Assembly (NCBI RefSeq): GCF_001648775.1
Contig: NZ_LVEJ01000010.1
Coordinates: 372,001 to 436,000, forward strand
Direction: 5' to 3'
Source of the DNA: Pseudomonas fluorescens
Lineage (GTDB): Bacteria; Pseudomonadota; Gammaproteobacteria; Pseudomonadales; Pseudomonadaceae
Length of the DNA stretch: 64,000 nucleotides
A model generated the notes under the pieces. It did not search any database and had not been told where the DNA came from. It was given only the letters and a program-made list of their open reading frames with translations. Both the position numbers and the translations under genes were made by a program. Each line of letters starts with the position of its first letter. The first letter of the stretch is position 1. This document shows, piece after piece, positions 1 to 64,000 of the stretch.

Positions 1-1
1 A

Positions 2-853
2 CTCGGTTACGCCCACGAAACCCGATTGATCGGCCCGGAGCAGATCCGCCAGCAAGTGGTGAATTCCGACCTCTATGCCGGTGGCCTGCTGGACATGGGT
101 TCCGGTCACCTGCACCCGCTGGATCTGGTGCAAGGCGAAGCGCGGCTTGCCGCATCGCTGGGCGTACGGATTTTCGAGCACAGTGAGGTGCTGGAAATCA
201 TCCACGGCGCGACCGTGCAAGTGCGCTGTGCCCACGGCACGGTGCGTGCCGGCAGCCTGGTGCTCGGCTGCAATGCGCATCTGGACGAACTCGAACAGCA
301 ACTCAGTGGCAAAGTCCTGCCGGCCGGCAGTTACATCATCGCCACCGAACCGTTGTCCGAGGCGCGCGCCGCGCAACTGATCCCGCAGAATCTGGCGGTG
401 TGCGACCAGAAAGTCGGCCTTGATTACTACCGGCTCTCGGCCGATCGGCGCTTGCTGTTTGGCGGTGCCTGCCACTACTCCGGGCGCGATCCGGCGGACA
501 TCGCCGCGTACATGCGGCCGAAGATGCTCAAGGTCTTCCCGCAATTGGCTGACGTGCGCATCGACTACCAGTGGGGCGGCAAGATCGGCATCACCGCCAA
601 CCGTTTCCCGCAGGTCGGCCGGCTCAAGCAACACCCGAACGTGTTCTACGCGCAGGGTTATTCCGGCCATGGCCTGAACGTCACGCACTGGTGCGCGAAA
701 CTGCTCGGCGAGGCGATTCACGCCGGCCACAGCCAAGGCATGGACGTGTTCAGCGGCGTGCCGCACATGACCTTCCCCGGCGGCCCGGCGCTGCGTTCAC
801 CGCTGCTGGCACTGGGCATGTTCTGGTATCGCCTGCGGGAAATGCTCGGCTGA
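2..853 (+). CDS. FAD-dependent amine/amino-acid oxidoreductase (PuuB-like), 5' truncated by window edge
   Basis: Only the last 283 residues are present; the frame is open from base 2, so the FAD-binding Rossmann N-terminus (roughly 150 residues) lies outside the window. The visible part looks like the substrate and C-terminal region of DAO-fold oxidases of the gamma-glutamylputrescine oxidase (PuuB) type. There is a GGACHYSGR segment, a QWGGKIG segment, and the C-terminal FAD-contact block around YAQGYSGHGLNVTH, which is typical of this family. Such enzymes oxidise an amine to an aldehyde with H2O2 release in the cytoplasm. Substrate cannot be assigned from the fragment. It is followed by a REP-like palindrome and is probably not cotranscribed with the PqiB gene. 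Confidence 0.75.
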   Translation, partial: LGYAHETRLIGPEQIRQQVVNSDLYAGGLLDMGSGHLHPLDLVQGEARLAASLGVRIFEHSEVLEIIHGATVQVRCAHGTVRAGSLVLGCNAHLDELEQQLSGKVLPAGSYIIATEPLSEARAAQLIPQNLAVCDQKVGLDYYRLSADRRLLFGGACHYSGRDPADIAAYMRPKMLKVFPQLADVRIDYQWGGKIGITANRFPQVGRLKQHPNVFYAQGYSGHGLNVTHWCAKLLGEAIHAGHSQGMDVFSGVPHMTFPGGPALRSPLLALGMFWYRLREMLG

Positions 854-868
854 CGCAAAATCGTACTT

Positions 869-896
869 GTGGCGAGGGAGCTTGCTCCCTCACCAC
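869..896. repeat. REP-like palindrome, GTGGCGAGGGAGC family
   Basis: GTGGCGAGGGAGC, TT, then GCTCCCTCACCAC: 13-nt arms with one mismatch and a 2-nt loop, 15 bp after the oxidoreductase stop. A perfect copy of the same element lies at 53226-53253. It may act as a transcription end or mRNA stabiliser. Confidence 0.7.
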
Positions 897-942
897 ACAT
901 CGCTCAGCGCTCATTTGTTTCTTGTCTGCGAGCTATACACAT

Positions 943-970
943 TTGCTCTATCGCCAAGCACTTCTATATT
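943..970 (+). promoter_or_regulatory. Putative sigma-70 promoter for pqiBC-like genes
   Basis: TTGCTC (943-948) and TATATT (965-970) are separated by 16 bp, about 55 bp before the chosen PqiB start. This is a pattern match only. Confidence 0.35.
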
Positions 971-1027
971 GATGAGGTGCTTTTGCGTTCCTGACGCTCA
1001 GTGCCCAATCAATCGAGGAGGACATGG

Positions 1028-2683
1028 ATGAAGTCGTCAGCCACCGACGAGCCGCGAGCGCCAGGCCAAGCCCCAGTCAAAACCCGCCGTTTCGGCATTT
1101 CACTGGTCTGGATCGTGCCGATTGTCGCGGTGCTGGTGGGCATCTCGCTGGTGGTGCACAACCTCATGCAGGAAGGGCCGACCATCACCGTGACGTTCAA
1201 GACCGGTGACGGTCTCACGGCCAATAAAACCGAAGTCAAATACCGCAACGTCGTCATCGGGCATGTCTCGGATGTCGAACTGGCCGACGATCACAAAAGC
1301 GTGAACGCGACGATCAAACTGGCCAAGCAGGCGGAAAGCTTTACCCGTGAAGATTCGCAGTTCTGGGTGGTGCGGCCACGCATCGGCGCCGGTGGCGTCT
1401 CGGGCATCGATACGCTGCTGTCCGGCGACTACATCGGTGCCGACATTGGCGAGGCGAATAACCGCGCGAAAACCTTCAAAGGCCTGGAGAACCCGCCGCC
1501 CATCACCTATGGCGAACCGGGCAAAACCTTCTCCTTGCACACCTCGGACCTGGGCTCGCTGGACATCGGCTCACCGGTTTACTACCGCAAGATCCCCGTC
1601 GGCCAAGTGGTGTCCTATGCACTGAATCCCGATGGCAAAGGCGTCAACATCGAAGTGTTCATTCATTCACCGAATGACGCCTACGTCACCGAAAACACTC
1701 GTTTCTGGAACGCCAGTGGCGTTGATGTCAGCGTCGGTGCCAATGGTTTCGCGGTAAAAACCGAATCCCTGTCGACCCTGTTGGTGGGCGGCATCGCCTT
1801 CCGCGCACCGGATTACAGCCCCAACGACACGGTCGCGGCGGAAAACAAAGACTTCGAACTGTTCGCCGACCAGACCGCCGCCCTCGCCCCGCCCAACGGC
1901 AAGGCGCAGTACCTGAGCCTGCGTTTCGATCAGGCCTTGCGTGGGCTGAAGGTCGATGCACCGGTGGAATTCCTCGGCGTCGAAATCGGTCGGGTGGTCG
2001 CGGTCAATCTCGACTTCGACGAAGTCAAACGCACGTTCCCGGTCAACGTCGGCATCGTTATTTACCCGCAGCGCCTCGGTCGGGCGCATCAGAAAATGCT
2101 CAAGGCCTTCAATGGCGACGAAAACGACGAAGCCACTGGTGCGCGGCTGCTCGGCACTTTCATCGAAAACGGCCTGCGCGCCCAGGCCCGTAACGGCAAC
2201 CTGCTCACCGGCCAGTTGTACATCGCGCTGGATTTCTACCCGAAAGCGCCGAAAGTCGCGTTCGATCCGACGGCACGTCCGATCAGCATCCCGACCCTCC
2301 CGGGCAGCCTCGAACAATTGCAGGAAAAACTCGAAGCGATGGTCAACAAGATCAACGCATTGCCAGTGGAGCGTATCGCCAGCAACCTCGACAGCAATCT
2401 GGTCGAGCTGCGCAAAGGCCTGAGCCAATTCAACGCGAAGACCTTGCCGGGCGTGCAGAGCACCCTCGCCGACGTCAGCAAGACCTTGCAGTCCGCCAGC
2501 TCGACCTTGGCTGAAGATTCGCCGCAGCGCGAGAAACTCACCGAGACCCTCGATGAGCTCGGACGCATGTCGCGCTCCCTGCGTGAACTGTCGGACTACC
2601 TGGGCCGTCATCCGGAATCGCTGATTCGTGGCCGTCCCGACAACGCGGCACCGCTGGACCTGAAAGGACCGCCACGCAATTGA
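1028..2683 (+). CDS. pqiB: PqiB-like MCE-domain intermembrane lipid transport protein
   Basis: 551 residues. A single N-terminal membrane anchor (about residues 22-47, rich in I/V/L) is followed by a periplasmic part with three MCE (MlaD-like) domains at roughly 50-135, 165-230 and 290-405, and then a helical tail. This is the PqiB/YebT architecture, which forms hexameric tubes between inner and outer membranes for lipid transfer. An in-frame GTG exists at 1001, but GAGGAGGAC at 1015-1023 places the Shine-Dalgarno sequence correctly for the ATG at 1028. The lipoprotein gene downstream begins 17 bp later and is a PqiC homologue. The usual partner PqiA (integral membrane) is not upstream, where an amine oxidase sits instead. 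Confidence 0.88.
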   Translation: MKSSATDEPRAPGQAPVKTRRFGISLVWIVPIVAVLVGISLVVHNLMQEGPTITVTFKTGDGLTANKTEVKYRNVVIGHVSDVELADDHKSVNATIKLAKQAESFTREDSQFWVVRPRIGAGGVSGIDTLLSGDYIGADIGEANNRAKTFKGLENPPPITYGEPGKTFSLHTSDLGSLDIGSPVYYRKIPVGQVVSYALNPDGKGVNIEVFIHSPNDAYVTENTRFWNASGVDVSVGANGFAVKTESLSTLLVGGIAFRAPDYSPNDTVAAENKDFELFADQTAALAPPNGKAQYLSLRFDQALRGLKVDAPVEFLGVEIGRVVAVNLDFDEVKRTFPVNVGIVIYPQRLGRAHQKMLKAFNGDENDEATGARLLGTFIENGLRAQARNGNLLTGQLYIALDFYPKAPKVAFDPTARPISIPTLPGSLEQLQEKLEAMVNKINALPVERIASNLDSNLVELRKGLSQFNAKTLPGVQSTLADVSKTLQSASSTLAEDSPQREKLTETLDELGRMSRSLRELSDYLGRHPESLIRGRPDNAAPLDLKGPPRN

Positions 2684-2699
2684 GCACAGGAGCTAACCC

Positions 2700-3251
2700 A
2701 TGGCTTTACCGCTGAAGATCACCGTGCTCGCTGCGTTCCTGTTGCTGGGTGCCTGCCGCAGCGACCCGATCAGCTTTCACACGCTGACCCCGGTGCAACT
2801 GGGCAGCACTCGCGCCGGCGCGCAAATCCCGATTGAAGGCATCAGTGTGCCGCCGCAAGTCGATCGCCCACAAATCGTCATCCGCCAAGGCAACAGCGGC
2901 CTGGCGATTCTGGAAACGCAATGGTGGGGCGCCAGCCTGGCCGATGAATTACGCAGTGCGCTGGTCGATCAACTGAGCAATACCAGCGGTCGTGGCAATG
3001 TTTCAGTGCGCATCGACGTGCAGCGCTTCGATTCGATTCCGGGGCAGTACGCCTTGATCGATGCGAAGTGGCGTCTGCGCCCGCTCGGCGATACCGACAA
3101 TGGCCTGGTCACCTGTCGCTCGACGCTGCAAACGCCCTCAGGGCCGAGCATCGATGAATTGGTCAGCGCCCAGCAGAACAACGTCAAACGCCTGGCGGCG
3201 CTGATCAGTCAGGCCGCCGGCAATCCGCGCGGCTGTCCGCCCTCCTCCTGA
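2700..3251 (+). CDS. pqiC: PqiC-like outer-membrane lipoprotein (ABC-type transport auxiliary, DUF330)
   Basis: 183 residues with a lipoprotein signal peptide ending in the lipobox LLGAC, so Cys19 or thereabouts is lipidated. The DUF330/PqiC fold is recognisable from the opening SFHTLTPV block and the WWGASLADELRSAL segment. In the Pqi system this lipoprotein caps the PqiB tube at the outer membrane. The gene is 17 bp after pqiB and presumably cotranscribed. Its 3' end overlaps the convergent histidine-kinase gene by 43 bp. Confidence 0.85.
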   Translation: MALPLKITVLAAFLLLGACRSDPISFHTLTPVQLGSTRAGAQIPIEGISVPPQVDRPQIVIRQGNSGLAILETQWWGASLADELRSALVDQLSNTSGRGNVSVRIDVQRFDSIPGQYALIDAKWRLRPLGDTDNGLVTCRSTLQTPSGPSIDELVSAQQNNVKRLAALISQAAGNPRGCPPSS

Positions 3252-4513
3252 GTCAGCGTCACAATAAAACGACAGCCGTTGGGTTCGCGGGTGCTGAGTT
3301 GCACCTGCCAGTCTTGTTGGGTACAGATCCGCTGGACCAATGAGAGCCCCAGGCCGAGCCCTTCTCCGCGCTGTTCATCACCGCGCACGAAGGGTTGGAA
3401 CATGGCATGGCGTCGTTCTTCCGGGATGCCAATGCCGCTGTCTTCGACCACGAAACGGTTGTCGTTAAGGGTCAGCCGCACAAAACCGTGGTCGGTGTAG
3501 TGCCAGGCGTTGCGCAACAGATTGCCCATCACGGACTGCAAAAAAGTCAGGTTAAAGCGCTGCGCGCCGACCTGTTGCGGATCGTAAATAAACTCCAGGC
3601 CCTTTTCACGGATCAAGCAGCCCCAGACTTCAATCTGCGCATCGGCGACGTCCTTCAGTGTGCAGGTGGATTGCACGCTGACTTCTTCAGGCTTGCGCGC
3701 CAGCATCAGAAAGGTTTCGACCAACTGGCGCATTTCGTTGCTGGCCCGAGCAATTCGGCTGACTTGCGCCGTTGAACGCGGGTCGAGTGACGGGTTGGCC
3801 AGCAGCAGCTCGCAGGACGTCGCCAGCACCATCAATGGCGTGCGCAATTCATGACTGACGTCGCTGGTGAACAGTTTCTCCCGCCCCAAAGTGGAGCGCA
3901 GCCGCCCCAGCGTCTGATCGAATGACAGCGCCAGTTCGCCCACTTCATCGGCGGCGTAATCGGGGTGCAAGGGCGGCGCCACTTCGATGAGCTGATCACG
4001 ATGGCGCACTTGTCGGGCCAGACGAATCACCGGGGCCATGACCCGTCGCGCGAGCAAGCGACCGAGGACAACCGCTAGCAGCAGGCTGAGGATGAACCCG
4101 ACAATCACCACGATAAACAGCAAATGCTCGCGTTGTTCGAGGCTTTCCTGGTCGCGCAGCAGCACGTATTTGCGTCCACCGACGGCTTCGACCATGGCAT
4201 AGAAGTCATCACCATGGAATTTGATTTCCTGAAAGCCGATCGGCAGCGCCGCCAATTGCCGGGTCAGTGCCAGTGGTCCTTGCCCGCCCTCGAAAAAGAA
4301 CAACTCGCTTTTTTCCGGTTTATGGCTCCACTGGCTGATGTCGTCCATCGCCAATAACCGGTGCAGACCACCGCTCAGCGTGGTGGTGGTCAATTTGCGC
4401 TCCACCACATGCACGGTCGCGACGATGCCCAATGCAAACACACCGGCGACGAAGGCGCTCATCAGGGCAAATACGATCACGATCCGTTTCGTCAGGCTTT
4501 GCTTGAAATCCAT
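3209..4513 (-). CDS. Sensor histidine kinase without an adjacent response regulator
   Basis: 434 residues from the ATG at 4513; the reading frame runs further upstream to 4660, but the upstream residues do not look like a signal anchor, while MDFKQSLTKRI leads directly into TM1. Order: TM1 about 11-35, periplasmic sensor about 36-130, TM2 about 131-155, HAMP, then HisKA with DVSHELRTPL (phospho-acceptor His221), and a HATPase_c domain with an N box (LLRNAWHYT), G1 (VEDSGIGIP) and G2 (GLGLGLSLV). It autophosphorylates and should pass phosphate to a response regulator. None is encoded next to it or anywhere in the window. It is divergent from the Ais-like phosphatase and ArnT gene, so a role in envelope stress or lipid A control is inferred from position only. 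Confidence 0.85.
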   Translation of the reverse strand: MDFKQSLTKRIVIVFALMSAFVAGVFALGIVATVHVVERKLTTTTLSGGLHRLLAMDDISQWSHKPEKSELFFFEGGQGPLALTRQLAALPIGFQEIKFHGDDFYAMVEAVGGRKYVLLRDQESLEQREHLLFIVVIVGFILSLLLAVVLGRLLARRVMAPVIRLARQVRHRDQLIEVAPPLHPDYAADEVGELALSFDQTLGRLRSTLGREKLFTSDVSHELRTPLMVLATSCELLLANPSLDPRSTAQVSRIARASNEMRQLVETFLMLARKPEEVSVQSTCTLKDVADAQIEVWGCLIREKGLEFIYDPQQVGAQRFNLTFLQSVMGNLLRNAWHYTDHGFVRLTLNDNRFVVEDSGIGIPEERRHAMFQPFVRGDEQRGEGLGLGLSLVQRICTQQDWQVQLSTREPNGCRFIVTLTQEEGGQPRGLPAA

Positions 4514-4689
4514 GCGTTCGGCTGGCTCCTGTGGTGGTTCGGTGTCAGGCAACCATAGCCCAACGCTGCACGGTTGTTCGACAGGACTGAACTTCACCGC
4601 AACGGTGCAGGCCTGGTAAGACCCTGAGGAACAAAAACAGCATTTGAGTTTATTTATCAAATAGCCGCTTTAGTTACCCCGCTCAACTT

Positions 4690-4705
4690 CTGGCAATTTT
4701 TTCAC
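4690..4705 (+). promoter_or_regulatory. Possible ColR-type response-regulator box
   Basis: CTGGCAAT followed by TTTTTCAC. From memory, the Pseudomonas putida ColR consensus is (T/C)(T/C)NA(C/G)NN(T/C)TTTTTCAC. This site matches all fixed positions except one (G for A at position 4). ColR controls lipid A and envelope genes, which suits the genes downstream. Confidence 0.35.
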
Positions 4706-4730
4706 ATGTTCTTCACTGCGCCCCGACGCG

Positions 4731-4749
4731 GCTGAACATAGTGTTCAGC
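4731..4749. promoter_or_regulatory. Perfect inverted repeat, candidate operator
   Basis: GCTGAACA, spacer TAG, TGTTCAGC: 8-bp perfect arms, located 92 bp before the phosphatase start codon. Confidence 0.4.
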
Positions 4750-4840
4750 CTGCATTCAAGTAAACAGTCGTAAAGTTGCTCGCTGCCCAAGCCCTTACGT
4801 TGCACTGAATGAACTATCCGGCGTTTAAAGAGGCAACATT

Positions 4841-5530
4841 GTGGCGCAATTATTTCAGTTAAAACATTTATCCTGGCACCGCCGCACGCCTCGCTTTCGG
4901 TTGTTTATTGCCCTGGCGTGCGTCGTCGCGGTGGCCATTCTGGTCAGCGGCTTTGTCTGGTGGCCACGCTCGCCGACCGACCTCGATCATGCCGGACGCA
5001 ACACCACGGCCGAATGGCTCAATGCCTGGCAGGCAGGTGAAGTGGTCGCTTTGGTGCGACACACCGAACGGTGTGACCGATCGAGCAATACCTGTCTGGG
5101 CCCGGCGGATGGCATCACCGAAGTGGGCAGCACCGCGGCGCAGGTGGTCGGCCAGGGCTTCGTGAAACTGGGCATGCAGCAGGCGATCGTGTTGAGCAGC
5201 CCACTGACCCGCACGGCGCAAACCGCGCATTACATGTTCGGCCACGATGCCAGCAGCGAAGACTGGCTGGCCACGTGTGGCCCGACGCTTCGCGATGAAA
5301 TCGTCGCGCGCAAAGTTGCGCAACAAAATCTGGTGCTGGTCACCCACAGCGGCTGCATCAGTGATTTTGAAAAACAAACCGGCTTCCCACACGCCATTGC
5401 CGCGGAATACGGCAGCACCTTACTTGTACGAATTAATCATCAGAAACAACTTACCGTGCTGGGCATTATCAATACCCCGTTCTGGAAAACTTTAAACGTC
5501 ACACCTGAACATTTAAACAACAGCCACTGA
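4841..5530 (+). CDS. Histidine phosphatase family protein, membrane-anchored (Ais-like)
   Basis: 229 residues with a GTG start preceded by AAAGAGGC. One N-terminal transmembrane segment (about 22-42) anchors the catalytic domain on the periplasmic side. Branch-2-like/phosphoglycerate-mutase-fold motifs are visible: the RHTERC phosphohistidine motif, SSPLTRTAQTA, and the distal LVTHSGC histidine. The family includes Ais/PmrG, which removes the heptose-II phosphate of the LPS core and usually accompanies L-Ara4N genes. Here it directly precedes an arnT gene, supporting the same role. Exact substrate is inferred from context. Confidence 0.75.
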   Translation: MAQLFQLKHLSWHRRTPRFRLFIALACVVAVAILVSGFVWWPRSPTDLDHAGRNTTAEWLNAWQAGEVVALVRHTERCDRSSNTCLGPADGITEVGSTAAQVVGQGFVKLGMQQAIVLSSPLTRTAQTAHYMFGHDASSEDWLATCGPTLRDEIVARKVAQQNLVLVTHSGCISDFEKQTGFPHAIAAEYGSTLLVRINHQKQLTVLGIINTPFWKTLNVTPEHLNNSH

Positions 5531-5577
5531 CTCCAGCGTTTTAGCCCGACACTTTCAATTCGCATCAAGGTCCAGTC

Positions 5578-7293
5578 ATGACGTCCGATAATCCACCGTT
5601 GCGCCACGCTGCCCGTCACTTGCTTCAACCGCCATCGATGATCGAACGCTGGGCAATCCCCGGACTCGTTCTGGCGTTTGTGCTGTTTTATCTGTTGCCG
5701 CTGGTGACCCACGGCCTGTGGATTCCCGATGAAACCCGCTATGGCCAGATCAGCCAGGAAATGCTCCTGAGCGGCAATTGGGTCGCGCCGCACTTCATGG
5801 GCATTCGTTACTTCGAGAAACCGATTGCCGGCTACTGGATGATCGCCATCGGCCAGGCGATTTTCGGTGACAACCTGTTCGGCGTGCGCATCGCTTCGGC
5901 CGTCAGCACTGGGATTAGTGTCTGGCTGGCTTATCTATTAGCCCGCAGGCTCTGGAACAACCCGCGCATCAGTGCGGCCTGTGCCCTGCTGTATATGAGT
6001 TTTGGTTTGGTCGCCGGCCAGGCAGGTTATGCCAACCTCGATCCGCAGTTCACCTTGTGGGTCAATCTGAGTCTGGTGGCGGTGTGGTTTGCCATCGACA
6101 GTTCCACGGCCAAGGCGCGTCTCGGTAGTTGGGCGTTGTTGGGTGCTGCCTGCGGCATGGGCCTGATGACCAAAGGTTTTCTTGCCCTGCTGTTACCAGT
6201 GCTGATCGCCCTGCCCTACATGATCTGGCAGCGGCGTTTCGGCGAACTGCTGCGTTATGGCCCCGTGGCTGTGCTGGCCGCCGCGCTGGTCAGCGTGCCG
6301 TGGGCGCTGGCCGTGCACGTGCGGGAGCCGGACTTCTGGCGATTCTTCTTCTGGCATGAACACATCCGCCGTTTTGCCGCTGGCGATGATGCCCAGCATG
6401 CCCGGCCATGGTGGTTCTACTTGCCGCTGCTGTTCGCTTCGACATTACCGTGGGCGCTGTTGTTGCCGTCGACACTGATCCGCACGTGGCGTGAAAAGCG
6501 CGAAGCGAAAACCGCGTTTCTGGGGTTGTGGTTCCTTTTGCCGCTGATCTTTTTCAGCCTGAGCAGCGGCAAACTGCCGACCTACATCATGCCGTGCCTG
6601 TTTCCGCTGGCCTTGCTGATGGGCTACACCGTGGTGACGTGGCTGCAGCAGCGCAATACGCGGGTGTTGCGCCTCAACGGGGTGATCAACACGCTGCTGG
6701 CCAGCGTGGCCTTGATCGCCCTGATCTATCTGCAGGCGAGCAAAGCAATCTACGAAAACACCGAGATGTTCAGCCTGTCGCTGGTGTTTATCGTGCTGAT
6801 CGGCTGGATTATCGCCAATGCCCTGCAAATCATGCGGCCGCTGACGCTGTGGGCGATGCCGGCACTGGGCATCGGTTTGCTGATTGCGTTGCTGCCTGCG
6901 GCAATGCCAGCGCACATCGTTGCCAGCAAGATGCCTGACCAGTTTATTGCCGAGCATCAACCGGCGCTGAGTGAAACGTCTGCGCTGCTGAGCAATGATC
7001 TGGGCGCGGCATCGGCATTGTCCTGGCGCTTGAAACGCCCTCAGGTGGATCTGTTCAACACGGTCGGCGAGCTTAAATACGGGCTCGAGGATCCGGCGAT
7101 GGCGGCACGCAAAGTCGGCCTCGACGATGTCGGCCAATGGATGACCGACGCGCGCAAAAAAGGCTCTGTGGGGGTGGTCATGCGCGTCAACAGCACACAG
7201 GAAGCCGAGGAAATCGAACGGTTGCCGGCGGATGGCAAGCATTACCAGCGCGGCAATCTGCACATCTACATTTTTGCCCGGCGCCAGCCATGA
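5578..7293 (+). CDS. arnT: Undecaprenyl phosphate-L-Ara4N transferase, first copy (ArnT1)
   Basis: 571 residues, a GT-C integral membrane glycosyltransferase of the GT83/PMT family. It transfers 4-amino-4-deoxy-L-arabinose from undecaprenyl phosphate to lipid A on the periplasmic face. Family features: [17 protein letters not shown] in the first periplasmic loop (catalytic Asp/Glu region), [33 protein letters not shown], about 12 transmembrane helices, and a C-terminal periplasmic domain starting near residue 450. It is clearly paralogous to the arnT inside the complete arn operon at 19060, with the same motifs and almost collinear sequence. This copy has an N-terminal extension of about 20 residues. 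The stop overlaps the next gene by 4 bp. Confidence 0.92.
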
Positions 7294-8807
7294 CAGCGTC
7301 GATTAAAGAACGCCGGGCGTTATGGCTTCTGCTGGCAGCGACGGCCGTGATGTTGCTGCTCGGCTTGGGCAGTCGCGAACTCTGGGGGGCGGAAACCCGT
7401 TGGGCCAACATCGCGTTGCAGATGCTGCAAAGCGGTGACTACTTCGATCCGTACCTCAAGGGCGATCCGTATTACGACAAGCCCTTGCTGTCGTACTGGC
7501 TGATCACCGCGTCTTCCTGGCTGACGGGTGGGCTGGGGCCTTGGTCACTGCGTTTGTCCTCGGTCGTTTCGGCGTGGTTCAGCGTATGGCTGGTGTATCT
7601 ACTGGGCGAGCAACTGTTTCGCAAAGGCACCGGGCTGATCGCCGGATGGATGCTGGCGACGACGTTCTATTTCGTGTTCTGGGCGCGGGTCGCCACGGCC
7701 GACATCCTCACCGTCTGCGGAGTCCTCGCAGCGGTGTGGTGGTATTGGCGCGGGCCGGACGACACGCGGCTCTGGCGCTATGCGGTGTTCTTCGGGTTAC
7801 TGGCGTTGACGTCGCTGTTCAAGGGGCTGATCGGTTTTATCCTGCCGGGGCTGCTGTTGTTGCCGCATCTACTGCATGACGGGCGCTGGAAACGCCATTT
7901 CAACCTGCGCGTGTGCGCGGCGCTGCTGATCGCCGGGGCGTTCTACATGGCGCCGTTTCTGTTGTCGCATGTCTATGGCGCGTCGAACTTCAGCCAGAGT
8001 GGCCTGGACTTGGTGCTGCGGGAAAACGTCGTGCGGTTTTTCCAGCCGTTCGACAACATCGGTCCGATTTATACGTATTTGTTGTACCTGCCGGTGTACA
8101 CCCTGCCTTGGGCGCCGTGCTGGATCATTGCCCTGTGGGTGGCGCTGCGTCACTGGCGCAACATCGAGCCAAACACCCGTTGGTTGATTCAGGGGTTGGC
8201 CCTGTTGTTGATCTTCTTCACCGCCAGCGGCAGCCGTCGCAGCTATTACGTGTTGCCACTGGTGCCGTTCGCGCAATTGCTCGGGGCGTGGTGGATCACT
8301 CGGCGAATGGCGACGCGCAACCTCGCAGGGCGTGGCTTGCACATCGGTTTTGCCATCGCCACTGTGGTCATGGTCGCTGTGCTCGGCATCCTCTACCCGT
8401 GGACCAACAGCGCTGGTGGCGTGATCCGTTTCGGCGAGAACGTGCGTGAACAAGCGAGCCAACAGGCACCGCTGAATCAGTGGCGAATGGTCATGGTCGA
8501 AGTCGACAACAAAGTGCCGATGTACCTGCAAACCGGCGGTGCGCCCTTCTATTACGTGCCAGAAACCGCAGACTTCCCGCGCACCGGCGACAGTACGGCG
8601 CTATGGGCCTGGCTTGAGCGCAGCAGCGGCCAACACTTCGATCCGCTGCGCACGATCATCGTGGCCCAGTACCGCAATGGCGATCCGTTGCCACTCGATT
8701 ACCTGCGCGCCGATCACCGGGTCATCACCACCACGCCGACGCGGGGCGAACAGGTTTTCCACGGCCGCCAGGACCAAAGCGTCGCCTACCTGCCCAACCC
8801 CTCCTGA
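7290..8807 (+). CDS. Lipid-linked glycosyltransferase, PMT/GT-C type
   Basis: 505 residues; ATG at 7290 overlaps the ArnT1 stop (ATGA). A polytopic GT-C protein with the signature first loop [19 protein letters not shown] (acidic pair), [12 protein letters not shown] and a C-terminal soluble part. It looks like the glycosyltransferase family 39 proteins that use polyprenyl-phosphate sugars, more distant from ArnT than the two ArnT copies are from each other. Coupling to arnT1 suggests it adds a sugar to lipid A or LPS core, or works on the same undecaprenyl-linked donor. Substrate unknown. Confidence 0.8.
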
Positions 8808-8836
8808 ACACGCTCCTGATTATCTATGACGCAGGA

Positions 8837-8859
8837 TGACGCACGGCAATCGTGCGTCA
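8837..8859. terminator. Perfect hairpin after glycosyltransferase gene
   Basis: TGACGCACG, loop GCAAT, CGTGCGTCA: a 9-bp perfect stem 30 bp after the stop codon. No T-run follows, so it may be an RNA-stability hairpin rather than an intrinsic terminator. Confidence 0.4.
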
Positions 8860-8958
8860 GCGAGTCGCTGCTAATCTGAATGGCAATGACATGTATTAAC
8901 GGTGTGTTTGACGTTTTTTTCTCATTTGCCTCACTACATTGCCTGCGGCTGAATATCT

Positions 8959-8977
8959 GCAAATCATTCGCATTGAA
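8959..8977 (+). promoter_or_regulatory. Possible Fur box upstream of iron ABC importer
   Basis: GCAAATCATTCGCATTGAA matches about 11 of 19 positions of the Fur consensus GATAATGATAATCATTATC, with the AAT-CATT-CATT spacing preserved. It lies 55 bp before the substrate-binding protein start. Confidence 0.45.
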
Positions 8978-9031
8978 GTCTGCCCGCGAGTGTCTGCCCA
9001 TAACGTCTAAAAAATCAGGAGCGTTACCGTT

Positions 9032-10045
9032 ATGAATCCAAAGGCCCCGTCCTTTTTGAAACGCGCATTGCTGGCCACCGCCCTGCTCAGTGCCGGTCAG
9101 GCGTTTGCCGCTGACAGCGTTGGCCTGCTGGTCTACAACGCCCAGCATGAAAGCCTGACCAAAGCCTGGGTGGCCGGTTTCACCGAAGAGACCGGTATTC
9201 CAGTGACCATTCGCAACGGCGACGACACCGAGATGGGCAATCAACTCGTGCAAGAAGGTGCGTCCTCGCCGGCCGATGTGTTCCTCACGGAAAACTCCCC
9301 GGCGATGGTGCTGGTCGACAACGCCAAGCTGTTCGCGCCCATTGCGCCGGCGACGCTGGAACAAGTCGATGCGGCGTATCGCCCGGCCCACGGCCAATGG
9401 ATCGGCATCGCCGCGCGTTCCACGGTGTTCGTTTACAACCCGGCGAAGCTGGCTGAGAAAGACTTGCCCAAATCCCTCCTTGATCTGGCCAAACCGGAGT
9501 GGAAAGGACGCTGGGCCGCCTCACCGGCCGGCGCGGACTTCCAGGCCATCGTCGCCGCCGTGCTCGAGCAGAAAGGCGAAGCCGCCACACTCGACTGGCT
9601 CAAAGGCATGAAAACCAACGCCACCGTGTATCGTGGCAACAGCGCGGTGCTCAAAGCGGTCAACGCCGGGCAGATCGACAGCGGCGTGATCTACCACTAT
9701 TACAGCTTCGTCGATCAGTCCAAGACCGGCGAAAACAGCAAGAACACCAAGCTTTATTACTTCAAGCATCAGGATCCGGGCGCGTTTGTCAGCACCTCCG
9801 GCGCAGGCGTGCTGGCCTCCAGCAAACATCAGGAGGAAGCGCAGAAGTTCGTCAAATACATCACCGGCAAAGAAGGCCAGGAGATTCTCCACAGCGGCAC
9901 CTCGTTTGAATACGCCGTGGGCAAGGACGCACCGTCCAACCCGACACTGACGCCACTGAAGGATCTCGATGCGCCAAAAGTCGATGCGTCGAAGCTCGAC
10001 AGCAAAAAAGCCGTTGAGCTGATGACCCAGGCCGGAATCCTCTAA
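9032..10045 (+). CDS. fbpA: Ferric iron ABC transporter, periplasmic substrate-binding protein
   Basis: 337 residues with a Sec signal peptide (cleavage probably after AGQAFA). It matches the FbpA/SfuA/FutA class of transferrin-like Fe3+-binding proteins: LLVYNAQHESLTKAW opening, FTEETGIPV, DVFLTENSPAMV, AARSTVFVYNP, and a tyrosine-rich IYHYYSFVD block that would supply Fe ligands. It captures Fe3+ in the periplasm for the permease and ATPase encoded next. The stop codon TAA is directly followed by the permease GTG, so the three genes form one operon. A Fur-like site upstream supports iron regulation. Confidence 0.92.
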   Translation: MNPKAPSFLKRALLATALLSAGQAFAADSVGLLVYNAQHESLTKAWVAGFTEETGIPVTIRNGDDTEMGNQLVQEGASSPADVFLTENSPAMVLVDNAKLFAPIAPATLEQVDAAYRPAHGQWIGIAARSTVFVYNPAKLAEKDLPKSLLDLAKPEWKGRWAASPAGADFQAIVAAVLEQKGEAATLDWLKGMKTNATVYRGNSAVLKAVNAGQIDSGVIYHYYSFVDQSKTGENSKNTKLYYFKHQDPGAFVSTSGAGVLASSKHQEEAQKFVKYITGKEGQEILHSGTSFEYAVGKDAPSNPTLTPLKDLDAPKVDASKLDSKKAVELMTQAGIL

Positions 10046-11644
10046 GTGCTTCCCGAAACCCTACCGGCGCAGGTCGCAGCGGCCTCCTCCGCCAGCCTCA
10101 GGCTTAAACCCCGCGCCCTCAGCGGTCGCGGGGGCTCATGGGTGGTCGCGCTGGCGATCGGCGTTTCATTGTTGTCGTTGCTGCCGATCGCGTTTGTCCT
10201 CGGCGTGTCATGGGCCACCGGTTGGGCAACCATCGAGACCCTGGTGTTTCGCCCACGGGTCGCGGAACTGCTGATCAACACCGTGCTGCTGGTGTTGATC
10301 ACCTTGCCGCTGTGCATTGTGCTTGGCACTGCATTGGCCTGGCTGACCGAGCGCACTAATCTGCCCGGTCGACGCCTGTGGTCATTGCTGGCCGTGGCGC
10401 CGCTGGCGGTGCCGGCATTCGTTCACAGCTATGCGTGGGTCAGCCTGATTCCGTCGATTCACGGATTGCCCGCCGGCGTGCTGGTGTCGGTGATCGCTTA
10501 TTTCCCGTTTCTTTACCTGCCGGTTGCGGCGACGTTGCGCCGTCTCGATCCGGCGATTGAGGACGTTGCCGAATCCCTTGGCCTCAAGCCTTGGGCGGTG
10601 TTCTGGCGGGTAGTGCTGCCGCAACTGCGTCTGGCCATTTGTGGCGGCGCGTTGCTGGTCGGGCTGCACCTGCTGGCCGAGTACGGCCTCTACGCGATGA
10701 TTCGTTTCGACACCTTCACCACGGCGATTTTCGACCAGTTCAAATCAACCTTTAACGGCCCGGCGGCGAACATGCTGGCGGGTGTTCTGGCGTTGTGTTG
10801 TCTGGCGATGCTGACCGTCGAATCCGCCGCTCGGGGCAAGGCGCGTTACGCTCGCGTCGGTTCCGGCAGTGCGCGTGAACAACGCACGGTGTTATTGGGG
10901 CGCGGCAGCGTCATCCTCGGCCTGAGCCTGCAGATGCTGACCTGCGTGCTCGCGCTCGGCGTGCCGTTACTGACATTAGGTCGATGGTTGATTGCCGGCG
11001 GCTGGGACGTTTGGGGCGGTGATGAATTGCTGCCGGCGCTGCTGCAAACCCTGTCGTTGGGCGTTGCCGGTGCGCTGTTGACCAGTCTGGCGGCGATTCC
11101 GATTGCCTGGCTGTCGATCCGCGCGCCGGGCAAATTGCAGCGCCTGCTCGAAGGTTGCAACTACATCACCAGTTCCCTGCCGGGGATTGTCGTGGCACTG
11201 GCACTGGTCACCGTGACCATCCATTTCGCCCGGCCGATCTACCAGACCACCCTTACCGTGCTGCTTGCCTATCTGCTGATGTTTCTGCCGCGTGCCTTGG
11301 TCAGCCTGCGCGCCGGTTTCGCCCAGGCACCGGTCGAGCTGGAGAACATCGCGCAAAGCCTCGGCCGTTCGCCGTTGCGCGCCTTGTGGCTGATTACTTT
11401 GCGTCTCGCGGCACCGGGCGCTGCTGCCGGTGCCGCACTGGTGTTTCTGGCGATTACCAATGAATTGACCGCGACCTTGCTGCTCGCACCCAACGGCACC
11501 CGCACGTTGGCCACCGGTTTCTGGGCCATGACCAGCGAAATCGATTACGCCGCCGCAGCGCCTTACGCCTTGCTGATGGTGCTGCTTTCGCTGCCACTGA
11601 CGGCCATCCTCTACCACCAATCCAGGCGCACCGCTGGCCGATGA
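10046..11644 (+). CDS. fbpB: Ferric iron ABC transporter permease
   Basis: 532 residues; a fused two-module permease (about 12 transmembrane helices), as in SfuB/FbpB. Two EAA-type coupling loops are visible, one in each half: [16 protein letters not shown] near residue 172 and [16 protein letters not shown] near residue 432. These contact the ATPase. The GTG at 10046 abuts the fbpA stop; another GTG at 10142 is possible but would remove the soluble N-terminal tail only. The 3' end overlaps fbpC by 4 bp. Confidence 0.9.
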
Positions 11645-12699
11645 ATGCACTCGAACTGATTTCCCTGAATAAATCCTTTGGCGCGCAGAAAGCGCTGGAT
11701 GACATCTGTCTGTCAGTGCCGACCGGCAGCCGCACGGTGATTGTCGGCCCGTCCGGCTCGGGCAAAACCACACTGCTGCGGATGATCGCCGGTTTCGAAT
11801 TCCCCGATGCCGGCAGCCTGACCCTCAACGGTCAGGTGCTGGTTGACAGCAGTCACGCCGTGCCCGCGTACCAACGGCAGATCGGTTACGTGCCGCAGGA
11901 TGGCGCGCTGTTCCCGCACATGACCGTCGCCGCCAACATCGGTTTTGGCCTGGCGTTGACCGGTGCAGCGCGCACCGAGCGCATCCAGCAACTAATGGAC
12001 AGTGTTTCGTTGGACGCGAACATGGCCACCCGTTGGCCGCATGAACTGTCCGGCGGCCAGCAGCAACGGGTCTCTCTCGCCCGGGCACTCGCACAACAGC
12101 CGCGCCTGATGTTGCTGGATGAGCCGTTTTCCGCCCTTGACACCGGCCTGCGCAGCGCCATGCGCAAAATGGTTGCGCGTTTGTTGGAGGACGCCGGTGT
12201 CACGACGATTCTGGTGACCCACGATCAAGGCGAAGCGTTGTCATTCGCCGATCAGTTGGCGGTGATGCGCGGCGGGCGGCTGGTGCAGTCCGGGCACCCG
12301 ATGGACCTTTACCGCTTTCCCCACGATGAACAGACCGCGCATTTTCTCGGCGAAGCCGTGGTGATGCCGGCGCGCATCGAATCGGGTCTGGCCCACTGCG
12401 ATCTCGGTCCGGTGCCGGTCAACAGCAACGGTTTCATCGGCAATGCGCAGATCATGCTCAGGCCCGAACAGTTGCAGTTATCCGGCGCCGTGCTCGGCAC
12501 CCAAGGCTGTCGTGCCGTGGTCACCGAACGCGATTTTGCCGGCAACACCTGCACCCTCACCGTCGAGCTGCGCTCAGCGGTCAATCAGAATCCCGGGCGG
12601 TCGCTGCTGGTGCGCAGCTCCGGCATGCACGCGCCGCCCGCTGGCAGCGACGTGCAGTTATCGGTGCTCGGTGCGGCCCACGTATTCGCGACGTCCTGA
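11641..12699 (+). CDS. fbpC: Ferric iron ABC transporter ATP-binding protein
   Basis: 352 residues; ATGA overlap with the permease. Walker [10 protein letters not shown] (about residue 38), Q-loop [11 protein letters not shown], signature LSGGQQQR, Walker [13 protein letters not shown] and H-loop [10 protein letters not shown] are all present. A C-terminal TOBE-like regulatory region (about 240-352) follows, as in FbpC/PotA-type ATPases. It powers Fe3+ uptake with the two preceding products. The stop codon abuts, with zero spacing, the convergent recombinase stop at 12700. Confidence 0.92.
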
Positions 12700-13638
12700 T
12701 CACAGATCGAAGCGATCCACCGCCCGCCGCCGCTCGTTGTCATCGCGCACATCGTAGTTGGCGGTGGTCTGGATGTTGCTGTGGTGCGCCAGCTTCTGCG
12801 CGATCGACAGGTCATGTTCCTCGATCACCCGGGTGATGAACGAACGGCGGAAATCATGAGGCATGATCTTCACCCCGACCTGCGTGCCGCGCTGGCGGGC
12901 GATGTAGTAAATCGCGTGTTTGGTGATGCGCTCGCGGGTGATGTGGCTGCCGCGCCGGATGCGATTGAACAGAAAGGCATCATCGCTCTCGCCTTCCTTG
13001 AGCTGCGAACGGCGCAGTTCCAGCCACGCGTCGAGTTTGGCGAACGCCCACGCCGGGGCGTACTTGATCAGTTGTTTATTGCCCTTGCCGGTAACGGTCA
13101 GGCTGCGCTCAGTGAAGTCGACCTGCTTCAAGTCCAGGTCCACCGACTCCGATTTACGCATGCCGGTGCCGTACAACAACGCAATCACCGCCGCGTCACG
13201 CAGGCCTTGAGGGCGTGGATCGGCGGCGCAGACTTCCATCAATTCGTGAATCAAGGTGCGCTTCAAGTTGCGCCCCTGAGACAACCGCGTGCCGGCGATG
13301 CCTTTGACTGAACGCATCTTCAAAAGATGATCCTGGCTGATCAAACTCATCCGCCACGCTTCATTCATCACCCCACGCACGGCATTTACATACAGCGAAG
13401 AAGTGTTCGGCGCGTAGTTGTCTTCGCGCAAAGCAGCGACCAGGGCGACAACATCCTCAGGTTGTAACGCGTGCCAGGGAATATCCTCGACATTCATGTC
13501 TTCAAAGCCGAGACGGTCGGCCGCATCCTGCAAAACGTAGCGCATGGTCAGCTGGCTCGAGGGTGCCAGGCGCGCCAGATACAGGGTCATCGGATTGGTT
13601 GGGCGGGTTTGCAGCGGTACAACGGACAAGTCAGTCAA
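12700..13638 (-). CDS. Lone tyrosine recombinase / site-specific integrase
   Basis: 312 residues from a TTG at 13638 (MTDLSVVPLQTRP); a later ATG at 13590 is the alternative start. An N-terminal SAM-like core-binding domain (about 20-110) is followed by a catalytic domain with the complete set: Arg in GTGMRKSES, Lys in TGKGNKQ, HDFRR, His in LAHHSN and nucleophile Tyr in TTANYD. It is therefore likely active. It is closer to XerC/D-like or domesticated phage integrases than to a known transposon. No partner mobile genes, att repeats or excisionase are seen nearby. It sits tail-to-tail with fbpC and divergent from the arn operon. Confidence 0.85.
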   Translation of the reverse strand: MTDLSVVPLQTRPTNPMTLYLARLAPSSQLTMRYVLQDAADRLGFEDMNVEDIPWHALQPEDVVALVAALREDNYAPNTSSLYVNAVRGVMNEAWRMSLISQDHLLKMRSVKGIAGTRLSQGRNLKRTLIHELMEVCAADPRPQGLRDAAVIALLYGTGMRKSESVDLDLKQVDFTERSLTVTGKGNKQLIKYAPAWAFAKLDAWLELRRSQLKEGESDDAFLFNRIRRGSHITRERITKHAIYYIARQRGTQVGVKIMPHDFRRSFITRVIEEHDLSIAQKLAHHSNIQTTANYDVRDDNERRRAVDRFDL

Positions 13639-14023
13639 ACGTAAAGGCCTTGAGTAAAAGCAATTCAACACAACAACTAATAACTGCAACATTCCCAGTA
13701 TAAGAGGGACACTTCTGTAGGACTTTTCTACTAAAAATGACGATAAGCGGTAGAAGTCTGAACAGTGGCTGTATGAGCTTCAGATAAACGATTCGCCAAC
13801 CGGTTTTTCATGTTCCTTTCACAAAAACGGGCATAACCTTAATTCCAACAGATCCCGTGTCGGCGCCGTCCAAACTGCCGCGCGAAGCCACAAAAGTCAA
13901 CCGAACCCCGACGGTAAGTCGTTTCAGCAACTTATTGATGCAAAGGAATTTTTTGCGTCTACGCTGAGATTGGATCCTATTTGATGAGTTGGTTTTCTTC
14001 TGATTGTTTGTGATGAGGTGTTC
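13639..14023. other. Intergenic region upstream of arn operon
   Basis: 385 bp, no convincing gene. It must hold the promoters of the recombinase (leftward) and the arn operon (rightward). Noted elements: a CTTAAT half-site of the PmrA type at 13838-13843, without a second half at the usual spacing, and TTTTTCAT/CCTTTCAC stretches around 13804-13822 that resemble degenerate ColR boxes. No clean PhoP or PmrA box is seen. Confidence 0.4.
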
Positions 14024-15172
14024 ATGAGTCAGGCGTTTCTCCCCTTCTCTCGTCCGAGTATCGGCGATGAAGAAATTGCAGCCGTAGAACAAGTCTTGCG
14101 TTCCGGCTGGATCACTACCGGGCCGAAAAACCAGGCACTCGAAGAGCAATTCGCGCAGTACGTTGGCTGCCAACATGCGGTGGCACTTTCGTCCGCCACC
14201 GGCGGTATGCACATCGCCTTGTTGGCCTTGGGCATCGGCCCGGGCGACGAAGTCATCACCCCGTCGCAGACCTGGGTGTCGACCGCCAACATGATCTCGC
14301 TGCTCGGCGCCACACCGGTGTTCGTCGACGTCGATCGCGACACCCTGATGACTGACGCCGCTCTCATCGAAGCGGCAATTACTCCGCGAACCAAAGCGAT
14401 CATTCCGGTGCATTACGCCGGCGCTGCGTTCGATCTCGATCCGCTCTACGCGTTGGCCGACAAACACGGCATCGCGGTGATCGAAGACGCCGCCCACGCT
14501 GCCGGCACCCGTTACAAGGGTCGCCACGTTGGTGCGCAAGGCACGGCGATTTTTTCCTTCCACGCGATCAAGAACATGACCTGTGCCGAAGGCGCGATGT
14601 TCGTCACCGACGACGAAGCGCTGGCCAGCCGCGTGCGCATGCTCAAGTTCCATGGTCTGGGCGTTGACGCCTACGATCGCCTGACCGGTGGCCGCAAGCC
14701 GCAGGCGCAAGTGATGGAGCCAGGGTTCAAATATAACCTCGCCGACATCAACGCCGCGATTGCCCTGGTACAGCTTGAGCGCCTGGACGCGATCAACGCC
14801 CGCCGCACTGAACTCGCCGCGGCCTACCGGCAAAAACTCGAAGGCCTGCCGGTGCAACCGCTGGCCGTGCCCGCCTACGCCCAACAGCACGCCTGGCACC
14901 TGTTCATCCTGCGCATCGACAGCGAGCGCTGCGGCATCGACCGCGAAGCCTTCATGAAAGGTTTGCAGGACCAGGGCATCGGCACCGGCATCCATTTCAT
15001 CGCCACCCACCTGCACACCTGGTATCGCCAGCGTGACCCCGACCTGTATCTGCCCAACACCGAATGGAACTCGGCGCGGCTGTGCTCGATTCCGTTGTTC
15101 CCCGACATGAGCGATCAAGACCTTGATCGCGTGGTCGGCGCCATCGCCACCCTTATGGATAAACGCCTGTGA
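14024..15172 (+). CDS. arnB: UDP-L-Ara4O aminotransferase ArnB
   Basis: 382 residues; PLP enzyme of the DegT/DnrJ/EryC1 family that converts UDP-L-Ara4O to UDP-L-Ara4N with glutamate, in the cytoplasm. The opening [18 protein letters not shown], the [10 protein letters not shown] block and the Schiff-base lysine in [14 protein letters not shown] (about residue 184) are diagnostic. The ATG at 14024 follows GATGAGGTG; an in-frame GTG two codons upstream is less likely. First gene of the nine-gene arn operon; overlaps arnC by GTGA. Confidence 0.95.
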
Positions 15173-16191
15173 AAACCTATCCGATCCGCTGTGTGTCGAT
15201 CGTCATCCCGGTCTACAACGAACAGGACAGCCTGCCGGAACTGCTGCGCCGCACCGAAGCGGCCTGCCGCATGCTGCGTCACGACTATGAAATCGTCCTC
15301 GTCGACGACGGCAGCCGTGATGAATCCGCCAATCTTCTTGAAGAAGCCGCGAGCCGTGAAGACAGTCCGTTCGTGGCGGTCATCCTCAATCGCAACTACG
15401 GCCAGCACGCAGCAATCATGGCCGGTTTCGAACAGTGCAAGGGCGATGTCGTCATCACCCTCGACGCCGACCTGCAGAACCCGCCGGAAGAAATTCCACG
15501 GCTGGTCGCCGAAGCCGAAAAGGGTTACGACGTGGTCGGCACCGTGCGCGGCAACCGCCAGGATTCGGCCCTGCGCCGCTACCCGTCGAAGCTGATCAAC
15601 CTCGCCGTGCAGCGCTCTACCGGCGTCGCCATGAGCGATTACGGCTGCATGCTCCGCGCTTACCGCCGCACGATCATCGACGCGATGCTCGCCTGCCGTG
15701 AACGCAGCACGTTCATCCCAATTCTGGCCAACAGCTTCGCCCGCCACACCACGGAAATCGTCGTTGCCCACGCCGAGCGTGAACACGGCGATTCGAAGTA
15801 CAGCCCGATGCGCCTGATCAACCTGATGTTCGACTTGATCACCTGCATGACCACCACGCCGTTGCGCCTGTTGAGCATTGTCGGTTTCACCATGGCCGGT
15901 CTGGGTCTGCTGTTTGCGTTCGCGCTGATCGTCATGCGTCTGGCGTTCGGTTCCGGATGGGCCGGTGACGGCATGTTCGTGCTGTTTGCCGTGCTTTTCG
16001 TGTTCACCGGCGGCCAATTCATCGGCATGGGCCTGCTCGGCGAATACCTGGGGCGCATGTACAGCGACGTGCGCGCCCGCCCGCGTTTCTTCATTGAAAA
16101 AGTCTTGCGCAGCCACGCCGCCGAGCCGGCGCCTGCGGTCACTGTTGACGGTCTCTCTTCTACTTCTACTACCGGTCAGGTTCACTCATGA
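15169..16191 (+). CDS. arnC: Undecaprenyl-phosphate Ara4FN transferase ArnC
   Basis: 340 residues, GTG start overlapping arnB. A GT2 glycosyltransferase domain ([38 protein letters not shown]) is followed by two C-terminal transmembrane helices (about 235-300). It moves 4-deoxy-4-formamido-L-arabinose from UDP onto undecaprenyl phosphate at the cytoplasmic membrane face. Length is typical of the Pseudomonas enzyme. Confidence 0.95.
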
Positions 16192-18179
16192 GTGCAAAAA
16201 CTGTTGTCTTCGCTTACCACGATATTGGCTGCGCCGGCATTCAAGGCCTGCTCGACAGCGGCTATGACATTGCGGCGGTGTTCACTCACGCGGATGACCC
16301 GAAAGAAAACGCTTTTTACGGCTCGGTCGCACAACTGTGCGCCACCAAAGGCATCCCGGTGCATGCGCCGGAAGACGTCAATCACCCGCTGTGGATCGAG
16401 CGGATTGCCAAGCTCGATCCTGACTATATTTTCTCCTTCTACTACCGCCACCTGCTGAGCGAGCCGCTGCTGTCCCTGGCCAAACAAGGCGCGTTCAACC
16501 TGCACGGTTCGCTGCTGCCACGCTACCGTGGCCGCGCCCCGGCCAACTGGGTGCTGGTCAACGGCGAAACCGAAACTGGCGTGACCCTGCACCGCATGGT
16601 CAAGCGTGCCGATGCCGGCGCCATCGTCGCCCAGCAACGCGTGGCCATCGAGCGCAGCGACACCGCGTTGAGCCTGCACGGCAAACTGCGTGTTGCCGCC
16701 ACTGACTTGCTGCGCGACACCCTGCCAGCGATGCTGCAAGGCAAGATCAGCGAAACCGCGCAGGACGAATCGAAAGCCACGGTGTTTGGTCGTCGCACGG
16801 CAGCGGACGGCAAACTGCTCTGGGCGAAACCGGCCGAGCAACTGTTCAATCTGGTGCGCGCCGTGACTCAGCCGTATCCGGGCGCGTTTTGCGCTGTCGG
16901 TGAGCACAAGCTGATCGTCTGGAGCGCCGAAGTCGTCAAGGGCAACGACGGTCAGGCACCAGGCCGCGTGATCAGTGTCGATCCGCTGCGCATTGCCTGC
17001 GGCGAAGACTCGCTGCTGATCCTGTCCGGTCAGCGCAACGACAACGGTCTGTTCCTCAGCGGCCCGCAACTGGCCAACGAACTCGGTCTGGTCGACGGTT
17101 CGCTGCTGCGCGGCGCCGAATCCGGCCGTGCGCCGCGTCGTACGCGTGTGCTGATCCTCGGCGTCAACGGCTTTATCGGCAATCACTTGTCCGAGCGCCT
17201 GCTGCGCGACGACCGCTACGAAGTCTATGGTCTGGACATCGGTTCCGACGCCATCGATCGTCTGCGCAGTCACCCGCACTTTCACTACGTCGAAGGCGAC
17301 ATCAGCATTCACTCCGAGTGGATCGAGTACCACATCAAGAAGTGCGACGTGGTCCTGCCGCTGGTGGCCATCGCCACGCCGATCGAATACACCCGTAATC
17401 CACTGCGCGTGTTCGAACTCGACTTCGAAGAAAACCTGAAATTGGTGCGTTACTGCGTCAAGTACAACAAACGCGTGATCTTCCCGTCGACCTCGGAAGT
17501 CTATGGCATGTGCCAGGACAAGCATTTCGACGAAGACTCGTCGAACCTGGTGGTCGGCCCGATCAACAAGCAGCGCTGGATCTATTCGGTGTCCAAGCAA
17601 CTGCTGGACCGGGTGATCTGGGCGTACGGCGCCAAGGGTTTGAATTTCACCCTGTTCCGTCCGTTCAACTGGATGGGCCCGCGTCTCGATCGTCTGGATT
17701 CGGCACGCATCGGCAGTTCCCGCGCCATCACCCAGTTGATCCTTAATCTGGTCGAAGGCACGCCAATCCGCCTGTTCGACGGCGGCGAGCAGAAACGCTG
17801 CTTCACCGACATCGCTGACGGCGTCGAGGCTCTGGCGCGGATCATTGATAACGACAACGACGCCTGCAACGGTCAGATCATCAACATCGGCAACCCGGAT
17901 AACGAAGCCAGCATCCGCCAGTTGGGCGAAGAGCTGCTGCGTCAGTTCGAAGCGCATCCGCTGCGCGACAACTTCCCGCCGTTCGCCGGTTTCCGCGACG
18001 TCGAGAGCAAGGCGTTCTACGGCGCCGGTTACCAGGACGTCGAGCACCGCAAACCAAGCATCGCCAACGCCAAGCGCCTGCTCGACTGGACGCCAACCGT
18101 GGAAATGCGCGAGACCATCGGCAACACGCTGGATTTCTTCTTGCGTGAAGCCATGCTCGAAATCGCGGACAAGCGCTGA
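16188..18179 (+). CDS. arnA: Bifunctional UDP-L-Ara4N formyltransferase / UDP-GlcA decarboxylase ArnA
   Basis: 663 residues. The N-terminal formyltransferase domain (about 1-300) shows the catalytic Asn-His of [15 protein letters not shown] and the Asp of KRADAGAIV. The C-terminal oxidative decarboxylase domain (about 318-663) has the NAD motif [17 protein letters not shown] with the catalytic Glu, YSVSKQ (Tyr and Lys), and GEQKRCFTD with the catalytic Arg. It makes UDP-L-Ara4O from UDP-GlcA and later formylates UDP-L-Ara4N. Overlaps arnC by 4 bp (ATGA) and arnD by 1 bp. Confidence 0.96.
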
Positions 18180-19063
18180 TGCAAGCAGGCCTTCGCATTG
18201 ATGTCGACACCTACCGCGGCACCCGTGAAGGGGTGCCGCGGTTGCTGGAAATGCTCGACGAGGCACAGATCAAGGCAACGTTTTTCTTCAGTGTCGGCCC
18301 CGACAACATGGGCCGGCATTTGTGGCGCCTGATCCGCCCGCAGTTCCTCTGGAAGATGCTCCGCTCCAACGCTGCCGGCCTGTACGGCTGGGACATTCTG
18401 CTGGCCGGCACCGCGTGGCCGGGCAAACCGATTGGCCGCGACCTCGGGCACCTGATGCGTCAGGCCCGCGCTGCCGGTCACGAAGTGGGTTTGCATGCCT
18501 GGGATCACCACGGCTGGCAGGCCAATGCCGGGCGCTGGAGCAACGCGCAACTGATCGAGCAGATCCGTCAGGGCGTCGACACCTTGAGCGACATTCTCGG
18601 CGAAAAAGTCGAGTGTTCGGCCGCTGCCGGTTGGCGTGCCGACGAGCGCGTGATCGAGGCCAAGCAAGCCTTCGGCTTTCGCTACAACAGCGATTGCCGG
18701 GGCCAACGCCTGTTCCGACCGTTGTTGGCTGATGGCACGCCGGGCACGCCGCAGATCCCGGTGGACTTGCCGACCTTCGATGAGGTGGTCGGGCCCATCG
18801 TCGCGGCGCGCGACTTCAACGGCTTCATTCTCGATCACTTCCGTGCGCAACAGCTCAACGTCTACACCATTCATGCCGAAGTGGAAGGGATTCTGATGGC
18901 TGAGGATTTTCGTCAACTGCTGGCCGAAGCACGCCAGCGCAACATCGAGTTCAAACCGCTGGGCGACTTGTTGCCCGAGTTCTTCAACACCTTGCCCGTG
19001 GGTCGTGTACAACGCGGCGCCCTCGACGGCCGTGAAGGCTGGCTGGGAGTGCAAGGCGCATGA
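18179..19063 (+). CDS. arnD: Undecaprenyl-phosphate Ara4FN deformylase ArnD
   Basis: 294 residues; NodB-type polysaccharide deacetylase fold. [19 protein letters not shown] carries the metal-binding Asp near the N-terminus, and [11 protein letters not shown] the histidine motif. It removes the formyl group from undecaprenyl-linked Ara4FN on the cytoplasmic side, the step that commits the sugar to transport. The TGATG junction gives a 1-bp overlap with arnA; ATGA overlap with arnT. Confidence 0.94.
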
Positions 19064-20712
19064 CTAAACGCTGGGCATTGCCGTTGCTGCTGTTGGCGAT
19101 TTGTCTGCTGGCCTACTTGCTGCCGCTGGGCACCCATGGCTTGTGGATTCCCGACGAGACACGCTACGCGCAGATCAGTCAGGACATGCTGCTGAGCGGC
19201 AACTGGGTGTCGCCGCACTTCATGAGCCTGCGCTATTTCGAGAAACCGATTGCCGGTTACTGGATGATCGCGCTGGGTCAGGAGTTGTTCGGGCAGAACC
19301 TGTTCGGTGTGCGCTTCGCGTCTGCCCTGAGCACTGGGTTGAGCGTGCTGCTGTGCTATCTGGTCGCCCGCCGCTTGTGGAACGAGCCGCGTAAAAGCTT
19401 CGTCTGCGCCCTGCTCTACATGAGTTTCACCGTGGTCGCCGGTCAGGCCGGTTACGCCAACCTCGATCCGCAATTCACCTTCTGGGTCAACCTGAGTCTG
19501 GTGGCGCTGTGGTTTGCCGTCGACAGCCACACCAGCGGTAAGCGCATGGCCGCCTGGGCGGTGTTGGGGCTGGCCTGCGGCATGGGTTTCATGACCAAGG
19601 GTTTTCTCGCCTGGCTGCTGCCGGTGCTGATCGCCCTGCCGTGGATGCTCTGGCAGAAGCGCTGGCGTGAACTGCTGATGTTCGGTCCGGTGGCGATTGC
19701 CGTGGCGATCATTGTCAGCCTGCCGTGGGTGCTCTCGGTGCATGCGCAGGAGCCGGACTACTGGCGGTTCTTCTTCTGGCACGAGCACATTCGCCGCTTT
19801 GCCGGTGATGACGCGCAACACGATGCGCCGTGGTGGTTCTATCTGCCGCTGCTGGTGGCGTTCAGCCTGCCGTGGGCCGGCCTGCTGCCGACATCGTTGA
19901 AACAGGCCTGGCAAACCCGCGCGCAACCAAAAGTCGTGTTCCTGCTGCTGTGGCTGCTGATGCCGCTGCTGTTCTTCAGCCTGAGCAACGGCAAGCTGCC
20001 GACCTACATCCTGCCGTGCCTGCTGCCGCTGGCGTTGTTGCTGGGCAGTGCACTGGCCGACCGCTTGCGTCTTGAGCAAGGTCGCGCGCTGAGCATCAAT
20101 GGCCTGCTCAATCTGACGCTGGGCGTCGTTACGCTGATCGCGCTGGTCTATCTGCAACTGACCAAACCGGTCTACGACCATGAACTGCACAGCATGGTGC
20201 TGGTGTTCATCGCGTTGATCGGCTGGATCATCGCCAACCTGTTGCAAGCCTTCCTGCCGCTGCAATGCTGGGCCGCGCCGGCGCTTGGCAGCCTGTTGCT
20301 GATCGCGGTGTTGCCGGCGGCACTGCCCAAGTCGGTGGTCGCCAACAAGACGCCGGATCAGTTCATCAGGCATCACGTCACCGAACTGGCGCAAACCGAA
20401 CACCTGTTGAGCAACGACCTCGGTGCCGCTTCGGCACTGGCCTGGCGCCTAAAGCGCCCGCAAGTGGCGTTGTACAACACGATAGGCGAATTGAAATATG
20501 GCCTTGCCTATCCTGACGGCATTCAACAGCGGGTCGATCCCGATCAAGTGCAACAGTGGATGCGTGAGGCGCGCCGCAGCGGTTCGGTCGGCGTGGTGAT
20601 GCGCGTCAAGGGGCAGGACGAACTGGACGAAATCGACCGATTGCCGAAGGACGGCATCCGTTACGAACAGGGCAACCTGGTGATCATGATCCTGCCCAAG
20701 GAGGCGTCATGA
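19060..20712 (+). CDS. arnT: Undecaprenyl phosphate-L-Ara4N transferase, operon copy (ArnT2)
   Basis: 550 residues, same GT-C architecture as the copy at 5578: [39 protein letters not shown] and [11 protein letters not shown], about 12 membrane helices and a C-terminal periplasmic domain ending in a KEAS tail. The sequence is collinear with the first copy over nearly the whole length, diverging mainly in loops and the last 120 residues. It lies within arnBCADTEF with 4-bp overlaps on both sides, so it is the canonical lipid A L-Ara4N transferase here. Confidence 0.95.
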
Positions 20713-21053
20713 GCCTGTTGCTGCTGTTGGCCGCGTGCCTGTTGACGTGTCTCGGGCAGATTGCGCAGAAATACGCCGTGGAGAGTTGGCGCGACGTCGA
20801 TTCTTCGCTGATCGCCAAACTGCGTTCGCCGTGGTTATGGCTGGCCCTGCTCGCTCTCGGCTGCGGCCTGTTGGTCTGGCTGCTGGTGTTGCAGCGTCTG
20901 GAAGTCGGCATCGCCTACCCGATGCTGAGTCTCAATTTCGTGCTGATCACCCTGATCGCGCGCTTCGTCTTCCGTGAACCCATCGATCGCCAGCATTGGC
21001 TCGGCGTGGCGTTGGTGATCGGCGGCGTGGTGTTGCTGGGGCAGCAGTCATGA
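20709..21053 (+). CDS. arnE: L-Ara4N-phosphoundecaprenol flippase subunit ArnE
   Basis: 114 residues, four predicted transmembrane helices, EamA/SMR-like fold. [21 protein letters not shown] and [20 protein letters not shown] are typical ArnE blocks. With ArnF it flips undecaprenyl-phosphate L-Ara4N to the periplasmic face for ArnT. Overlaps both neighbours by ATGA. Confidence 0.92.
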
Positions 21054-21454
21054 ATCCGCGTCGTGGAATCAGCTTCGCGTTGGGCAGCGTGTTCCTCGTC
21101 AGCGCTGCGCAACTGGGCATGCGCTGGAGCATGACCCGTCTGCCCGCACCCGAGCAATGGCTGCACATCGACAGCCTCGATTGGCACGCGCTGGCCGTGG
21201 TCATCGCGGCGATTGTTGCCTACGCCCTGTCGATGCTTTGCTGGCTCGTCGCCCTGCGCGACCTGCCGCTGGGCCGCGCCTATTCGCTGCTGAGCATCAG
21301 CTACGCGCTGGTGTACCTGCTGGCGGCCAGTCTGCCGCTGTTCAACGAATCCTTCAGTTTCACTAAATCACTCGGCGTGGCACTGGTCATGCTCGGGGTC
21401 ATCACCATCAACACTCGTCCGGCTCGTGCGCCCGAATTCAGGAGTGCTCCATGA
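21050..21454 (+). CDS. arnF: L-Ara4N-phosphoundecaprenol flippase subunit ArnF
   Basis: 134 residues with four membrane helices; [25 protein letters not shown] opening and the [20 protein letters not shown] block characterise ArnF. It is the partner of ArnE in the flippase heterodimer. The ATG at 21050 lies in the ATGA overlap with arnE; its stop overlaps the ugd start in the same way. Confidence 0.9.
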
Positions 21455-22830
21455 AAATCACAGTATTTGGCAGCGGTTACGTCGGTCTGGTGCAAGCGGC
21501 TGTGTTGGCCGAGGTCGGCCATGATGTCGTGTGCATGGACGTCGACCAGAAGAAGGTCGATCTGTTGCGCCAGGGTCACGTCAGCATTTTCGAACCGGGG
21601 CTGGCCAGCCTGGTGCGCGAAGGTCTCGACTCGAAACGCCTGCAATTCACCACCGATGAAAAACTCGCCGTGCAGCACGGTCGGGTCGGGTTTATCGCGG
21701 TGGGTACGCCGTCGCGTGAGGACGGCTCGGCGGATCTGCGTTACGTGCTGTCGGTGGGCGATGCGATTGCCCGTCATCGTGAGCAGCCGCTGATCATCGT
21801 CGAGAAATCCACGGTGCCGGTGGGCACTGGCGACACCCTTCGCACGCACATCGAGAAAGCCTTGATCAAGGTCGGTCGCCTGCTGCAGTTCGATATCGTC
21901 TCCAACCCGGAATTTCTCAAGGAAGGCTCGGCGGTTGCCGACTGCCGCCGTCCGGATCGCATCGTCATCGGCTGTGAAGGTGATGAGGTGCGCGACGTGA
22001 TGCGTGACCTGTATTCGCCGTTCAACCGCAACCATGACCGCATCATGTTCATGGACCTGCGCAGCGCCGAGCTGACCAAGTACGCCGCCAACTGCATGCT
22101 GGCGACCAAAATCAGCTTCATCAACCAGATCGCCGAACTCGCCGAGCACCTGGGTGCCGACATCGAGTCGGTGCGTCAGGGCATCGGTGCCGACACGCGC
22201 ATCGGTTACCATTTCATCTACCCGGGCTGCGGTTATGGCGGTTCGTGCTTCCCCAAAGACATGCGCGCGTTGATCCACAGTGCCGAAGAAGCGCACTGCT
22301 CCAGCGACTTGCTGCAAGCGGTCGAGGCGATCAACCAGCGGCAGAAACACAAATTGTTCGAGCGTATCAACGCGTTCTACAAGGGCGACCTGCGCGGCAA
22401 GACCTTCGCCCTCTGGGGGCTGGCGTTCAAACCCAACACCGATGACATGCGCGACGCGCCGAGCCGGGTTCTGCTGGAAGAGTTGTGGGCGGCCGGTGCC
22501 AGCGTGCGCGCCTTCGACCCGGAAGCCATGCAGGAAACCCAAAACCTTTACCCCGACGAGTCGAAGCTGATGCTGATGGGCACGCCGGAATCGGTATTGC
22601 CCGGCGCCGATGCGTTGATCATCTGCACCGAGTGGCAACAGTTCAAGGCGCCAGATTTCGACCTGATCAAACAACGCCTCAACACCCCGGTGATCTTCGA
22701 CGGCCGCAACCTGTACGACGCCGAACGTCTGGCGCGCAACGGCTTCCATTACTTCCCGATGGGCCGTGGCGAATCGCGCACTTTGCCGATCCCGCTGCAA
22801 CAGTGGCCACACGCGTCCGACGTCGCTTGA
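21451..22830 (+). CDS. ugd: UDP-glucose 6-dehydrogenase
   Basis: 459 residues. NAD-binding [19 protein letters not shown] at the N-terminus, the EKSTVPVGT block, [11 protein letters not shown], and the catalytic cysteine in [10 protein letters not shown] (about residue 265). It oxidises UDP-glucose to UDP-glucuronate, the precursor that ArnA consumes, so its place at the end of the arn genes closes the pathway. The stop overlaps the next gene through TTGA. Confidence 0.95.
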
Positions 22831-24422
22831 TTACGCTGTCGCCTGACATTCGCCGGCAGTCCCTGATCGCAGGGCTGCTGGCGTTTTTATTGTTCATGGC
22901 CGGGGTCTACGGGCAGGCCCCGATCGGTTTCGACTCGCGGTTTGTGTTGTTCGCGCAGGAAATGCTGCGCCATGGGCCAACGGTGTTTCCGACCACTTAT
23001 GGTCAGCCGTACGCCGACTATTCAGCCGTGTCGACGCTGTTCATCTGGTTGCTCTCGCTGCCGTTTGGTGCGGTCAATGCGTTGACCGCGTGGGCGCCGA
23101 GTGCGATCGCCGGGGCGCTGATCGTGACGTTGATGTATCGCCTGTTGGCGCCGTATTCGCGGCGCTGGGCGTTGATCAGTATTGCGCTGCTGATGCTCAC
23201 CGGTGGCTTTGTCACTGAAGTACGTGCGGTGTCGCAGGACTTGATGCTCGCGGCGGTGGCGTTTGCGGTGTTTTATCTGGGTTATGCCCATGATCATTTT
23301 GGTGGCAGACGTCACTGGCCGTTGATCTTCGCTTTGCTGTTGCTGGGTTTCGGTATTCGCGGGCCGATGGGGCTGGTGGTGCCGACCGGCATGCTCTGCA
23401 GCTATTACCTGATCAACCGTGAATGGTCGCGGTTGCTGGTGTTCGGTGTGCTGGCTTCGGCGTTGCTGGTCGCGTGTGTCGGGCTGTTGTTGTGGCTGGC
23501 GCAGGTCAGCGGTGGCCCGGTGTTTCTGCGGGACGTGATCCGCATGCAGTTTATGGGGCGCATGGACGGTAGCGAAGGCGTCAGCGGTTCGCTGTATTAC
23601 TTCACCAGTTCGCTCGGCAACTATGCGCTGGCCTATCCGTTGGCATTGCTGGTGCTGGCGGCGGCGTGGCTGAGCAAACCGCAGCAGCGTGGCCCGGCGT
23701 TGCGCCTGGTGCAGTTCTGCGCGGCGGCGGGGTTGATTGTGATGGTCGGGCTGTCGATTCCGCAGGCGAAGAAGGCCCGGTATGTGCTGCCGATGCTGCC
23801 GATGGCGGCGATCATTGCGGCGTATCCGTTTCAGGTTGCGCACGGTTGGGTGTTCCGTTGGTTGCGCGGGTTGATGCTGGGCTTGTGGCTGGTCACGCCG
23901 GGATTGTTGATGGTGGTGTTGCTGGTCGCGCGGCGGCGCTTTCCCGAACAGTTGAGTGACGTGTCGGTTGTCTTGATCGTGCTGGGCGTGCTGCAACTCT
24001 TGGCGTTGTCACGCTTGTTGGTCCCGCGTTGGCGCCCGGAAGTGCTCGCGCTGTGTGCGGTGTTGGCCCTGTGGACGGTGTATGCGGCGGTGTTCGAACC
24101 GGTAGAGCGGCGTCTCTACGACACGCAAACGTTCAGCCGCGCAGCCTTTGCTCAGGTTCAGCAAAACCCGGCGCCACTGGTACTGCACGGCATGGGCAAG
24201 GACGCGAAGGCGATCAAGTTCATGGTCAATCTCCCGCAGGATCTGCAACCGCAGTTCAGCGACAGTATCCAGCAACTGGAAGCGATCAAGGGCCCGGCGT
24301 GGCTGATGATGGATCGCAATGACCTGCCCTCCCTCAAGGGCACGCCACTGGAAAGCGCGCAGCCGGTGTTGAACGGGCGTTTCGACAAAAACGACTATGT
24401 ATTGCTGTGGCTGAAACCGTAA
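22827..24422 (+). CDS. Additional membrane glycosyltransferase at the end of the arn operon
   Basis: 531 residues from a TTG at 22827 that overlaps the ugd stop (TTGA); no ATG exists before the first membrane helix, so TTG is the best start. About 11-12 transmembrane helices with a first loop QAPIGFDSRFVLFAQEML carrying an acidic residue, and a C-terminal periplasmic domain from about residue 410. It resembles family 39/83 (PMT_2) glycosyltransferases but is distinct from both ArnT copies and from the protein at 7290. Translational coupling to ugd implies a function with undecaprenyl-linked sugars in the same pathway. Acceptor unknown. Confidence 0.75.
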   Translation: MITLSPDIRRQSLIAGLLAFLLFMAGVYGQAPIGFDSRFVLFAQEMLRHGPTVFPTTYGQPYADYSAVSTLFIWLLSLPFGAVNALTAWAPSAIAGALIVTLMYRLLAPYSRRWALISIALLMLTGGFVTEVRAVSQDLMLAAVAFAVFYLGYAHDHFGGRRHWPLIFALLLLGFGIRGPMGLVVPTGMLCSYYLINREWSRLLVFGVLASALLVACVGLLLWLAQVSGGPVFLRDVIRMQFMGRMDGSEGVSGSLYYFTSSLGNYALAYPLALLVLAAAWLSKPQQRGPALRLVQFCAAAGLIVMVGLSIPQAKKARYVLPMLPMAAIIAAYPFQVAHGWVFRWLRGLMLGLWLVTPGLLMVVLLVARRRFPEQLSDVSVVLIVLGVLQLLALSRLLVPRWRPEVLALCAVLALWTVYAAVFEPVERRLYDTQTFSRAAFAQVQQNPAPLVLHGMGKDAKAIKFMVNLPQDLQPQFSDSIQQLEAIKGPAWLMMDRNDLPSLKGTPLESAQPVLNGRFDKNDYVLLWLKP

Positions 24423-24458
24423 CCTGTCGAGCTCTTGACCGACAGGATGCGCCTCACC

Positions 24459-24977
24459 ATGACCTTCGACGTACGCCGCGCCAGCCTTGCTGACGCGGTA
24501 GCCCTCCCCGCGATCGAGCGTTCGGCAGCGCAATTGTTTCGTCTTGATCCGCCGTTGGCGTGGCTGGCTGATGCCCAGGTGCCCGATGTTGCCCAACATC
24601 GGCTGGCCATCGAACAGGCATACGTGTGGGTTGCTGAAAATAGCGATGGGCAACTGACTGGATTTGTTCGTGCTGTAGACATCGATCAGCACATGCACAT
24701 TGAGGAGCTATCCGTCAGTCAGGCTTTTCAAGGACAAGGCATTGGTCGCGCACTGGTTGCGGCCGTCATCGAACAAGCGCGCGCGATGCAGTTGAACTCA
24801 GTGACGCTGACCACCTTCCGCGATCTGCCGTGGAATGCGCCGTTTTATCAGCGGTTGGGGTTTGTCGAGTTGGCGAATGTACAAGCCGATCGCCATTTGC
24901 GCGATGCGCTGCAAGCCGAAGTCCGTTATGGCTTTCCCGCAGAACGCCGCTGCGCGATGCGCCTGCGCCTGATTTGA
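24459..24977 (+). CDS. GNAT family N-acetyltransferase
   Basis: 172 residues from the ATG at 24459, with AGGA about 12 bp upstream; in-frame starts at 24435 (TTG) and 24447 (ATG) are possible. GNAT fold with the acetyl-CoA pyrophosphate loop in SVSQAFQGQGIGRALVAAVI (Q-x-x-G-x-G/A) and the FYQRLGFVEL motif. It acetylates an unknown amine substrate. Not overlapping with the arn operon, 36 bp behind it. Confidence 0.82.
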   Translation: MTFDVRRASLADAVALPAIERSAAQLFRLDPPLAWLADAQVPDVAQHRLAIEQAYVWVAENSDGQLTGFVRAVDIDQHMHIEELSVSQAFQGQGIGRALVAAVIEQARAMQLNSVTLTTFRDLPWNAPFYQRLGFVELANVQADRHLRDALQAEVRYGFPAERRCAMRLRLI

Positions 24978-24993
24978 AAGCAATGAAGATCCT

Positions 24994-25081
24994 TGTGGGA
25001 GCGAGCCTGCTCGCGAAAGCGCAGTGTCAGTCAACATTGATGTATCTGACCCAACGCATTCGCGAGCAAGCTCGCTCCCAC
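24994..25081. repeat. REP doublet (REPIN), inward type, 42-bp spacer
   Basis: Forward unit 24994-25016 (GTGGGAGCGAGC to CTCGCGAA) and inverted unit 25059-25081, in the 197-bp gap between the GNAT and MFS genes. Confidence 0.9.
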
Positions 25082-25174
25082 AGGGATAGTGTTGTGGCAG
25101 CTTGACCGGTGGTGATTGCCCGGTGAGGATGGCGTACGCCCGCCAGGCATTTGAAATAAGGACATTGACCCTTC

Positions 25175-26341
25175 GTGGCCACCTACTCGCGCCTCATCCG
25201 CCGGTTGATGATCAGCTCGCTGACCGTTGTTATCAGCCGCGCGCTGATCAGCCCGCTACTGACGCTGTTCCTCAGCAACAAGCTCGGCCTCAACCCGCAA
25301 GACGTCGGCCTGCTGCTGGGCATCGCAGTGTTCAGCGCCACCCTGTTGTCGCTGTACGGCGGCTACATCATCGATCGGCTGGACAAGCGCCAGTTGCTGA
25401 TCCTGACCATGCTCTCCAGCGGCATCGGCCTGATCCTGCTGACCTTCGCGCAGAATCTGTATCTGGTCACCCTGGTGCTGATCATCAGCGAAACCGCGTC
25501 GGCGCTGTTCCTCATCTGCTCCAAAGCCATCCTCAGTGAAAACCTGCCGGTGGGCCAGCGAGTCAAGGCGTTTTCCCTGAACTACACACTGACCAACATC
25601 GGTTACGCCGTCGGCCCGATGATCGGCGTGGTGATTGCCGGCATTCAGCCGTCAGCGCCGTTTATCGTCGCGGGCGCGATTGCCATCGGTAGCATCTTTC
25701 TGCTGTTCGGTGCCGTGCGCGAAGTGAATCCGGTCGCCGCGGTCGCTCAGCCACAAAGTTTTCTGAAAACCCTGATCATTCTGAAAAACGACCGAACGAT
25801 GATCCTGTTTACCCTGGGCTGCCTGCTCAGCACGCTGGTGCACGGGCGTTTCACCCTGTACCTGTCGCAATACCTGCTGGTCACTCACACCCAGCAACAG
25901 ACGCTGGACACCATGGCCGCCCTGCTCGCCTGCAATGCAATCACGGTGATCCTGTTGCAGTACCAGATCGGCCGCCTGCTCACCCGTGAACACCTGCGCT
26001 ACTGGATTGCCGGCGGCACTGCGTTGTTCATCGTCGGGCTGATCGGCTTCAGTCTGGCCGACAGCCTGGTCGGCTGGTGTGTGGCGATGTTCATCTTCAC
26101 CTTGGGCGAGATGATCATTTACCCGGCCGATTTTTTGTTTGTCGACACCCTCGCCCCGGAGGAACTGCGCGGCAGTTATTACGGTGCGCAGAACCTCGCA
26201 GCCCTGGGCGGTGCGGCCAGTCCGGTCATGTGCGGATTTTTGCTGATGCACACGCCGGCGCCTAGCATGTTCTATGCCCTGAGCGCACTGGCAGCTGTGG
26301 GCGGCTACTTGTGCTTCGTCAGTGGCCGTCGCGTCGTTTAA
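25175..26341 (+). CDS. MFS transporter (MdtH-like)
   Basis: 388 residues, GTG start after AATAAGGACATTG; ATG at 25208 is an alternative. About 12 transmembrane helices; the loop 2-3 motif A appears as GGYIIDRLDKRQ, and YTLTNIGYAVGPMIG is the motif C-like antiporter segment of helix 5. This suggests a proton-coupled drug or metabolite efflux carrier of the MdtH group. Substrate unknown. Confidence 0.82.
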   Translation: MATYSRLIRRLMISSLTVVISRALISPLLTLFLSNKLGLNPQDVGLLLGIAVFSATLLSLYGGYIIDRLDKRQLLILTMLSSGIGLILLTFAQNLYLVTLVLIISETASALFLICSKAILSENLPVGQRVKAFSLNYTLTNIGYAVGPMIGVVIAGIQPSAPFIVAGAIAIGSIFLLFGAVREVNPVAAVAQPQSFLKTLIILKNDRTMILFTLGCLLSTLVHGRFTLYLSQYLLVTHTQQQTLDTMAALLACNAITVILLQYQIGRLLTREHLRYWIAGGTALFIVGLIGFSLADSLVGWCVAMFIFTLGEMIIYPADFLFVDTLAPEELRGSYYGAQNLAALGGAASPVMCGFLLMHTPAPSMFYALSALAAVGGYLCFVSGRRVV

Positions 26342-26348
26342 ATTCAAA

Positions 26349-26373
26349 ATTAATGCACTAAATCTGCATTAAT
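26349..26373. promoter_or_regulatory. Perfect 9-bp inverted repeat, candidate operator
   Basis: ATTAATGCA, spacer CTAAATC, TGCATTAAT, lying just after the MFS stop and 138 bp before the HPP gene. Its AT content is well above its surroundings. Confidence 0.45.
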
Positions 26374-26510
26374 ATGAATTTGTCAGCATCGAGTTTGCCC
26401 GGCACACTGTGCACGTTCCTCCCCCAATGTTGGAACACTTCGAGGGCTTTCCGGATATGCCGGACAAGTCCTTTTTTTTGCCTCGAATTTGCTGCAAGGA
26501 TCAGGTTTAC

Positions 26511-27200
26511 ATGCTCGCTCGCTGGTTGCCCGCCGCCATCAATACCCGCCCCACCGAATGGAGCCGCGCCGCCATCGGCATGGCGCTGGGCACGTTGTTC
26601 AGCGTGTGGCTTTGCGCGCAGGTGTTCGGCCATGAAGTCGCCTATCACCTGATCGGCCCGCTGGGCGCTTCGGCGGTGTTGCTGTTCGCCGTGTCCTCGG
26701 GCGCCCTCGCCCAGCCGTGGTCGATTCTCGGTGGCTATTTGTGTGCCGGCGTCGTTGCGTTGCTGATTGCCCACGTACTCGGCCGAACCCTTGGCAGCGC
26801 CTGTCTGGCCGCGGGCATGGCGCTGATTCTGATGTGCTGGCTGCGTTGCCTGCACCCACCCGCCGGCGCGTTGGCATTGACGCTGGTACTGGCCGATCCC
26901 GCGACCATCGCCATGGACTGGAAAGCCATGGAACCGGTGATGCTCGGCGCGGCTTGCATGCTGCTCAGTGCCCTCGCCTACAACAACCTGACGCGAATCC
27001 GTTACCCGAAACGCCCGGCTGAACCGGCGCCTCTCGTGGCCTCGGTCGACACGCAGGCGATCACCGCCGAAGACTTGAAACTGGCATTGGCGGACATGGA
27101 GGCGTTCATCGATGTCACTCCCGAGGATCTCGAACAACTGATCCACGCCAGCGAACTGCATGCCAAGCGTCGGAGCATTGGTGAAGTCTTCACCCAGTAA
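26511..27200 (+). CDS. HPP family integral membrane protein
   Basis: 229 residues from the ATG at 26511 (AAGGA 10 bp upstream); an upstream in-frame ATG at 26409 would add 34 residues with no membrane or signal features. HPP-domain hallmarks: HLIGPLGASAVLLFAV, QPWSILGGYL and the LHPPAGALALTLVL motif that names the family, in 4-5 transmembrane helices. The C-terminal 60 residues are soluble and acidic; CBS domains found in some homologues are absent. HPP proteins have been linked to nitrite transport in plants and cyanobacteria, but function here is open. Confidence 0.82.
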   Translation: MLARWLPAAINTRPTEWSRAAIGMALGTLFSVWLCAQVFGHEVAYHLIGPLGASAVLLFAVSSGALAQPWSILGGYLCAGVVALLIAHVLGRTLGSACLAAGMALILMCWLRCLHPPAGALALTLVLADPATIAMDWKAMEPVMLGAACMLLSALAYNNLTRIRYPKRPAEPAPLVASVDTQAITAEDLKLALADMEAFIDVTPEDLEQLIHASELHAKRRSIGEVFTQ

Positions 27201-27342
27201 TCTTTGCTATTTCGACTAAGGTAAAAACGCAAACTCCCCCTGCACATATCCCCGTTGTACACGGCAAATTTGCACTGTTACGATCCGTTAACGCTCGCGC
27301 GCGAGCTTTTCGAATAAAGACAATAAAAGCAGGGAGTTACTG

Positions 27343-28449
27343 ATGACAGCTCAGGCTTCATCCCCGCGGACACCGTCCATGGATGCCACGCAAAACGAAG
27401 TGCTGGCCGAGGTTCGCAATCATATCGGTCACCTGACCCTCAATCGCCCCGCCGGTCTCAACGCCATTACTCTCGACATGGTGCGTCTGCTGCAACAGCA
27501 GCTCGATGCCTGGGCAACTGACGCCGACGTGCATGCCGTGGTCCTGCGCGGTGCCGGCGAAAAAGCCTTCTGCGCCGGCGGCGACATTCGTTCCCTGTAC
27601 GACAGTTTCAAAAGCGGCGATACGCTGCACGAAGATTTCTTTGTCGAGGAATACGCCCTCGACCTGACCATTCATCACTACCGCAAACCGGTGCTGGCGC
27701 TGATGGACGGTTTCGTCCTCGGCGGCGGCATGGGCCTGGTGCAAGGCGCCGATCTGCGCGTGGTCACCGAGAAGAGCCGGCTGGCGATGCCGGAAGTGGC
27801 GATCGGTTATTTCCCGGACGTCGGTGGTAGTTATTTCCTGCCGCGCATTCCCGGTGAACTGGGGATTTATCTCGGCGTCAGCGGTGTGCAGATCCGCGCG
27901 GCCGATGCGCTGTATTGCGGGCTGGCCGACTGGTACCTGGACAGCAGCAAACTGGCGCTGCTCGACGAAAGACTCGATCAGATGGAATGGCAGGACACGC
28001 CGCTCAAGGCCCTGCAAAACCTGCTCGCCAAGCACGCCGTGCAAACTCTGCCTGATGCGCCGCTGGAGGCCTTGCGCCCGGCCATCGATCACTTTTTCGC
28101 CCTGCCGGATGTACCGAGCATGGTCGAACAATTGCGCGCAGTGACCGTCGCCGACAGCCATGAGTGGGCGACCACCACTGCTGACCTGCTGGAAACCCGC
28201 TCGCCGCTGGCCATGGCCGTGACGCTGGAGATGCTTCGTCGCGGCCGCCATCTGAGCCTGGAACATTGCTTCGCACTGGAGCTGTATCTGGATCGCCAGT
28301 GGTTTGCACGTGGCGACCTGATCGAAGGCGTCCGCGCCCTGCTGATCGACAAGGACAAGACACCGCGCTGGAACCCGCCGACCCTGGCTGCGCTGGACGC
28401 GGGCCATGTCGCGGGTTTCTTTGAAGGCTTTGATGAGAGCGGGAGCTGA
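27343..28449 (+). CDS. 3-hydroxyisobutyryl-CoA hydrolase (crotonase fold)
   Basis: 368 residues, longer than a simple enoyl-CoA hydratase and the right size for HIBYL-CoA hydrolase. The oxyanion-hole loop AFCAGGDIRSLYD, GFVLGGGMGLVQGADLRVVT and the subfamily signature MPEVAIGYFPDVGGSYFL (with catalytic Glu and Asp) are present. It hydrolyses 3-hydroxyisobutyryl-CoA in valine degradation. The acyl-CoA dehydrogenase gene starts 3 bp after its stop, so the pair is an operon covering isobutyryl-CoA to 3-hydroxyisobutyrate together with a hydratase. Confidence 0.88.
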   Translation: MTAQASSPRTPSMDATQNEVLAEVRNHIGHLTLNRPAGLNAITLDMVRLLQQQLDAWATDADVHAVVLRGAGEKAFCAGGDIRSLYDSFKSGDTLHEDFFVEEYALDLTIHHYRKPVLALMDGFVLGGGMGLVQGADLRVVTEKSRLAMPEVAIGYFPDVGGSYFLPRIPGELGIYLGVSGVQIRAADALYCGLADWYLDSSKLALLDERLDQMEWQDTPLKALQNLLAKHAVQTLPDAPLEALRPAIDHFFALPDVPSMVEQLRAVTVADSHEWATTTADLLETRSPLAMAVTLEMLRRGRHLSLEHCFALELYLDRQWFARGDLIEGVRALLIDKDKTPRWNPPTLAALDAGHVAGFFEGFDESGS

Positions 28450-28452
28450 GCC

Positions 28453-29604
28453 ATGCACGATCTCGAACTGACTGAAGAACAAGTAATGATCCGCGACATG
28501 GCCCGGGACTTTGCCCGTGGCGAAATCGCGCCCTACGCGCAGGCATGGGAAAAGGCTGGCTGGATCGACGATGCGCTCGTTGCGAAGATGGGCGAATTGG
28601 GTTTGCTCGGCATGGTGGTGCCTGAAGAATGGGGTGGCACTTACGTCGATTACGTCGCCTACGCCTTGGCCGTGGAAGAGATTTCCGCCGGTGACGGTGC
28701 AACCGGCGCGTTCATGAGCATCCACAATTCGGTCGGCTGCGGCCCGGTGCTCAACTACGGCAGCGAAGCGCAGAAAAAGACCTGGCTGGCGGACTTGGCC
28801 AGTGGGAAAACCATCGGCTGCTTCTGCCTGACCGAACCGCAAGCCGGCTCCGAGGCGCACAACCTGCGCACCCGCGCCGAACTGCGTGACGGCCAGTGGG
28901 TGATCAACGGCGCCAAGCAATTTGTCAGCAACGGCAAACGGGCGAAGCTGGCGATCGTCTTTGCGGTGACCGATCCGGACCTGGGCAAGAAAGGTATTTC
29001 GGCGTTTCTGGTGCCGACCGATACCGCCGGTTTCATCGTCGATCGCACCGAACACAAGATGGGCATCCGCGCCTCTGATACCTGTGCGGTGACGCTAAAC
29101 AACTGCAGCATCCCCGAGGCCAATCTGCTCGGTGAGCGCGGCAAAGGTCTGGCGATTGCCCTATCCAACCTTGAAGGCGGACGCATCGGCATCGCCGCAC
29201 AAGCACTGGGCATCGCCCGCGCAGCGTTTGAAGCGGCGCTGGTGTATTCGCGCGACCGCATCCAGTTTGGCAAACCGATCAATGAACACCAGAGCATTGC
29301 CAACCTGCTGGCCGACATGCACATGCAAATCAACGCCGCGCGGTTGATGATCCTGCATGCGGCGCGGCTGCGTACGGCGGGCAAACCGTGCTTGTCAGAG
29401 GCTTCGCAGGCGAAGCTGTTTGCCTCGGAAATGGCCGAGAAGGTCTGCTCGTCGGCGATCCAGATTCATGGCGGCTATGGATATCTGGAGGATTATCCGG
29501 TCGAGAAGTACTACCGCGATGCGCGGATTACCCAGATCTACGAAGGCTCGAGCGAGATTCAGCGGATGGTCATTGCGCGGGAGCTGAAGCACTATCAGTT
29601 GTAA
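28453..29604 (+). CDS. Acyl-CoA dehydrogenase, isobutyryl-CoA type
   Basis: 383 residues, full acyl-CoA dehydrogenase architecture: helical N-domain, central beta domain with [15 protein letters not shown] (FAD/acyl contact), and C-terminal helical domain with [21 protein letters not shown]. The catalytic Glu lies in [10 protein letters not shown]. Close to short-branched/isobutyryl-CoA dehydrogenases. Adjacent to HIBYL-CoA hydrolase, hence the valine assignment. It oxidises isobutyryl-CoA to methacrylyl-CoA and passes electrons to ETF. Confidence 0.88.
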
Positions 29605-30052
29605 CTGTGTGGCCCCCTTTCCCTCACCCCAGCCCTCTCCCAGAGGGAGAGGGGGCCGACCGAGGTGTCTGGCGTTATACGCCGACCTGAAAGACCGGGG
29701 CGATTATGGATTCAATAAAGCAGGCGTAACATCCCCCATTCAGTCCCTTTCCCAAAGGGAGAGGGGGCCGACCGAGGTGTCTGGCGTTATACGCCGACCT
29801 GAAAGACCGGGGCGATTATGGGTTCAATAAAGCAGGCGTAACATCCCCCATTCAGTCCCTTTCCCAAAGGGAGAGGGGCCGACCGAGGTGTCTGGCGTCA
29901 TACATCGACCTGAAAGACCGGGGCGATTGTGGATTTCGGCGATTGTGGATTCAGTGATGGGCTCTCAGGTCGGCGTAAATCATCAATATCCCCCGATCAG
30001 TCCCCTCTCCCTCCGGGAGAGGGTTAGGGTGAGGGGCTTTTGATTTTAGTGC
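29605..30052. repeat. Tandem 111-112-bp repeat array bounded by inverted CCCTCTCCC arms
   Basis: 448 bp between convergent genes. A unit beginning GGCCGACCGAGGTGTCTGGC recurs with its GACCGAGG core at 29658, 29770 and 29881, giving spacings of 112 and 111 bp. Copies 1 and 2 are nearly identical; copy 3 is diverged and has an internal repeat of CGATTGTGGATT. Each unit ends in a CCC-TTT/CTC palindrome (CCCTTTCCCAAAGGGAGAGGG-like). The array is framed by CCCTCACCCCAGCCCTCTCCC at the left and its near inverse GGGAGAGGGTTAGGGTGAGGGG at the right, split here for length. No gene is likely inside. Confidence 0.85.
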
Positions 30053-30928
30053 TCAGTTCTGCCCGGAACGCCTGATCGCCCTCACCCCCAACGCCGCCAG
30101 ATCACTCTCCCCCTCACCCAGCGCCACCGCATCCAGCAAGTTATCGCGCAGCACACTGGCAACCGGCAGCGGCACATGTTTCGGCTCGCCAGCCTTCAAC
30201 GCCAAGCCGACATCCTTCAAGCCCAGGCGCAACGTAAACCCGGCGCCCTCGGTTTCGCGCCCGGCAATCTTCGGCCCATAAACCTTGTAGGCCGGCGCCG
30301 CAAACAAGGTGTTGGTAATGAAATCGACGAAATCGTTATTGGCCACGCCATAGCTCTGGGTCAACGCCATCGCCTCGCCCGTGGCTTCGATGGCGCTGAT
30401 CAGCATCATGTTGGTAGCGATTTTCAGGATGGCGGCGTTGACCGGGTCTTCACCCATTGGCCAGGTTTTCTGGCCCATGACATCAAGCAACGGCTGCACC
30501 TTGCTCAGGGCTACCGCAGGTCCGGCGACGGCGATGTTGAGCGTGCCCGCCTCAGCCAGGTCATTGCGACCGAACACCGGCGCGGCGATCAGTTCGACCT
30601 TGGCGCTGGCATGCAGCGCGGCCATTTCCCTGATGAAATCGACGGACAACGTGGCCATGCTTAGATGAATCAGGCCCGCTTTGCTGGCAGCCAGCGCACC
30701 GCTGTCGATCAATACGCTGCGGGTCACGGCATCGTCGGCGAGCATGCTGATCAGCACATCGACATCGAAGGCGTCGCGAGGATGGCTCGCGGCAATGGCG
30801 CCCTGCTGCACCAGTTGCTCGACCGCCGCTTGGCTGCGGTTCCACACCCACAACTGATGCCCGGCCTTGAGCAGATTGGCGGCCATGCCCTTGCCCATGG
30901 AACCCAGCCCGATAAATCCGATACGCAT
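30053..30928 (-). CDS. 3-hydroxyisobutyrate dehydrogenase-like NAD(P)-dependent oxidoreductase
   Basis: 291 residues from the ATG at 30928, with GGAGG 6 bp upstream. N-terminal Rossmann domain with GFIGLGSMGKGMAANLL, then the helical dimerisation domain; the catalytic lysine lies in NAAILKIATNMM. It belongs to the beta-hydroxyacid dehydrogenase family (HIBADH, tartronate semialdehyde reductase, PA0743-type serine dehydrogenase). Position beside HIBYL-CoA hydrolase and isobutyryl-CoA dehydrogenase suggests oxidation of 3-hydroxyisobutyrate to methylmalonate semialdehyde, but the lysine motif differs from the GDG-x-x-K-x-x-NN form of classical MmsB, so the substrate could be different. Confidence 0.8.
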   Translation of the reverse strand: MRIGFIGLGSMGKGMAANLLKAGHQLWVWNRSQAAVEQLVQQGAIAASHPRDAFDVDVLISMLADDAVTRSVLIDSGALAASKAGLIHLSMATLSVDFIREMAALHASAKVELIAAPVFGRNDLAEAGTLNIAVAGPAVALSKVQPLLDVMGQKTWPMGEDPVNAAILKIATNMMLISAIEATGEAMALTQSYGVANNDFVDFITNTLFAAPAYKVYGPKIAGRETEGAGFTLRLGLKDVGLALKAGEPKHVPLPVASVLRDNLLDAVALGEGESDLAALGVRAIRRSGQN

Positions 30929-30993
30929 GTCGACCTCCGCAATGGTTTGCATGATTGCGGACAGACTAGCGGGAGTCGCCAAGCCTTAAAAGC

Positions 30994-31084
30994 TTCGCGA
31001 GCAAGCTCGCTCCCACAAGGATTTCCGGTGAGCATGAATCCTGGACACACCAACAGACCATGTGGGAGCGAGCTTGCTCGCGAA
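30994..31084. repeat. REP doublet, outward type, 45-bp spacer
   Basis: Inverted unit 30994-31016 and forward unit 31062-31084, between the dehydrogenase and hydratase genes of one transcriptional direction. Confidence 0.9.
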
Positions 31085-31105
31085 AGCGTCAGTCAGGTCA
31101 GCACA

Positions 31106-31879
31106 TTACTTGCCAGTAAACTCCGGTGCACGCTTGGCGACGAACGCCGCCATCCCTTCCTTCTGATCCTGCGTGGCAAACGCGGCATGGAACACCCGAC
31201 GTTCAAAACGCACGCCCTCCGTCAAGCTGACCTCAAAGGCACGGTTGACGCTCTCCTTGACCATCATCGCAATCGGCAGCGACTTGCTGGCAATCACCGC
31301 CGCCACCTTCAGCGCTTCGTCGAGGAGTTCATCACTCGGCACAATCCGCGCGACGATGCCGCAACGCTCAGCCTCAACCGCATCGATCAAACGCCCGCTC
31401 AGGCACATTTCCATGGCCTTGGCTTTGCCGACGGCGCGGGTCAGGCGCTGGGTGCCGCCCATGCCCGGCAGCACGCCGAGGTTGATTTCCGGCTGGCCAA
31501 ATTTGGCGTTATCACCGGCCAGAATGAAGTCGCACATCAACGCCAGTTCACAGCCACCGCCAAGGGCGAAACCGTTGACCGCCGCAATGATCGGCTTACG
31601 GCGGTTGGCCACGCGGTCGCTGTCGCTGAACAGGTCATCCATGTAGATCTGCGGGTAGGTCAGCTCGGCCATTTCCTTGATATCGGCACCGGCGGCAAAA
31701 GCCTTTTTCGAACCGGTGAGGACGATGCAACCGATGTTGGCGTCGACTTCCAGTGCATCGAGGGCCTGGTTCACTTCGCTGACCAGTTGCGCATTCAGGG
31801 CATTCAGTGCCTGCGGGCGGTTGAGCGTGATCAGACCGACGCGGCCGTGGGTTTCCAGCAGAATGGTTTGGTAAGTCAT
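31106..31879 (-). CDS. Enoyl-CoA hydratase
   Basis: 257 residues, classic hydratase length. [14 protein letters not shown] start, [14 protein letters not shown] oxyanion loop, [19 protein letters not shown] with one catalytic Glu, and [19 protein letters not shown] with the second. Short-chain hydratase in the crotonase family; likely hydrates tiglyl-CoA or methacrylyl-CoA in isoleucine/valine breakdown given its neighbours. 15 bp behind the acyl-CoA dehydrogenase gene. Confidence 0.92.
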
Positions 31880-31894
31880 GATGAAAATTCCTTG

Positions 31895-33022
31895 TCAAAG
31901 ATTGCGCGAAATGACCATGCGTTGAATGTCGCTGGTGCCTTCGTAGATCTGGCAGACGCGCACGTCGCGGTAGATCCGTTCCAGCGGGAAGTCGTTGAGG
32001 TAACCGTAACCACCGAGGGTTTGCAACGCCATCGAACAGACCTTCTCGGCCATTTCCGAAGCGAACAGTTTGGCCATCGACGCCTCGACCAGTGCCGGTT
32101 GACCGCTGTCACGCAGGGCCGCCGCGTAATGCACCATCTGCCGGGCGACGGCGATTTGCGTGGCCATGTCGGCCAAGCGGAAAGCCACGGCTTGATGCTC
32201 AATGATCGGCTTGCCGAAGGTGTCACGTTCACGGGCATAATCGCGCGCGGCTTCAAATGCCGCACGGGCCATGCCCACCGATTGCGAAGCGATACCGACG
32301 CGCCCGCCTTCAAGGTTGGCCAAGGCGATTTTGTAGCCCTCGCCCTCTTCGCCCAAACGGTTGGCCACCGGCACTTTGACGTCTTCGAAGAGGATCTGGC
32401 AGGTGTCGGAGGCGTGTTGACCGAGCTTGTCTTCGACACGCGCGACTGTGTAGCCCGGCGAATCGGTCGGCACGATAAACGCGCTGATGCCGCGCTTGCC
32501 GGCGCTCGGATCGGTGACGGCAAACACAATCACGATCCCGGCGTTTTGCCCGGAGGTGATGAACTGTTTGCAGCCGTTCAGCACGTAGTGATCGCCTTCC
32601 AGCCGCGCGCGGGTTTTCAGGCTGCTGGCGTCGGAGCCGGCCTGCGGTTCGGTCAAGGCAAAGGCACCGAGCATGGCGCCGCTGGCCAGCGGTTTTAGGA
32701 AGCGTTCGCGCTGGTCGTCATTGCCGAACTTGAGGATCGGCACGCAACCCACCGAGTTGTGCACGCTCATGATCGTCGAGCAGGCGCCGTCACCGGCGGC
32801 GATTTCTTCAAGGGCCATGGCGTACGCCAGATAACCGGTGTCGCAGCCGCCCCACTGCTCCGGCACGAGCATGCCGAAGAAGCCCAGTTCGGCCATTTGG
32901 CCAATGGCTTCCTTGGGGAAACGGTGCTCGCGATCCCACTCGGCGGCGAACGGCTTGAGGCGTTCCTCGGCGAACTGCCGGGCCATGTCGCGGATCTGGG
33001 TTTGGTCTTCGTTGGGAATCAT
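31895..33022 (-). CDS. Acyl-CoA dehydrogenase, short/branched-chain type
   Basis: 375 residues. [17 protein letters not shown] (FAD/acyl contact), [38 protein letters not shown], and [20 protein letters not shown] with the catalytic Glu in [10 protein letters not shown]. It resembles PA2552-type and 2-methylbutyryl-CoA dehydrogenases. Gene order acyl-CoA dehydrogenase, thiolase, SDR, acyl-CoA ligase is the same as PA2552-PA2555 in P. aeruginosa (recalled synteny). A REP doublet separates it from the thiolase. Confidence 0.9.
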
Positions 33023-33057
33023 GGTGAATCCTTACTTCAGGTTCAGACACAAATCCT

Positions 33058-33145
33058 GTGGGAGCGAGCTTGCTCGCGAAAGCGGTATGTCATTCAACTT
33101 CGATGTTGGCTGACACGATGCCTTCGCGAGCAAGCTCGCTCCCAC
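33058..33145. repeat. REP doublet, inward type, 42-bp spacer
   Basis: Forward unit 33058-33080, inverted unit 33123-33145, between acyl-CoA dehydrogenase and thiolase genes. Confidence 0.9.
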
Positions 33146-33162
33146 AGGGATTGGCGTTTGTT

Positions 33163-34356
33163 TCAATACACGCATTCCACGGCCATGGCTGTGGCTTCGC
33201 CGCCGCCGATGCAGATTGCAGCGATACCGCGTTTGAGGTTTCGCTGGCGCAGGGCCGACAGCAACGTCACCAGAATCCGCGCGCCCGACGCGCCGATCGG
33301 ATGGCCCAGCGCACAGGCACCCCCATGCACGTTCAACTTGTCATGCGGAATTTCCAGGTGCGTCATCGCCGCCATGCCGACCACGGCAAACGCCTCGTTG
33401 ACCTCGAACAGATCGACATCACCCAGCGACCAACCGGTTTTCTTGATCAGCTTCTTGATCGCCCCAATCGGCGCCACCGGGAACAGGCCCGGGGTATCGG
33501 CGAACGCTGCATGACCATGGATCACAGCCAACGGTTTCAGCCCGAGTTTCTGCGCTTGCGACTGACGCATCAGCACCAGCGCCGCCGCGCCGTCAGAGAT
33601 TGAACTGGAGTTCGCCGCTGTCACCGTGCCGCCTTCGCGGAAGGCCGGTTTCAGCGAGGCAATCTTGTCCAGTTTGGCTTTCGGTGGTTGTTCGTCGTGG
33701 CTGATCAGCACTTGTTCTTTGCCGACGGTCACGGTCAGCGGGACGATTTCGTCCTTGAAGCTGCCGTCCTTGATCGCCTGCTGCGCGCGGGTGGTCGAGG
33801 CGATGGCAAAGGCGTCCTGCGCCTCACGGCTGAAGTCATTGGTTTCGGCGCAATCCTCGGCGAAGGTGCCCATCAGGCGCCCTTTGTCGTAAGCGTCTTC
33901 GAGACCGTCGAGGAACATTGAGTCGAGCACCCGACCATGGCCCATGCGGTAACCGGCGCGGGCACGATCGAGCAGGTACGGCGAGTTGGACATGCTTTCC
34001 ATGCCACCGGCGATCACCACATCGGCGCTGCCGGCAATCAGCATGTCGTGGGCGAGAATGGTGGTTTCCATGCCCGAGCCGCACATCTTGTTGACGGTGG
34101 TGCAGCGGGTCGATTTATCCAGCCCGGCGCCGAGCGCAGCCTGACGCGCCGGTGCCTGACCGAGGCCGGCAGGCAGCACGCAACCGAACAACACTTCATC
34201 GACCGCATCGCTGGCGACACCGGCACGCTCAACCGCAGCCTTGATTGCCGCAGCGCCGAGTTGCGGCGCGGTGAGGCTTTTCAGTTCGCCCTGAAAACCG
34301 CCCATGGGCGTGCGCACGGCGCTGACGATAACAATCGGATCGTTGGAAATAGTCAT
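33163..34356 (-). CDS. Acetyl-CoA C-acyltransferase (thiolase)
   Basis: 397 residues. Nucleophilic Cys in TVNKMCGSGME (about residue 90), GGMESMSNSPY, NEAFAV, the histidine of GGACALGHPIGASGARI and the second Cys in AICIGGGEATA. A degradative or biosynthetic-type short-chain thiolase; with the SDR it would cleave 2-methylacetoacetyl-CoA or acetoacetyl-CoA. Its Shine-Dalgarno AAGGAGG overlaps the stop codon of the SDR gene, so translation is coupled. Confidence 0.93.
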   Translation of the reverse strand: MTISNDPIVIVSAVRTPMGGFQGELKSLTAPQLGAAAIKAAVERAGVASDAVDEVLFGCVLPAGLGQAPARQAALGAGLDKSTRCTTVNKMCGSGMETTILAHDMLIAGSADVVIAGGMESMSNSPYLLDRARAGYRMGHGRVLDSMFLDGLEDAYDKGRLMGTFAEDCAETNDFSREAQDAFAIASTTRAQQAIKDGSFKDEIVPLTVTVGKEQVLISHDEQPPKAKLDKIASLKPAFREGGTVTAANSSSISDGAAALVLMRQSQAQKLGLKPLAVIHGHAAFADTPGLFPVAPIGAIKKLIKKTGWSLGDVDLFEVNEAFAVVGMAAMTHLEIPHDKLNVHGGACALGHPIGASGARILVTLLSALRQRNLKRGIAAICIGGGEATAMAVECVY

Positions 34357-34368
34357 GACAAATCCTCC

Positions 34369-35130
34369 TTACTTGGCGGCCATGCGCAAGGCGCCGTCGA
34401 GACGGATCACCTCGCCGTTGAGCATGCTGTTTTCGATGATATGCCGAACCAGCGCGGCGTATTCGCCAGGCTTGCCCAGACGCGGCGGGAACGGCACGCC
34501 GGCGGCCAGCGAGTCGCGGACTTCCGGGGTCATGCCGGCCATCATCGGCGTTTCGAAAATGCCCGGAGCGATGGTCATCACACGGATGCCGAAGCGCGCC
34601 AGCTCACGGGCGGCTGGCAGGGTCAGGCTGGCGATCGCGCCTTTCGAAGCGGCATACGCTGCCTGGCCGATCTGGCCGTCGAAGGCTGCAACCGATGCGG
34701 TGTTGATGATCACGCCGCGCTCGCCGTCAGCGTTGGCCTCGGATTCGGCGATGGCCGCCGCGGCCAGACGCAGCATGTTGAAGCTGCCGATCAGGTTGAC
34801 GTTGATCACCTGCGCGAAGCTGCTCAACGCGTGTGGGCCGTTCTTGCCGAGGATCTTCTCGCCACGAACGATGCCGGCGCAGTTGACCAGACCATTGAGA
34901 CTGCCAAATGCGGCGACGGTCGCTTGCACGGCGGCTTCGGCAGCGGCTTCGTTGCTGATGTCGGCGACGACACTCTGTGCGCCGAGACGTTGAGCCTGAG
35001 CGGCGACCGCTTCGGCGTTCATGTCCACCAACATCACTTTGGCGCCGGCACTGACCAGCAATTGCGCGGTGGCGGCACCGAGGCCGGAGGCGCCGCCAGT
35101 GACGATAAAAACCTTGTTCTCGATCTGCAT
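34369..35130 (-). CDS. SDR-family 3-hydroxyacyl-CoA dehydrogenase (type II, HSD10-like)
   Basis: 253 residues from the ATG at 35130. Short-chain dehydrogenase with [15 protein letters not shown] (NAD), NCAGI, catalytic Ser in [16 protein letters not shown] and YAASKG (Tyr, Lys). The [32 protein letters not shown] segment is typical of HSD17B10-type 3-hydroxy-2-methylbutyryl-CoA dehydrogenases, although the whole segment is quoted here only by its ends: residues TPMMAG and [14 protein letters not shown]-dependent oxidation of a 3-hydroxyacyl-CoA before the thiolase step. Confidence 0.9.
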
Positions 35131-35146
35131 GACTGTAGGTCCTGAT

Positions 35147-36811
35147 TCAAGCTGAAACGTTAGGCGCCGCGGCCTCTTGAGCCTTGGCGATTTCCTGGTT
35201 GCGCAAGATAAAGCGCTGCAATTTGCCACTCGGGGTCTTGGGCAATTCGCTGACAAATTCGATTTCACGTGGGTACGAATGCGCGGCCAGACGTTTGCGC
35301 ACGTGTTGACGCAGTTCTTCGGCAAGCTCCGGCGCCGCACGGTATTGCGCGCTCAGCACCACGAAGGCTTTGACCAGTTCGGTGCGCTCCGGGTCCGGTT
35401 TGCCGACGACTGCCGCTTCGACGACTGCCGGGTGTTCGATCAGCGCGCTCTCGACATCGAACGGGCCGACGCGATAGCCGGACGTGGTGATGACGTCATC
35501 GCTGCGGCCGACGAAGCTGATGCTGCCGTCACCGTTCCATTCCACGGTGTCGCCGCTGAGGTAGTAATCGCCGACGAAGGCTTTGGTCGGCGCGCCTTCG
35601 TAACCACCGAACCAGCACATCGGCGATTGCGCACGGTCGATGGCGAGAATGCCCGGCTGGCCGACGCCGAGTTCGTTGTACTGATCATCGAGCACGACGA
35701 TGCGATGGCCCGGCGAGGCGAAACCGGCGGCGCCGAGGTGCACCGGATGCTCGAGACCGTGGTGGTTGCACAGCACCATGCCCAGTTCGGTCTGGCCGTA
35801 ATGGTCATGGATGACCACGTCGAGGTTGTCGGCGAACCAGCGGATCACTTCCGGGTTCAGCGGCTCGCCGGCGCTGCTGACGATGCGCAACTTGCCCTTG
35901 ATCGACTTGGCGAACTGATCTCCACCGGCAATCAGCAAGCGATAAGCCGTCGGCGAACCGGTGAGGTTGGTGATGCCGTATTTGTTGATCACCCGGCAGG
36001 TGCTTTCGAGGGTGAACGGGCCATCGTAGAAAGTGATCGGATGGCCCATCGACAACGGCCCGGTGACGCCGAAATAGATGCCGTAGGCCCAGCCCGGATC
36101 GGCGACATTCCAGAACGAATCTTCCGGGCGCAGATCGACGGCGTCGCGGGTGTAACTCTGGAACGCGACGATGGCTTTCAGTGGTACGGACAGCGCTTTC
36201 GACGGGCCGGTGGTGCCCGAGGTGAACATCAGCAGAAACGGGTCTTCGCCGGTCAGCAGCAGCGGTTCGCAGACGCTGGAATAATTGGCCAGTTCGGCCC
36301 AGAAGCTGTAATCGCCACGGACGATGCCCTGGCCTTTAACGCCGCCAACGGTGACGAGTGTCGGGCAGTCGGCGACTTCAGCGAGTTTCGGCCGGTTGAC
36401 CGCGTCAGTGACCACGACTTTGGCGCCGGAGCTGTTCAGGCGATGTTCGAGGGCTTTGGGGCCGAATGCGGTGAACAGCGGCTGATACACCGCGCCGATG
36501 CGCCAGGTGGCGAGCACGGTGATGAGCAATTCGATGTTGCGCGGCAGCAGGCCGGCGACTTTGTCGCCCTTCTGCACGCCTTGGGCGAGGAGGAAATTGG
36601 CGAAACGCGCGGCGTTATCCTGCAGTTCACTGAAGGTGTACGTCGCACTGGCGCCGTCGCGGCCCTCCCAAAACAGCGCGATGCGCCCCGGCAAGGCATG
36701 GCGGTCGCAGCATTCGACGCAGGCGTTGAGCGCCTCAAGCGTACCGCTGAGTGCGGCGTCCACGGTGTGCTGATAGTTGAACTGTTCAGTGGCAGACAAG
36801 TAATCGCGCAT
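35147..36811 (-). CDS. AMP-binding acyl-CoA synthetase/ligase
   Basis: 554 residues. ANL-superfamily motifs: P-loop [12 protein letters not shown] (about 195), YGQTELGM (A5), the [18 protein letters not shown] hinge region and the C-terminal catalytic lysine in TPSGKLQRF. It activates a short or branched carboxylate to its CoA ester with ATP, feeding the cluster. First gene of the leftward cluster, which runs ligase, SDR, thiolase, acyl-CoA dehydrogenase, hydratase, dehydrogenase. An AGCCA-TCAAAG-TGGCT inverted repeat lies upstream at 36901-36916. Confidence 0.9.
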
Positions 36812-36963
36812 TGCCAGAATCCCTCTGTGTTTTTATTAGGTTGGGAACCGTAAACAACAGAGGGATAGTCGCGCTGTGCGGGGCTTGGGGCAATGGTCAA
36901 AGCCATCAAAGTGGCTGACTGGTTTGGCCAAGGTTTAAGTTTTTTGTTGCATGGACTGGCGCT

Positions 36964-37029
36964 TTCGCGAGCAGGCTCGCTCCCACAGGGGCGATGCATT
37001 CCAAATGTGGGAGCGAGCCTGCTCGCGAA
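36964..37029. repeat. REP doublet, outward type, 20-bp spacer
   Basis: Inverted unit 36964-36986, forward unit 37007-37029; the spacer contains a GATGCATTCCAAAT core shared with the other short-spacer doublets. Confidence 0.9.
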
Positions 37030-37038
37030 GAGGCCGGG

Positions 37039-38055
37039 TCAGACAACCTCATTCAGGATCAGCGTGCGATAGTGGCCCGGATTCGATCCCGACCACTTGC
37101 GAAACGCCTTGTAGAACGAACTCGCATCAGCGAACCCCAACCGACTGGCGATCTCGACAAAACTGATAGAAGGTTCCGCCAGCCAGACAATGGCCAATTC
37201 CTTGCGCACACTGTCCTTGAGGCCTTGATAGGTCTGCCCTTCCTCGGCCAGACGGCGGCGCAATGTCGAGGCCGACATGCACAACTGCTGCGCCAGCGCT
37301 TCAGTCTCCGGCCATTGCTCGGCGGGCAACTGGCGCAGATCCTGCTTGATCCGACTGGCCAGGCTTTCCGGGTCGCGGTACTTGACCAGAATGTTCGCCG
37401 GCGCCTGGGCCAGAAAGCGTTTCAGCTCTTCGGCAGAACGTTTGATCGGCAGATCAAGGCAATCGGCGGAGAAAATCATCCGCGTACGCGGCCGATCAAA
37501 ACGCAGGTTCTCGGAAAACATCACCCGGTAGTCATCGGTGAAGTCCGGCGCCGCACAGCGCAATTCAATCGCCAGAATCGGAATCCGCCGCCCGGCCAGC
37601 CAACAGGCGACGCCGTGGACGATCATCCAATAGGTGAAATAGGTGAAGGCGCGGCGGGGCTCGGGATCATCTTCGAGCAGAACGATTTCCGCCAGACTTT
37701 GCTGATGCACCAGTTGCGCCGGCATGCGCTCGAGCATCAGTGACAGAAAACTCAACCCCGAGCCCAAACCCGCCGCCAGTGTCGGTTGCGCCATCGCACT
37801 GCGGCAGAGGAACTCCAGGCTGCCGGACTTGAGCTTGCGCGGATCCATGCCGAAAAACTCGTCATCGCCGCGCCGGGCCAGCAGGCGCCAAAGCCTGGCG
37901 TACTGCGAGGCCGGCACCCTGGCGTGCTCATCGCGCAGCAACGCCGGAGCAATCCCGACCTTGTTCAAGACTTCTTCCGTGGCCACGCCCGGGGCACAAC
38001 TTTGCAGCAGTGCTTCACGCACCAGTTGAACGGCGATGGTGTCTTTTTCCGACAT
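37039..38055 (-). CDS. AraC family transcriptional regulator
   Basis: 338 residues. An N-terminal Arabinose_bd-type (PF12625-like) ligand domain (about 20-205) and a C-terminal double helix-turn-helix: SASTLRRRLAEEGQTYQGLK and FVEIASRLGFADASSFYKAF, with the family end KWSGSNPGHYR. Encoded just upstream of, and in the same direction as, the acyl-CoA cluster, so it is its likely activator. Similar regulators (OruR/ArgR-like) respond to the substrate acid. Confidence 0.88.
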   Translation of the reverse strand: MSEKDTIAVQLVREALLQSCAPGVATEEVLNKVGIAPALLRDEHARVPASQYARLWRLLARRGDDEFFGMDPRKLKSGSLEFLCRSAMAQPTLAAGLGSGLSFLSLMLERMPAQLVHQQSLAEIVLLEDDPEPRRAFTYFTYWMIVHGVACWLAGRRIPILAIELRCAAPDFTDDYRVMFSENLRFDRPRTRMIFSADCLDLPIKRSAEELKRFLAQAPANILVKYRDPESLASRIKQDLRQLPAEQWPETEALAQQLCMSASTLRRRLAEEGQTYQGLKDSVRKELAIVWLAEPSISFVEIASRLGFADASSFYKAFRKWSGSNPGHYRTLILNEVV

Positions 38056-38122
38056 GGATCGCGGTAAACCTTGTTGTTTTTAATTGACCGGCATCTTACC
38101 CCAAACCCGACTCCGATCCCTT

Positions 38123-38209
38123 GTGGGAGCGAGCTTGCTCGCGAAAGCGTTGGTTCAGTCACAGAGATGTCGACCGGTCAGCCCCCTTCGCGAGCAAGCT
38201 CGCTCCCAC
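38123..38209. repeat. REP doublet, inward type, 41-bp spacer
   Basis: Forward unit 38123-38145, inverted unit 38187-38209, between the AraC gene and the Efe operon. Confidence 0.9.
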
Positions 38210-38263
38210 AGGGTTCTGTGTTGGGGCAAAAATTCAGGCTGTTCAGCTACCGTTCAGGTTCAT

Positions 38264-38282
38264 GTCAATGATTGTCATGTGA
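38264..38282 (+). promoter_or_regulatory. Second Fur-like site upstream of EfeU
   Basis: GTCAATGATTGTCATGTGA, about 11-12 of 19 matches to the Fur consensus; it directly abuts the stronger site at 38281. Confidence 0.5.
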
Positions 38283-38299
38283 GAATGCTTGTCATTATG
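38281..38299 (+). promoter_or_regulatory. Fur box upstream of EfeU
   Basis: GAGAATGCTTGTCATTATG, about 13-14 of 19 matches to GATAATGATAATCATTATC, 42 bp before the EfeU start. With the adjacent site this looks like a tandem Fur-binding array. Confidence 0.7.
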
Positions 38300-38313
38300 T
38301 TACAACTTGTAAC
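38299..38313. promoter_or_regulatory. 15-bp perfect palindrome GTTACAA-C-TTGTAAC
   Basis: 7-bp arms around one central base, between the Fur box and the EfeU start (27 bp ahead of the ATG). It could be an operator for a second regulator or overlap the transcription start. Confidence 0.4.
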
Positions 38314-38340
38314 CTCTTCGAATGACTTAGTGGATGTCGA

Positions 38341-39189
38341 ATGCTCGTTCCCTTTCTGATCATGCTGCGCGAAGGCATTGAAGCCGCGCTGATCGTTGGC
38401 ATCATCGCCAGCTACCTGCAACAGACCGGCCGAGGCCAGTGGATGCCTGCCGTGTGGATCGGCGTTTTTCTCGCCGCCGCACTCGCGCTGTTGGTCGGCG
38501 GTGGCCTGGAACTGGTCAGCGCGGAATTCCCGCAAAAGCAGCAGGAGCTGTTCGAAGGCATTGTCGGACTGGTCGCCGTGGGCATTCTCAGTTCCATGGT
38601 GTTCTGGATGCGCAAGGTCGCGCGTTCGATCAAGCATTCGCTGCAAGCCTCGCTGGATGAGGCGCTGACGTCCTCCAGGCACCAGGTGATCGCGCTGATC
38701 GCCATGGTGTTTTTCGCCGTGGCTCGCGAGGGTCTGGAAACGGTGTTCTTCCTCCTCGCCGTATTCCAGCAAAGTGAAGGCCCGGGCGCGCCGATCGGCG
38801 CCCTGCTCGGCCTGATTCTGGCGATCATCGTCGGTTTCCTGATCTACACCGGCAGCATGCGCCTCAACCTTTCCGCCTTCTTCAAGTGGACTGGCCTGTT
38901 CATTCTGGTCGTGGCCGCCGGGATTCTCGCCAACTCGGTGCAGGCCCTGCATGAAGCCGGGCTGTGGAATCACCTGCAAACCGTGCTGTTCGACTTCAGT
39001 GCGACGCTGCCGATGGACGGCCCTGTGGGCTCGGTGCTGGCCGGCATGTTCGGGTACCAGGACACGCCGACCGTCAGCACCCTCGGCGCGTATCTGATTT
39101 ATTTGGTGGTGGCGCTGGTGATGTTCTTCTACCCCGCCGCGCCGGCGACCCCCAAAGCCGCCAAATCGTCTTCAGTTTCCAGCCAATAA
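38341..39189 (+). CDS. efeU: FTR1-family iron permease EfeU
   Basis: 282 residues, seven predicted transmembrane helices. The two REXXE iron-binding motifs are present as REGIEAALI (near residue 9) and REGLETVFF (about 128). EfeU/Ftr1 passes ferrous/ferric iron across the inner membrane. Head of an EfeU-O-B-M operon behind Fur-like sites. Start ATG at 38341 begins immediately with the first helix, as usual for the family. Confidence 0.95.
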   Translation: MLVPFLIMLREGIEAALIVGIIASYLQQTGRGQWMPAVWIGVFLAAALALLVGGGLELVSAEFPQKQQELFEGIVGLVAVGILSSMVFWMRKVARSIKHSLQASLDEALTSSRHQVIALIAMVFFAVAREGLETVFFLLAVFQQSEGPGAPIGALLGLILAIIVGFLIYTGSMRLNLSAFFKWTGLFILVVAAGILANSVQALHEAGLWNHLQTVLFDFSATLPMDGPVGSVLAGMFGYQDTPTVSTLGAYLIYLVVALVMFFYPAAPATPKAAKSSSVSSQ

Positions 39190-39197
39190 GGGCATTC

Positions 39198-40397
39198 ATG
39201 TCAAAGCCTAATACTCCTCAGGCCTCCCCTCCCCGCGCCTTGCGCTGGGCCGTGGCCGGTTCAGTGGTGGTGATGTTCGCCGCCGGTGGACTGTTTTATT
39301 ACGCCTCGAAAATGGCCGCGGCCAAGCGTCAACACAACCACGATGAAGTGGTGGTCAACATTCATCCGGGCAGTTGCGAACCCAACGCGCTGACGGTGCC
39401 GGCCGGGCGCGCCAGTTTCCGAATCGTCAACCGCTCCGAGCGCGCCGTGGAATGGGAAATTCTCGACGGCGTGCTGGTCGTCGAAGAACGCGAAAACATC
39501 GCTCCCGGCCTAAGCCAGGTAATCAACGCCAACCTGCAACCCGGCGATTACGCGATCACCTGTGGCTTGCTGAGCAACCCGCGCGGCACCCTGCACGTGA
39601 CGCCGACGGCTGCGTCGGATGCCGCCGCCAAGGCCAAACCGTCGATGGTCGCCTTCGTCGGGCCGCTGTCGGAATTCCGCGTGTACCTGGCCAGCCAGAG
39701 CAGCGCGCTGATCAAAGCCGTGACCGCGCTTAACCAGGCGATTGAAAGTGGCGACCTGGAGCAAGCGCAAGCGTTGTACCTGCCGGCCCGCGCGGCTTAT
39801 CAGCATCTGGCCCCGGCCGCCCAGCGTCTGGCCGAACTGGACAACAACATCAACGCCCGCGCCGACTACTTCGAGAAGCGTGAGCAGGATCCGGCCTTCG
39901 TCGGTTTCCATCGCCTCGAATACGGCCTGTTCCAGCAACGCAAACTCGATGAACTGGCGCCGGTTGCCCAGCGCCTGCTCGGCGACGTCACCACGCTCAA
40001 ACAGCAATTGCTCGCCCAGAGCCTGCCGCCGGAGCAACTGGTGAGCATCATCGTGCGCAACCTCAACACCTTGGCCGACGTCCGCGCCGCCAGCGGTGAA
40101 GAAGAACGCTACAGCCACAGCGACCTCAACGGTTTCGCCGCCAACGCGCAAACCGCGCGCAAAGTCGTCGATCTGCTGCGGCCGATGCTGACCAAGTCGG
40201 CCGCCGACCTGTTGCCGAAAATCGACCAGGCACTGGCGGACTTCGACACACAACTCAACCGCTACAAGATCAAGGACGGCTACGCCAGCTACGACTCCGT
40301 CAGCGGCGAACAACGCAAGCAGATTGCCGACAAGGCCCAGGCCCTGGCCGACGCGCTGGATGGCATCGATCCCGCCCTTGGCCTCTCCGGCCTGTAA
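39198..40397 (+). CDS. efeO: Iron uptake system protein EfeO (cupredoxin + M75 domain)
   Basis: 399 residues from the ATG at 39198. An N-terminal membrane anchor or uncleaved signal (about 16-38) is followed by a cupredoxin-like domain (about 50-140, with the HPGSCEPNALTVPAG and CGLL segments) and a C-terminal M75/imelysin-like domain with the HxxE motif in GFHRLEYGLF and the GEEERYSHSDL motif. Periplasmic component that binds and delivers iron to EfeU. 8 bp after efeU. Confidence 0.94.
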   Translation: MSKPNTPQASPPRALRWAVAGSVVVMFAAGGLFYYASKMAAAKRQHNHDEVVVNIHPGSCEPNALTVPAGRASFRIVNRSERAVEWEILDGVLVVEERENIAPGLSQVINANLQPGDYAITCGLLSNPRGTLHVTPTAASDAAAKAKPSMVAFVGPLSEFRVYLASQSSALIKAVTALNQAIESGDLEQAQALYLPARAAYQHLAPAAQRLAELDNNINARADYFEKREQDPAFVGFHRLEYGLFQQRKLDELAPVAQRLLGDVTTLKQQLLAQSLPPEQLVSIIVRNLNTLADVRAASGEEERYSHSDLNGFAANAQTARKVVDLLRPMLTKSAADLLPKIDQALADFDTQLNRYKIKDGYASYDSVSGEQRKQIADKAQALADALDGIDPALGLSGL

Positions 40398-40415
40398 GCA
40401 GAAGACGAATTCGCG

Positions 40416-41714
40416 ATGAAAGATTCAGAAAACCTCAACCTGCAACGTCGCCGTGTCCTGATGGGCATGGGCGCCGCCGGTGTCGCCCTCGCAGGTTCAG
40501 CCCTGAGCTGCCCGGCGATGGCCGCCGCGCCGGCACAAGTCACTGAAGCACCCAGCAGCGACAAGACCGAAGACCGCCACGATTTCCACGGTGTGCACCA
40601 GACCGGCATCGTTACCCCGCGCCCGGCCTCGGGCATGCTGGTTTCATTCGACGTGTTGGCCAGTGATCGTGAAGATCTGGAGCGGCTGTTCCGCACGCTC
40701 AACGAGCGCATCGCGTTCCTGATGAAGGGCGGCCCGGTCGCGCAGATCGATCCGAAACTGCCGCCACCGGACTCCGGCATCCTCGGCCCGAACGTCACGC
40801 CGGATAACCTGACCATCACCGTTTCCGTCGGTGAGTCGCTGTTCGACGAACGCTTCGGTCTGGCCGACGCCAAGCCCAAGCGCCTGCAACGCATGGTCGG
40901 TTTCCCCAACGATGCACTGGAAGCCGATTGCTGCCACGGCGACTTGAGCTTGCAGTTCTGCTCCAACACCACCGACACCAACATTCACGCCCTGCGCGAC
41001 ATCGTCAAAAACCTCCCTGATCTGCTGCTGGTGCGCTGGAAACAGGAAGGCAGCGTGCCGCCGCAAGCCCCGGCGAAACCGGGTGTGCCGGCGCAATCGG
41101 CGCGCAATTTCCTCGGTTTCCGTGACGGTTCGGCCAACCCGAACTCCAACGACGCCAAAGCCATGGACAGCATCGTCTGGGTGCAACCGGGCAGCGATGA
41201 ACCGGCCTGGGCTGCGCATGGCAGCTATCAAGCGGTGCGGATCATCCGCAACTTTGTCGAGCGTTGGGACCGCACGCCCTTGCAGGAACAGGAAAGCATC
41301 CTCGGTCGGGTGAAAACCTCCGGCGCACCTATCGGCGGCAGCCATGAAACCGAGGTGCCGGATTACCACAAGGATCCAGAAGGCAAGCTGACCAAACTCG
41401 ACGCGCACATTCGCCTGGCCAACCCGCGCACTGCTGCGAGCCAGGCCAACCTGATCCTGCGTCGGCCGTTCAACTATTCGAATGGCGTGAACAAAAACGG
41501 CCAGCTCGACATGGGCCTGCTGTTCATCTGTTACCAGGCCGACCTGGAAAAAGGCTTCATCACCGTGCAGACCCGCCTCAACGGCGAACCGCTTGAGGAA
41601 TACCTCAAACCGGTCGGCGGCGGGTACTTCTTCACCCTGCCGGGTGTCACGGGCGACAAGGACTTCATCGGTCGCTCGCTGCTCAATGCCACACAACCGA
41701 AAACCGCTGCATAA
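40416..41714 (+). CDS. efeB: Deferrochelatase/peroxidase EfeB (Dyp-type, Tat-exported)
   Basis: 432 residues. Twin-arginine signal with [20 protein letters not shown]; mature heme protein of the dye-decolorising peroxidase family, with the distal GFRDGSANP motif and the proximal His in [10 protein letters not shown]. Acts in the periplasm, proposed to oxidise Fe2+ or extract iron from heme for the EfeUO system. 18 bp after efeO. Confidence 0.94.
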
Positions 41715-41743
41715 AAACAACACTCAACACTGGAGCCGCCCCC

Positions 41744-42568
41744 ATGAAAAAGACGCCACTCGCGTTATTGCTGACCCTTGGTTTGCTCAACACCCCGCTG
41801 TCGGCGTTCGCCGCGACAGCACCGCTGGATCTGGTCGGGCCGGTGTCGGACTACAAGATCTACGTCACCGAGCAACTCGATGAGCTGGGCAGCCACACCC
41901 AGCAATTCACCGACGCGGTGAAGAAAGGCGATCTGGCCACCGCGCAAAAGCTCTACGCACCGACCCGCGTTTACTACGAGTCGATCGAGCCGATTGCCGA
42001 GCTGTTCAGTGACCTCGATGCGTCCATCGACTCGCGCGTCGACGACCACGAAAAAGGCGTGAAGGCTGAAGACTTCACCGGTTTCCACCGCATCGAATAC
42101 ACGCTGTTCTCGGAAAAAAGCACTGCCGGCCTGAACGAGCTGGCAGACAAGCTCAACAGCGACGTCAAAGACCTGCAAACCCGCGTCGCCGGCCTGACCT
42201 TCCCGCCTGAGAAAGTCGTCGGCGGTGCTGCTGCACTGCTGGAAGAAGTCGCCGCGACCAAGATCTCCGGTGAAGAAGATCGCTACAGCCACACCGACCT
42301 GTATGACTTCCAGGGCAACATCGACGGCGCGAAAAAAATCGTTGACCTGTTCCGTCCGCAGATCGAGAAACAGGACAAGGCTTTCGTTGCGAAGGTCGAC
42401 AAGAACTTTGCCACCGTCGACAAGATTCTGGCCAAGTACAAGACCAAGGATGGTGGTTTCGAGACGTATGACAAGGTGAAGGATAACGACCGTAAAGCGC
42501 TGGTCGGGCCGGTGAATACACTGGCTGAAGACCTGTCCACGTTGCGTGGCAAGTTGGGTCTGAATTAG
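41744..42568 (+). CDS. efeM: EfeM/EfeO-family M75 periplasmic iron protein
   Basis: 274 residues: Sec signal peptide (cleavage near SAFAA) followed only by an M75/imelysin-like domain with HxxE in [10 protein letters not shown] and the [11 protein letters not shown] motif. It lacks the cupredoxin domain of EfeO and is a second, single-domain M75 protein in the operon. By analogy it binds Fe, possibly as an alternative donor. No lipobox is visible, so it should be soluble in the periplasm. Confidence 0.88.
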
Positions 42569-42593
42569 GTTTTTGTAGCGTCGGTCTGGCCCC

Positions 42594-42657
42594 TTCGCGA
42601 GCAAGCTCGCTCCCACATTTGGAATGCATTTCCTGTGGGAGCGAGCTTGCTCGCGAA
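42594..42657. repeat. REP doublet, outward type, 18-bp spacer
   Basis: Inverted unit 42594-42616, forward unit 42635-42657, between convergent efeM and pssA. Confidence 0.9.
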
Positions 42658-42689
42658 GACTTTATCAGCCGCGCTAGATAATTTCGATT

Positions 42690-44033
42690 TTAGAGAATCC
42701 GGTAGAGCAACCGCTCAATCCGCACCCGACTCACCCGCTTGAGAAACTTGGCCACCCCGGCCGGGTATTCCGGCAGCGTCTCCAGACTCTGGAAATTCTC
42801 GATCCGCGTGGTGTGGCGGAAAATCTCTTCCAGCTCCTTCGCTCGCGGTTCCAGCCATTCCCCTTTCGGATCATCGATCAACAACGCGTTTTCCAGATCC
42901 AGGCGGAACGCGCGTGGATTGAGGTTGTTGCCGGTCAGCAGCGTATAGCGCTGATCGATCCACATGCCCTTGAGGTGATAGGTGTTGTCGCCATCACGCC
43001 ACAAGTGCAGGTTCAACTGACCGCTGTCGATGTTGCGCTGATGGCGCTTGGCGAAGCGACGCAGGCTGATCTCGTACAGATACGGCAGCGCGGCGATCAC
43101 CTTGAACGGCTCGCTCGGCGGAATGTAGAAGTCGTTGGCGGTCTTGTCGCCGACCACGATGTCGATCTTCACACCACGGGCCAGTGCGCGATTGATCTCA
43201 CGGATCACGCCCAGCGGCAGGTTGAAGTACGGCGTACAAATGGTCAGTTGCTTTTGCGCGCTGGCGATCAGTTCGAGGATCGCCCGGTTCAACGGGTTGT
43301 TCTTGCCCACACCCAACAACGGGCTGACCGACAAACCTTCATGCGCGGTGCTGCCGGCGCTGGTGTCGTACGTCGCGTATTTGAGGCGGCTGCGCAGGTC
43401 GCCGATGTCGTTGCGCAAGCTGCGAGTGGTCGGCAGGTTGGGCAGATCGAGGCGATGCACCGCTTTCGATTCGATCAAGCCGTGTTTGACCAGATGATGC
43501 ATCGAGTCGGCCAGTTCAGCGCTTTGCAGGACGTGATAGCGGTCGAAACGGTATTTGTCGAACTTGTGCAGGTACACATTGTTCAGGCTTGCGCCGCTGT
43601 AGACCACGCAATCGTCGATTACGAAGCCCTTCAAATGCAGGACGCCGAACAGTTCGCGAGTTTGCACCGGCACGCCGTAGACCGGCACTTCGCTCTGGTG
43701 CGTGCGGGTCATTTCCTGATACCACGCCGAGTTGCCCGGCTGCTTGCCGGCACCGATCAGACCGCGCTGGGCGCGCAACCAATCGACCACCACGGCAATT
43801 TCAAGCTCGGGGCGTTTGAGCTTGGCGGCGTGCAAGGCATCGAGGATTTCCTGACCGGCTTCGTCTTGCTGCAGATACAGCGCGACGATGTAGATGCGCT
43901 GCGTCGCCGTGGCGATTTTCTCGAGCAGGCAACGACGGAACTCGGCGGCACCGGACAGAATGGTCACGGCCTCGGCGGTCAGCGGAAAGCTGCGCAGTTT
44001 GGGCAGCAAGGAGCGTTTGAAAAGCAACGGCAT
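42690..44033 (-). CDS. pssA: CDP-diacylglycerol-serine O-phosphatidyltransferase PssA
   Basis: 447 residues from the ATG at 44033, matching the usual 451 or so of gammaproteobacterial PssA. Two PLD HKD motifs: HLKGFVIDD followed by YSGASLNNVYLHKFDKYR, and HLKGMWIDQ followed by TGNNLNPRAFR. It makes phosphatidylserine from CDP-diacylglycerol and serine, peripheral at the membrane, the first step to phosphatidylethanolamine. Cardiolipin synthases of the same superfamily lack this YSGASLNNVYL block. Confidence 0.92.
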   Translation of the reverse strand: MPLLFKRSLLPKLRSFPLTAEAVTILSGAAEFRRCLLEKIATATQRIYIVALYLQQDEAGQEILDALHAAKLKRPELEIAVVVDWLRAQRGLIGAGKQPGNSAWYQEMTRTHQSEVPVYGVPVQTRELFGVLHLKGFVIDDCVVYSGASLNNVYLHKFDKYRFDRYHVLQSAELADSMHHLVKHGLIESKAVHRLDLPNLPTTRSLRNDIGDLRSRLKYATYDTSAGSTAHEGLSVSPLLGVGKNNPLNRAILELIASAQKQLTICTPYFNLPLGVIREINRALARGVKIDIVVGDKTANDFYIPPSEPFKVIAALPYLYEISLRRFAKRHQRNIDSGQLNLHLWRDGDNTYHLKGMWIDQRYTLLTGNNLNPRAFRLDLENALLIDDPKGEWLEPRAKELEEIFRHTTRIENFQSLETLPEYPAGVAKFLKRVSRVRIERLLYRIL

Positions 44034-44118
44034 AGGGCTCGCAATGGGTCGAATCCGAAGAACCCGAGAGCTTACACCATCACATCCTTCGGGTCTTGTT
44101 AGTGTCTGTAATGGCCCC

Positions 44119-44183
44119 TTCGCGAGCAGGCTCGCTCCCACAGGGGAATGCATTTCAAATGTGGGAGCGAGCCTGCTCGCGAA
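44119..44183. repeat. REP doublet, outward type, 19-bp spacer
   Basis: Inverted unit 44119-44141, forward unit 44161-44183, with AATGCATTTCAAAT in the spacer. Confidence 0.9.
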
Positions 44184-44213
44184 AGCGATTTCACCAGCAA
44201 TAAAAATACTTGC

Positions 44214-44242
44214 TTGACCATGGAGAACAATCGTTCTACTGT
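44214..44242 (+). promoter_or_regulatory. Sigma-70 promoter with embedded TetR-type operator
   Basis: TTGACC (44214-44219), 17-bp spacer, TACTGT (44237-44242). The spacer and the -10 hold AGAAC-AATC-GTTCT (44224-44237), a half-palindrome typical of TetR operators, so the regulator probably represses itself. Confidence 0.5.
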
Positions 44243-44249
44243 TCGCCAC

Positions 44250-44813
44250 ATGAACGAAATCACTAGCAACGACACACGCGACATCATCCTGGATGTCACC
44301 GAAAAGTTGATCTATAAAAGTGGCATCGCTGCCACCAGCATGGACCTTCTGGTGAAAACCGCCGGTGTCTCCAGAAAAAGTATCTACCGTTACTTTGCCG
44401 ACAAGGACGCCTTGACCGTCGCCGCCCTGCAACGCCGCGACATACGCTGGATGCACTGGTACCGCAGCGCTGTCGATCAGGCCGAAACCCCGGCCGATCG
44501 CCTGCTCAACCTGTTTACCGTGCTCAAGAGCTGGTTCGCCTCGGAAGGCTTTCGCGGCTGCGCGTTCATCAACACCAGCGGTGAAACCGGCGACCCTCAG
44601 GATGCGGTTCGGCTGGTCGCCAAAGAACACAAACAGAAGCTGCTCGACTACGTGTGCGAGCTGTGTACCGAACATGGTGCCGAGGATCCGCAACTGCTGG
44701 CCAAACAGCTGCTGATCCTGATTGACGGCGCCATTACCGTAGCGCTTGTGATGGGTGATCACAGTGCCGCCGATAATGCGCAATGCATGGCGCGAAAGTT
44801 ATTGGACCTGTAA
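44250..44813 (+). CDS. TetR family transcriptional regulator
   Basis: 187 residues from the ATG at 44250; an in-frame ATG at 44220 would add 10 residues, but it lies inside the predicted promoter and operator. TetR_N helix-turn-helix (about 10-55) with GIAATSMDLLVKTAGVSRKS and IYRYFADKDALT; helical ligand domain thereafter, including FRGCAFINTSGE found in a common AcrR-like subgroup. No Shine-Dalgarno is seen, so the mRNA may be leaderless or nearly so. The DUF1348 gene follows 55 bp later and is the probable target. Confidence 0.85.
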   Translation: MNEITSNDTRDIILDVTEKLIYKSGIAATSMDLLVKTAGVSRKSIYRYFADKDALTVAALQRRDIRWMHWYRSAVDQAETPADRLLNLFTVLKSWFASEGFRGCAFINTSGETGDPQDAVRLVAKEHKQKLLDYVCELCTEHGAEDPQLLAKQLLILIDGAITVALVMGDHSAADNAQCMARKLLDL

Positions 44814-44868
44814 CGCCTTAATAAGCCGGACTTGTTGTTCAATTATTAATTAGATCGGGAGACTGAAC

Positions 44869-45348
44869 ATGTCTACTGCAGCCCAGGTACGTCCGCCATT
44901 GCCGCCCTTCAACCGCGAATCGGCGATCGAGAAAGTTCGACTGGCCGAGGATGGCTGGAACTCCCGCGACCCGGAACGGGTATCGCTGGCCTATACCCTC
45001 GACACAAAGTGGCGCAACCGCGCCGAGTTCGCCAACAACCGCGAAGAAGCCAAGGCCTTCCTGACCCGTAAATGGGCGAAAGAGCTGGATTACCGTTTGA
45101 TCAAGGAGCTCTGGGCTTACTCGGATACCCGCATCGCTGTGCGTTACGCTTATGAATGGCACGATGATTCGGGTAACTGGTTCCGCTCCTACGGTAACGA
45201 AAACTGGGAGTTCGATGAGCAGGGCCTGATGTTTCAGCGCTATGCGTGCATCAACGACATGCCGATCAAGGAAAGCGAACGCAAGTTCCACTGGCCACTG
45301 GGGCGTCGCCCGGATGATCATCCGGGCCTGTCCGACCTCGGCCTGTAA
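44869..45348 (+). CDS. DUF1348 / NTF2-like family protein
   Basis: 159 residues, single domain of the SnoaL/NTF2-like fold (DUF1348): [26 protein letters not shown]-like [27 protein letters not shown], and [13 protein letters not shown]. Homologues are small cytosolic proteins of unknown reaction, often next to TetR regulators. A ligand-binding or small hydrolase role is possible. RBS GGGAGA upstream. A TTAATAA/TTATTAA inverted repeat spans 44818-44849 between the two genes. Confidence 0.8.
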
Positions 45349-45365
45349 TTTCAAATAGATCGAAT

Positions 45366-45452
45366 GTGGGAGCGAGCTTGCTCGCGAATGCGGTGTATCA
45401 GTAATCACAACATTTACTGAAAGGACGCCTTCGCGAGCAAGCTCGCTCCCAC
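45366..45452. repeat. REP doublet, inward type, 41-bp spacer
   Basis: Forward unit 45366-45388, inverted unit 45430-45452, between convergent genes. Confidence 0.9.
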
Positions 45453-45466
45453 AGGGTTCTCTGGGA

Positions 45467-46561
45467 TCAAACCACCGCAGCGGCATGCTGCGAATGCGCC
45501 TTGGCCTCAAGTCCGCGAACCAGCGGCAACACCCGCCGCCCGAAATACTCGACCTCTTCCTGAAAGTGCAGAAACCCCGCCAGCACCAGATCCACCCCCA
45601 CCGCTTTCAACGCGACAATCCGCTGGGCAATCTGCAACGGCGTGCCAATCAAATTGGTCTTGAAACCATCGTTGTATTGCACCAGATCCTCAAACGTCGA
45701 TTTTGCCCAGTTACCCTCACCCTCCGGCGATGCCCGGCCCGCCTGTTTCGCTGCGTCGCCAAAGGCATTCACCGCCTCCGGGTCGGCCTGTTCGATAATC
45801 TGCGCGAGCACGGCCCGCGCCTCTTCTTCGGTATCGCGGGCGATGACGAAGGCATTCACGCCGACCTTCACCGAATGATGATTCGCCGCTGCTTTGGCAC
45901 GAATATCGTCGACCTGCGCCTTGATCCCTTCAACGCTGTTGCCATTGGTGAAATACCAGTCCGAGACTCGCGCCGCCATATCCCGCGCCGCACGGGAACT
46001 GCCGCCCTGGAAGATTTCCGGACGGCCCAACGGTTTTGGTTTCAAGCTGTAATTGTCGAAGCGGTAGAAGTCGCCGCGAAAGGTGAAGTTGTCCTGGCTC
46101 CACACGCCCCGTAGCGAACGAATGAATTCTTCGGAGCGGCGATAACGCTCGTCATGCTCCAGCCAGTGCTCACCGATGGCCTGGAACTCACCTTTGAACC
46201 AGCCACTGACGATGTTTACCGCGATGCGACCATTGGTGAGTTGGTCGATGGTTGCCAGTTGCTTCGCCGCCAGCGCCGGTTGCCACGGACCGGGCAGAAT
46301 CGCGGCGATCACTTTGAGTTTGCTGGTGGCAGCGAGCAGTGCATGGCTGAACGCGACGGACTCGTGCTGAAACTCGGCACCGTAACCGGCGGTGAAGCGG
46401 ATCTGCGTCAGCGCATATTCAAACCCGGCGGCCTCGGCGATCTGCGCCAGTTTGCGGTTGTAGTCGATGCCCCAATCGGTGCGCTGCTCGATCTTGCTGA
46501 CCACCAGCCCACCGCTGACGTTCGGCACCCAGTAGGCAAATTTCACGGCTTGCTGACTCAT
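45467..46561 (-). CDS. sfnG: FMNH2-dependent dimethyl sulfone monooxygenase SfnG
   Basis: 364 residues from the ATG at 46561 (GAGGA 9 bp upstream). Bacterial luciferase-like (LLM) monooxygenase: KFAYWVPNVSGGLVVSKIEQRT at the N-terminus (first 20 residues after MSQQAV), AAILPGPWQPALAAKQLATI, RIAVNIVSGWFKGEFQAIGE, and EIFQGGSSRAARDMAA. These blocks define the SfnG branch, which converts dimethyl sulfone to methanesulfinate with reduced flavin from a separate reductase. The neighbour is a TSUP carrier. A sigma-54-type promoter lies upstream, as known for sfn genes controlled by SfnR. Confidence 0.9.
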   Translation of the reverse strand: MSQQAVKFAYWVPNVSGGLVVSKIEQRTDWGIDYNRKLAQIAEAAGFEYALTQIRFTAGYGAEFQHESVAFSHALLAATSKLKVIAAILPGPWQPALAAKQLATIDQLTNGRIAVNIVSGWFKGEFQAIGEHWLEHDERYRRSEEFIRSLRGVWSQDNFTFRGDFYRFDNYSLKPKPLGRPEIFQGGSSRAARDMAARVSDWYFTNGNSVEGIKAQVDDIRAKAAANHHSVKVGVNAFVIARDTEEEARAVLAQIIEQADPEAVNAFGDAAKQAGRASPEGEGNWAKSTFEDLVQYNDGFKTNLIGTPLQIAQRIVALKAVGVDLVLAGFLHFQEEVEYFGRRVLPLVRGLEAKAHSQHAAAVV

Positions 46562-46600
46562 TGGCGTGTCCTCGGGACATGTGGGGAGATGGGAGAGGTA

Positions 46601-46617
46601 GAGCAGCAAGCGTGCCA
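46601..46617 (-). promoter_or_regulatory. Candidate sigma-54 (-24/-12) promoter of sfnG
   Basis: Minus strand reads TGGCACG, CTTG, CTGCTC: all of the -24 element and three of four bases of the -12 TTGC, with the required GG-N10-GC spacing. Its -12 is about 42 bp before the sfnG ATG. Confidence 0.6.
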
Positions 46618-46736
46618 GGGCTGGAATGCCCGTTTTTGTTGGTGTTCGGCGTTGAATAGATGTTTTGGAGAGGGGAGATTTGTTGGCTGGATGTTGAGTG
46701 GGCAACAGTAGATTTTGCAGTGGCTGGAAAGCCGCC

Positions 46737-46827
46737 TTCGCGAGCAAGCTCGCTCCCACAGGGGATTTGTAGTGAATATCGATATTGCGAACAACCCAAA
46801 AACTGTGGGAGCGAGCCTGCTCGCGAA
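46737..46827. repeat. REP doublet, outward type, 45-bp spacer
   Basis: Inverted unit 46737-46759, forward unit 46805-46827. Confidence 0.9.
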
Positions 46828-46919
46828 GGCGTCAGACGGGTCGCCGCAACACTTGGAAATGAGTAACATGACCGCCCTCCCCGCAGCCAAATCTGCGCCC
46901 TGCCGAATAAGCCGATTCC

Positions 46920-47699
46920 ATGCCTTTCGAACTCAGCGTTGACCTCACCACCCTGGCCATTCTGGCCTTCGTCGCTTTCATAGCCGGTTTCATCGATGCC
47001 ATCGCCGGCGGTGGCGGTCTGTTGACCACCCCTGCCCTGCTGACGGCCGGCCTGCCGCCGCATCTGGTGCTCGGCACGAATAAACTGAGTTCGACGTTTG
47101 GCTCGGCCACCGCCAGTTTCACCTTCTACAAGCGCAAGCTGTTCCACCCGCGCCAATGGACCCACGCGATTGTTGGCACTCTAGTCGGCGCACTGACCGG
47201 CGCCATCGTCGCCCATTACCTGCCGGCCGAATGGCTGAACAAGATGCTCCCGGTGATCGTCTTCGCCTGCGGTTTGTATTTGCTGTTCGGCGGTACGCCA
47301 AAAGCGCCGCTGGACAGCGACGCACCGATCAAAAAGAAATGGCAGTCGACCCAGGGTTTCAGCCTCGGTTTCTATGACGGCGTGGCCGGCCCCGGCACGG
47401 GCGCATTCTGGACGGTGAGCAGCCTGCTGCTCTACCCGATCGATCTGGTCAAAGCCAGCGGCGTGGCGCGCAGCATGAACTTCGTCAGCAACATTGCGGC
47501 GCTGTCGGTGTTCGTGTTTTCCGGGCAGGTGGACTGGATCATCGGCCTGAGCATGGGCCTGTCGGTGATGGTCGGCGCGTTCTTTGGCGCGCGCACCGCA
47601 ATCAGCGGTGGCGCCAAGTTCATTCGCCCGGTGTTCATCACCGTGGTGCTGGGTTTGACCGTGCGCCTAGCCTGGCAGCACTGGTTCAGCGTGGCCTAA
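46920..47699 (+). CDS. TSUP family membrane transporter (TauE/SafE/YfcA-like)
   Basis: 259 residues with about eight transmembrane helices in two repeats: [22 protein letters not shown] in the first half (20-residue core [20 protein letters not shown]) and [17 protein letters not shown] in the second. Both are the glycine-rich TSUP signatures. Family members move sulfite, sulfonates or related organic anions. Divergent from sfnG, so export or uptake of a C1 sulfur product is plausible. The 3' end overlaps the convergent nudC by 33 bp. Confidence 0.87.
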
Positions 47700-48497
47700 G
47701 CGCCGCGCCACGTAGACGTCGATCAGGTAACGGGCAATCGACTTTGACGCCGGCAACGGCGGCAGGTCGTGCACGTTGAACCACTGGGCGTCTTCGATCT
47801 CGTCTTCCTGACAAACAATCTCGCCACCGGCATATTCGGCATGGAAGCCGAGCATCATCGAGTGCGGGAACGGCCAGCACTGGCTACCCAGGTACTGAAT
47901 GTTCTTCACTTCGATCTGCACTTCCTCACGCACTTCCCGAATCAGGCAATCTTCGGCCGATTCGCCAGGTTCGGCGAACCCGGCCAGCGTACTGTAAACG
48001 CCAGTGACGAAACGCGGAGAACGTGCCAGCAGGATCTCGTCGCCACGGGTGATCAGCACGATCATGCTCGGCGAAATCCGTGGATAACTGCGCAAATCAC
48101 ACGGCTGGCAATACATCGCCCGCTCACGCGGCACCTGCGTCATGGCCTGGCCGCAGTTACCGCAAAAACGGTGCTCGCGGGCCCACGTGCCAATCTGCGC
48201 GGCGTAACCGAGCACTTTGTAGATCGTGTGCTCGCCGTCGAGCATGAACGCCCGCAGACCTTTCCAGTTGCAACCCGGCACCTCGCTGGCGCTGCGCAGT
48301 TCGAGCAAGTACACCGGCTCGCCGTCGAGATGGCCGATGCCGTGCTCGGCGAGGACTGACAAATCCTGACGCTTGAGCCATTCGCGCGGGAACAGCGCGC
48401 CGTTGTCGTCGAACAGAAAACCGTCCGGGCTGCGCGCCACGGCCCAGCCGCCAGGTTGATCGGTGTCGAGTACTGCAGTGGTCCAGCGAGCTGTCAT
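47667..48497 (-). CDS. nudC: NADH pyrophosphatase / RNA decapping enzyme NudC
   Basis: 276 residues. Zinc ribbon CGNCG and CQPC (about 112-134), Nudix box [21 protein letters not shown] compressed here as GFAEPGES to REVREEV (about 172-194), and the NADH-specific motif downstream. That motif is normally SQPWPFPQS but reads SQCWPFPHS here, a Pro to Cys change. The enzyme cleaves NAD(H) to NMN(H) and AMP and removes NAD caps from RNA. It overlaps the TSUP gene end by 33 bp and sits 6 bp behind the crotonase gene, likely cotranscribed with it. Confidence 0.93.
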
Positions 48498-48503
48498 GGT
48501 TTC

Positions 48504-49316
48504 TCAGTCCAGAAATTCGGGTTTCTGTTTGCTCATGTGGGCGGCCATGGCCACGCGCAAGTCGGTGGATTGCAACATGGCGGCGTTCCAGGTGGCAACG
48601 TATTCGAGACCATCGTCGATGCGGTGGTCGCGCATGTAGCTGATCATTTCCTTGGTGCCGGTGATCGCAATCGGCGACTTCGAAGCGATCTCGCGGGCGA
48701 TGTCGATCACGCCTTCGAGCAGCGCGTCTTTGTCGCTGTAGATGCGATTGACCAGGCCAATGCTGCGCGCCTCGTCAGCGCCGAAGGTGCGACCGGTGTA
48801 AGCCAGTTCACGCAGCATGCCGTCACCGATGATCCGTGGCAACCGTTGCAATGTGCCAACATCGGCGGCCATGCCGATGTCGATTTCCTTGATCGAGAAT
48901 TGCGCGTCTTCGGCGGCGTAGCGCATGTCGCAGGCGGCAATCAGGTCGATGGCACCGCCCAGGCAATAGCCCTGAATGGCCGCGAGCACCGGTTTGCGGC
49001 AGTTATCGACGGCATTGAACGAGGCTTGCAGGGTGAGGATCTTGCGGCGCAGCAGGCGCGCGTTGCGGCCGACGTCCTTGCCCAGTTCATTGGCGACGCC
49101 GGCGAGCATCATCAGGTCGATGCCGGAGGAAAAATGCTTACCGTTGCCGCTGAGCACCACCACGCGCACTTCGTCGGTGTCGTCGATCCACTGGAAGATC
49201 TCGACGATCTCGCTCCAGAACGCCGCGTTCATCGAGTTGATCTTCTCCGGGCGATTGATCTGCACATGGGCGATGTTATCGGCCAGTTCGACGCTGAAGG
49301 CGGAGTATTGAGTCAT
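48504..49316 (-). CDS. Crotonase-family enzyme, dienoyl-CoA isomerase (ECH1)-like
   Basis: 270 residues. NRPEKINSMNAAFWSEI start, HFSSGIDLMML oxyanion loop, QGYCLGGAIDLIAACDMRYA, and SIKEIDIGMAADVGTLQRLP. The Asp/Glu arrangement in the last motif is that of delta3,5-delta2,4-dienoyl-CoA isomerase (ECH1) rather than of a plain hydratase (which has ...G.LP..GG). It would help degrade unsaturated fatty acids with odd-positioned double bonds. In front of nudC on the same strand. Confidence 0.85.
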   Translation of the reverse strand: MTQYSAFSVELADNIAHVQINRPEKINSMNAAFWSEIVEIFQWIDDTDEVRVVVLSGNGKHFSSGIDLMMLAGVANELGKDVGRNARLLRRKILTLQASFNAVDNCRKPVLAAIQGYCLGGAIDLIAACDMRYAAEDAQFSIKEIDIGMAADVGTLQRLPRIIGDGMLRELAYTGRTFGADEARSIGLVNRIYSDKDALLEGVIDIAREIASKSPIAITGTKEMISYMRDHRIDDGLEYVATWNAAMLQSTDLRVAMAAHMSKQKPEFLD

Positions 49317-49430
49317 GGCAGTGATCCTTTACCGGGCTGAAAATGAGGCCCGAACTATAACAAGGCATCACAGCGGCGGTTCGGCCAAATGCGGGACTGT
49401 CTTGAGTTTTACTTTGCCTGTGCCGGCCTC

Positions 49431-49497
49431 TTCGCGAGCAAGCTCGCTCCCACAGGGGGAATGCATTTCGAAATGTGGGAGCGAGCCTGCTCGCGAA
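49431..49497. repeat. REP doublet, outward type, 21-bp spacer
   Basis: Inverted unit 49431-49453, forward unit 49475-49497, AATGCATTTCGAAAT in the spacer. Confidence 0.9.
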
Positions 49498-49520
49498 GGC
49501 GTCCGATCAGTCACTACAAA

Positions 49521-50444
49521 TCATCTGGCCAAACGCCGCAACCCAAACAACATCCCCCCCGCCCCCAACAACATCACCGCCAGAAACACCGGATAGGAAA
49601 CCCACCACGGCGTCCCCGCCGTCATCATGCTGAATTCCGACATCCCGCCAATACTCGCAATCAGGTTCAACGGCAGAAACACCACGTTGATCAACGTCAG
49701 CTTGCGCAGCAGGTTGTTCATGCTGTTGTTCATCAGGTTGCCGCGCGCATCGATCAGCCCGGAAAACACCGTGGAGTAGATTTCCGCCTGCTTGTAGCAC
49801 TGGTTGTTTTCGATGATCAAGTCGTCGATCAGGCCGAGCGCTTCACTGCCGAAGTGTTGTTTTTCCGCGTGATTGCGCAGCCGCGTCAGCACCGCGCCGT
49901 TGCTGTGCAGGGCGTTGATGTAATAGATCAGGCTTTCACTGAGGTTGAACATCTGGATCAGATGCTGGTTCTGCATCGAGGCGTTGAATTTCTGCTGCAA
50001 CTCGCGGGCGACCAGTTTGATCACCTTCAAGTGCCCGAGGTAGTGATGGATGTTGTTGAACAACAGGTCGAGCAGCACATCCAGTGGCGTATTTAACGCC
50101 TGACGTGTGCCGAGGCCGTGCAACGGCGTGTCATCGGTGGCAATCACCAACAGTTGTCCCGGGGAGAACAACAAACCACACGACGACACTTCAAACGCCA
50201 GGCTGCCAGCCCCGGAATAGTTTTCCGGACGCTTCCAGATCAGAAACAGGTGATCGGGATGAAACTCGATCCGCGAGACCTCATCCGGATCCAACGCCGA
50301 GGCCAGCGCGTGTTCATCGACCTTGAAATGGCTGTGCAGCAAGTCACGCTCGGCGGCGTCGGGATTGCTGAACAGCATCACCTCGGCGTCCAGTCGCTCA
50401 ACCCGCTGCAAGGCGCCGTGGCTCAATGCGAAGCGACTGATCAT
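49521..50444 (-). CDS. CorA/ZntB-like divalent cation transporter with GMS signature
   Basis: 307 residues: large N-terminal cytoplasmic domain with long helices (about 1-240) and two C-terminal transmembrane helices (about 248-270 and 281-301). This is the CorA architecture for a pentameric Mg2+/Co2+ or Zn2+ channel. The loop between the helices, canonically GMN, is GGMSEF here, so the selectivity-filter Asn is Ser. The gene begins 7 bp after the RimK-family ligase stop, on the same strand, so the two are probably one operon. Confidence 0.85.
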   Translation of the reverse strand: MISRFALSHGALQRVERLDAEVMLFSNPDAAERDLLHSHFKVDEHALASALDPDEVSRIEFHPDHLFLIWKRPENYSGAGSLAFEVSSCGLLFSPGQLLVIATDDTPLHGLGTRQALNTPLDVLLDLLFNNIHHYLGHLKVIKLVARELQQKFNASMQNQHLIQMFNLSESLIYYINALHSNGAVLTRLRNHAEKQHFGSEALGLIDDLIIENNQCYKQAEIYSTVFSGLIDARGNLMNNSMNNLLRKLTLINVVFLPLNLIASIGGMSEFSMMTAGTPWWVSYPVFLAVMLLGAGGMLFGLRRLAR

Positions 50445-50451
50445 CGGCGCA

Positions 50452-52026
50452 TCACCACGCCTGGCCGCGACGTTTGAGCTCCAGGCGCCGTACGAACTCT
50501 TCGAGCACCAGTGAATACAGGTCGTCCTGTAAATAAGCGTCTTCGATGCCGGCGTCGAGGTTAGGGTTGTCGTTGACTTCGATCACCACGACTTTGTCGC
50601 CGGCCTGTTTCAGGTCGACGCCGTAGAGGCCGTCGCCAATCAGGTTGGCGGTTTTCACCGCCAACTCGACCACCGCGCGCGGTGCTTCATGGATCGCCAG
50701 CGTGCGGCATTCGCCGTTGACGTCCTGGCCTTTGGCTTTGTGGTTGTAGATCTGCCAATGGCCCTTGGACATGAAGTACTGACAGGCGAAGATCGGTTTG
50801 CGATTGAGCACACCAATGCGCCAGTCGTATTCGGTGTAGAAGAACTCCTGCGCCAGCAGCAACACCGAGTGCTCGAACAGTTCGGCAGTAGCCTCAAGCA
50901 ACGCTTGCTGGCTTTCGACCTTGATCACCCCGCGCGAGAAGCAGCCATCGGGAATCTTCAGCACCAACGGAAAACCGAGGCGTTCGCCGACCCGCTCGAA
51001 GTCTTCGGGTCGCTCCTTGTAGAGAATTTCGGTGGCGGGCATGCCCAGTTGATGGCTGTTGAGCAGATCGGTCAGATAGACCTTGTTGGTGCAGCGCAGA
51101 ATCGACGTCGGATCATCCATCACCACCAGCCCTTCACTTTCGGCCTTCTTGGCGAATCGGTAAGTGTGGTTGTCGACGCTGGTGGTTTCGCGGATCAGCA
51201 AACCGTCGTACTCGGCCAGCCGCGCGTAATCCTTGCGCTCGATCAGCTCGACATCGATGCCCATGGTTTTGCCGACCCGGACGAAATTCGCCAGGGCTTT
51301 GGCGTTGGACGGCGGCAACGTTTCCTGCGGATCGTGCAGGATCGCCAGGTCATAGCGGGCAACTTGCGGCGAGCGCGGCGCCCGCCAGATTTTACGGCTG
51401 AAGCCATCCAGCGCGTTGGCGAACTGATCTTCCTGATCATCGCGCAACTTGTGCAAAGTGCCAGACTTTACCCCTTCGATGTGCCAACCGTTAGTTCGGC
51501 GAAACTCAACTAACAAAATCGGACACGGGAATAACTCAAACAACTGCCGGGCCAGATCCTGTAACGGCTCGATATGTGTTCGGCCGAAATACAGGGTCAG
51601 GGTAAAGCCTTCGGTGTCGCTGTAAAGATGATGGCTGAGCGCCTTTTCGAGGGTTTTATCCAGATCGTCGAGGGCCAGCCCGTAGAGTGATTTTCGCGTC
51701 AGCTCGCTGATCGTCCGCACCGATGGAATCACCTTGTGACCACGGGCTTCCGCCAGCAGCGAGCAGTAATAGCCGTGGCCCAGGTACTTGTAGCTGCGGC
51801 ACAGGTTGATCACCTGCACGCGCTTGCCCGGCTCGGTTTCGCGGGTCTGCTCCAGGTATTCCTGTGCAGTGATGATGCCCTCGCTGGGAAAATACGAGGC
51901 CCAGTCTTCCTTGCGCTCGACAATGATCAGCACTTGACTGGAAGTTCTAGTTGCTGAATTTAAATAAGTTGCCGCCGGCAAACTTTGCTCGGATACTTCG
52001 CGCCAATGACCCTGTACCGCTGACAT
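50452..52026 (-). CDS. RimK-family ATP-grasp ligase with extra N-terminal domain
   Basis: 524 residues from the ATG at 52026. An N-terminal RimK-like extension (about 1-215: QVLIIVERKEDWASYFPSEG, YYCSLLAEARGHKVIPS) precedes the ATP-grasp core (about 290-510). Core motifs: KVYLTDLL, GFPLVLKIPDGCFSRGVIKV (nucleotide loop), QEFFYTEYDWRIGVLN, and the metal-binding NDNPNLDAGIEDAYL. ATP-grasp ligases of this type join an amino acid or peptide to a carboxylate; RimK itself adds Glu to ribosomal protein S6. The acceptor here is unknown. Divergent, 92 bp apart, from a GNAT-C39 peptidase fusion. Confidence 0.88.
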   Translation of the reverse strand: MSAVQGHWREVSEQSLPAATYLNSATRTSSQVLIIVERKEDWASYFPSEGIITAQEYLEQTRETEPGKRVQVINLCRSYKYLGHGYYCSLLAEARGHKVIPSVRTISELTRKSLYGLALDDLDKTLEKALSHHLYSDTEGFTLTLYFGRTHIEPLQDLARQLFELFPCPILLVEFRRTNGWHIEGVKSGTLHKLRDDQEDQFANALDGFSRKIWRAPRSPQVARYDLAILHDPQETLPPSNAKALANFVRVGKTMGIDVELIERKDYARLAEYDGLLIRETTSVDNHTYRFAKKAESEGLVVMDDPTSILRCTNKVYLTDLLNSHQLGMPATEILYKERPEDFERVGERLGFPLVLKIPDGCFSRGVIKVESQQALLEATAELFEHSVLLLAQEFFYTEYDWRIGVLNRKPIFACQYFMSKGHWQIYNHKAKGQDVNGECRTLAIHEAPRAVVELAVKTANLIGDGLYGVDLKQAGDKVVVIEVNDNPNLDAGIEDAYLQDDLYSLVLEEFVRRLELKRRGQAW

Positions 52027-52118
52027 AGAGATTGATCCGTTGGAGAACAAGACCTTTTCTATTAAGCACGAAGTTTTTCGAAAGTCTCGTTTCGTTACGC
52101 AACTTTTACGGTGGTCAT

Positions 52119-53219
52119 ATGAGTGCTGTTTTTCGCCCGGCAACAGTTGAAGATTTGCCAGCGCTGCTGGCATTGGAAATGCAATGTTTCACCAGCGACC
52201 GGCTGACCAGTCGCAGCTTCCAGTGGATGATTACCCGCGCACACGGGCAGTTGCTGGTGGCAGAGCGCGAGGGCCATTTGCTCGGTTACGCCCTGGTGTT
52301 GTTTCACCGTGGTACCTCGCTGGCACGCCTGTATTCCATCGCGATTGCCGCTGATGCGCGGGGCGAAGGCCTGGGCAAGCACTTGCTGCAACGGATCGAA
52401 GCGATCGCTCTGCAACACGATTGCGCCTACCTGCGCCTCGAGGTGCGCACCGACAACCCTGCAGCGATTGCCTTGTATGAACGCAACGGTTATCGGCGTT
52501 TTGCCTTGATTCACGATTACTACGAAGACCATGCCGATGCGCTGCGTCTGGAGAAACGCATTCTTCAGCACCGCGATTCGCGCAGTATCAAGGTGCCTTA
52601 TTACCGGCAAACCACCGATTTCACCTGCGGCCCGGCTTGCCTGTTGATGGCCATGGGCGCGTTGCAGGCACAGCGGTTACTGGAGCGTCGCGAAGAATTG
52701 CAGATCTGGCGCGAAGCGACCACGGTGTTCATGACCGCCGGCCATGGCGGCTGCAGCCCGCAGGGTTTGGCGCTGGCCGCATGGCGCAGAGGTTTTCGCG
52801 TGAGGTTGCAGTTGAGTCTGGCAGGCCCGTTGTTTCTCGACGGGGTGCGCGATGCGCATAAAAAAGACGTCATGCGCCTGGTCCATGAGGAGTTCATGAC
52901 GCAGTTGGCCGAGACCGACGTCGAGCAGTTGCTTGGCACATCGCTCGACCTGCCGCGCTTGCTCGATGCGGGCGGACAACCGCTGGTGCTGATCAGCAGT
53001 TATCGCCTGACCCGATCGAAGTCCCCGCACTGGGTGATGGTGACCGATTGCGACGAGGACTTTGTTTATCTGCATGACCCGGATGTCGATCACAGCCAGC
53101 ACCGACAGCCGATGGACTGCCAGCATGTGCCGGTCAGTCATGGCGAGTTCGAGAAAATGTGTCGGTTTGGCCGGGGTAAGTTGCGCGCTGCGGTGGTGCT
53201 GTTTGCCCGCAATGGCTAA
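52119..53219 (+). CDS. GNAT acetyltransferase fused to a C39-like peptidase
   Basis: 366 residues. Residues about 1-150 are a GNAT domain like RimI (RLYSIAIAADARGEGLGKHLL with the acetyl-CoA loop, ALYERNGYRRF). Residues about 165-366 are a C39-like cysteine peptidase: catalytic Cys in DFTCGPACLLMAM (about 183), His in SPHWVMVTD and Asp in YLHDPDVDH. C39 peptidases cleave after double-glycine leaders of peptides. The combined protein could trim and acetylate the same peptide. The gene is divergent from the RimK-family ligase, suggesting one regulated module. Confidence 0.88.
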   Translation: MSAVFRPATVEDLPALLALEMQCFTSDRLTSRSFQWMITRAHGQLLVAEREGHLLGYALVLFHRGTSLARLYSIAIAADARGEGLGKHLLQRIEAIALQHDCAYLRLEVRTDNPAAIALYERNGYRRFALIHDYYEDHADALRLEKRILQHRDSRSIKVPYYRQTTDFTCGPACLLMAMGALQAQRLLERREELQIWREATTVFMTAGHGGCSPQGLALAAWRRGFRVRLQLSLAGPLFLDGVRDAHKKDVMRLVHEEFMTQLAETDVEQLLGTSLDLPRLLDAGGQPLVLISSYRLTRSKSPHWVMVTDCDEDFVYLHDPDVDHSQHRQPMDCQHVPVSHGEFEKMCRFGRGKLRAAVVLFARNG

Positions 53220-53225
53220 TTGTCT

Positions 53226-53253
53226 GTGGCGAGGGAGCTTGCTCCCTCGCCAC
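53226..53253. repeat. Perfect REP-like palindrome, GTGGCGAGGGAGC family
   Basis: GTGGCGAGGGAGC, TT, GCTCCCTCGCCAC: 13-bp perfect arms between two convergent genes, 6 bp after the peptidase-fusion stop. A likely hairpin terminator or mRNA protector for both. Confidence 0.75.
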
Positions 53254-53278
53254 AGGATTTGCCTTCACCCGACGGAGT

Positions 53279-54424
53279 CTATTTCAGGCCGACTTTGTAC
53301 AGAGAACCCTTCGATTCATCTGTCAGCACATACAGATAGCCATCCGGCCCCTGTCGCACATCGCGGATGCGTTGCTTGAGTTCGCCGAGCAGGCGTTCTT
53401 CATGCACCACCTTGTCGCCATCGAACTGCAAGCGGATCAGTTCCTGAGTCACCAGCGCGCCAATAAACGCGTTGTGTTGCCACGGTTTGAAGCGATCAGC
53501 ATCGTAGAAGGCCATCCCGCTCACCCCCGGGGATTTCTCCCAGACATGGTGCGGTGCAACGGTGCCTTCGACGGTTTTACCCTGCGCCTCCGGGATAGGT
53601 TGCATCGAGTAATTGATGCCGTGGGTCGCCAGCGGCCAGCCGTAGTTTTTCCCACGTTCGATGATGTTCACTTCATCGCCACCGCGTGGACCGTGCTCGT
53701 TCTCCCAAATTGTGCCATTCCACGGGTTGAGCGCGGCGCCCTGCGGGTTACGATGGCCGTAAGACCAGATTTCCGGGCGCACACCGGACTGACCGACGAA
53801 GGGATTGTCATCCGGTACTTTGCCGTCCGGATAGATGCGCACGACTTTGCCTTGCAGTTTGTCGAGATCCTGCGCGGTCGGCCGGTCGTTGTTCTCACCG
53901 AGGGTGATGAACAGGTAGCCGTCACGGTCAAACAGCAGCCGCGAGCCGAAGTGGTTGCCGACCGAGAGTTTCGGTTCCTGACGGAAGATCACTTTGAAAT
54001 CCTTGAGGCTTTTCAAGTCATCCGACAAGCGACCGCGCCCCACCGCAGTCCCGGCCTTGCCACCTTCTCCGCCGCCCTCGGCGTAAGACAGGTAAATCAG
54101 CCGATCCTGTTTGAAGTCCGGTGATAACACGACATCGAGCAAACCACCCTGCCCCTTCGCCCAGACGTCTGGCACGCCGCTGATCGGCGCGGAAATTTTA
54201 CCGTCGACACCGACCATACGCAGGTTACCCGGCCGTTCCGTCACCAGCATGCCCTGGCGATCCGGCAAGAATGCCAGGGCCCACGGGTGTTCGAGCCCTT
54301 GGGCGATCGTGGTGACTTCAAGTGTGCCCTGCTCGCTTTGCAACTCCTTGGGTGTTGCGGCAAATGCCGGTGCGCTGATCAGCGCACCGACGCACAGGCT
54401 GGCTAAAAGGGTTTTACGCAACAT
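53279..54424 (-). CDS. PQQ-dependent sugar dehydrogenase (soluble, Asd/YliI type)
   Basis: 381 residues with a Sec signal peptide (SAPAFAA). Six-bladed beta-propeller of the glucose/sorbosone dehydrogenase family: GLEHPWALAFLPD, GGLLDVVLSPDF, HFGSRLLFDRDGYLFITLGEN, the WSYGHRNPQGAALNP block, and NEHGPRGGDEVNIIERGKNY. It oxidises aldose sugars with PQQ in the periplasm. The N-terminal ligand histidine region and the quinone-binding HRNPQG motif are intact. Confidence 0.9.
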   Translation of the reverse strand: MLRKTLLASLCVGALISAPAFAATPKELQSEQGTLEVTTIAQGLEHPWALAFLPDRQGMLVTERPGNLRMVGVDGKISAPISGVPDVWAKGQGGLLDVVLSPDFKQDRLIYLSYAEGGGEGGKAGTAVGRGRLSDDLKSLKDFKVIFRQEPKLSVGNHFGSRLLFDRDGYLFITLGENNDRPTAQDLDKLQGKVVRIYPDGKVPDDNPFVGQSGVRPEIWSYGHRNPQGAALNPWNGTIWENEHGPRGGDEVNIIERGKNYGWPLATHGINYSMQPIPEAQGKTVEGTVAPHHVWEKSPGVSGMAFYDADRFKPWQHNAFIGALVTQELIRLQFDGDKVVHEERLLGELKQRIRDVRQGPDGYLYVLTDESKGSLYKVGLK

Positions 54425-54476
54425 GCACGATTCCTTTTGTTCATTTGAATGGCTGACAGAACCTCAGTCCTGCCGT

Positions 54477-54797
54477 TCAACGGTTGCTGCCGGTGTCCCG
54501 CGATGGCGGGTTGGGAATGAAGGTGGGCGGTGTGCTCGGCACCGAACGGATCGGCTGCCCGTTGCCAATGCCACGGTTCTCGACTGTTGGCTGACGCGGT
54601 GTCGGCACCGTGTTCGGTCCCCGAATGGCGGGAGCGCTGGGCTGAGTGCCCTGCATGCTGTTGGGATTGGCCCGGCGAATCGGGCTGTTGTAAGGGTTAT
54701 TGCTGGTGCCGGTCGGGCTTTGCGCCAATAAGACGTCGGCATGAACCAGACCGCCACTGAGAGTCAGGACGACGATGCCAAGCAGAATTCGGTTCAT
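54477..54797 (-). CDS. Small secreted Pro/Asn-rich protein of unknown function
   Basis: 106 residues; a Sec-type signal peptide (MNRILLGIVVLTLSGGLVHA) followed by a mature chain rich in Pro, Asn, Ser, Thr and Arg with low complexity. Segments NPYNSPIRRANPNS and IPNPPSRDTGSNR stand out. It has no Cys and no recognisable domain. It sits between the sugar dehydrogenase and ku, transcribed in the same direction as the dehydrogenase. The signal peptide and the frame make it probably real, but no function can be offered. Confidence 0.6.
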   Translation of the reverse strand: MNRILLGIVVLTLSGGLVHADVLLAQSPTGTSNNPYNSPIRRANPNSMQGTQPSAPAIRGPNTVPTPRQPTVENRGIGNGQPIRSVPSTPPTFIPNPPSRDTGSNR

Positions 54798-54986
54798 GAC
54801 GCAGCCTCTCGATGGGCATGGGATAGAGCCTTCGAGTCCACGCTACGCCGTGGGTTCGGATTTGTTAACCCGTCCGCGTTAAACAACATGTAACACGGCT
54901 TGACCAAGTCATCTGAAACCACCGCAATCACTGGAAACTTTCGCGTCAGCAAACAGGTCACCTGATCATCACTCGGAGAACACACC

Positions 54987-55853
54987 ATGGCTCGGGCAAT
55001 CTGGAAAGGCGCGATCAGTTTCGGTCTGGTTCACATCCCCGTCGCGCTGGTGTCGGCGACCTCTTCGCAGGGCGTCGACTTCGACTGGCTCGACAGCCGC
55101 AGCATGGACCCGGTGGGCTACAAACGCGTCAACAAGGTGACCGGCAAAGAGGTGACCAAGGAACACATCGTCAAGGGTGTGGCCTACGAAAAGGGCCGTT
55201 ACGTGGTGCTCAGCGAGGAGGAAATCCGTTCGGCGCACCCGGTGTCGACGCAGACCATCGATATCTTTTCCTTTGTCGACGCCGAGCAGATTCCGCTGCA
55301 GAACATCGACACGCCGTACTACCTGGCGCCGGACAAACGTGGCGGCAAGGTCTATGCGTTGCTGCGCGAAACCCTGAGCAAAACCAACAAAGTCGCCCTC
55401 GCCCGCGTGGTGCTGCATACGCGGCAGTATTTGGCGGCGCTGATGCCATTGGAAGATGCATTGGTGTTGGTGAAATTGCGTTGGCCGCAGGAAGTGCGCA
55501 GCCTCGATGAGCTGGCGCTGGGCCCTGAAGTGACCAAACCCCAGTTGGCCAAGGGTGAACTGGACATGGCCAAACGGCTGGTGCAAGACATGAGCGCGGA
55601 CTGGAAACCCGAGGACTACAAGGATGAGTTCGAAGACAAGATCATGGCGCTGGTCGAGAAGAAAGCCCATGAAGGCAAGATCGAGGATGTCGAGACGGTG
55701 GGCGGTGAAGAAGAACGCAAAACGGCCGATGTTATTGATTTGACCGAGCTGCTCAAACGTAGCCTTGGCGGGAAAGCGCCGGCGAAGCCAAAGGCGAAAG
55801 CAGAGAAAACGGCGAAATCTGCGCCGGCGAAGAAAACCAAGAAGGCTTCCTGA
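54987..55853 (+). CDS. ku: Ku homodimeric DNA end-binding protein
   Basis: 288 residues. Bacterial Ku core (about 1-250): IWKGAISFGLVHIPVAL at the start, EEIRSAHPVSTQTIDIFSFVD, TLSKTNKVALARVVLHTRQY and LVQDMSADWKPEDYKDEF. The last 25 residues are Lys/Ala-rich, like the basic tails that let Ku slide inward and recruit LigD. It binds DNA ends in non-homologous end joining. LigD is not encoded in this window. Confidence 0.94.
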   Translation: MARAIWKGAISFGLVHIPVALVSATSSQGVDFDWLDSRSMDPVGYKRVNKVTGKEVTKEHIVKGVAYEKGRYVVLSEEEIRSAHPVSTQTIDIFSFVDAEQIPLQNIDTPYYLAPDKRGGKVYALLRETLSKTNKVALARVVLHTRQYLAALMPLEDALVLVKLRWPQEVRSLDELALGPEVTKPQLAKGELDMAKRLVQDMSADWKPEDYKDEFEDKIMALVEKKAHEGKIEDVETVGGEEERKTADVIDLTELLKRSLGGKAPAKPKAKAEKTAKSAPAKKTKKAS

Positions 55854-55880
55854 GATTTTTGCTGTGATTTTGATGGCCCC

Positions 55881-55972
55881 TTCGCGAGCAAGCTCGCTCC
55901 CACCGTGGATTTGAGTGATTGCAAATTTTTGCATTCAACCCAAAACCCTGTGGGAGCGAGCTTGCTCGCGAA
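55881..55972. repeat. REP doublet, outward type, 46-bp spacer
   Basis: Inverted unit 55881-55903, forward unit 55950-55972, between convergent ku and lpxO. Confidence 0.9.
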
Positions 55973-55997
55973 GGCGTCAGACACGTCGCCGCAGAAT

Positions 55998-56909
55998 CTA
56001 GATCAGAATGAACACCGCCAGCAATCCACCGAAGATCGCCCACTTTTCCATGTAGTAGCGTTTGCGATTGCGCTTTTTCAGCTCTTTACCGCGCAGGCGG
56101 ATCTTGTAGATGCGGGTGAACAAGCGGTTGATGCCACCGGTGCGGTCACCGGCATCGTTCGGCGCGCCTGCCGCCGACATCACGGTGCGGCTGAACCAAC
56201 TGTTGAACGCCGCGGCCCAGCGATACTTCATCGGCCGCTCGATGTCGCAGAACAAAATGATGCGGTTTTTGTCCGTGGTGTTTTCGGCGTAGTGAATGAA
56301 AGTCTCGTCGAACATCACCGCTTCGCCGTCGCGCCAGTGATAGTTCTCACCGTCGACATTGATGTAGCAGCCGGCATCGTTCGGCGTTTCCAGACCGAGG
56401 TGATAGCGGTAAGAACCGGCGTACGGGTCGCGGTGGCGCACCAGTTTCGAACCGGGAGGCAGCTCGGCGAACATTGCTGCTTTGATCGAGCCGATGCTCT
56501 GCACCAGTTCAGTGGTGCGCGGGCACAGCTTCATCGCCGATGGATGGCTCTCGCCGTACCACTTCAGGTAGAAACGCTTCCAGCCGCTTTTGAAGAACGA
56601 GTTGAAACCCACGTCGTCATACTGGTTGGAACGCTTGATCTCACCGGCACGCAGAAGATTCTGGCCTTCTTCGCGAATTTCTTCCCAGTGCGCCTGCAAC
56701 GGGCTCAAATCGGGAAACTCGGCCGGGTCGAGATACGGCTTGTTGGGCTTTTTCGAGAACAGGTACAGAAAGCAGTTGATCGGTGCGAGGAACGTCGAGT
56801 GATCGCTCAGTTGCCGACCCAGTTTGTGGCGCACACGACCACGAAGATGAACGTATGCAATGGAAATGACATAGATAGCAGCAATAATGAGTTTCACGGA
56901 AATCGTCAC
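55998..56909 (-). CDS. lpxO: Lipid A hydroxylase LpxO (aspartyl/asparaginyl beta-hydroxylase family)
   Basis: 303 residues. N-terminal transmembrane helix (about 5-23), catalytic double-stranded beta-helix dioxygenase domain with the Fe/2-oxoglutarate ligands in LVRHRDPYAGSYRYHLGLE and FIHYAENTTDKNRI, and a C-terminal membrane helix (about 290-303). This matches LpxO, which hydroxylates the secondary lauroyl or myristoyl chain of lipid A at C2. It adds to the lipid A-modifying set in the window. Confidence 0.9.
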   Translation of the reverse strand: MTISVKLIIAAIYVISIAYVHLRGRVRHKLGRQLSDHSTFLAPINCFLYLFSKKPNKPYLDPAEFPDLSPLQAHWEEIREEGQNLLRAGEIKRSNQYDDVGFNSFFKSGWKRFYLKWYGESHPSAMKLCPRTTELVQSIGSIKAAMFAELPPGSKLVRHRDPYAGSYRYHLGLETPNDAGCYINVDGENYHWRDGEAVMFDETFIHYAENTTDKNRIILFCDIERPMKYRWAAAFNSWFSRTVMSAAGAPNDAGDRTGGINRLFTRIYKIRLRGKELKKRNRKRYYMEKWAIFGGLLAVFILI

Positions 56910-57278
56910 ACGTCAAAAGTGAACAAACTGCGCGCCAGGCAGCTCGAGGCCAGCGTCTTATGCAGTGGTCTGGAAACAAATGGCACATCCTTGAGCCCGC
57001 GCCGTTGAAAGGCGCTGGGTGAATAGATGGCATTTTAGCCATACTTTGTAACCGATAGTTAACCCTCAACTGTGAAAATCTGTCCCGCGTTTGCGCCAAT
57101 CGGCGATCTTGGCGTCATCGCCCTATCGTTTAAAGAGCCAGACCAGTACAATCGCCGCCAAACTTTACGCGCCCCCCTTGGTTGATGACGGGAACCTCCC
57201 CGCTTCAGCGCACTTTGACTCGGGCCAAGCGCTCCAGCCGCACCCTCGCTTTTTAAGAATGCTTCGCAGGAAAAACCC
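56910..57278. other. Long leader/intergenic region between lpxO and the ABC-F gene
   Basis: 369 bp shared by divergent genes. No convincing protein gene. A short frame from TTG at 57091 runs to 57282 and ends in TTGA, overlapping the ABC-F TTG start; it may be a translation-coupled leader. Little else is recognised. Confidence 0.4.
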
Positions 57279-58865
57279 TTGATTTCTACAGCTAATATCA
57301 CGATGCAGTTCGGCGCCAAGCCGCTCTTCGAAAACGTTTCGGTCAAATTCGGCGCGGGCAACCGCTATGGCCTGATCGGCGCCAACGGTTGCGGCAAGTC
57401 GACCTTCATGAAAATCCTCGGCGGCGACCTCGATCCGACCGGCGGCCAGGTCATGCTCGAGCCGAACGTGCGTCTGGGTAAATTGCGCCAGGATCAGTTC
57501 GCTTACGAAGAATTCACCGTGATCGATACCGTGATCATGGGTCACGAAGAACTGTGGAAGGTCAAGGCCGAGCGCGACCGTATCTACTCGCTGCCGGAAA
57601 TGAGCGAAGAAGACGGCATGGCCGTGGCCGAGCTGGAAACCGAATTCGCCGAAATGGACGGTTACACCGCCGAGTCCCGTGCCGGTGAACTGCTGCTGGG
57701 CCTGGGTATCGGCATCGAGCAACACTTCGGCCCAATGAGCGAAGTCTCGCCAGGCTGGAAACTGCGCGTATTGCTGGCGCAGGCACTGTTTTCCGATCCG
57801 GAAGTGCTGTTGCTCGACGAACCGACCAACCACCTGGACATCAACACCATTCGCTGGCTGGAAAACATCCTGACCCAGCGTAGCAGCCTGATGATCATCA
57901 TCTCTCACGACCGTCACTTCCTGAACAGCGTGTGCACGCACATGGCTGACCTGGATTACGGCGAGCTGCGCCTGTTCCCGGGCAACTACGACGAGTACAT
58001 GACCGTGGCGACCCAGTCCCGCGAGCAACTGCTGTCGGACAACGCCAAGAAAAAAGCACAGATTTCCGAACTGCAATCGTTCGTCAGCCGCTTCTCGGCC
58101 AACGCCTCGAAAGCCAAGCAGGCCACTTCCCGCGCCAAGGCGATCGACAAGATCCAGCTGGCCGAGGTCAAGCCTTCGAGCCGCGTGAGCCCGTTCATCC
58201 GCTTCGATCAGAACAAGAAGCTGCACCGTCAGGCCGTCATGGTCGAGAAGATGGCCAAGGGTTTCGACGGCAAGCCACTGTTCAAGGACTTCAGCTTCCA
58301 GGTTGAAGCCGGCGAGCGCGTCGCGATCATCGGTCCGAACGGTATCGGCAAGACCACCCTGCTGCGCACCCTGGTCAACGAACTGACCCCGGATGCCGGC
58401 AGTATCAAGTGGACCGACGCCGCCGAACTGGGCTACTACGCCCAGGATCACGCGCACGATTTCGAAGACGACGTCACCCTGTTCGACTGGATGGGTCAAT
58501 GGACTCAGGGCGAGCAGATGATTCGCGGTACTTTGGGCCGCATGCTGTTCTCCAACGACGAGATCCTCAAGTCGGTCAAAGTGATTTCCGGTGGTGAGCA
58601 AGGTCGCATGCTGTTCGGCAAGCTGATCCTGCAAAAGCCGAACGTGCTGATCATGGACGAACCGACCAACCACTTGGACATGGAGTCGATCGAGGCGCTG
58701 AACCTGGCGCTGGAAAACTACCCGGGCACGCTGATCTTCGTCAGCCACGACCGTGAGTTCGTATCGTCCCTGGCCACGCGCATTATCGAGCTGAGCCCGG
58801 ATGGCGTGACCGACTTCAGCGGCACCTACGATGACTACCTGCGTAGTCAGGGTGTAGTGTTCTAA
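57279..58865 (+). CDS. ABC-F family ATPase, YbiT-like
   Basis: 528 residues with a TTG start (AGGAAAA upstream). Two ABC domains: Walker [10 protein letters not shown] and GPNGIGKTT, signature motifs SPGWKLR (non-canonical) and SGGEQGR, Walker [12 protein letters not shown] and [11 protein letters not shown], separated by a helical linker (about 230-320). No membrane segment. ABC-F proteins act on ribosomes in translation or antibiotic resistance; the YbiT branch is a likely ribosome-associated factor. An intrinsic terminator follows. Confidence 0.93.
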
Positions 58866-58882
58866 AACGCTGCTGAAAACTG

Positions 58883-58912
58883 AAAAGCCCTGTCCCTGTG
58901 ACGGGGCTTTTT
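58883..58912 (+). terminator. Intrinsic terminator of the ABC-F gene
   Basis: AAAAGCCCTGTC, loop CCTGT, GACGGGGCTTTTT: a long GC stem with a T-run, 18 bp after the stop codon. Confidence 0.85.
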
Positions 58913-58948
58913 GCATTTCAGGGTGAGGAATTTGCTGGTGCGGCGACC

Positions 58949-59013
58949 TTCGCGAGCAAGCTCGCTCCCACAGGGGAATGTATTTCAAATGTGGGAGCGA
59001 GCTTGCTCGCGAA
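58949..59013. repeat. REP doublet, outward type, 19-bp spacer
   Basis: Inverted unit 58949-58971, forward unit 58991-59013, with AATGTATTTCAAAT in the spacer. Confidence 0.9.
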
Positions 59014-59126
59014 GACGCCAGTAGCTGCGACATCAATCTTTTGGGAAAATAGTTAGCCTGCTTTCTTTTATCGCAAGCCCAAGCCATGATGCGAACTCTC
59101 CCACCGCCGCCCGCGAACGAGCCCTC

Positions 59127-60314
59127 ATGTCTGCACAGCAACAGCCCCCGCAAAGCTCCATGGCGATCACCCTGCAGATCGTCTCCATCGTGTTCTACAC
59201 CTTTGTTGCTTTCCTCTGCATCGGTCTGCCGATTGCGGTATTGCCCGGTTACGTGCACGAGCAATTGGGTTTCAGCGCGGTCGTGGCCGGGCTGGTGATT
59301 GGTTCGCAGTATCTGGCCACCCTGCTCAGCCGGCCCATGGCCGGGCGCATGTCGGACACGGTCGGCACCAAACGGGCGATCATTTATGGCTTGTGGGGGA
59401 TCGTGCTGAGCGGTGTGCTGACGCTGGCGTCCACCCTGCTGCAGGACTTTGCGCTGGCAAGCCTGATCATTCTGATCATCGGACGCCTGCTGCTGGGCAT
59501 CGCTCAAGGGCTGATTGGTGTGGGCACGATCAGTTGGTGCATGGGCCAGGTCGGGGTCGAACACACGGCGAAATCGATTGGCTGGAACGGCATCGCTTCC
59601 TATGGTGCGATTGCCATTGGTGCGCCGCTGGGTGTGGTAATGGTCGCCGATTACGGCTTCACCAGCCTCGGCATTGCCCTCGCGGTACTGGCGGCCGGCG
59701 CATTGCTGCTGATCCGCAACAAACCGTCGGTGCCGGTGATCCGTGGCGAACGCCTGCCATTCTGGGCGGTATTCGGGCGCATCGCCCCGTATGGCGCCAG
59801 TCTCACCCTGGCCTCGATCGGCTACGGCACGCTGACCACGTTCATCACCCTTTATTACCTCAATCGCGGCTGGACCGGTGCGGCGTACTGCCTGACCGTG
59901 TTTGGCGTGTGTTTCATCCTGTCGCGCCTGCTGTTCATCTCGGCGATCAGTCGGTTTGGTGGTTTCAGGTCTGCGATCGCCTGCATGACCATCGAAACGC
60001 TGGGGCTGGTGATGTTGTGGCTGGCGCCCTCCACGGCGTTCGCCTTGATCGGTGCGGGGCTGGCGGGGTTTGGCCTGTCGCTGGTGTACCCGGCGCTGGG
60101 GGTCGAGGCGATCAAGCAGGTGCCGAGTTCCAGTCGCGGCTCGGGCTTGGGCGCTTATGCGGTGTTCTTTGATCTGGCGCTGGCGATTGCCGGGCCGCTG
60201 ATGGGCGCGGTGGCGTTGAATCTGGGGTATTCGTGGATTTTCTTCAGTGCGGCGCTGTTGTCGGTGATCGGGCTGGGGTTGACCTTGCTACTGATGCGCC
60301 GTGCAACTTCCTGA
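59127..60314 (+). CDS. MFS transporter, YhhS/YfcJ family
   Basis: 395 residues, 12 transmembrane helices. Motif A appears as SRPMAGRMSDTVGTKRA; GRLLLGIAQGLIGVGTISW and VYPALGVEAIKQVPSSSRG are characteristic of the UPF0226/YhhS-type major facilitators. Substrate unknown, members include arabinose or drug exporters. Confidence 0.85.
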   Translation: MSAQQQPPQSSMAITLQIVSIVFYTFVAFLCIGLPIAVLPGYVHEQLGFSAVVAGLVIGSQYLATLLSRPMAGRMSDTVGTKRAIIYGLWGIVLSGVLTLASTLLQDFALASLIILIIGRLLLGIAQGLIGVGTISWCMGQVGVEHTAKSIGWNGIASYGAIAIGAPLGVVMVADYGFTSLGIALAVLAAGALLLIRNKPSVPVIRGERLPFWAVFGRIAPYGASLTLASIGYGTLTTFITLYYLNRGWTGAAYCLTVFGVCFILSRLLFISAISRFGGFRSAIACMTIETLGLVMLWLAPSTAFALIGAGLAGFGLSLVYPALGVEAIKQVPSSSRGSGLGAYAVFFDLALAIAGPLMGAVALNLGYSWIFFSAALLSVIGLGLTLLLMRRATS

Positions 60315-60334
60315 ACAATCGACGCAAAACCAAT

Positions 60335-60422
60335 GTGGGAGCGAGCTTGCTCGCGAAGGCGGGGAGTCAGTCAGCACATGTATTGACTGACACTACGCCT
60401 TCGCGAGCAAGCTCGCTCCCAC
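60335..60422. repeat. REP doublet, inward type, 42-bp spacer
   Basis: Forward unit 60335-60357, inverted unit 60400-60422; the spacer itself is palindromic (GTCAGTCA ... TGACTGAC), so the whole element can fold into one long hairpin. Confidence 0.9.
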
Positions 60423-60438
60423 AGGGTTCTATGGCTGG

Positions 60439-61476
60439 CTATTGATCTGCGGTTTGCATCCCCGCCCGGGTCGGTTGACCCAGTGCATGAGAGAAGAACC
60501 GCCCGGCCTCGGAGATCAGGTTGCGATGGATGTCCTCGCGATCCACGCCATCGGCATCGGTGCACAACGCCGGCATGGCACGGATCTGTTCTTCGTTGCA
60601 CGGCGCCATGAACACGAAGTGCCCTGCCCCGGCCAGCAATTTGAAATCCGGTGCCGTCGGCAGTTTGCGCGCCAGCGCCGCCGCGTTCTTGTCGAAAGCC
60701 ACCAGTTTGTCGCCATCGCCGCTGTAGAGCAGCACCGGCACATGCACGTCCGCCAAGGTGTGGCGGCCGAATTTCAAACTCAACGGCGCCATCAACAGTA
60801 AGGCGTGCACCCGTGGGTCAGCCACCGGCTGCAAGTCATCGCGATCGACGATCAATTCACCCTGAGTGTTGCAGGCATCACGGTCATCCGGACGCTCCTG
60901 ACAGTAACGACGCAGACGATCCAGATCAGGTTGCGCGCCCGAAAGAATCAACGCGGTCTCGCCACCCGCTGAGTAGCCGATCACGCCGACCTGATCGGCG
61001 TTGACGTAAGGCGCGAGCATGCGGTCGCCGAGGGTGGCGGTAATCGCTTCGGAAATCTGGATCGGCCGCCCGTAGAGATTGCTCAGGGTGCCGAGACGGC
61101 TGTGGTCTTTGGAGTTGTCGCCGGGATGGATCACCGCGACCACGACAAAGCCTTTGCGCGCCAGCGAGGTGGCGAGGTCGTGCAAGGCCAGCGGCGTGCC
61201 GGTGTTGCCGTGCGAAAGCATCAGCATCGGAAAGCGGCCAATGGCGACTTTGGTGTCTTCGCCGGCCTCCACCGAATAGCCTTCGAGCAGGCTCATGTGT
61301 TCGCGATCGCTGGACGGATAGAAGGCGATGGCGCGCATCGGTTGCAGGTCGAGCGGATCGAGGAAGGTCATCTCGTGATAACCGACGCTCCACACCGGAT
61401 GTCGCCCAGGCGCAGCCTGCACTGAATTCAGGCTGCCAAGCAGGCAAATCAGTAACGCTGCACAAAGACGCATCAT
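60439..61476 (-). CDS. Secreted alpha/beta hydrolase (dienelactone hydrolase/PAF-acetylhydrolase-like)
   Basis: 345 residues from ATG at 61476 with a Sec signal peptide (SVQAA). Alpha/beta-hydrolase fold: oxyanion region MLMLSHGNTGTPLALHDLA, nucleophile Ser in GVIGYSAGGETAL, acid in LYSGDGDKLVAFD, and catalytic His in AGHFVFMAP. Homologues include predicted periplasmic esterases and lipoprotein-associated phospholipase-like enzymes. Substrate unknown. Confidence 0.82.
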   Translation of the reverse strand: MMRLCAALLICLLGSLNSVQAAPGRHPVWSVGYHEMTFLDPLDLQPMRAIAFYPSSDREHMSLLEGYSVEAGEDTKVAIGRFPMLMLSHGNTGTPLALHDLATSLARKGFVVVAVIHPGDNSKDHSRLGTLSNLYGRPIQISEAITATLGDRMLAPYVNADQVGVIGYSAGGETALILSGAQPDLDRLRRYCQERPDDRDACNTQGELIVDRDDLQPVADPRVHALLLMAPLSLKFGRHTLADVHVPVLLYSGDGDKLVAFDKNAAALARKLPTAPDFKLLAGAGHFVFMAPCNEEQIRAMPALCTDADGVDREDIHRNLISEAGRFFSHALGQPTRAGMQTADQ

Positions 61477-61626
61477 GGGATGCCCCACCCTGTTGTTACT
61501 CAATAGACAGATCCGTTGCATTGCGGGCCAGAAATGCCGGGGATTCGGCGTTTCGGTACGACACTGCACTCAGACGCTGATCGTGTGACTGCATAACCCG
61601 GGCCAGATTATGTAACAGTCAGAAAC

Positions 61627-61674
61627 AAAAAACTCCGTAACTGGCCCTTGCAGAACCAGAATACAGAGTTTTTT
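61627..61674 (-). terminator. Intrinsic terminator of azoR
   Basis: Read on the minus strand: AAAAAACTC, then CTGG...CCAG inner stem, GAGTTTTTT: 9-bp outer arms with a T-run, 38 bp behind the azoR stop. Confidence 0.75.
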
Positions 61675-61712
61675 GAGTGTTACCTGAACATCAGCTGTTC
61701 TTTACGCAAGCC

Positions 61713-62324
61713 TTACGCGGCGGCGAACAGTTGCTCGCTGATTTTCGCTTGAGCGGCGGTCATCGCGTTGTTGCGCACTTCGTCGCCATACGCCAGGCCT
61801 TCAGCACGAACGATTTCGATGTCGGTGATGCCGAGGAAGCCCAGTACCAGCTTCAGATATTCTTCGTGAGCGATGCCGCTGGCCTGACCGGCGTGGATGC
61901 CGCCGGAGGTCGACACGATCACCACTTTCTTGCCACCGCACAGGCCTTCAGGGCCGGCTTCGGTGTAACGGAAAGTCTGACCGGCAACGGCCACGCGGTC
62001 GATCCACGCTTTGAGTTGGGTCGGCACGGTGAAGTTGTACATCGGTGCAGCGATCACCACGGCGTCGGCAGCGATGAACTCGGCCAGGGTCGAAGCGCTC
62101 AGTTCGGCTTCGTGCTGTTGCGCGGCGTTGCGCAATTCAGCGGTGGTACCGGCGGCAACCAGAGTGGTCGACGAGAAGTGGCTGATGGCGTCGGCGGCCA
62201 GATCGCGGTAGGTCACCACGGCACTTGGCTCGGCGGCCTGCCAGGCTTTGACGACTTGGCCACTCAGCTGACGGGAAGCCGAGTTGTCGCCCAGAATGCT
62301 CGAATCGATATGCAGCAGTTTCAT
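61713..62324 (-). CDS. azoR: FMN-dependent NADH-azoreductase
   Basis: 203 residues, flavodoxin-like fold. [18 protein letters not shown] at the start, [19 protein letters not shown] (FMN contact), [21 protein letters not shown]. AzoR reduces azo dyes and quinones with NADH. Divergent from a LysR regulator, its usual controller. Confidence 0.93.
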
Positions 62325-62449
62325 GTGGAATCTCCTGGAAGGAATCGCCGGTGGCGACGGAATGGAGACAATCCTACGGAAGAAACCAATGGATGATTAG
62401 CCGCCGACAATGCGATAGTTCGTCCCACTGATAGAACAGTTGGACAGCC

Positions 62450-63358
62450 ATGCAAGATCTCAACGATCTCTACTATTTCGCCAAGGTGGTCGAGGCCGGC
62501 GGTTTCGCCGCCGCTGGCCGCTTGTTGGGCATTCCAAAATCGCGCTTGTCACGGCGCATTGCCGAGCTGGAAGAACGCCTCGGCGCGCGACTGTTGCAAC
62601 GCACCACGCGCCAATTGAATCTCACGGCGGTTGGTGAACGGTATCTACGTCACTGCCAGGCGATGCTGCTGGAAGCGGAAATGGCCGATGAAGCGGTCGC
62701 CAGCATGTCCAGCGAACCGCGCGGACGTCTGCGGGTGTCCTGCCCGACCGGACTGGCGCGGGAAATGTTGCCGTGGGTCATCAGCGAATTTCTCGGCAAA
62801 TTCCCGCAGGTGCAATTGGAGGTGGTGCTGCTCAATCGCCGGGTCGATCTGGTCGCCGAAGGTTTCGATGTGGCGCTGCGCGTGCGTGAGCTGGGCGACG
62901 AAGACCCGCTGCTGGTCACTCGCCGCCTGCGTCAGGCGCAAATGGTCGTGGTCGCCAGTCCGGCGTTTATGCACGGGCAGGCGATCAATCACCCGCAGGA
63001 CCTGAAGAACCTGCCGGTGCTGGGCGCGCTTGAAGCTGATCGCATGGTGCACGTGCGGTTACTCGATCAACAGGGCAACCCTTTCGAGTTGAACATGGAA
63101 GCGCGATTGGGCATCGATGATTTTGTCGTGCGCAAAACCTGCGTGCTGGCCGGCCAGGGCTTTACCCTGTTGCCGATGATGTATTGCGAAGCGGAACTGC
63201 AAAGCGGCGCGCTGGTGCAATTGCTGCCTGAGTGGTCGCTGCCTGGTGGCTGGCTGCAAGCGGTGTATCCGCACCGACGCGGGGTGATGCCGGCGGTGCG
63301 CGCATGGATCGATCACTTGGTCGAGTCGTTCAATGCCTGTGGGGAGCGGTTGATATGA
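62450..63358 (+). CDS. LysR family transcriptional regulator
   Basis: 302 residues. N-terminal winged HTH (DLYYFAKVVEAGGFAAAGRLL, RRIAELEERLGARLLQRTTR) and C-terminal LysR substrate domain (RGRLRVSCPTGLAREMLP...). Divergent from azoR and overlapping the next gene by ATGA; presumed regulator of azoR. Confidence 0.9.
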   Translation: MQDLNDLYYFAKVVEAGGFAAAGRLLGIPKSRLSRRIAELEERLGARLLQRTTRQLNLTAVGERYLRHCQAMLLEAEMADEAVASMSSEPRGRLRVSCPTGLAREMLPWVISEFLGKFPQVQLEVVLLNRRVDLVAEGFDVALRVRELGDEDPLLVTRRLRQAQMVVVASPAFMHGQAINHPQDLKNLPVLGALEADRMVHVRLLDQQGNPFELNMEARLGIDDFVVRKTCVLAGQGFTLLPMMYCEAELQSGALVQLLPEWSLPGGWLQAVYPHRRGVMPAVRAWIDHLVESFNACGERLI

Positions 63359-63714
63359 GCAAGGGAAAAATGAGCGAGGCCGATGTGGCGGCGTTCTGTC
63401 TGGCATTGCCCGGTGCACGGGAAGATTACAAATGGGGCGGCGTGCGGGTGTTCTCGATTGCGGGCAACAAGATGTTTGCCTTGCAGGGGCTGCGTGGGGA
63501 TTCGCTGGCGTTCAAGGTCGACAAGGATTTGTTTCTCGGCCATTGCGACCGCCCGGGGATTCACCCGGCGCCGTATCTGGCGCGGGCACAGTGGATCATC
63601 ATGCACCCGCCCTACCCGTTGGCTGCCGAGGAGTTGCGCGGGTTGTTGCAGCGTTCGCATCAACTGGTGGTGAGCAAGTTGCCAAAGAAAACCCAAATCG
63701 GTTTATTGCTGTAA
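63355..63714 (+). CDS. MmcQ/YjbR family DNA-binding-like protein
   Basis: 119 residues, CyaY-like fold family. LALPGAREDYKWGGVRVFSIAGNKMFAL (opening given to 20: LPGAREDYKWGGVRVFSIAG), then LFLGHCDRPGIHPAPYLARAQW. ATGA overlap with the LysR gene, so cotranscribed. Function of the family is not settled. Confidence 0.85.
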   Translation: MSKGKMSEADVAAFCLALPGAREDYKWGGVRVFSIAGNKMFALQGLRGDSLAFKVDKDLFLGHCDRPGIHPAPYLARAQWIIMHPPYPLAAEELRGLLQRSHQLVVSKLPKKTQIGLLL

Positions 63715-63726
63715 ACCCAATCCCCC

Positions 63727-63802
63727 TGCTCGCGAAGAGGCCGTGTCAGACAACATCATCGTTGAATGAAAGTCCGCTATCGCGAGCAGGCTCGCTCCCA
63801 CA
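63727..63802. repeat. Degenerate REP doublet
   Basis: Truncated forward unit (only TGCTCGCGAA, 63727-63736) and a nearly complete inverted unit ending in GCTCGCTCCCAC (about 63780-63802). The left unit has lost its first half. Confidence 0.7.
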
Positions 63803-63820
63803 TTGGTTTTTTGCAGTTCT

Positions 63821-64000
63821 TTAGAACAGCGCCAGCAGGTTCGAGCCTAGAAACAACTGGTCGATCCAGAACACCTGATGCAGCAGCACAATCACCCAGA
63901 ACAGAATCTGAAACGACACCTTGCGCGTCTTGTGCCGGAATACCTGCTGGGCGATCAACGCGCCCGGCCAGCCGCCAGCCAGTTCCACGGCATGCAGGAT
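63821..64000 (-). CDS. DUF1294 membrane protein, 5' truncated by window edge
   Basis: The last 59 residues are visible. They read through GGWPGALIAQQVFRHKTRKV and a membrane helix (QILFWVIVLLHQVFWI), ending ...LLALF. GGWPGA-x-xAQ..-RHKT is the hallmark of DUF1294. The upstream part, with a possible cold-shock domain in some homologues, is out of the window. Function unknown. Confidence 0.75.
   Translation of the reverse strand: MLHAVELAGGWPGALIAQQVFRHKTRKVSFQILFWVIVLLHQVFWIDQLFLGSNLLALF

Follow-up and report, generated by a model that had tools for sequence, protein, structure and literature searches.

What joins an ATP-grasp ligase, an acetyltransferase fused to a peptidase and a membrane protein whose genes lie side by side in Pseudomonas fluorescens, and on what would they act? 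The window analysed here is a 64,000-nucleotide stretch of contig NZ_LVEJ01000010.1. On its minus strand lies the gene for a 524-residue ligase (50452..52026, counted from ATG), followed after a gap of 7 bp (50445–50451) by a gene for a 307-residue CorA-like membrane protein (49521..50444, minus strand). A 92-bp intergenic region (52027..52118) separates the ligase gene from that of a divergent 366-residue protein (52119..53219, plus strand), in which a RimI-like GNAT acetyltransferase is joined to a papain/C39-like domain, DUF3335. These coordinates, with the Pfam matches given below, bear out the initial annotation as to the ATP-grasp ligase with an extra N-terminal domain, the divergent GNAT-peptidase fusion and the CorA-like gene behind the ligase. 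Its claim that no substrate gene lies between them also holds: both gaps are too small for a precursor gene, and none is linked to the module, which counts against the reading that we favour. That reading, to which we give a probability of roughly 0.42, is a dedicated module in which a ligase working on the tail of a peptide or protein is served by an acetyltransferase and a trimming peptidase of its own.

In a Pfam scan the ligase matches RLAN (PF14401) at residues 54–205, with an E-value of 2.8e-53 and 180 bits against a gathering score of 25, and the RimK ATP-grasp domain (PF08443) at residues 314–491, with 38 bits against a cut-off of 21. A PF14401 match above the gathering score together with an ATP-grasp domain places the protein among the RLAN ligases. 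Residues K315, K357, R403, D471, E483 and N485 are invariant in all 30 aligned sequences; all except R403 are what we take to be the ATP-grasp nucleotide and metal residues, and with these kept the protein is predicted to be an active ATP-grasp enzyme. It scores 78.3 bits with TIGR00768, the RimK alpha-L-glutamate ligase model, below the cut-off of 143.4, which speaks against the tail reading, and Rimk_N (PF18030) is absent among the seven Pfam families that match the locus proteins at E 0.1. Despite the missed family cut-off, the ligase may still work like RimK. Its invariant residues R279, R403 and N485 align with the RimK contact residues R64, R189 and N262, whose roles are described in the available text of PMC10092738, and this favours a tail ligase; RimK S68, on the other side, aligns with a variable position (S in 12 of 30) and RimK S7, R8 and S14 fall outside the alignment. 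A genome search located the canonical rimK elsewhere, unlinked to the module.

The RLAN region (residues 28–222; 51361..51945, minus strand) gave a predicted model with a pLDDT of 83.8, for which both Foldseek and VIA-align rank ATP-grasp enzymes first. The model resembles an ATP-grasp fold without the ATP-binding subdomain. This likeness belongs to the predicted model only, since sequence profiles lend it no support: among the ten matches listed for the RLAN profile against PDB sequences at E 10 none is an ATP-grasp enzyme, and hhalign of RLAN with the ATP-grasp half of the same ligase returned a probability of 1.6%. On these two results an internal duplication was rejected at the level of sequence. 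If the model is confirmed, an 'uncharacterised domain' would become a recognisable pseudo-enzyme partner.

In the fusion protein, Acetyltransf_1 spans residues 16–125 and PF11814, the 'Peptidase_C39 like family' (DUF3335), spans residues 159–361 (E 2.1e-88, 295.6 bits against a gathering score of 25). Residues Q164, C170 and H304 are kept in all 29 aligned sequences, this locus included, and position 320 is D in 24 and E in 5, which agrees with the intact Cys/His/Asp set described initially. The predicted model of the DUF3335 domain (residues 156–366; 52584..53216, plus strand; pLDDT 88.6) has a papain/C39-like fold with a best Z of 15.4. The protein is thus a GNAT-peptidase fusion as annotated, but C39-like rather than C39 proper: with PF03412 it reaches 15.1 bits, under the cut-off of 22. 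C39 peptidases are fused to a peptide ABC transporter, according to the cited part of PMC10318531; DUF3335 is fused to a GNAT instead, and there is no ABC transporter among the six neighbouring genes scanned, one of which had no match. The GNAT part best matches the protein N-terminal acetyltransferases Ard1/Naa10/RimI, a point for the tail reading. It ranks second among the RimI matches of its own genome, where the canonical rimI (142.8 bits) lies elsewhere, unlinked; against the cut-off of 86.4 for the RimI equivalog TIGR01575 the fusion scores 83.8 bits as a protein and 86.7 bits in the genome search. We infer the chemistry of ligase, acetyltransferase and peptidase from their families, and it counts against the tail reading that the papers listed by a literature search included no activity test of an RLAN ligase, DUF3335 or the module GNAT.

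The linkage of these genes is real and not due to chance. Among 349 sampled Pseudomonadota genomes the ligase is present in 51 of the 52 that carry DUF3335, and 49 of 55 DUF3335 matches lie within 6 kb of it. Of 149 Pseudomonas genomes 65 have the ligase, including all 57 with DUF3335, and there the genes are adjacent. Co-occurrence and gene order therefore tie the families together, and ligase and fusion are not separable in most genomes; Fisher values for co-occurrence ignore phylogeny and are descriptive, adjacency being the firmer evidence. By tblastn, 58 of 60 loci besides the one here have a GNAT close to the ligase. These 60 were taken from 65 ligase matches, leaving out this locus and G055, G071, G123 and G197. 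The GNAT is a steadier partner of the ligase than DUF3335, which was gained or lost repeatedly while GNATs lacking it persist (judged on 109 rows left from 176 after thinning those more than 80% alike, in a tree whose bootstrap had not settled). Gene arrangement varies (divergent, co-directional, fused) while the content stays, and in one genome (L092) the GNAT is fused to the ligase itself, which again favours joint action on a tail. Against this stand ligases with no GNAT nearby: on a P. aeruginosa plasmid (L284), in G193 (L109), and at L245, L270 and L274. One set of loci consists of the 80 best among at least 584 related stretches, and so leans towards close relatives. Among plasmids, 11 records match at E 1e-40, seven of them from Azospirillum. 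With a threshold of E 1e-20 none of 50,697 phage records gave a match, and a phage or mobile reading was rejected; the two relatives in IMG/VR both match the ATP-grasp half only, and in one (L127) RLAN was found neither by Pfam nor, at E 1, by searching with that region of the ligase. Anti-phage defence was likewise dismissed, none of the three proteins matching a PADLOC family at E 0.01.

The CorA-like protein matches PF01544 with 112.1 bits (cut-off 27) and scores 70.8 bits with the magnesium/cobalt CorA equivalog TIGR00383, under its cut-off of 200.75. GMN is the CorA signature motif; GGMSE replaces it in 35 of the 54 CorA rows displayed, the other 19 displaying another stretch. Orthologues at E <= 1e-60 occur in 56 of the 149 Pseudomonas genomes, all 56 among the 65 with the ligase and all within 2.5 kb of it; at this threshold G399 (partial match, L190) counts as lacking and G359 (split match, L159) as having the gene. 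As third member of the module it therefore stands in Pseudomonas but not outside, where tblastn found it at none of 60 ligase loci: it is seen only in Pseudomonas and does not belong to the system at large.

Other partners were sought among three genes on each side of the ligase at 53 loci with a ligase frame, this one included, a simple gene caller having missed or miscalled some ligases. GNAT(-DUF3335) occurs at 47, DUF2817 at 14, DUF155 at 12, the PF01699 Na/Ca exchanger at 4, and every other family at three or fewer. Outside Pseudomonas, proteins of the DUF2817 and DUF155 families are frequent companions at the ligase loci. Of the 57 full-length DUF2817 matches (short weak ones left out), 15 have the ligase or DUF3335 within 6 kb, which counts for a tail module, and 42 are unlinked, which counts against it, as does DUF155, unlinked in 22 of 36. 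A regulon offered no route to a co-regulated substrate gene: a 20-bp block (52084..52103, minus strand), conserved in a 57-sequence alignment of the divergent intergenic region, is the sole copy in the genome at <=3 mismatches, and its backward control matched twice.

In the favoured reading, a peptide or protein whose gene lies elsewhere would receive an amino acid, probably an acidic one, at its carboxyl end from the ATP-dependent RimK-type ligase, and the RimI-like GNAT would acetylate an alpha-amino end of that molecule. The papain-like domain, which some members lack although most have it, may hydrolyse the product or trim its acetylated end; fused to the GNAT, it would undo the product and bring writer and eraser together, as in RimK/RimB. 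In Pseudomonas the CorA-like protein may anchor or regulate the ligase. Which genes the module contains, how they are linked and which catalytic residues are kept are direct observations; that the proteins share a substrate, what it is, in which order the steps run and what CorA does we only infer. The initially proposed sequence of cleaving, extending and capping is unsupported. The linkage counts (51/52, 58/60, 57/57, 56/56) argue for this arrangement and against mere neighbours acting in unrelated pathways, a very improbable account even with a few ligases standing without GNAT or DUF3335, since content stays where arrangement differs.

A metabolite fits nearly as well as a peptide or protein tail. 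N-acetylglutaminylglutamine synthesis combines a GNAT and an ATP-grasp enzyme in one pathway, and on that pattern ligase and GNAT might produce a short N-acetylated peptide, serving as osmolyte, cofactor or storage compound, that the peptidases recycle. We regard this as unlikely overall, yet a serious contender: no protein substrate is linked, in L266 the DUF2817 protein gives a weak match of 25.2 bits to AstE/AspA deacylases, and the excerpted text of PMC4431377 proposes capped peptide products for R2K ATP-grasp ligases with linked GNATs. The GNAT, however, resembles protein N-terminal acetyltransferases more closely, and around the ligase at the 53 loci, where only some clusters are annotated, no additional biosynthetic family could be recognised. 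Action of RimI- and RimK-like paralogues on the end of a ribosomal protein, as a second system beside canonical RimI and RimK, is improbable. GNAT and ligase are both related to ribosome modifiers; DUF155, the RMND1 family, lies near ligase or DUF3335 in 14 of 36 matches, and that family has a role in mitochondrial translation; and in Marinobacterium rhizophilum (L276) the canonical rimK adjoins a GNAT-DUF3335 gene. That adjacency is confirmed at this locus only, however, L278 of the same family having a truncated ligase-like stretch in the place of rimK, and both canonical genes are present and unlinked in our genome. As for RiPP-type maturation, in which the C39-like domain would cut a Gly-Gly leader and the ligase modify the core, the PCAT1/ComA peptidase domains do match the DUF3335 model at Z about 14.7; the leader cleavage considered initially is nevertheless rejected as a primary reading because the C39 cut-off was missed and neither gap holds a precursor gene, and with a GNAT in place of the transporter fusion and GNATs persisting without DUF3335 we consider it barely credible.

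A bolder form of the tail reading, which we think doubtful, is a two-ended machine in which the ligase extends one protein end and the GNAT-protease edits the other. RLAN would then be a decayed ATP-grasp copy docking the acceptor for the RimK-type half, the RimI paralogue with its ACTMAP-like protease would acetylate the other end and remove the acetylated residue, and CorA (in Pseudomonas) or DUF155 (elsewhere) would hold the machine at the membrane. Should the tail reading prove true, it would be a second widespread bacterial tail-rewriting system beside RimK/RimB, pairing two processes of which little is understood in bacteria, the ligation of tails and N-terminal acetylation. Because the genes stay closely linked in different lineages, they provide a small set for substrate discovery, which non-pathogenic Pseudomonas would allow directly.

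The initial suggestion that the module is undescribed is not supported. Iyer et al. 2009 and the Pfam RLAN text reportedly put RLAN ligases in the neighbourhood of a papain-like protease with a fused GNAT, and the partnership was probably predicted already then. DUF3335-GNAT fusions are also reported, with peptide ligation or acetylation suggested citing Iyer 2009, in the cited part of PMC10318531. The present analysis found the GNAT as steadier partner, the dependence of CorA in Pseudomonas, the partners DUF2817 and DUF155, and for RLAN a model that resembles ATP-grasp. Compared with N-acetylglutaminylglutamine synthetase (TIGR03103), the module GNAT gives only a weak match, 27.9 bits where the cut-off is 569, which lends the small-molecule route some support. 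The rloABC operon of P. aeruginosa also combines an ATP-grasp protein, a protease and a membrane protein; as far as the available text of PMC12239564 goes, the membrane protein RloB is a transglutaminase without activity, the retropepsin-like protease RloA is secreted, and no GNAT gene is mentioned, whereas the module has one. In actin maturation, the papain-like cysteine protease ACTMAP acts on N-acetylated ends alongside the N-terminal acetyltransferase NAA80 (PMC13367750, in part), a precedent by activity for the tail reading; that system is eukaryotic, built of separate proteins and without a ligase. RimK/RimB (rimABK) of Pseudomonas, including the RimBK hybrid, likewise keeps a RimK-type ATP-grasp ligase with a peptidase as writer and eraser (PMC11957791, as excerpted), a further precedent that counts for the tail reading. 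The module differs in its N-terminal RLAN, its GNAT and the lack of a Rimk_N match in Pfam, and its peptidase is papain-like while RimB is retropepsin-like, with no such protein among the three module genes or the six neighbours scanned.

The ligase, which combines an RLAN domain (PF14401) with a RimK-type ATP-grasp domain (50452..52026, minus strand), is divergent from a gene encoding a GNAT fused to DUF3335 (PF11814; 52119..53219, plus strand) and is followed by a CorA-like gene (49521..50444, minus strand). Coordinates and domains thus bear out the gene set of the initial annotation, with the GNAT fusion divergent at 92 bp and the CorA-like gene starting 7 bp beyond the ligase end. The host genome is Pseudomonas, and the closest named ligase relatives, among the best 80 of at least 584 related stretches, are those of P. 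viridiflava (isolate p13.D5), P. fluorescens and P. koreensis, with 96% identity. The 92-bp divergent region contains a conserved block in an alignment of 57 sequences (56 from the genus sample or labelled Pseudomonas, one labelled Pantoea), and this block, 20 bp long, is single copy genome-wide. A 22-bp repeat (GTGGGAGCGAGCYTGCTCGCGA), which we take to be like Pseudomonas REP/REPIN elements, occurs at 27 sites between 24995 and 63801 (0.00 expected in shuffles), forming 13 inverted pairs with short spacing and leaving one copy unpaired; one pair lies at 49432-49496, directly downstream of the CorA-like gene. Also near the module are genes for the bacterial end-joining protein Ku (PF02735; 54987-55853, plus strand) and an aspartyl/asparaginyl beta-hydroxylase family protein (PF05118; 55998-56909, minus strand).

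Ligase and DUF3335 proved to be closely linked when their co-occurrence was checked. In the phylum sample of 349 genomes, RLAN was found in 62 and DUF3335 in 52, with 51 containing both, 11 RLAN alone and one DUF3335 alone, and 49 of 55 DUF3335 matches had an RLAN match within 6 kb. A related GNAT adjoins the ligase in all 11 RLAN genomes that lack DUF3335. Among 60 fetched loci, the partners near the ligase were GNAT (58), DUF3335 (44), DUF2817 (14), DUF155 (13) and CorA (0). Of the two loci without a GNAT, L076 is on a contig that begins within the DUF3335 gene, and L109 has its GNAT-DUF3335 gene on a separate contig (L101) of the same genome. DUF2817 occurs without the ligase in 20 of 46 phylum genomes and DUF155 in 15 of 36. 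Gene order differs among loci, being divergent, co-directional with the GNAT first, or ligase first. One ligase (L092, 8553-10532) has a GNAT fused at its N-terminus in addition to a separate convergent GNAT-DUF3335 gene. In 4 of 53 loci (L067, L068, L098 and L099), which represent two lineages, a Na/Ca exchanger gene (PF01699, the family having been tested on L068) is at most three genes away from the ligase; together with CorA, this makes two cation-transporter families next to RLAN ligases. L104 encodes two DUF3335 proteins whose GNAT parts are degenerate (5133-6194 and 14189-15397); the RLAN ligase is absent from this fetched stretch, and a linked pair is present elsewhere in the same genome (G197). 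The control genome of Methanosarcina acetivorans has DUF3335 and no RLAN match.

Among the named loci (the best 80 of at least 584 related stretches), GNAT is present in 75 and DUF3335 in 41, DUF2817 lies between GNAT-DUF3335 and the ligase in eight (e.g. Methylophaga, HdN1 and Methylomicrobium), and DUF155 occurs in two (L266, verified by Pfam, and L267). GNAT occurs without DUF3335 in the loci fetched from Dyella, Rhodanobacter and Lysobacter. Because the fused state requires six changes on a GNAT tree of 109 rows, at least three of them forced by well-supported branches, DUF3335 has been gained or lost repeatedly while GNAT and ligase were kept. There are exceptions: no GNAT was found in loci L245, L270 and L274, nor in the 9.4 kb that hold a P. 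aeruginosa plasmid ligase (L284, 3914-5503), which also has no DUF3335 or CorA nearby; L261 and L271 begin too close to the locus end for a GNAT call. In Marinobacterium rhizophilum (L276, 1660-5838) GNAT-DUF3335 adjoins a canonical rimK, and upstream there are another ligase-like stretch and a short fragment resembling DUF3335. On two IMG/VR contigs, L127 (5001-5867) and L128, there is a gene for an ATP-grasp protein that shares 42% identity with the C-terminal half of the ligase; RLAN was not found in L127 by Pfam or by a search with the RLAN region.

Within Pseudomonas, the ligase occurs in 65 of 149 genomes. All 57 genomes with DUF3335 have the ligase within 3 kb, and all 56 with an orthologue of the CorA-like protein (E ≤ 1e-60) have it within 2.5 kb, which leaves nine ligase genomes without CorA and eight without DUF3335. 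The GNAT-DUF3335 gene is flipped in one locus (L197), with CorA still behind the ligase, and the ligase has an in-frame stop in two genomes (G393 and G464).

The closest PDB matches to the GNAT profile are archaeal and eukaryotic N-terminal acetyltransferases and RimI. The module GNAT ranks second of 28 RimI matches in the genome (86.7 bits vs 142.8 for canonical rimI), and canonical rimK (Rimk_N) is on a different contig; with separate canonical rimI and rimK, neither module gene is by default a housekeeping ribosome modifier. The DUF3335 model (pLDDT 88.6) adopts a papain/C39-like fold that matches PeiR (Z 15.4, 147 aligned, rmsd 2.7), the ComA peptidase (Z 14.7, 136 aligned, rmsd 2.5) and phytochelatin synthase (Z 14.3, 160 aligned, rmsd 3.3); rows differing by about 1 Z are tied, and therefore both peptidase and transpeptidase fit the predicted fold.

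The RLAN model (ligase residues 28-222, 195 residues, pLDDT 83.8) gave ATP-grasp enzymes at Foldseek ranks 1-28, with unrelated rows from rank 29 on; the best E was 1.9e-3, with no row below 0.001. With VIA-align, it matched ArgX (Z 10.9, 167 aligned, rmsd 3.8), LysX (Z about 10) and the RimK proteins from E. coli and Pseudomonas (Z 8.7-9.7), and the remaining rows among the 50 matches listed are of the same kinds; kinases and synapsin appear among them, whose fold we take to be ATP-grasp. The model aligns over entire chains of 241-338 residues, as if RLAN were an ATP-grasp fold minus its ATP-binding part. Sequence profiles do not back this kinship, and for this reason the resemblance is a lead and not a result.

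The ligase catalytic residues are kept in 30 of 30 aligned sequences, as are the positions aligning with RimK R64, R189 and N262, which in the P. aeruginosa enzyme touch the glutamate chain (PMC10092738). The position opposite RimK S68 varies, and the alignment does not reach S7, R8 and S14. From these residues we infer that the ligase would extend a carboxyl end with an amino acid, probably an acidic one, and the kind of GNAT suggests that an alpha-amino end of a peptide or protein is acetylated. The peptidase fused to it would then trim or reverse the modification, by analogy with RimK/RimB, where a peptidase undoes the work of the ligase (PMC11957791), and with ACTMAP, which takes N-acetyl-methionine off actin (PMC13367750). 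Nearly as likely, the product is a capped non-ribosomal peptide metabolite; for other families, GNATs have been proposed to cap what ATP-grasp enzymes make (PMC4431377). Modification of the tail of a peptide or protein is the reading we slightly prefer.

A literature search on RLAN, DUF3335 and the module GNAT families found no experimental paper among those listed. The RLAN neighbourhood itself was reportedly described in Iyer 2009 and, we assume, in the Pfam text for RLAN. The initial annotation had called the module possibly undescribed, a claim that is not supported: PMC10318531, where Iyer 2009 is cited, already states that DUF3335 is commonly fused to GNAT, with a possible role in peptide ligation or acetylation. 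The present analysis adds the ranking of partners, the dependence of CorA on the ligase in the genus, the DUF2817 and DUF155 partners and the RLAN model.
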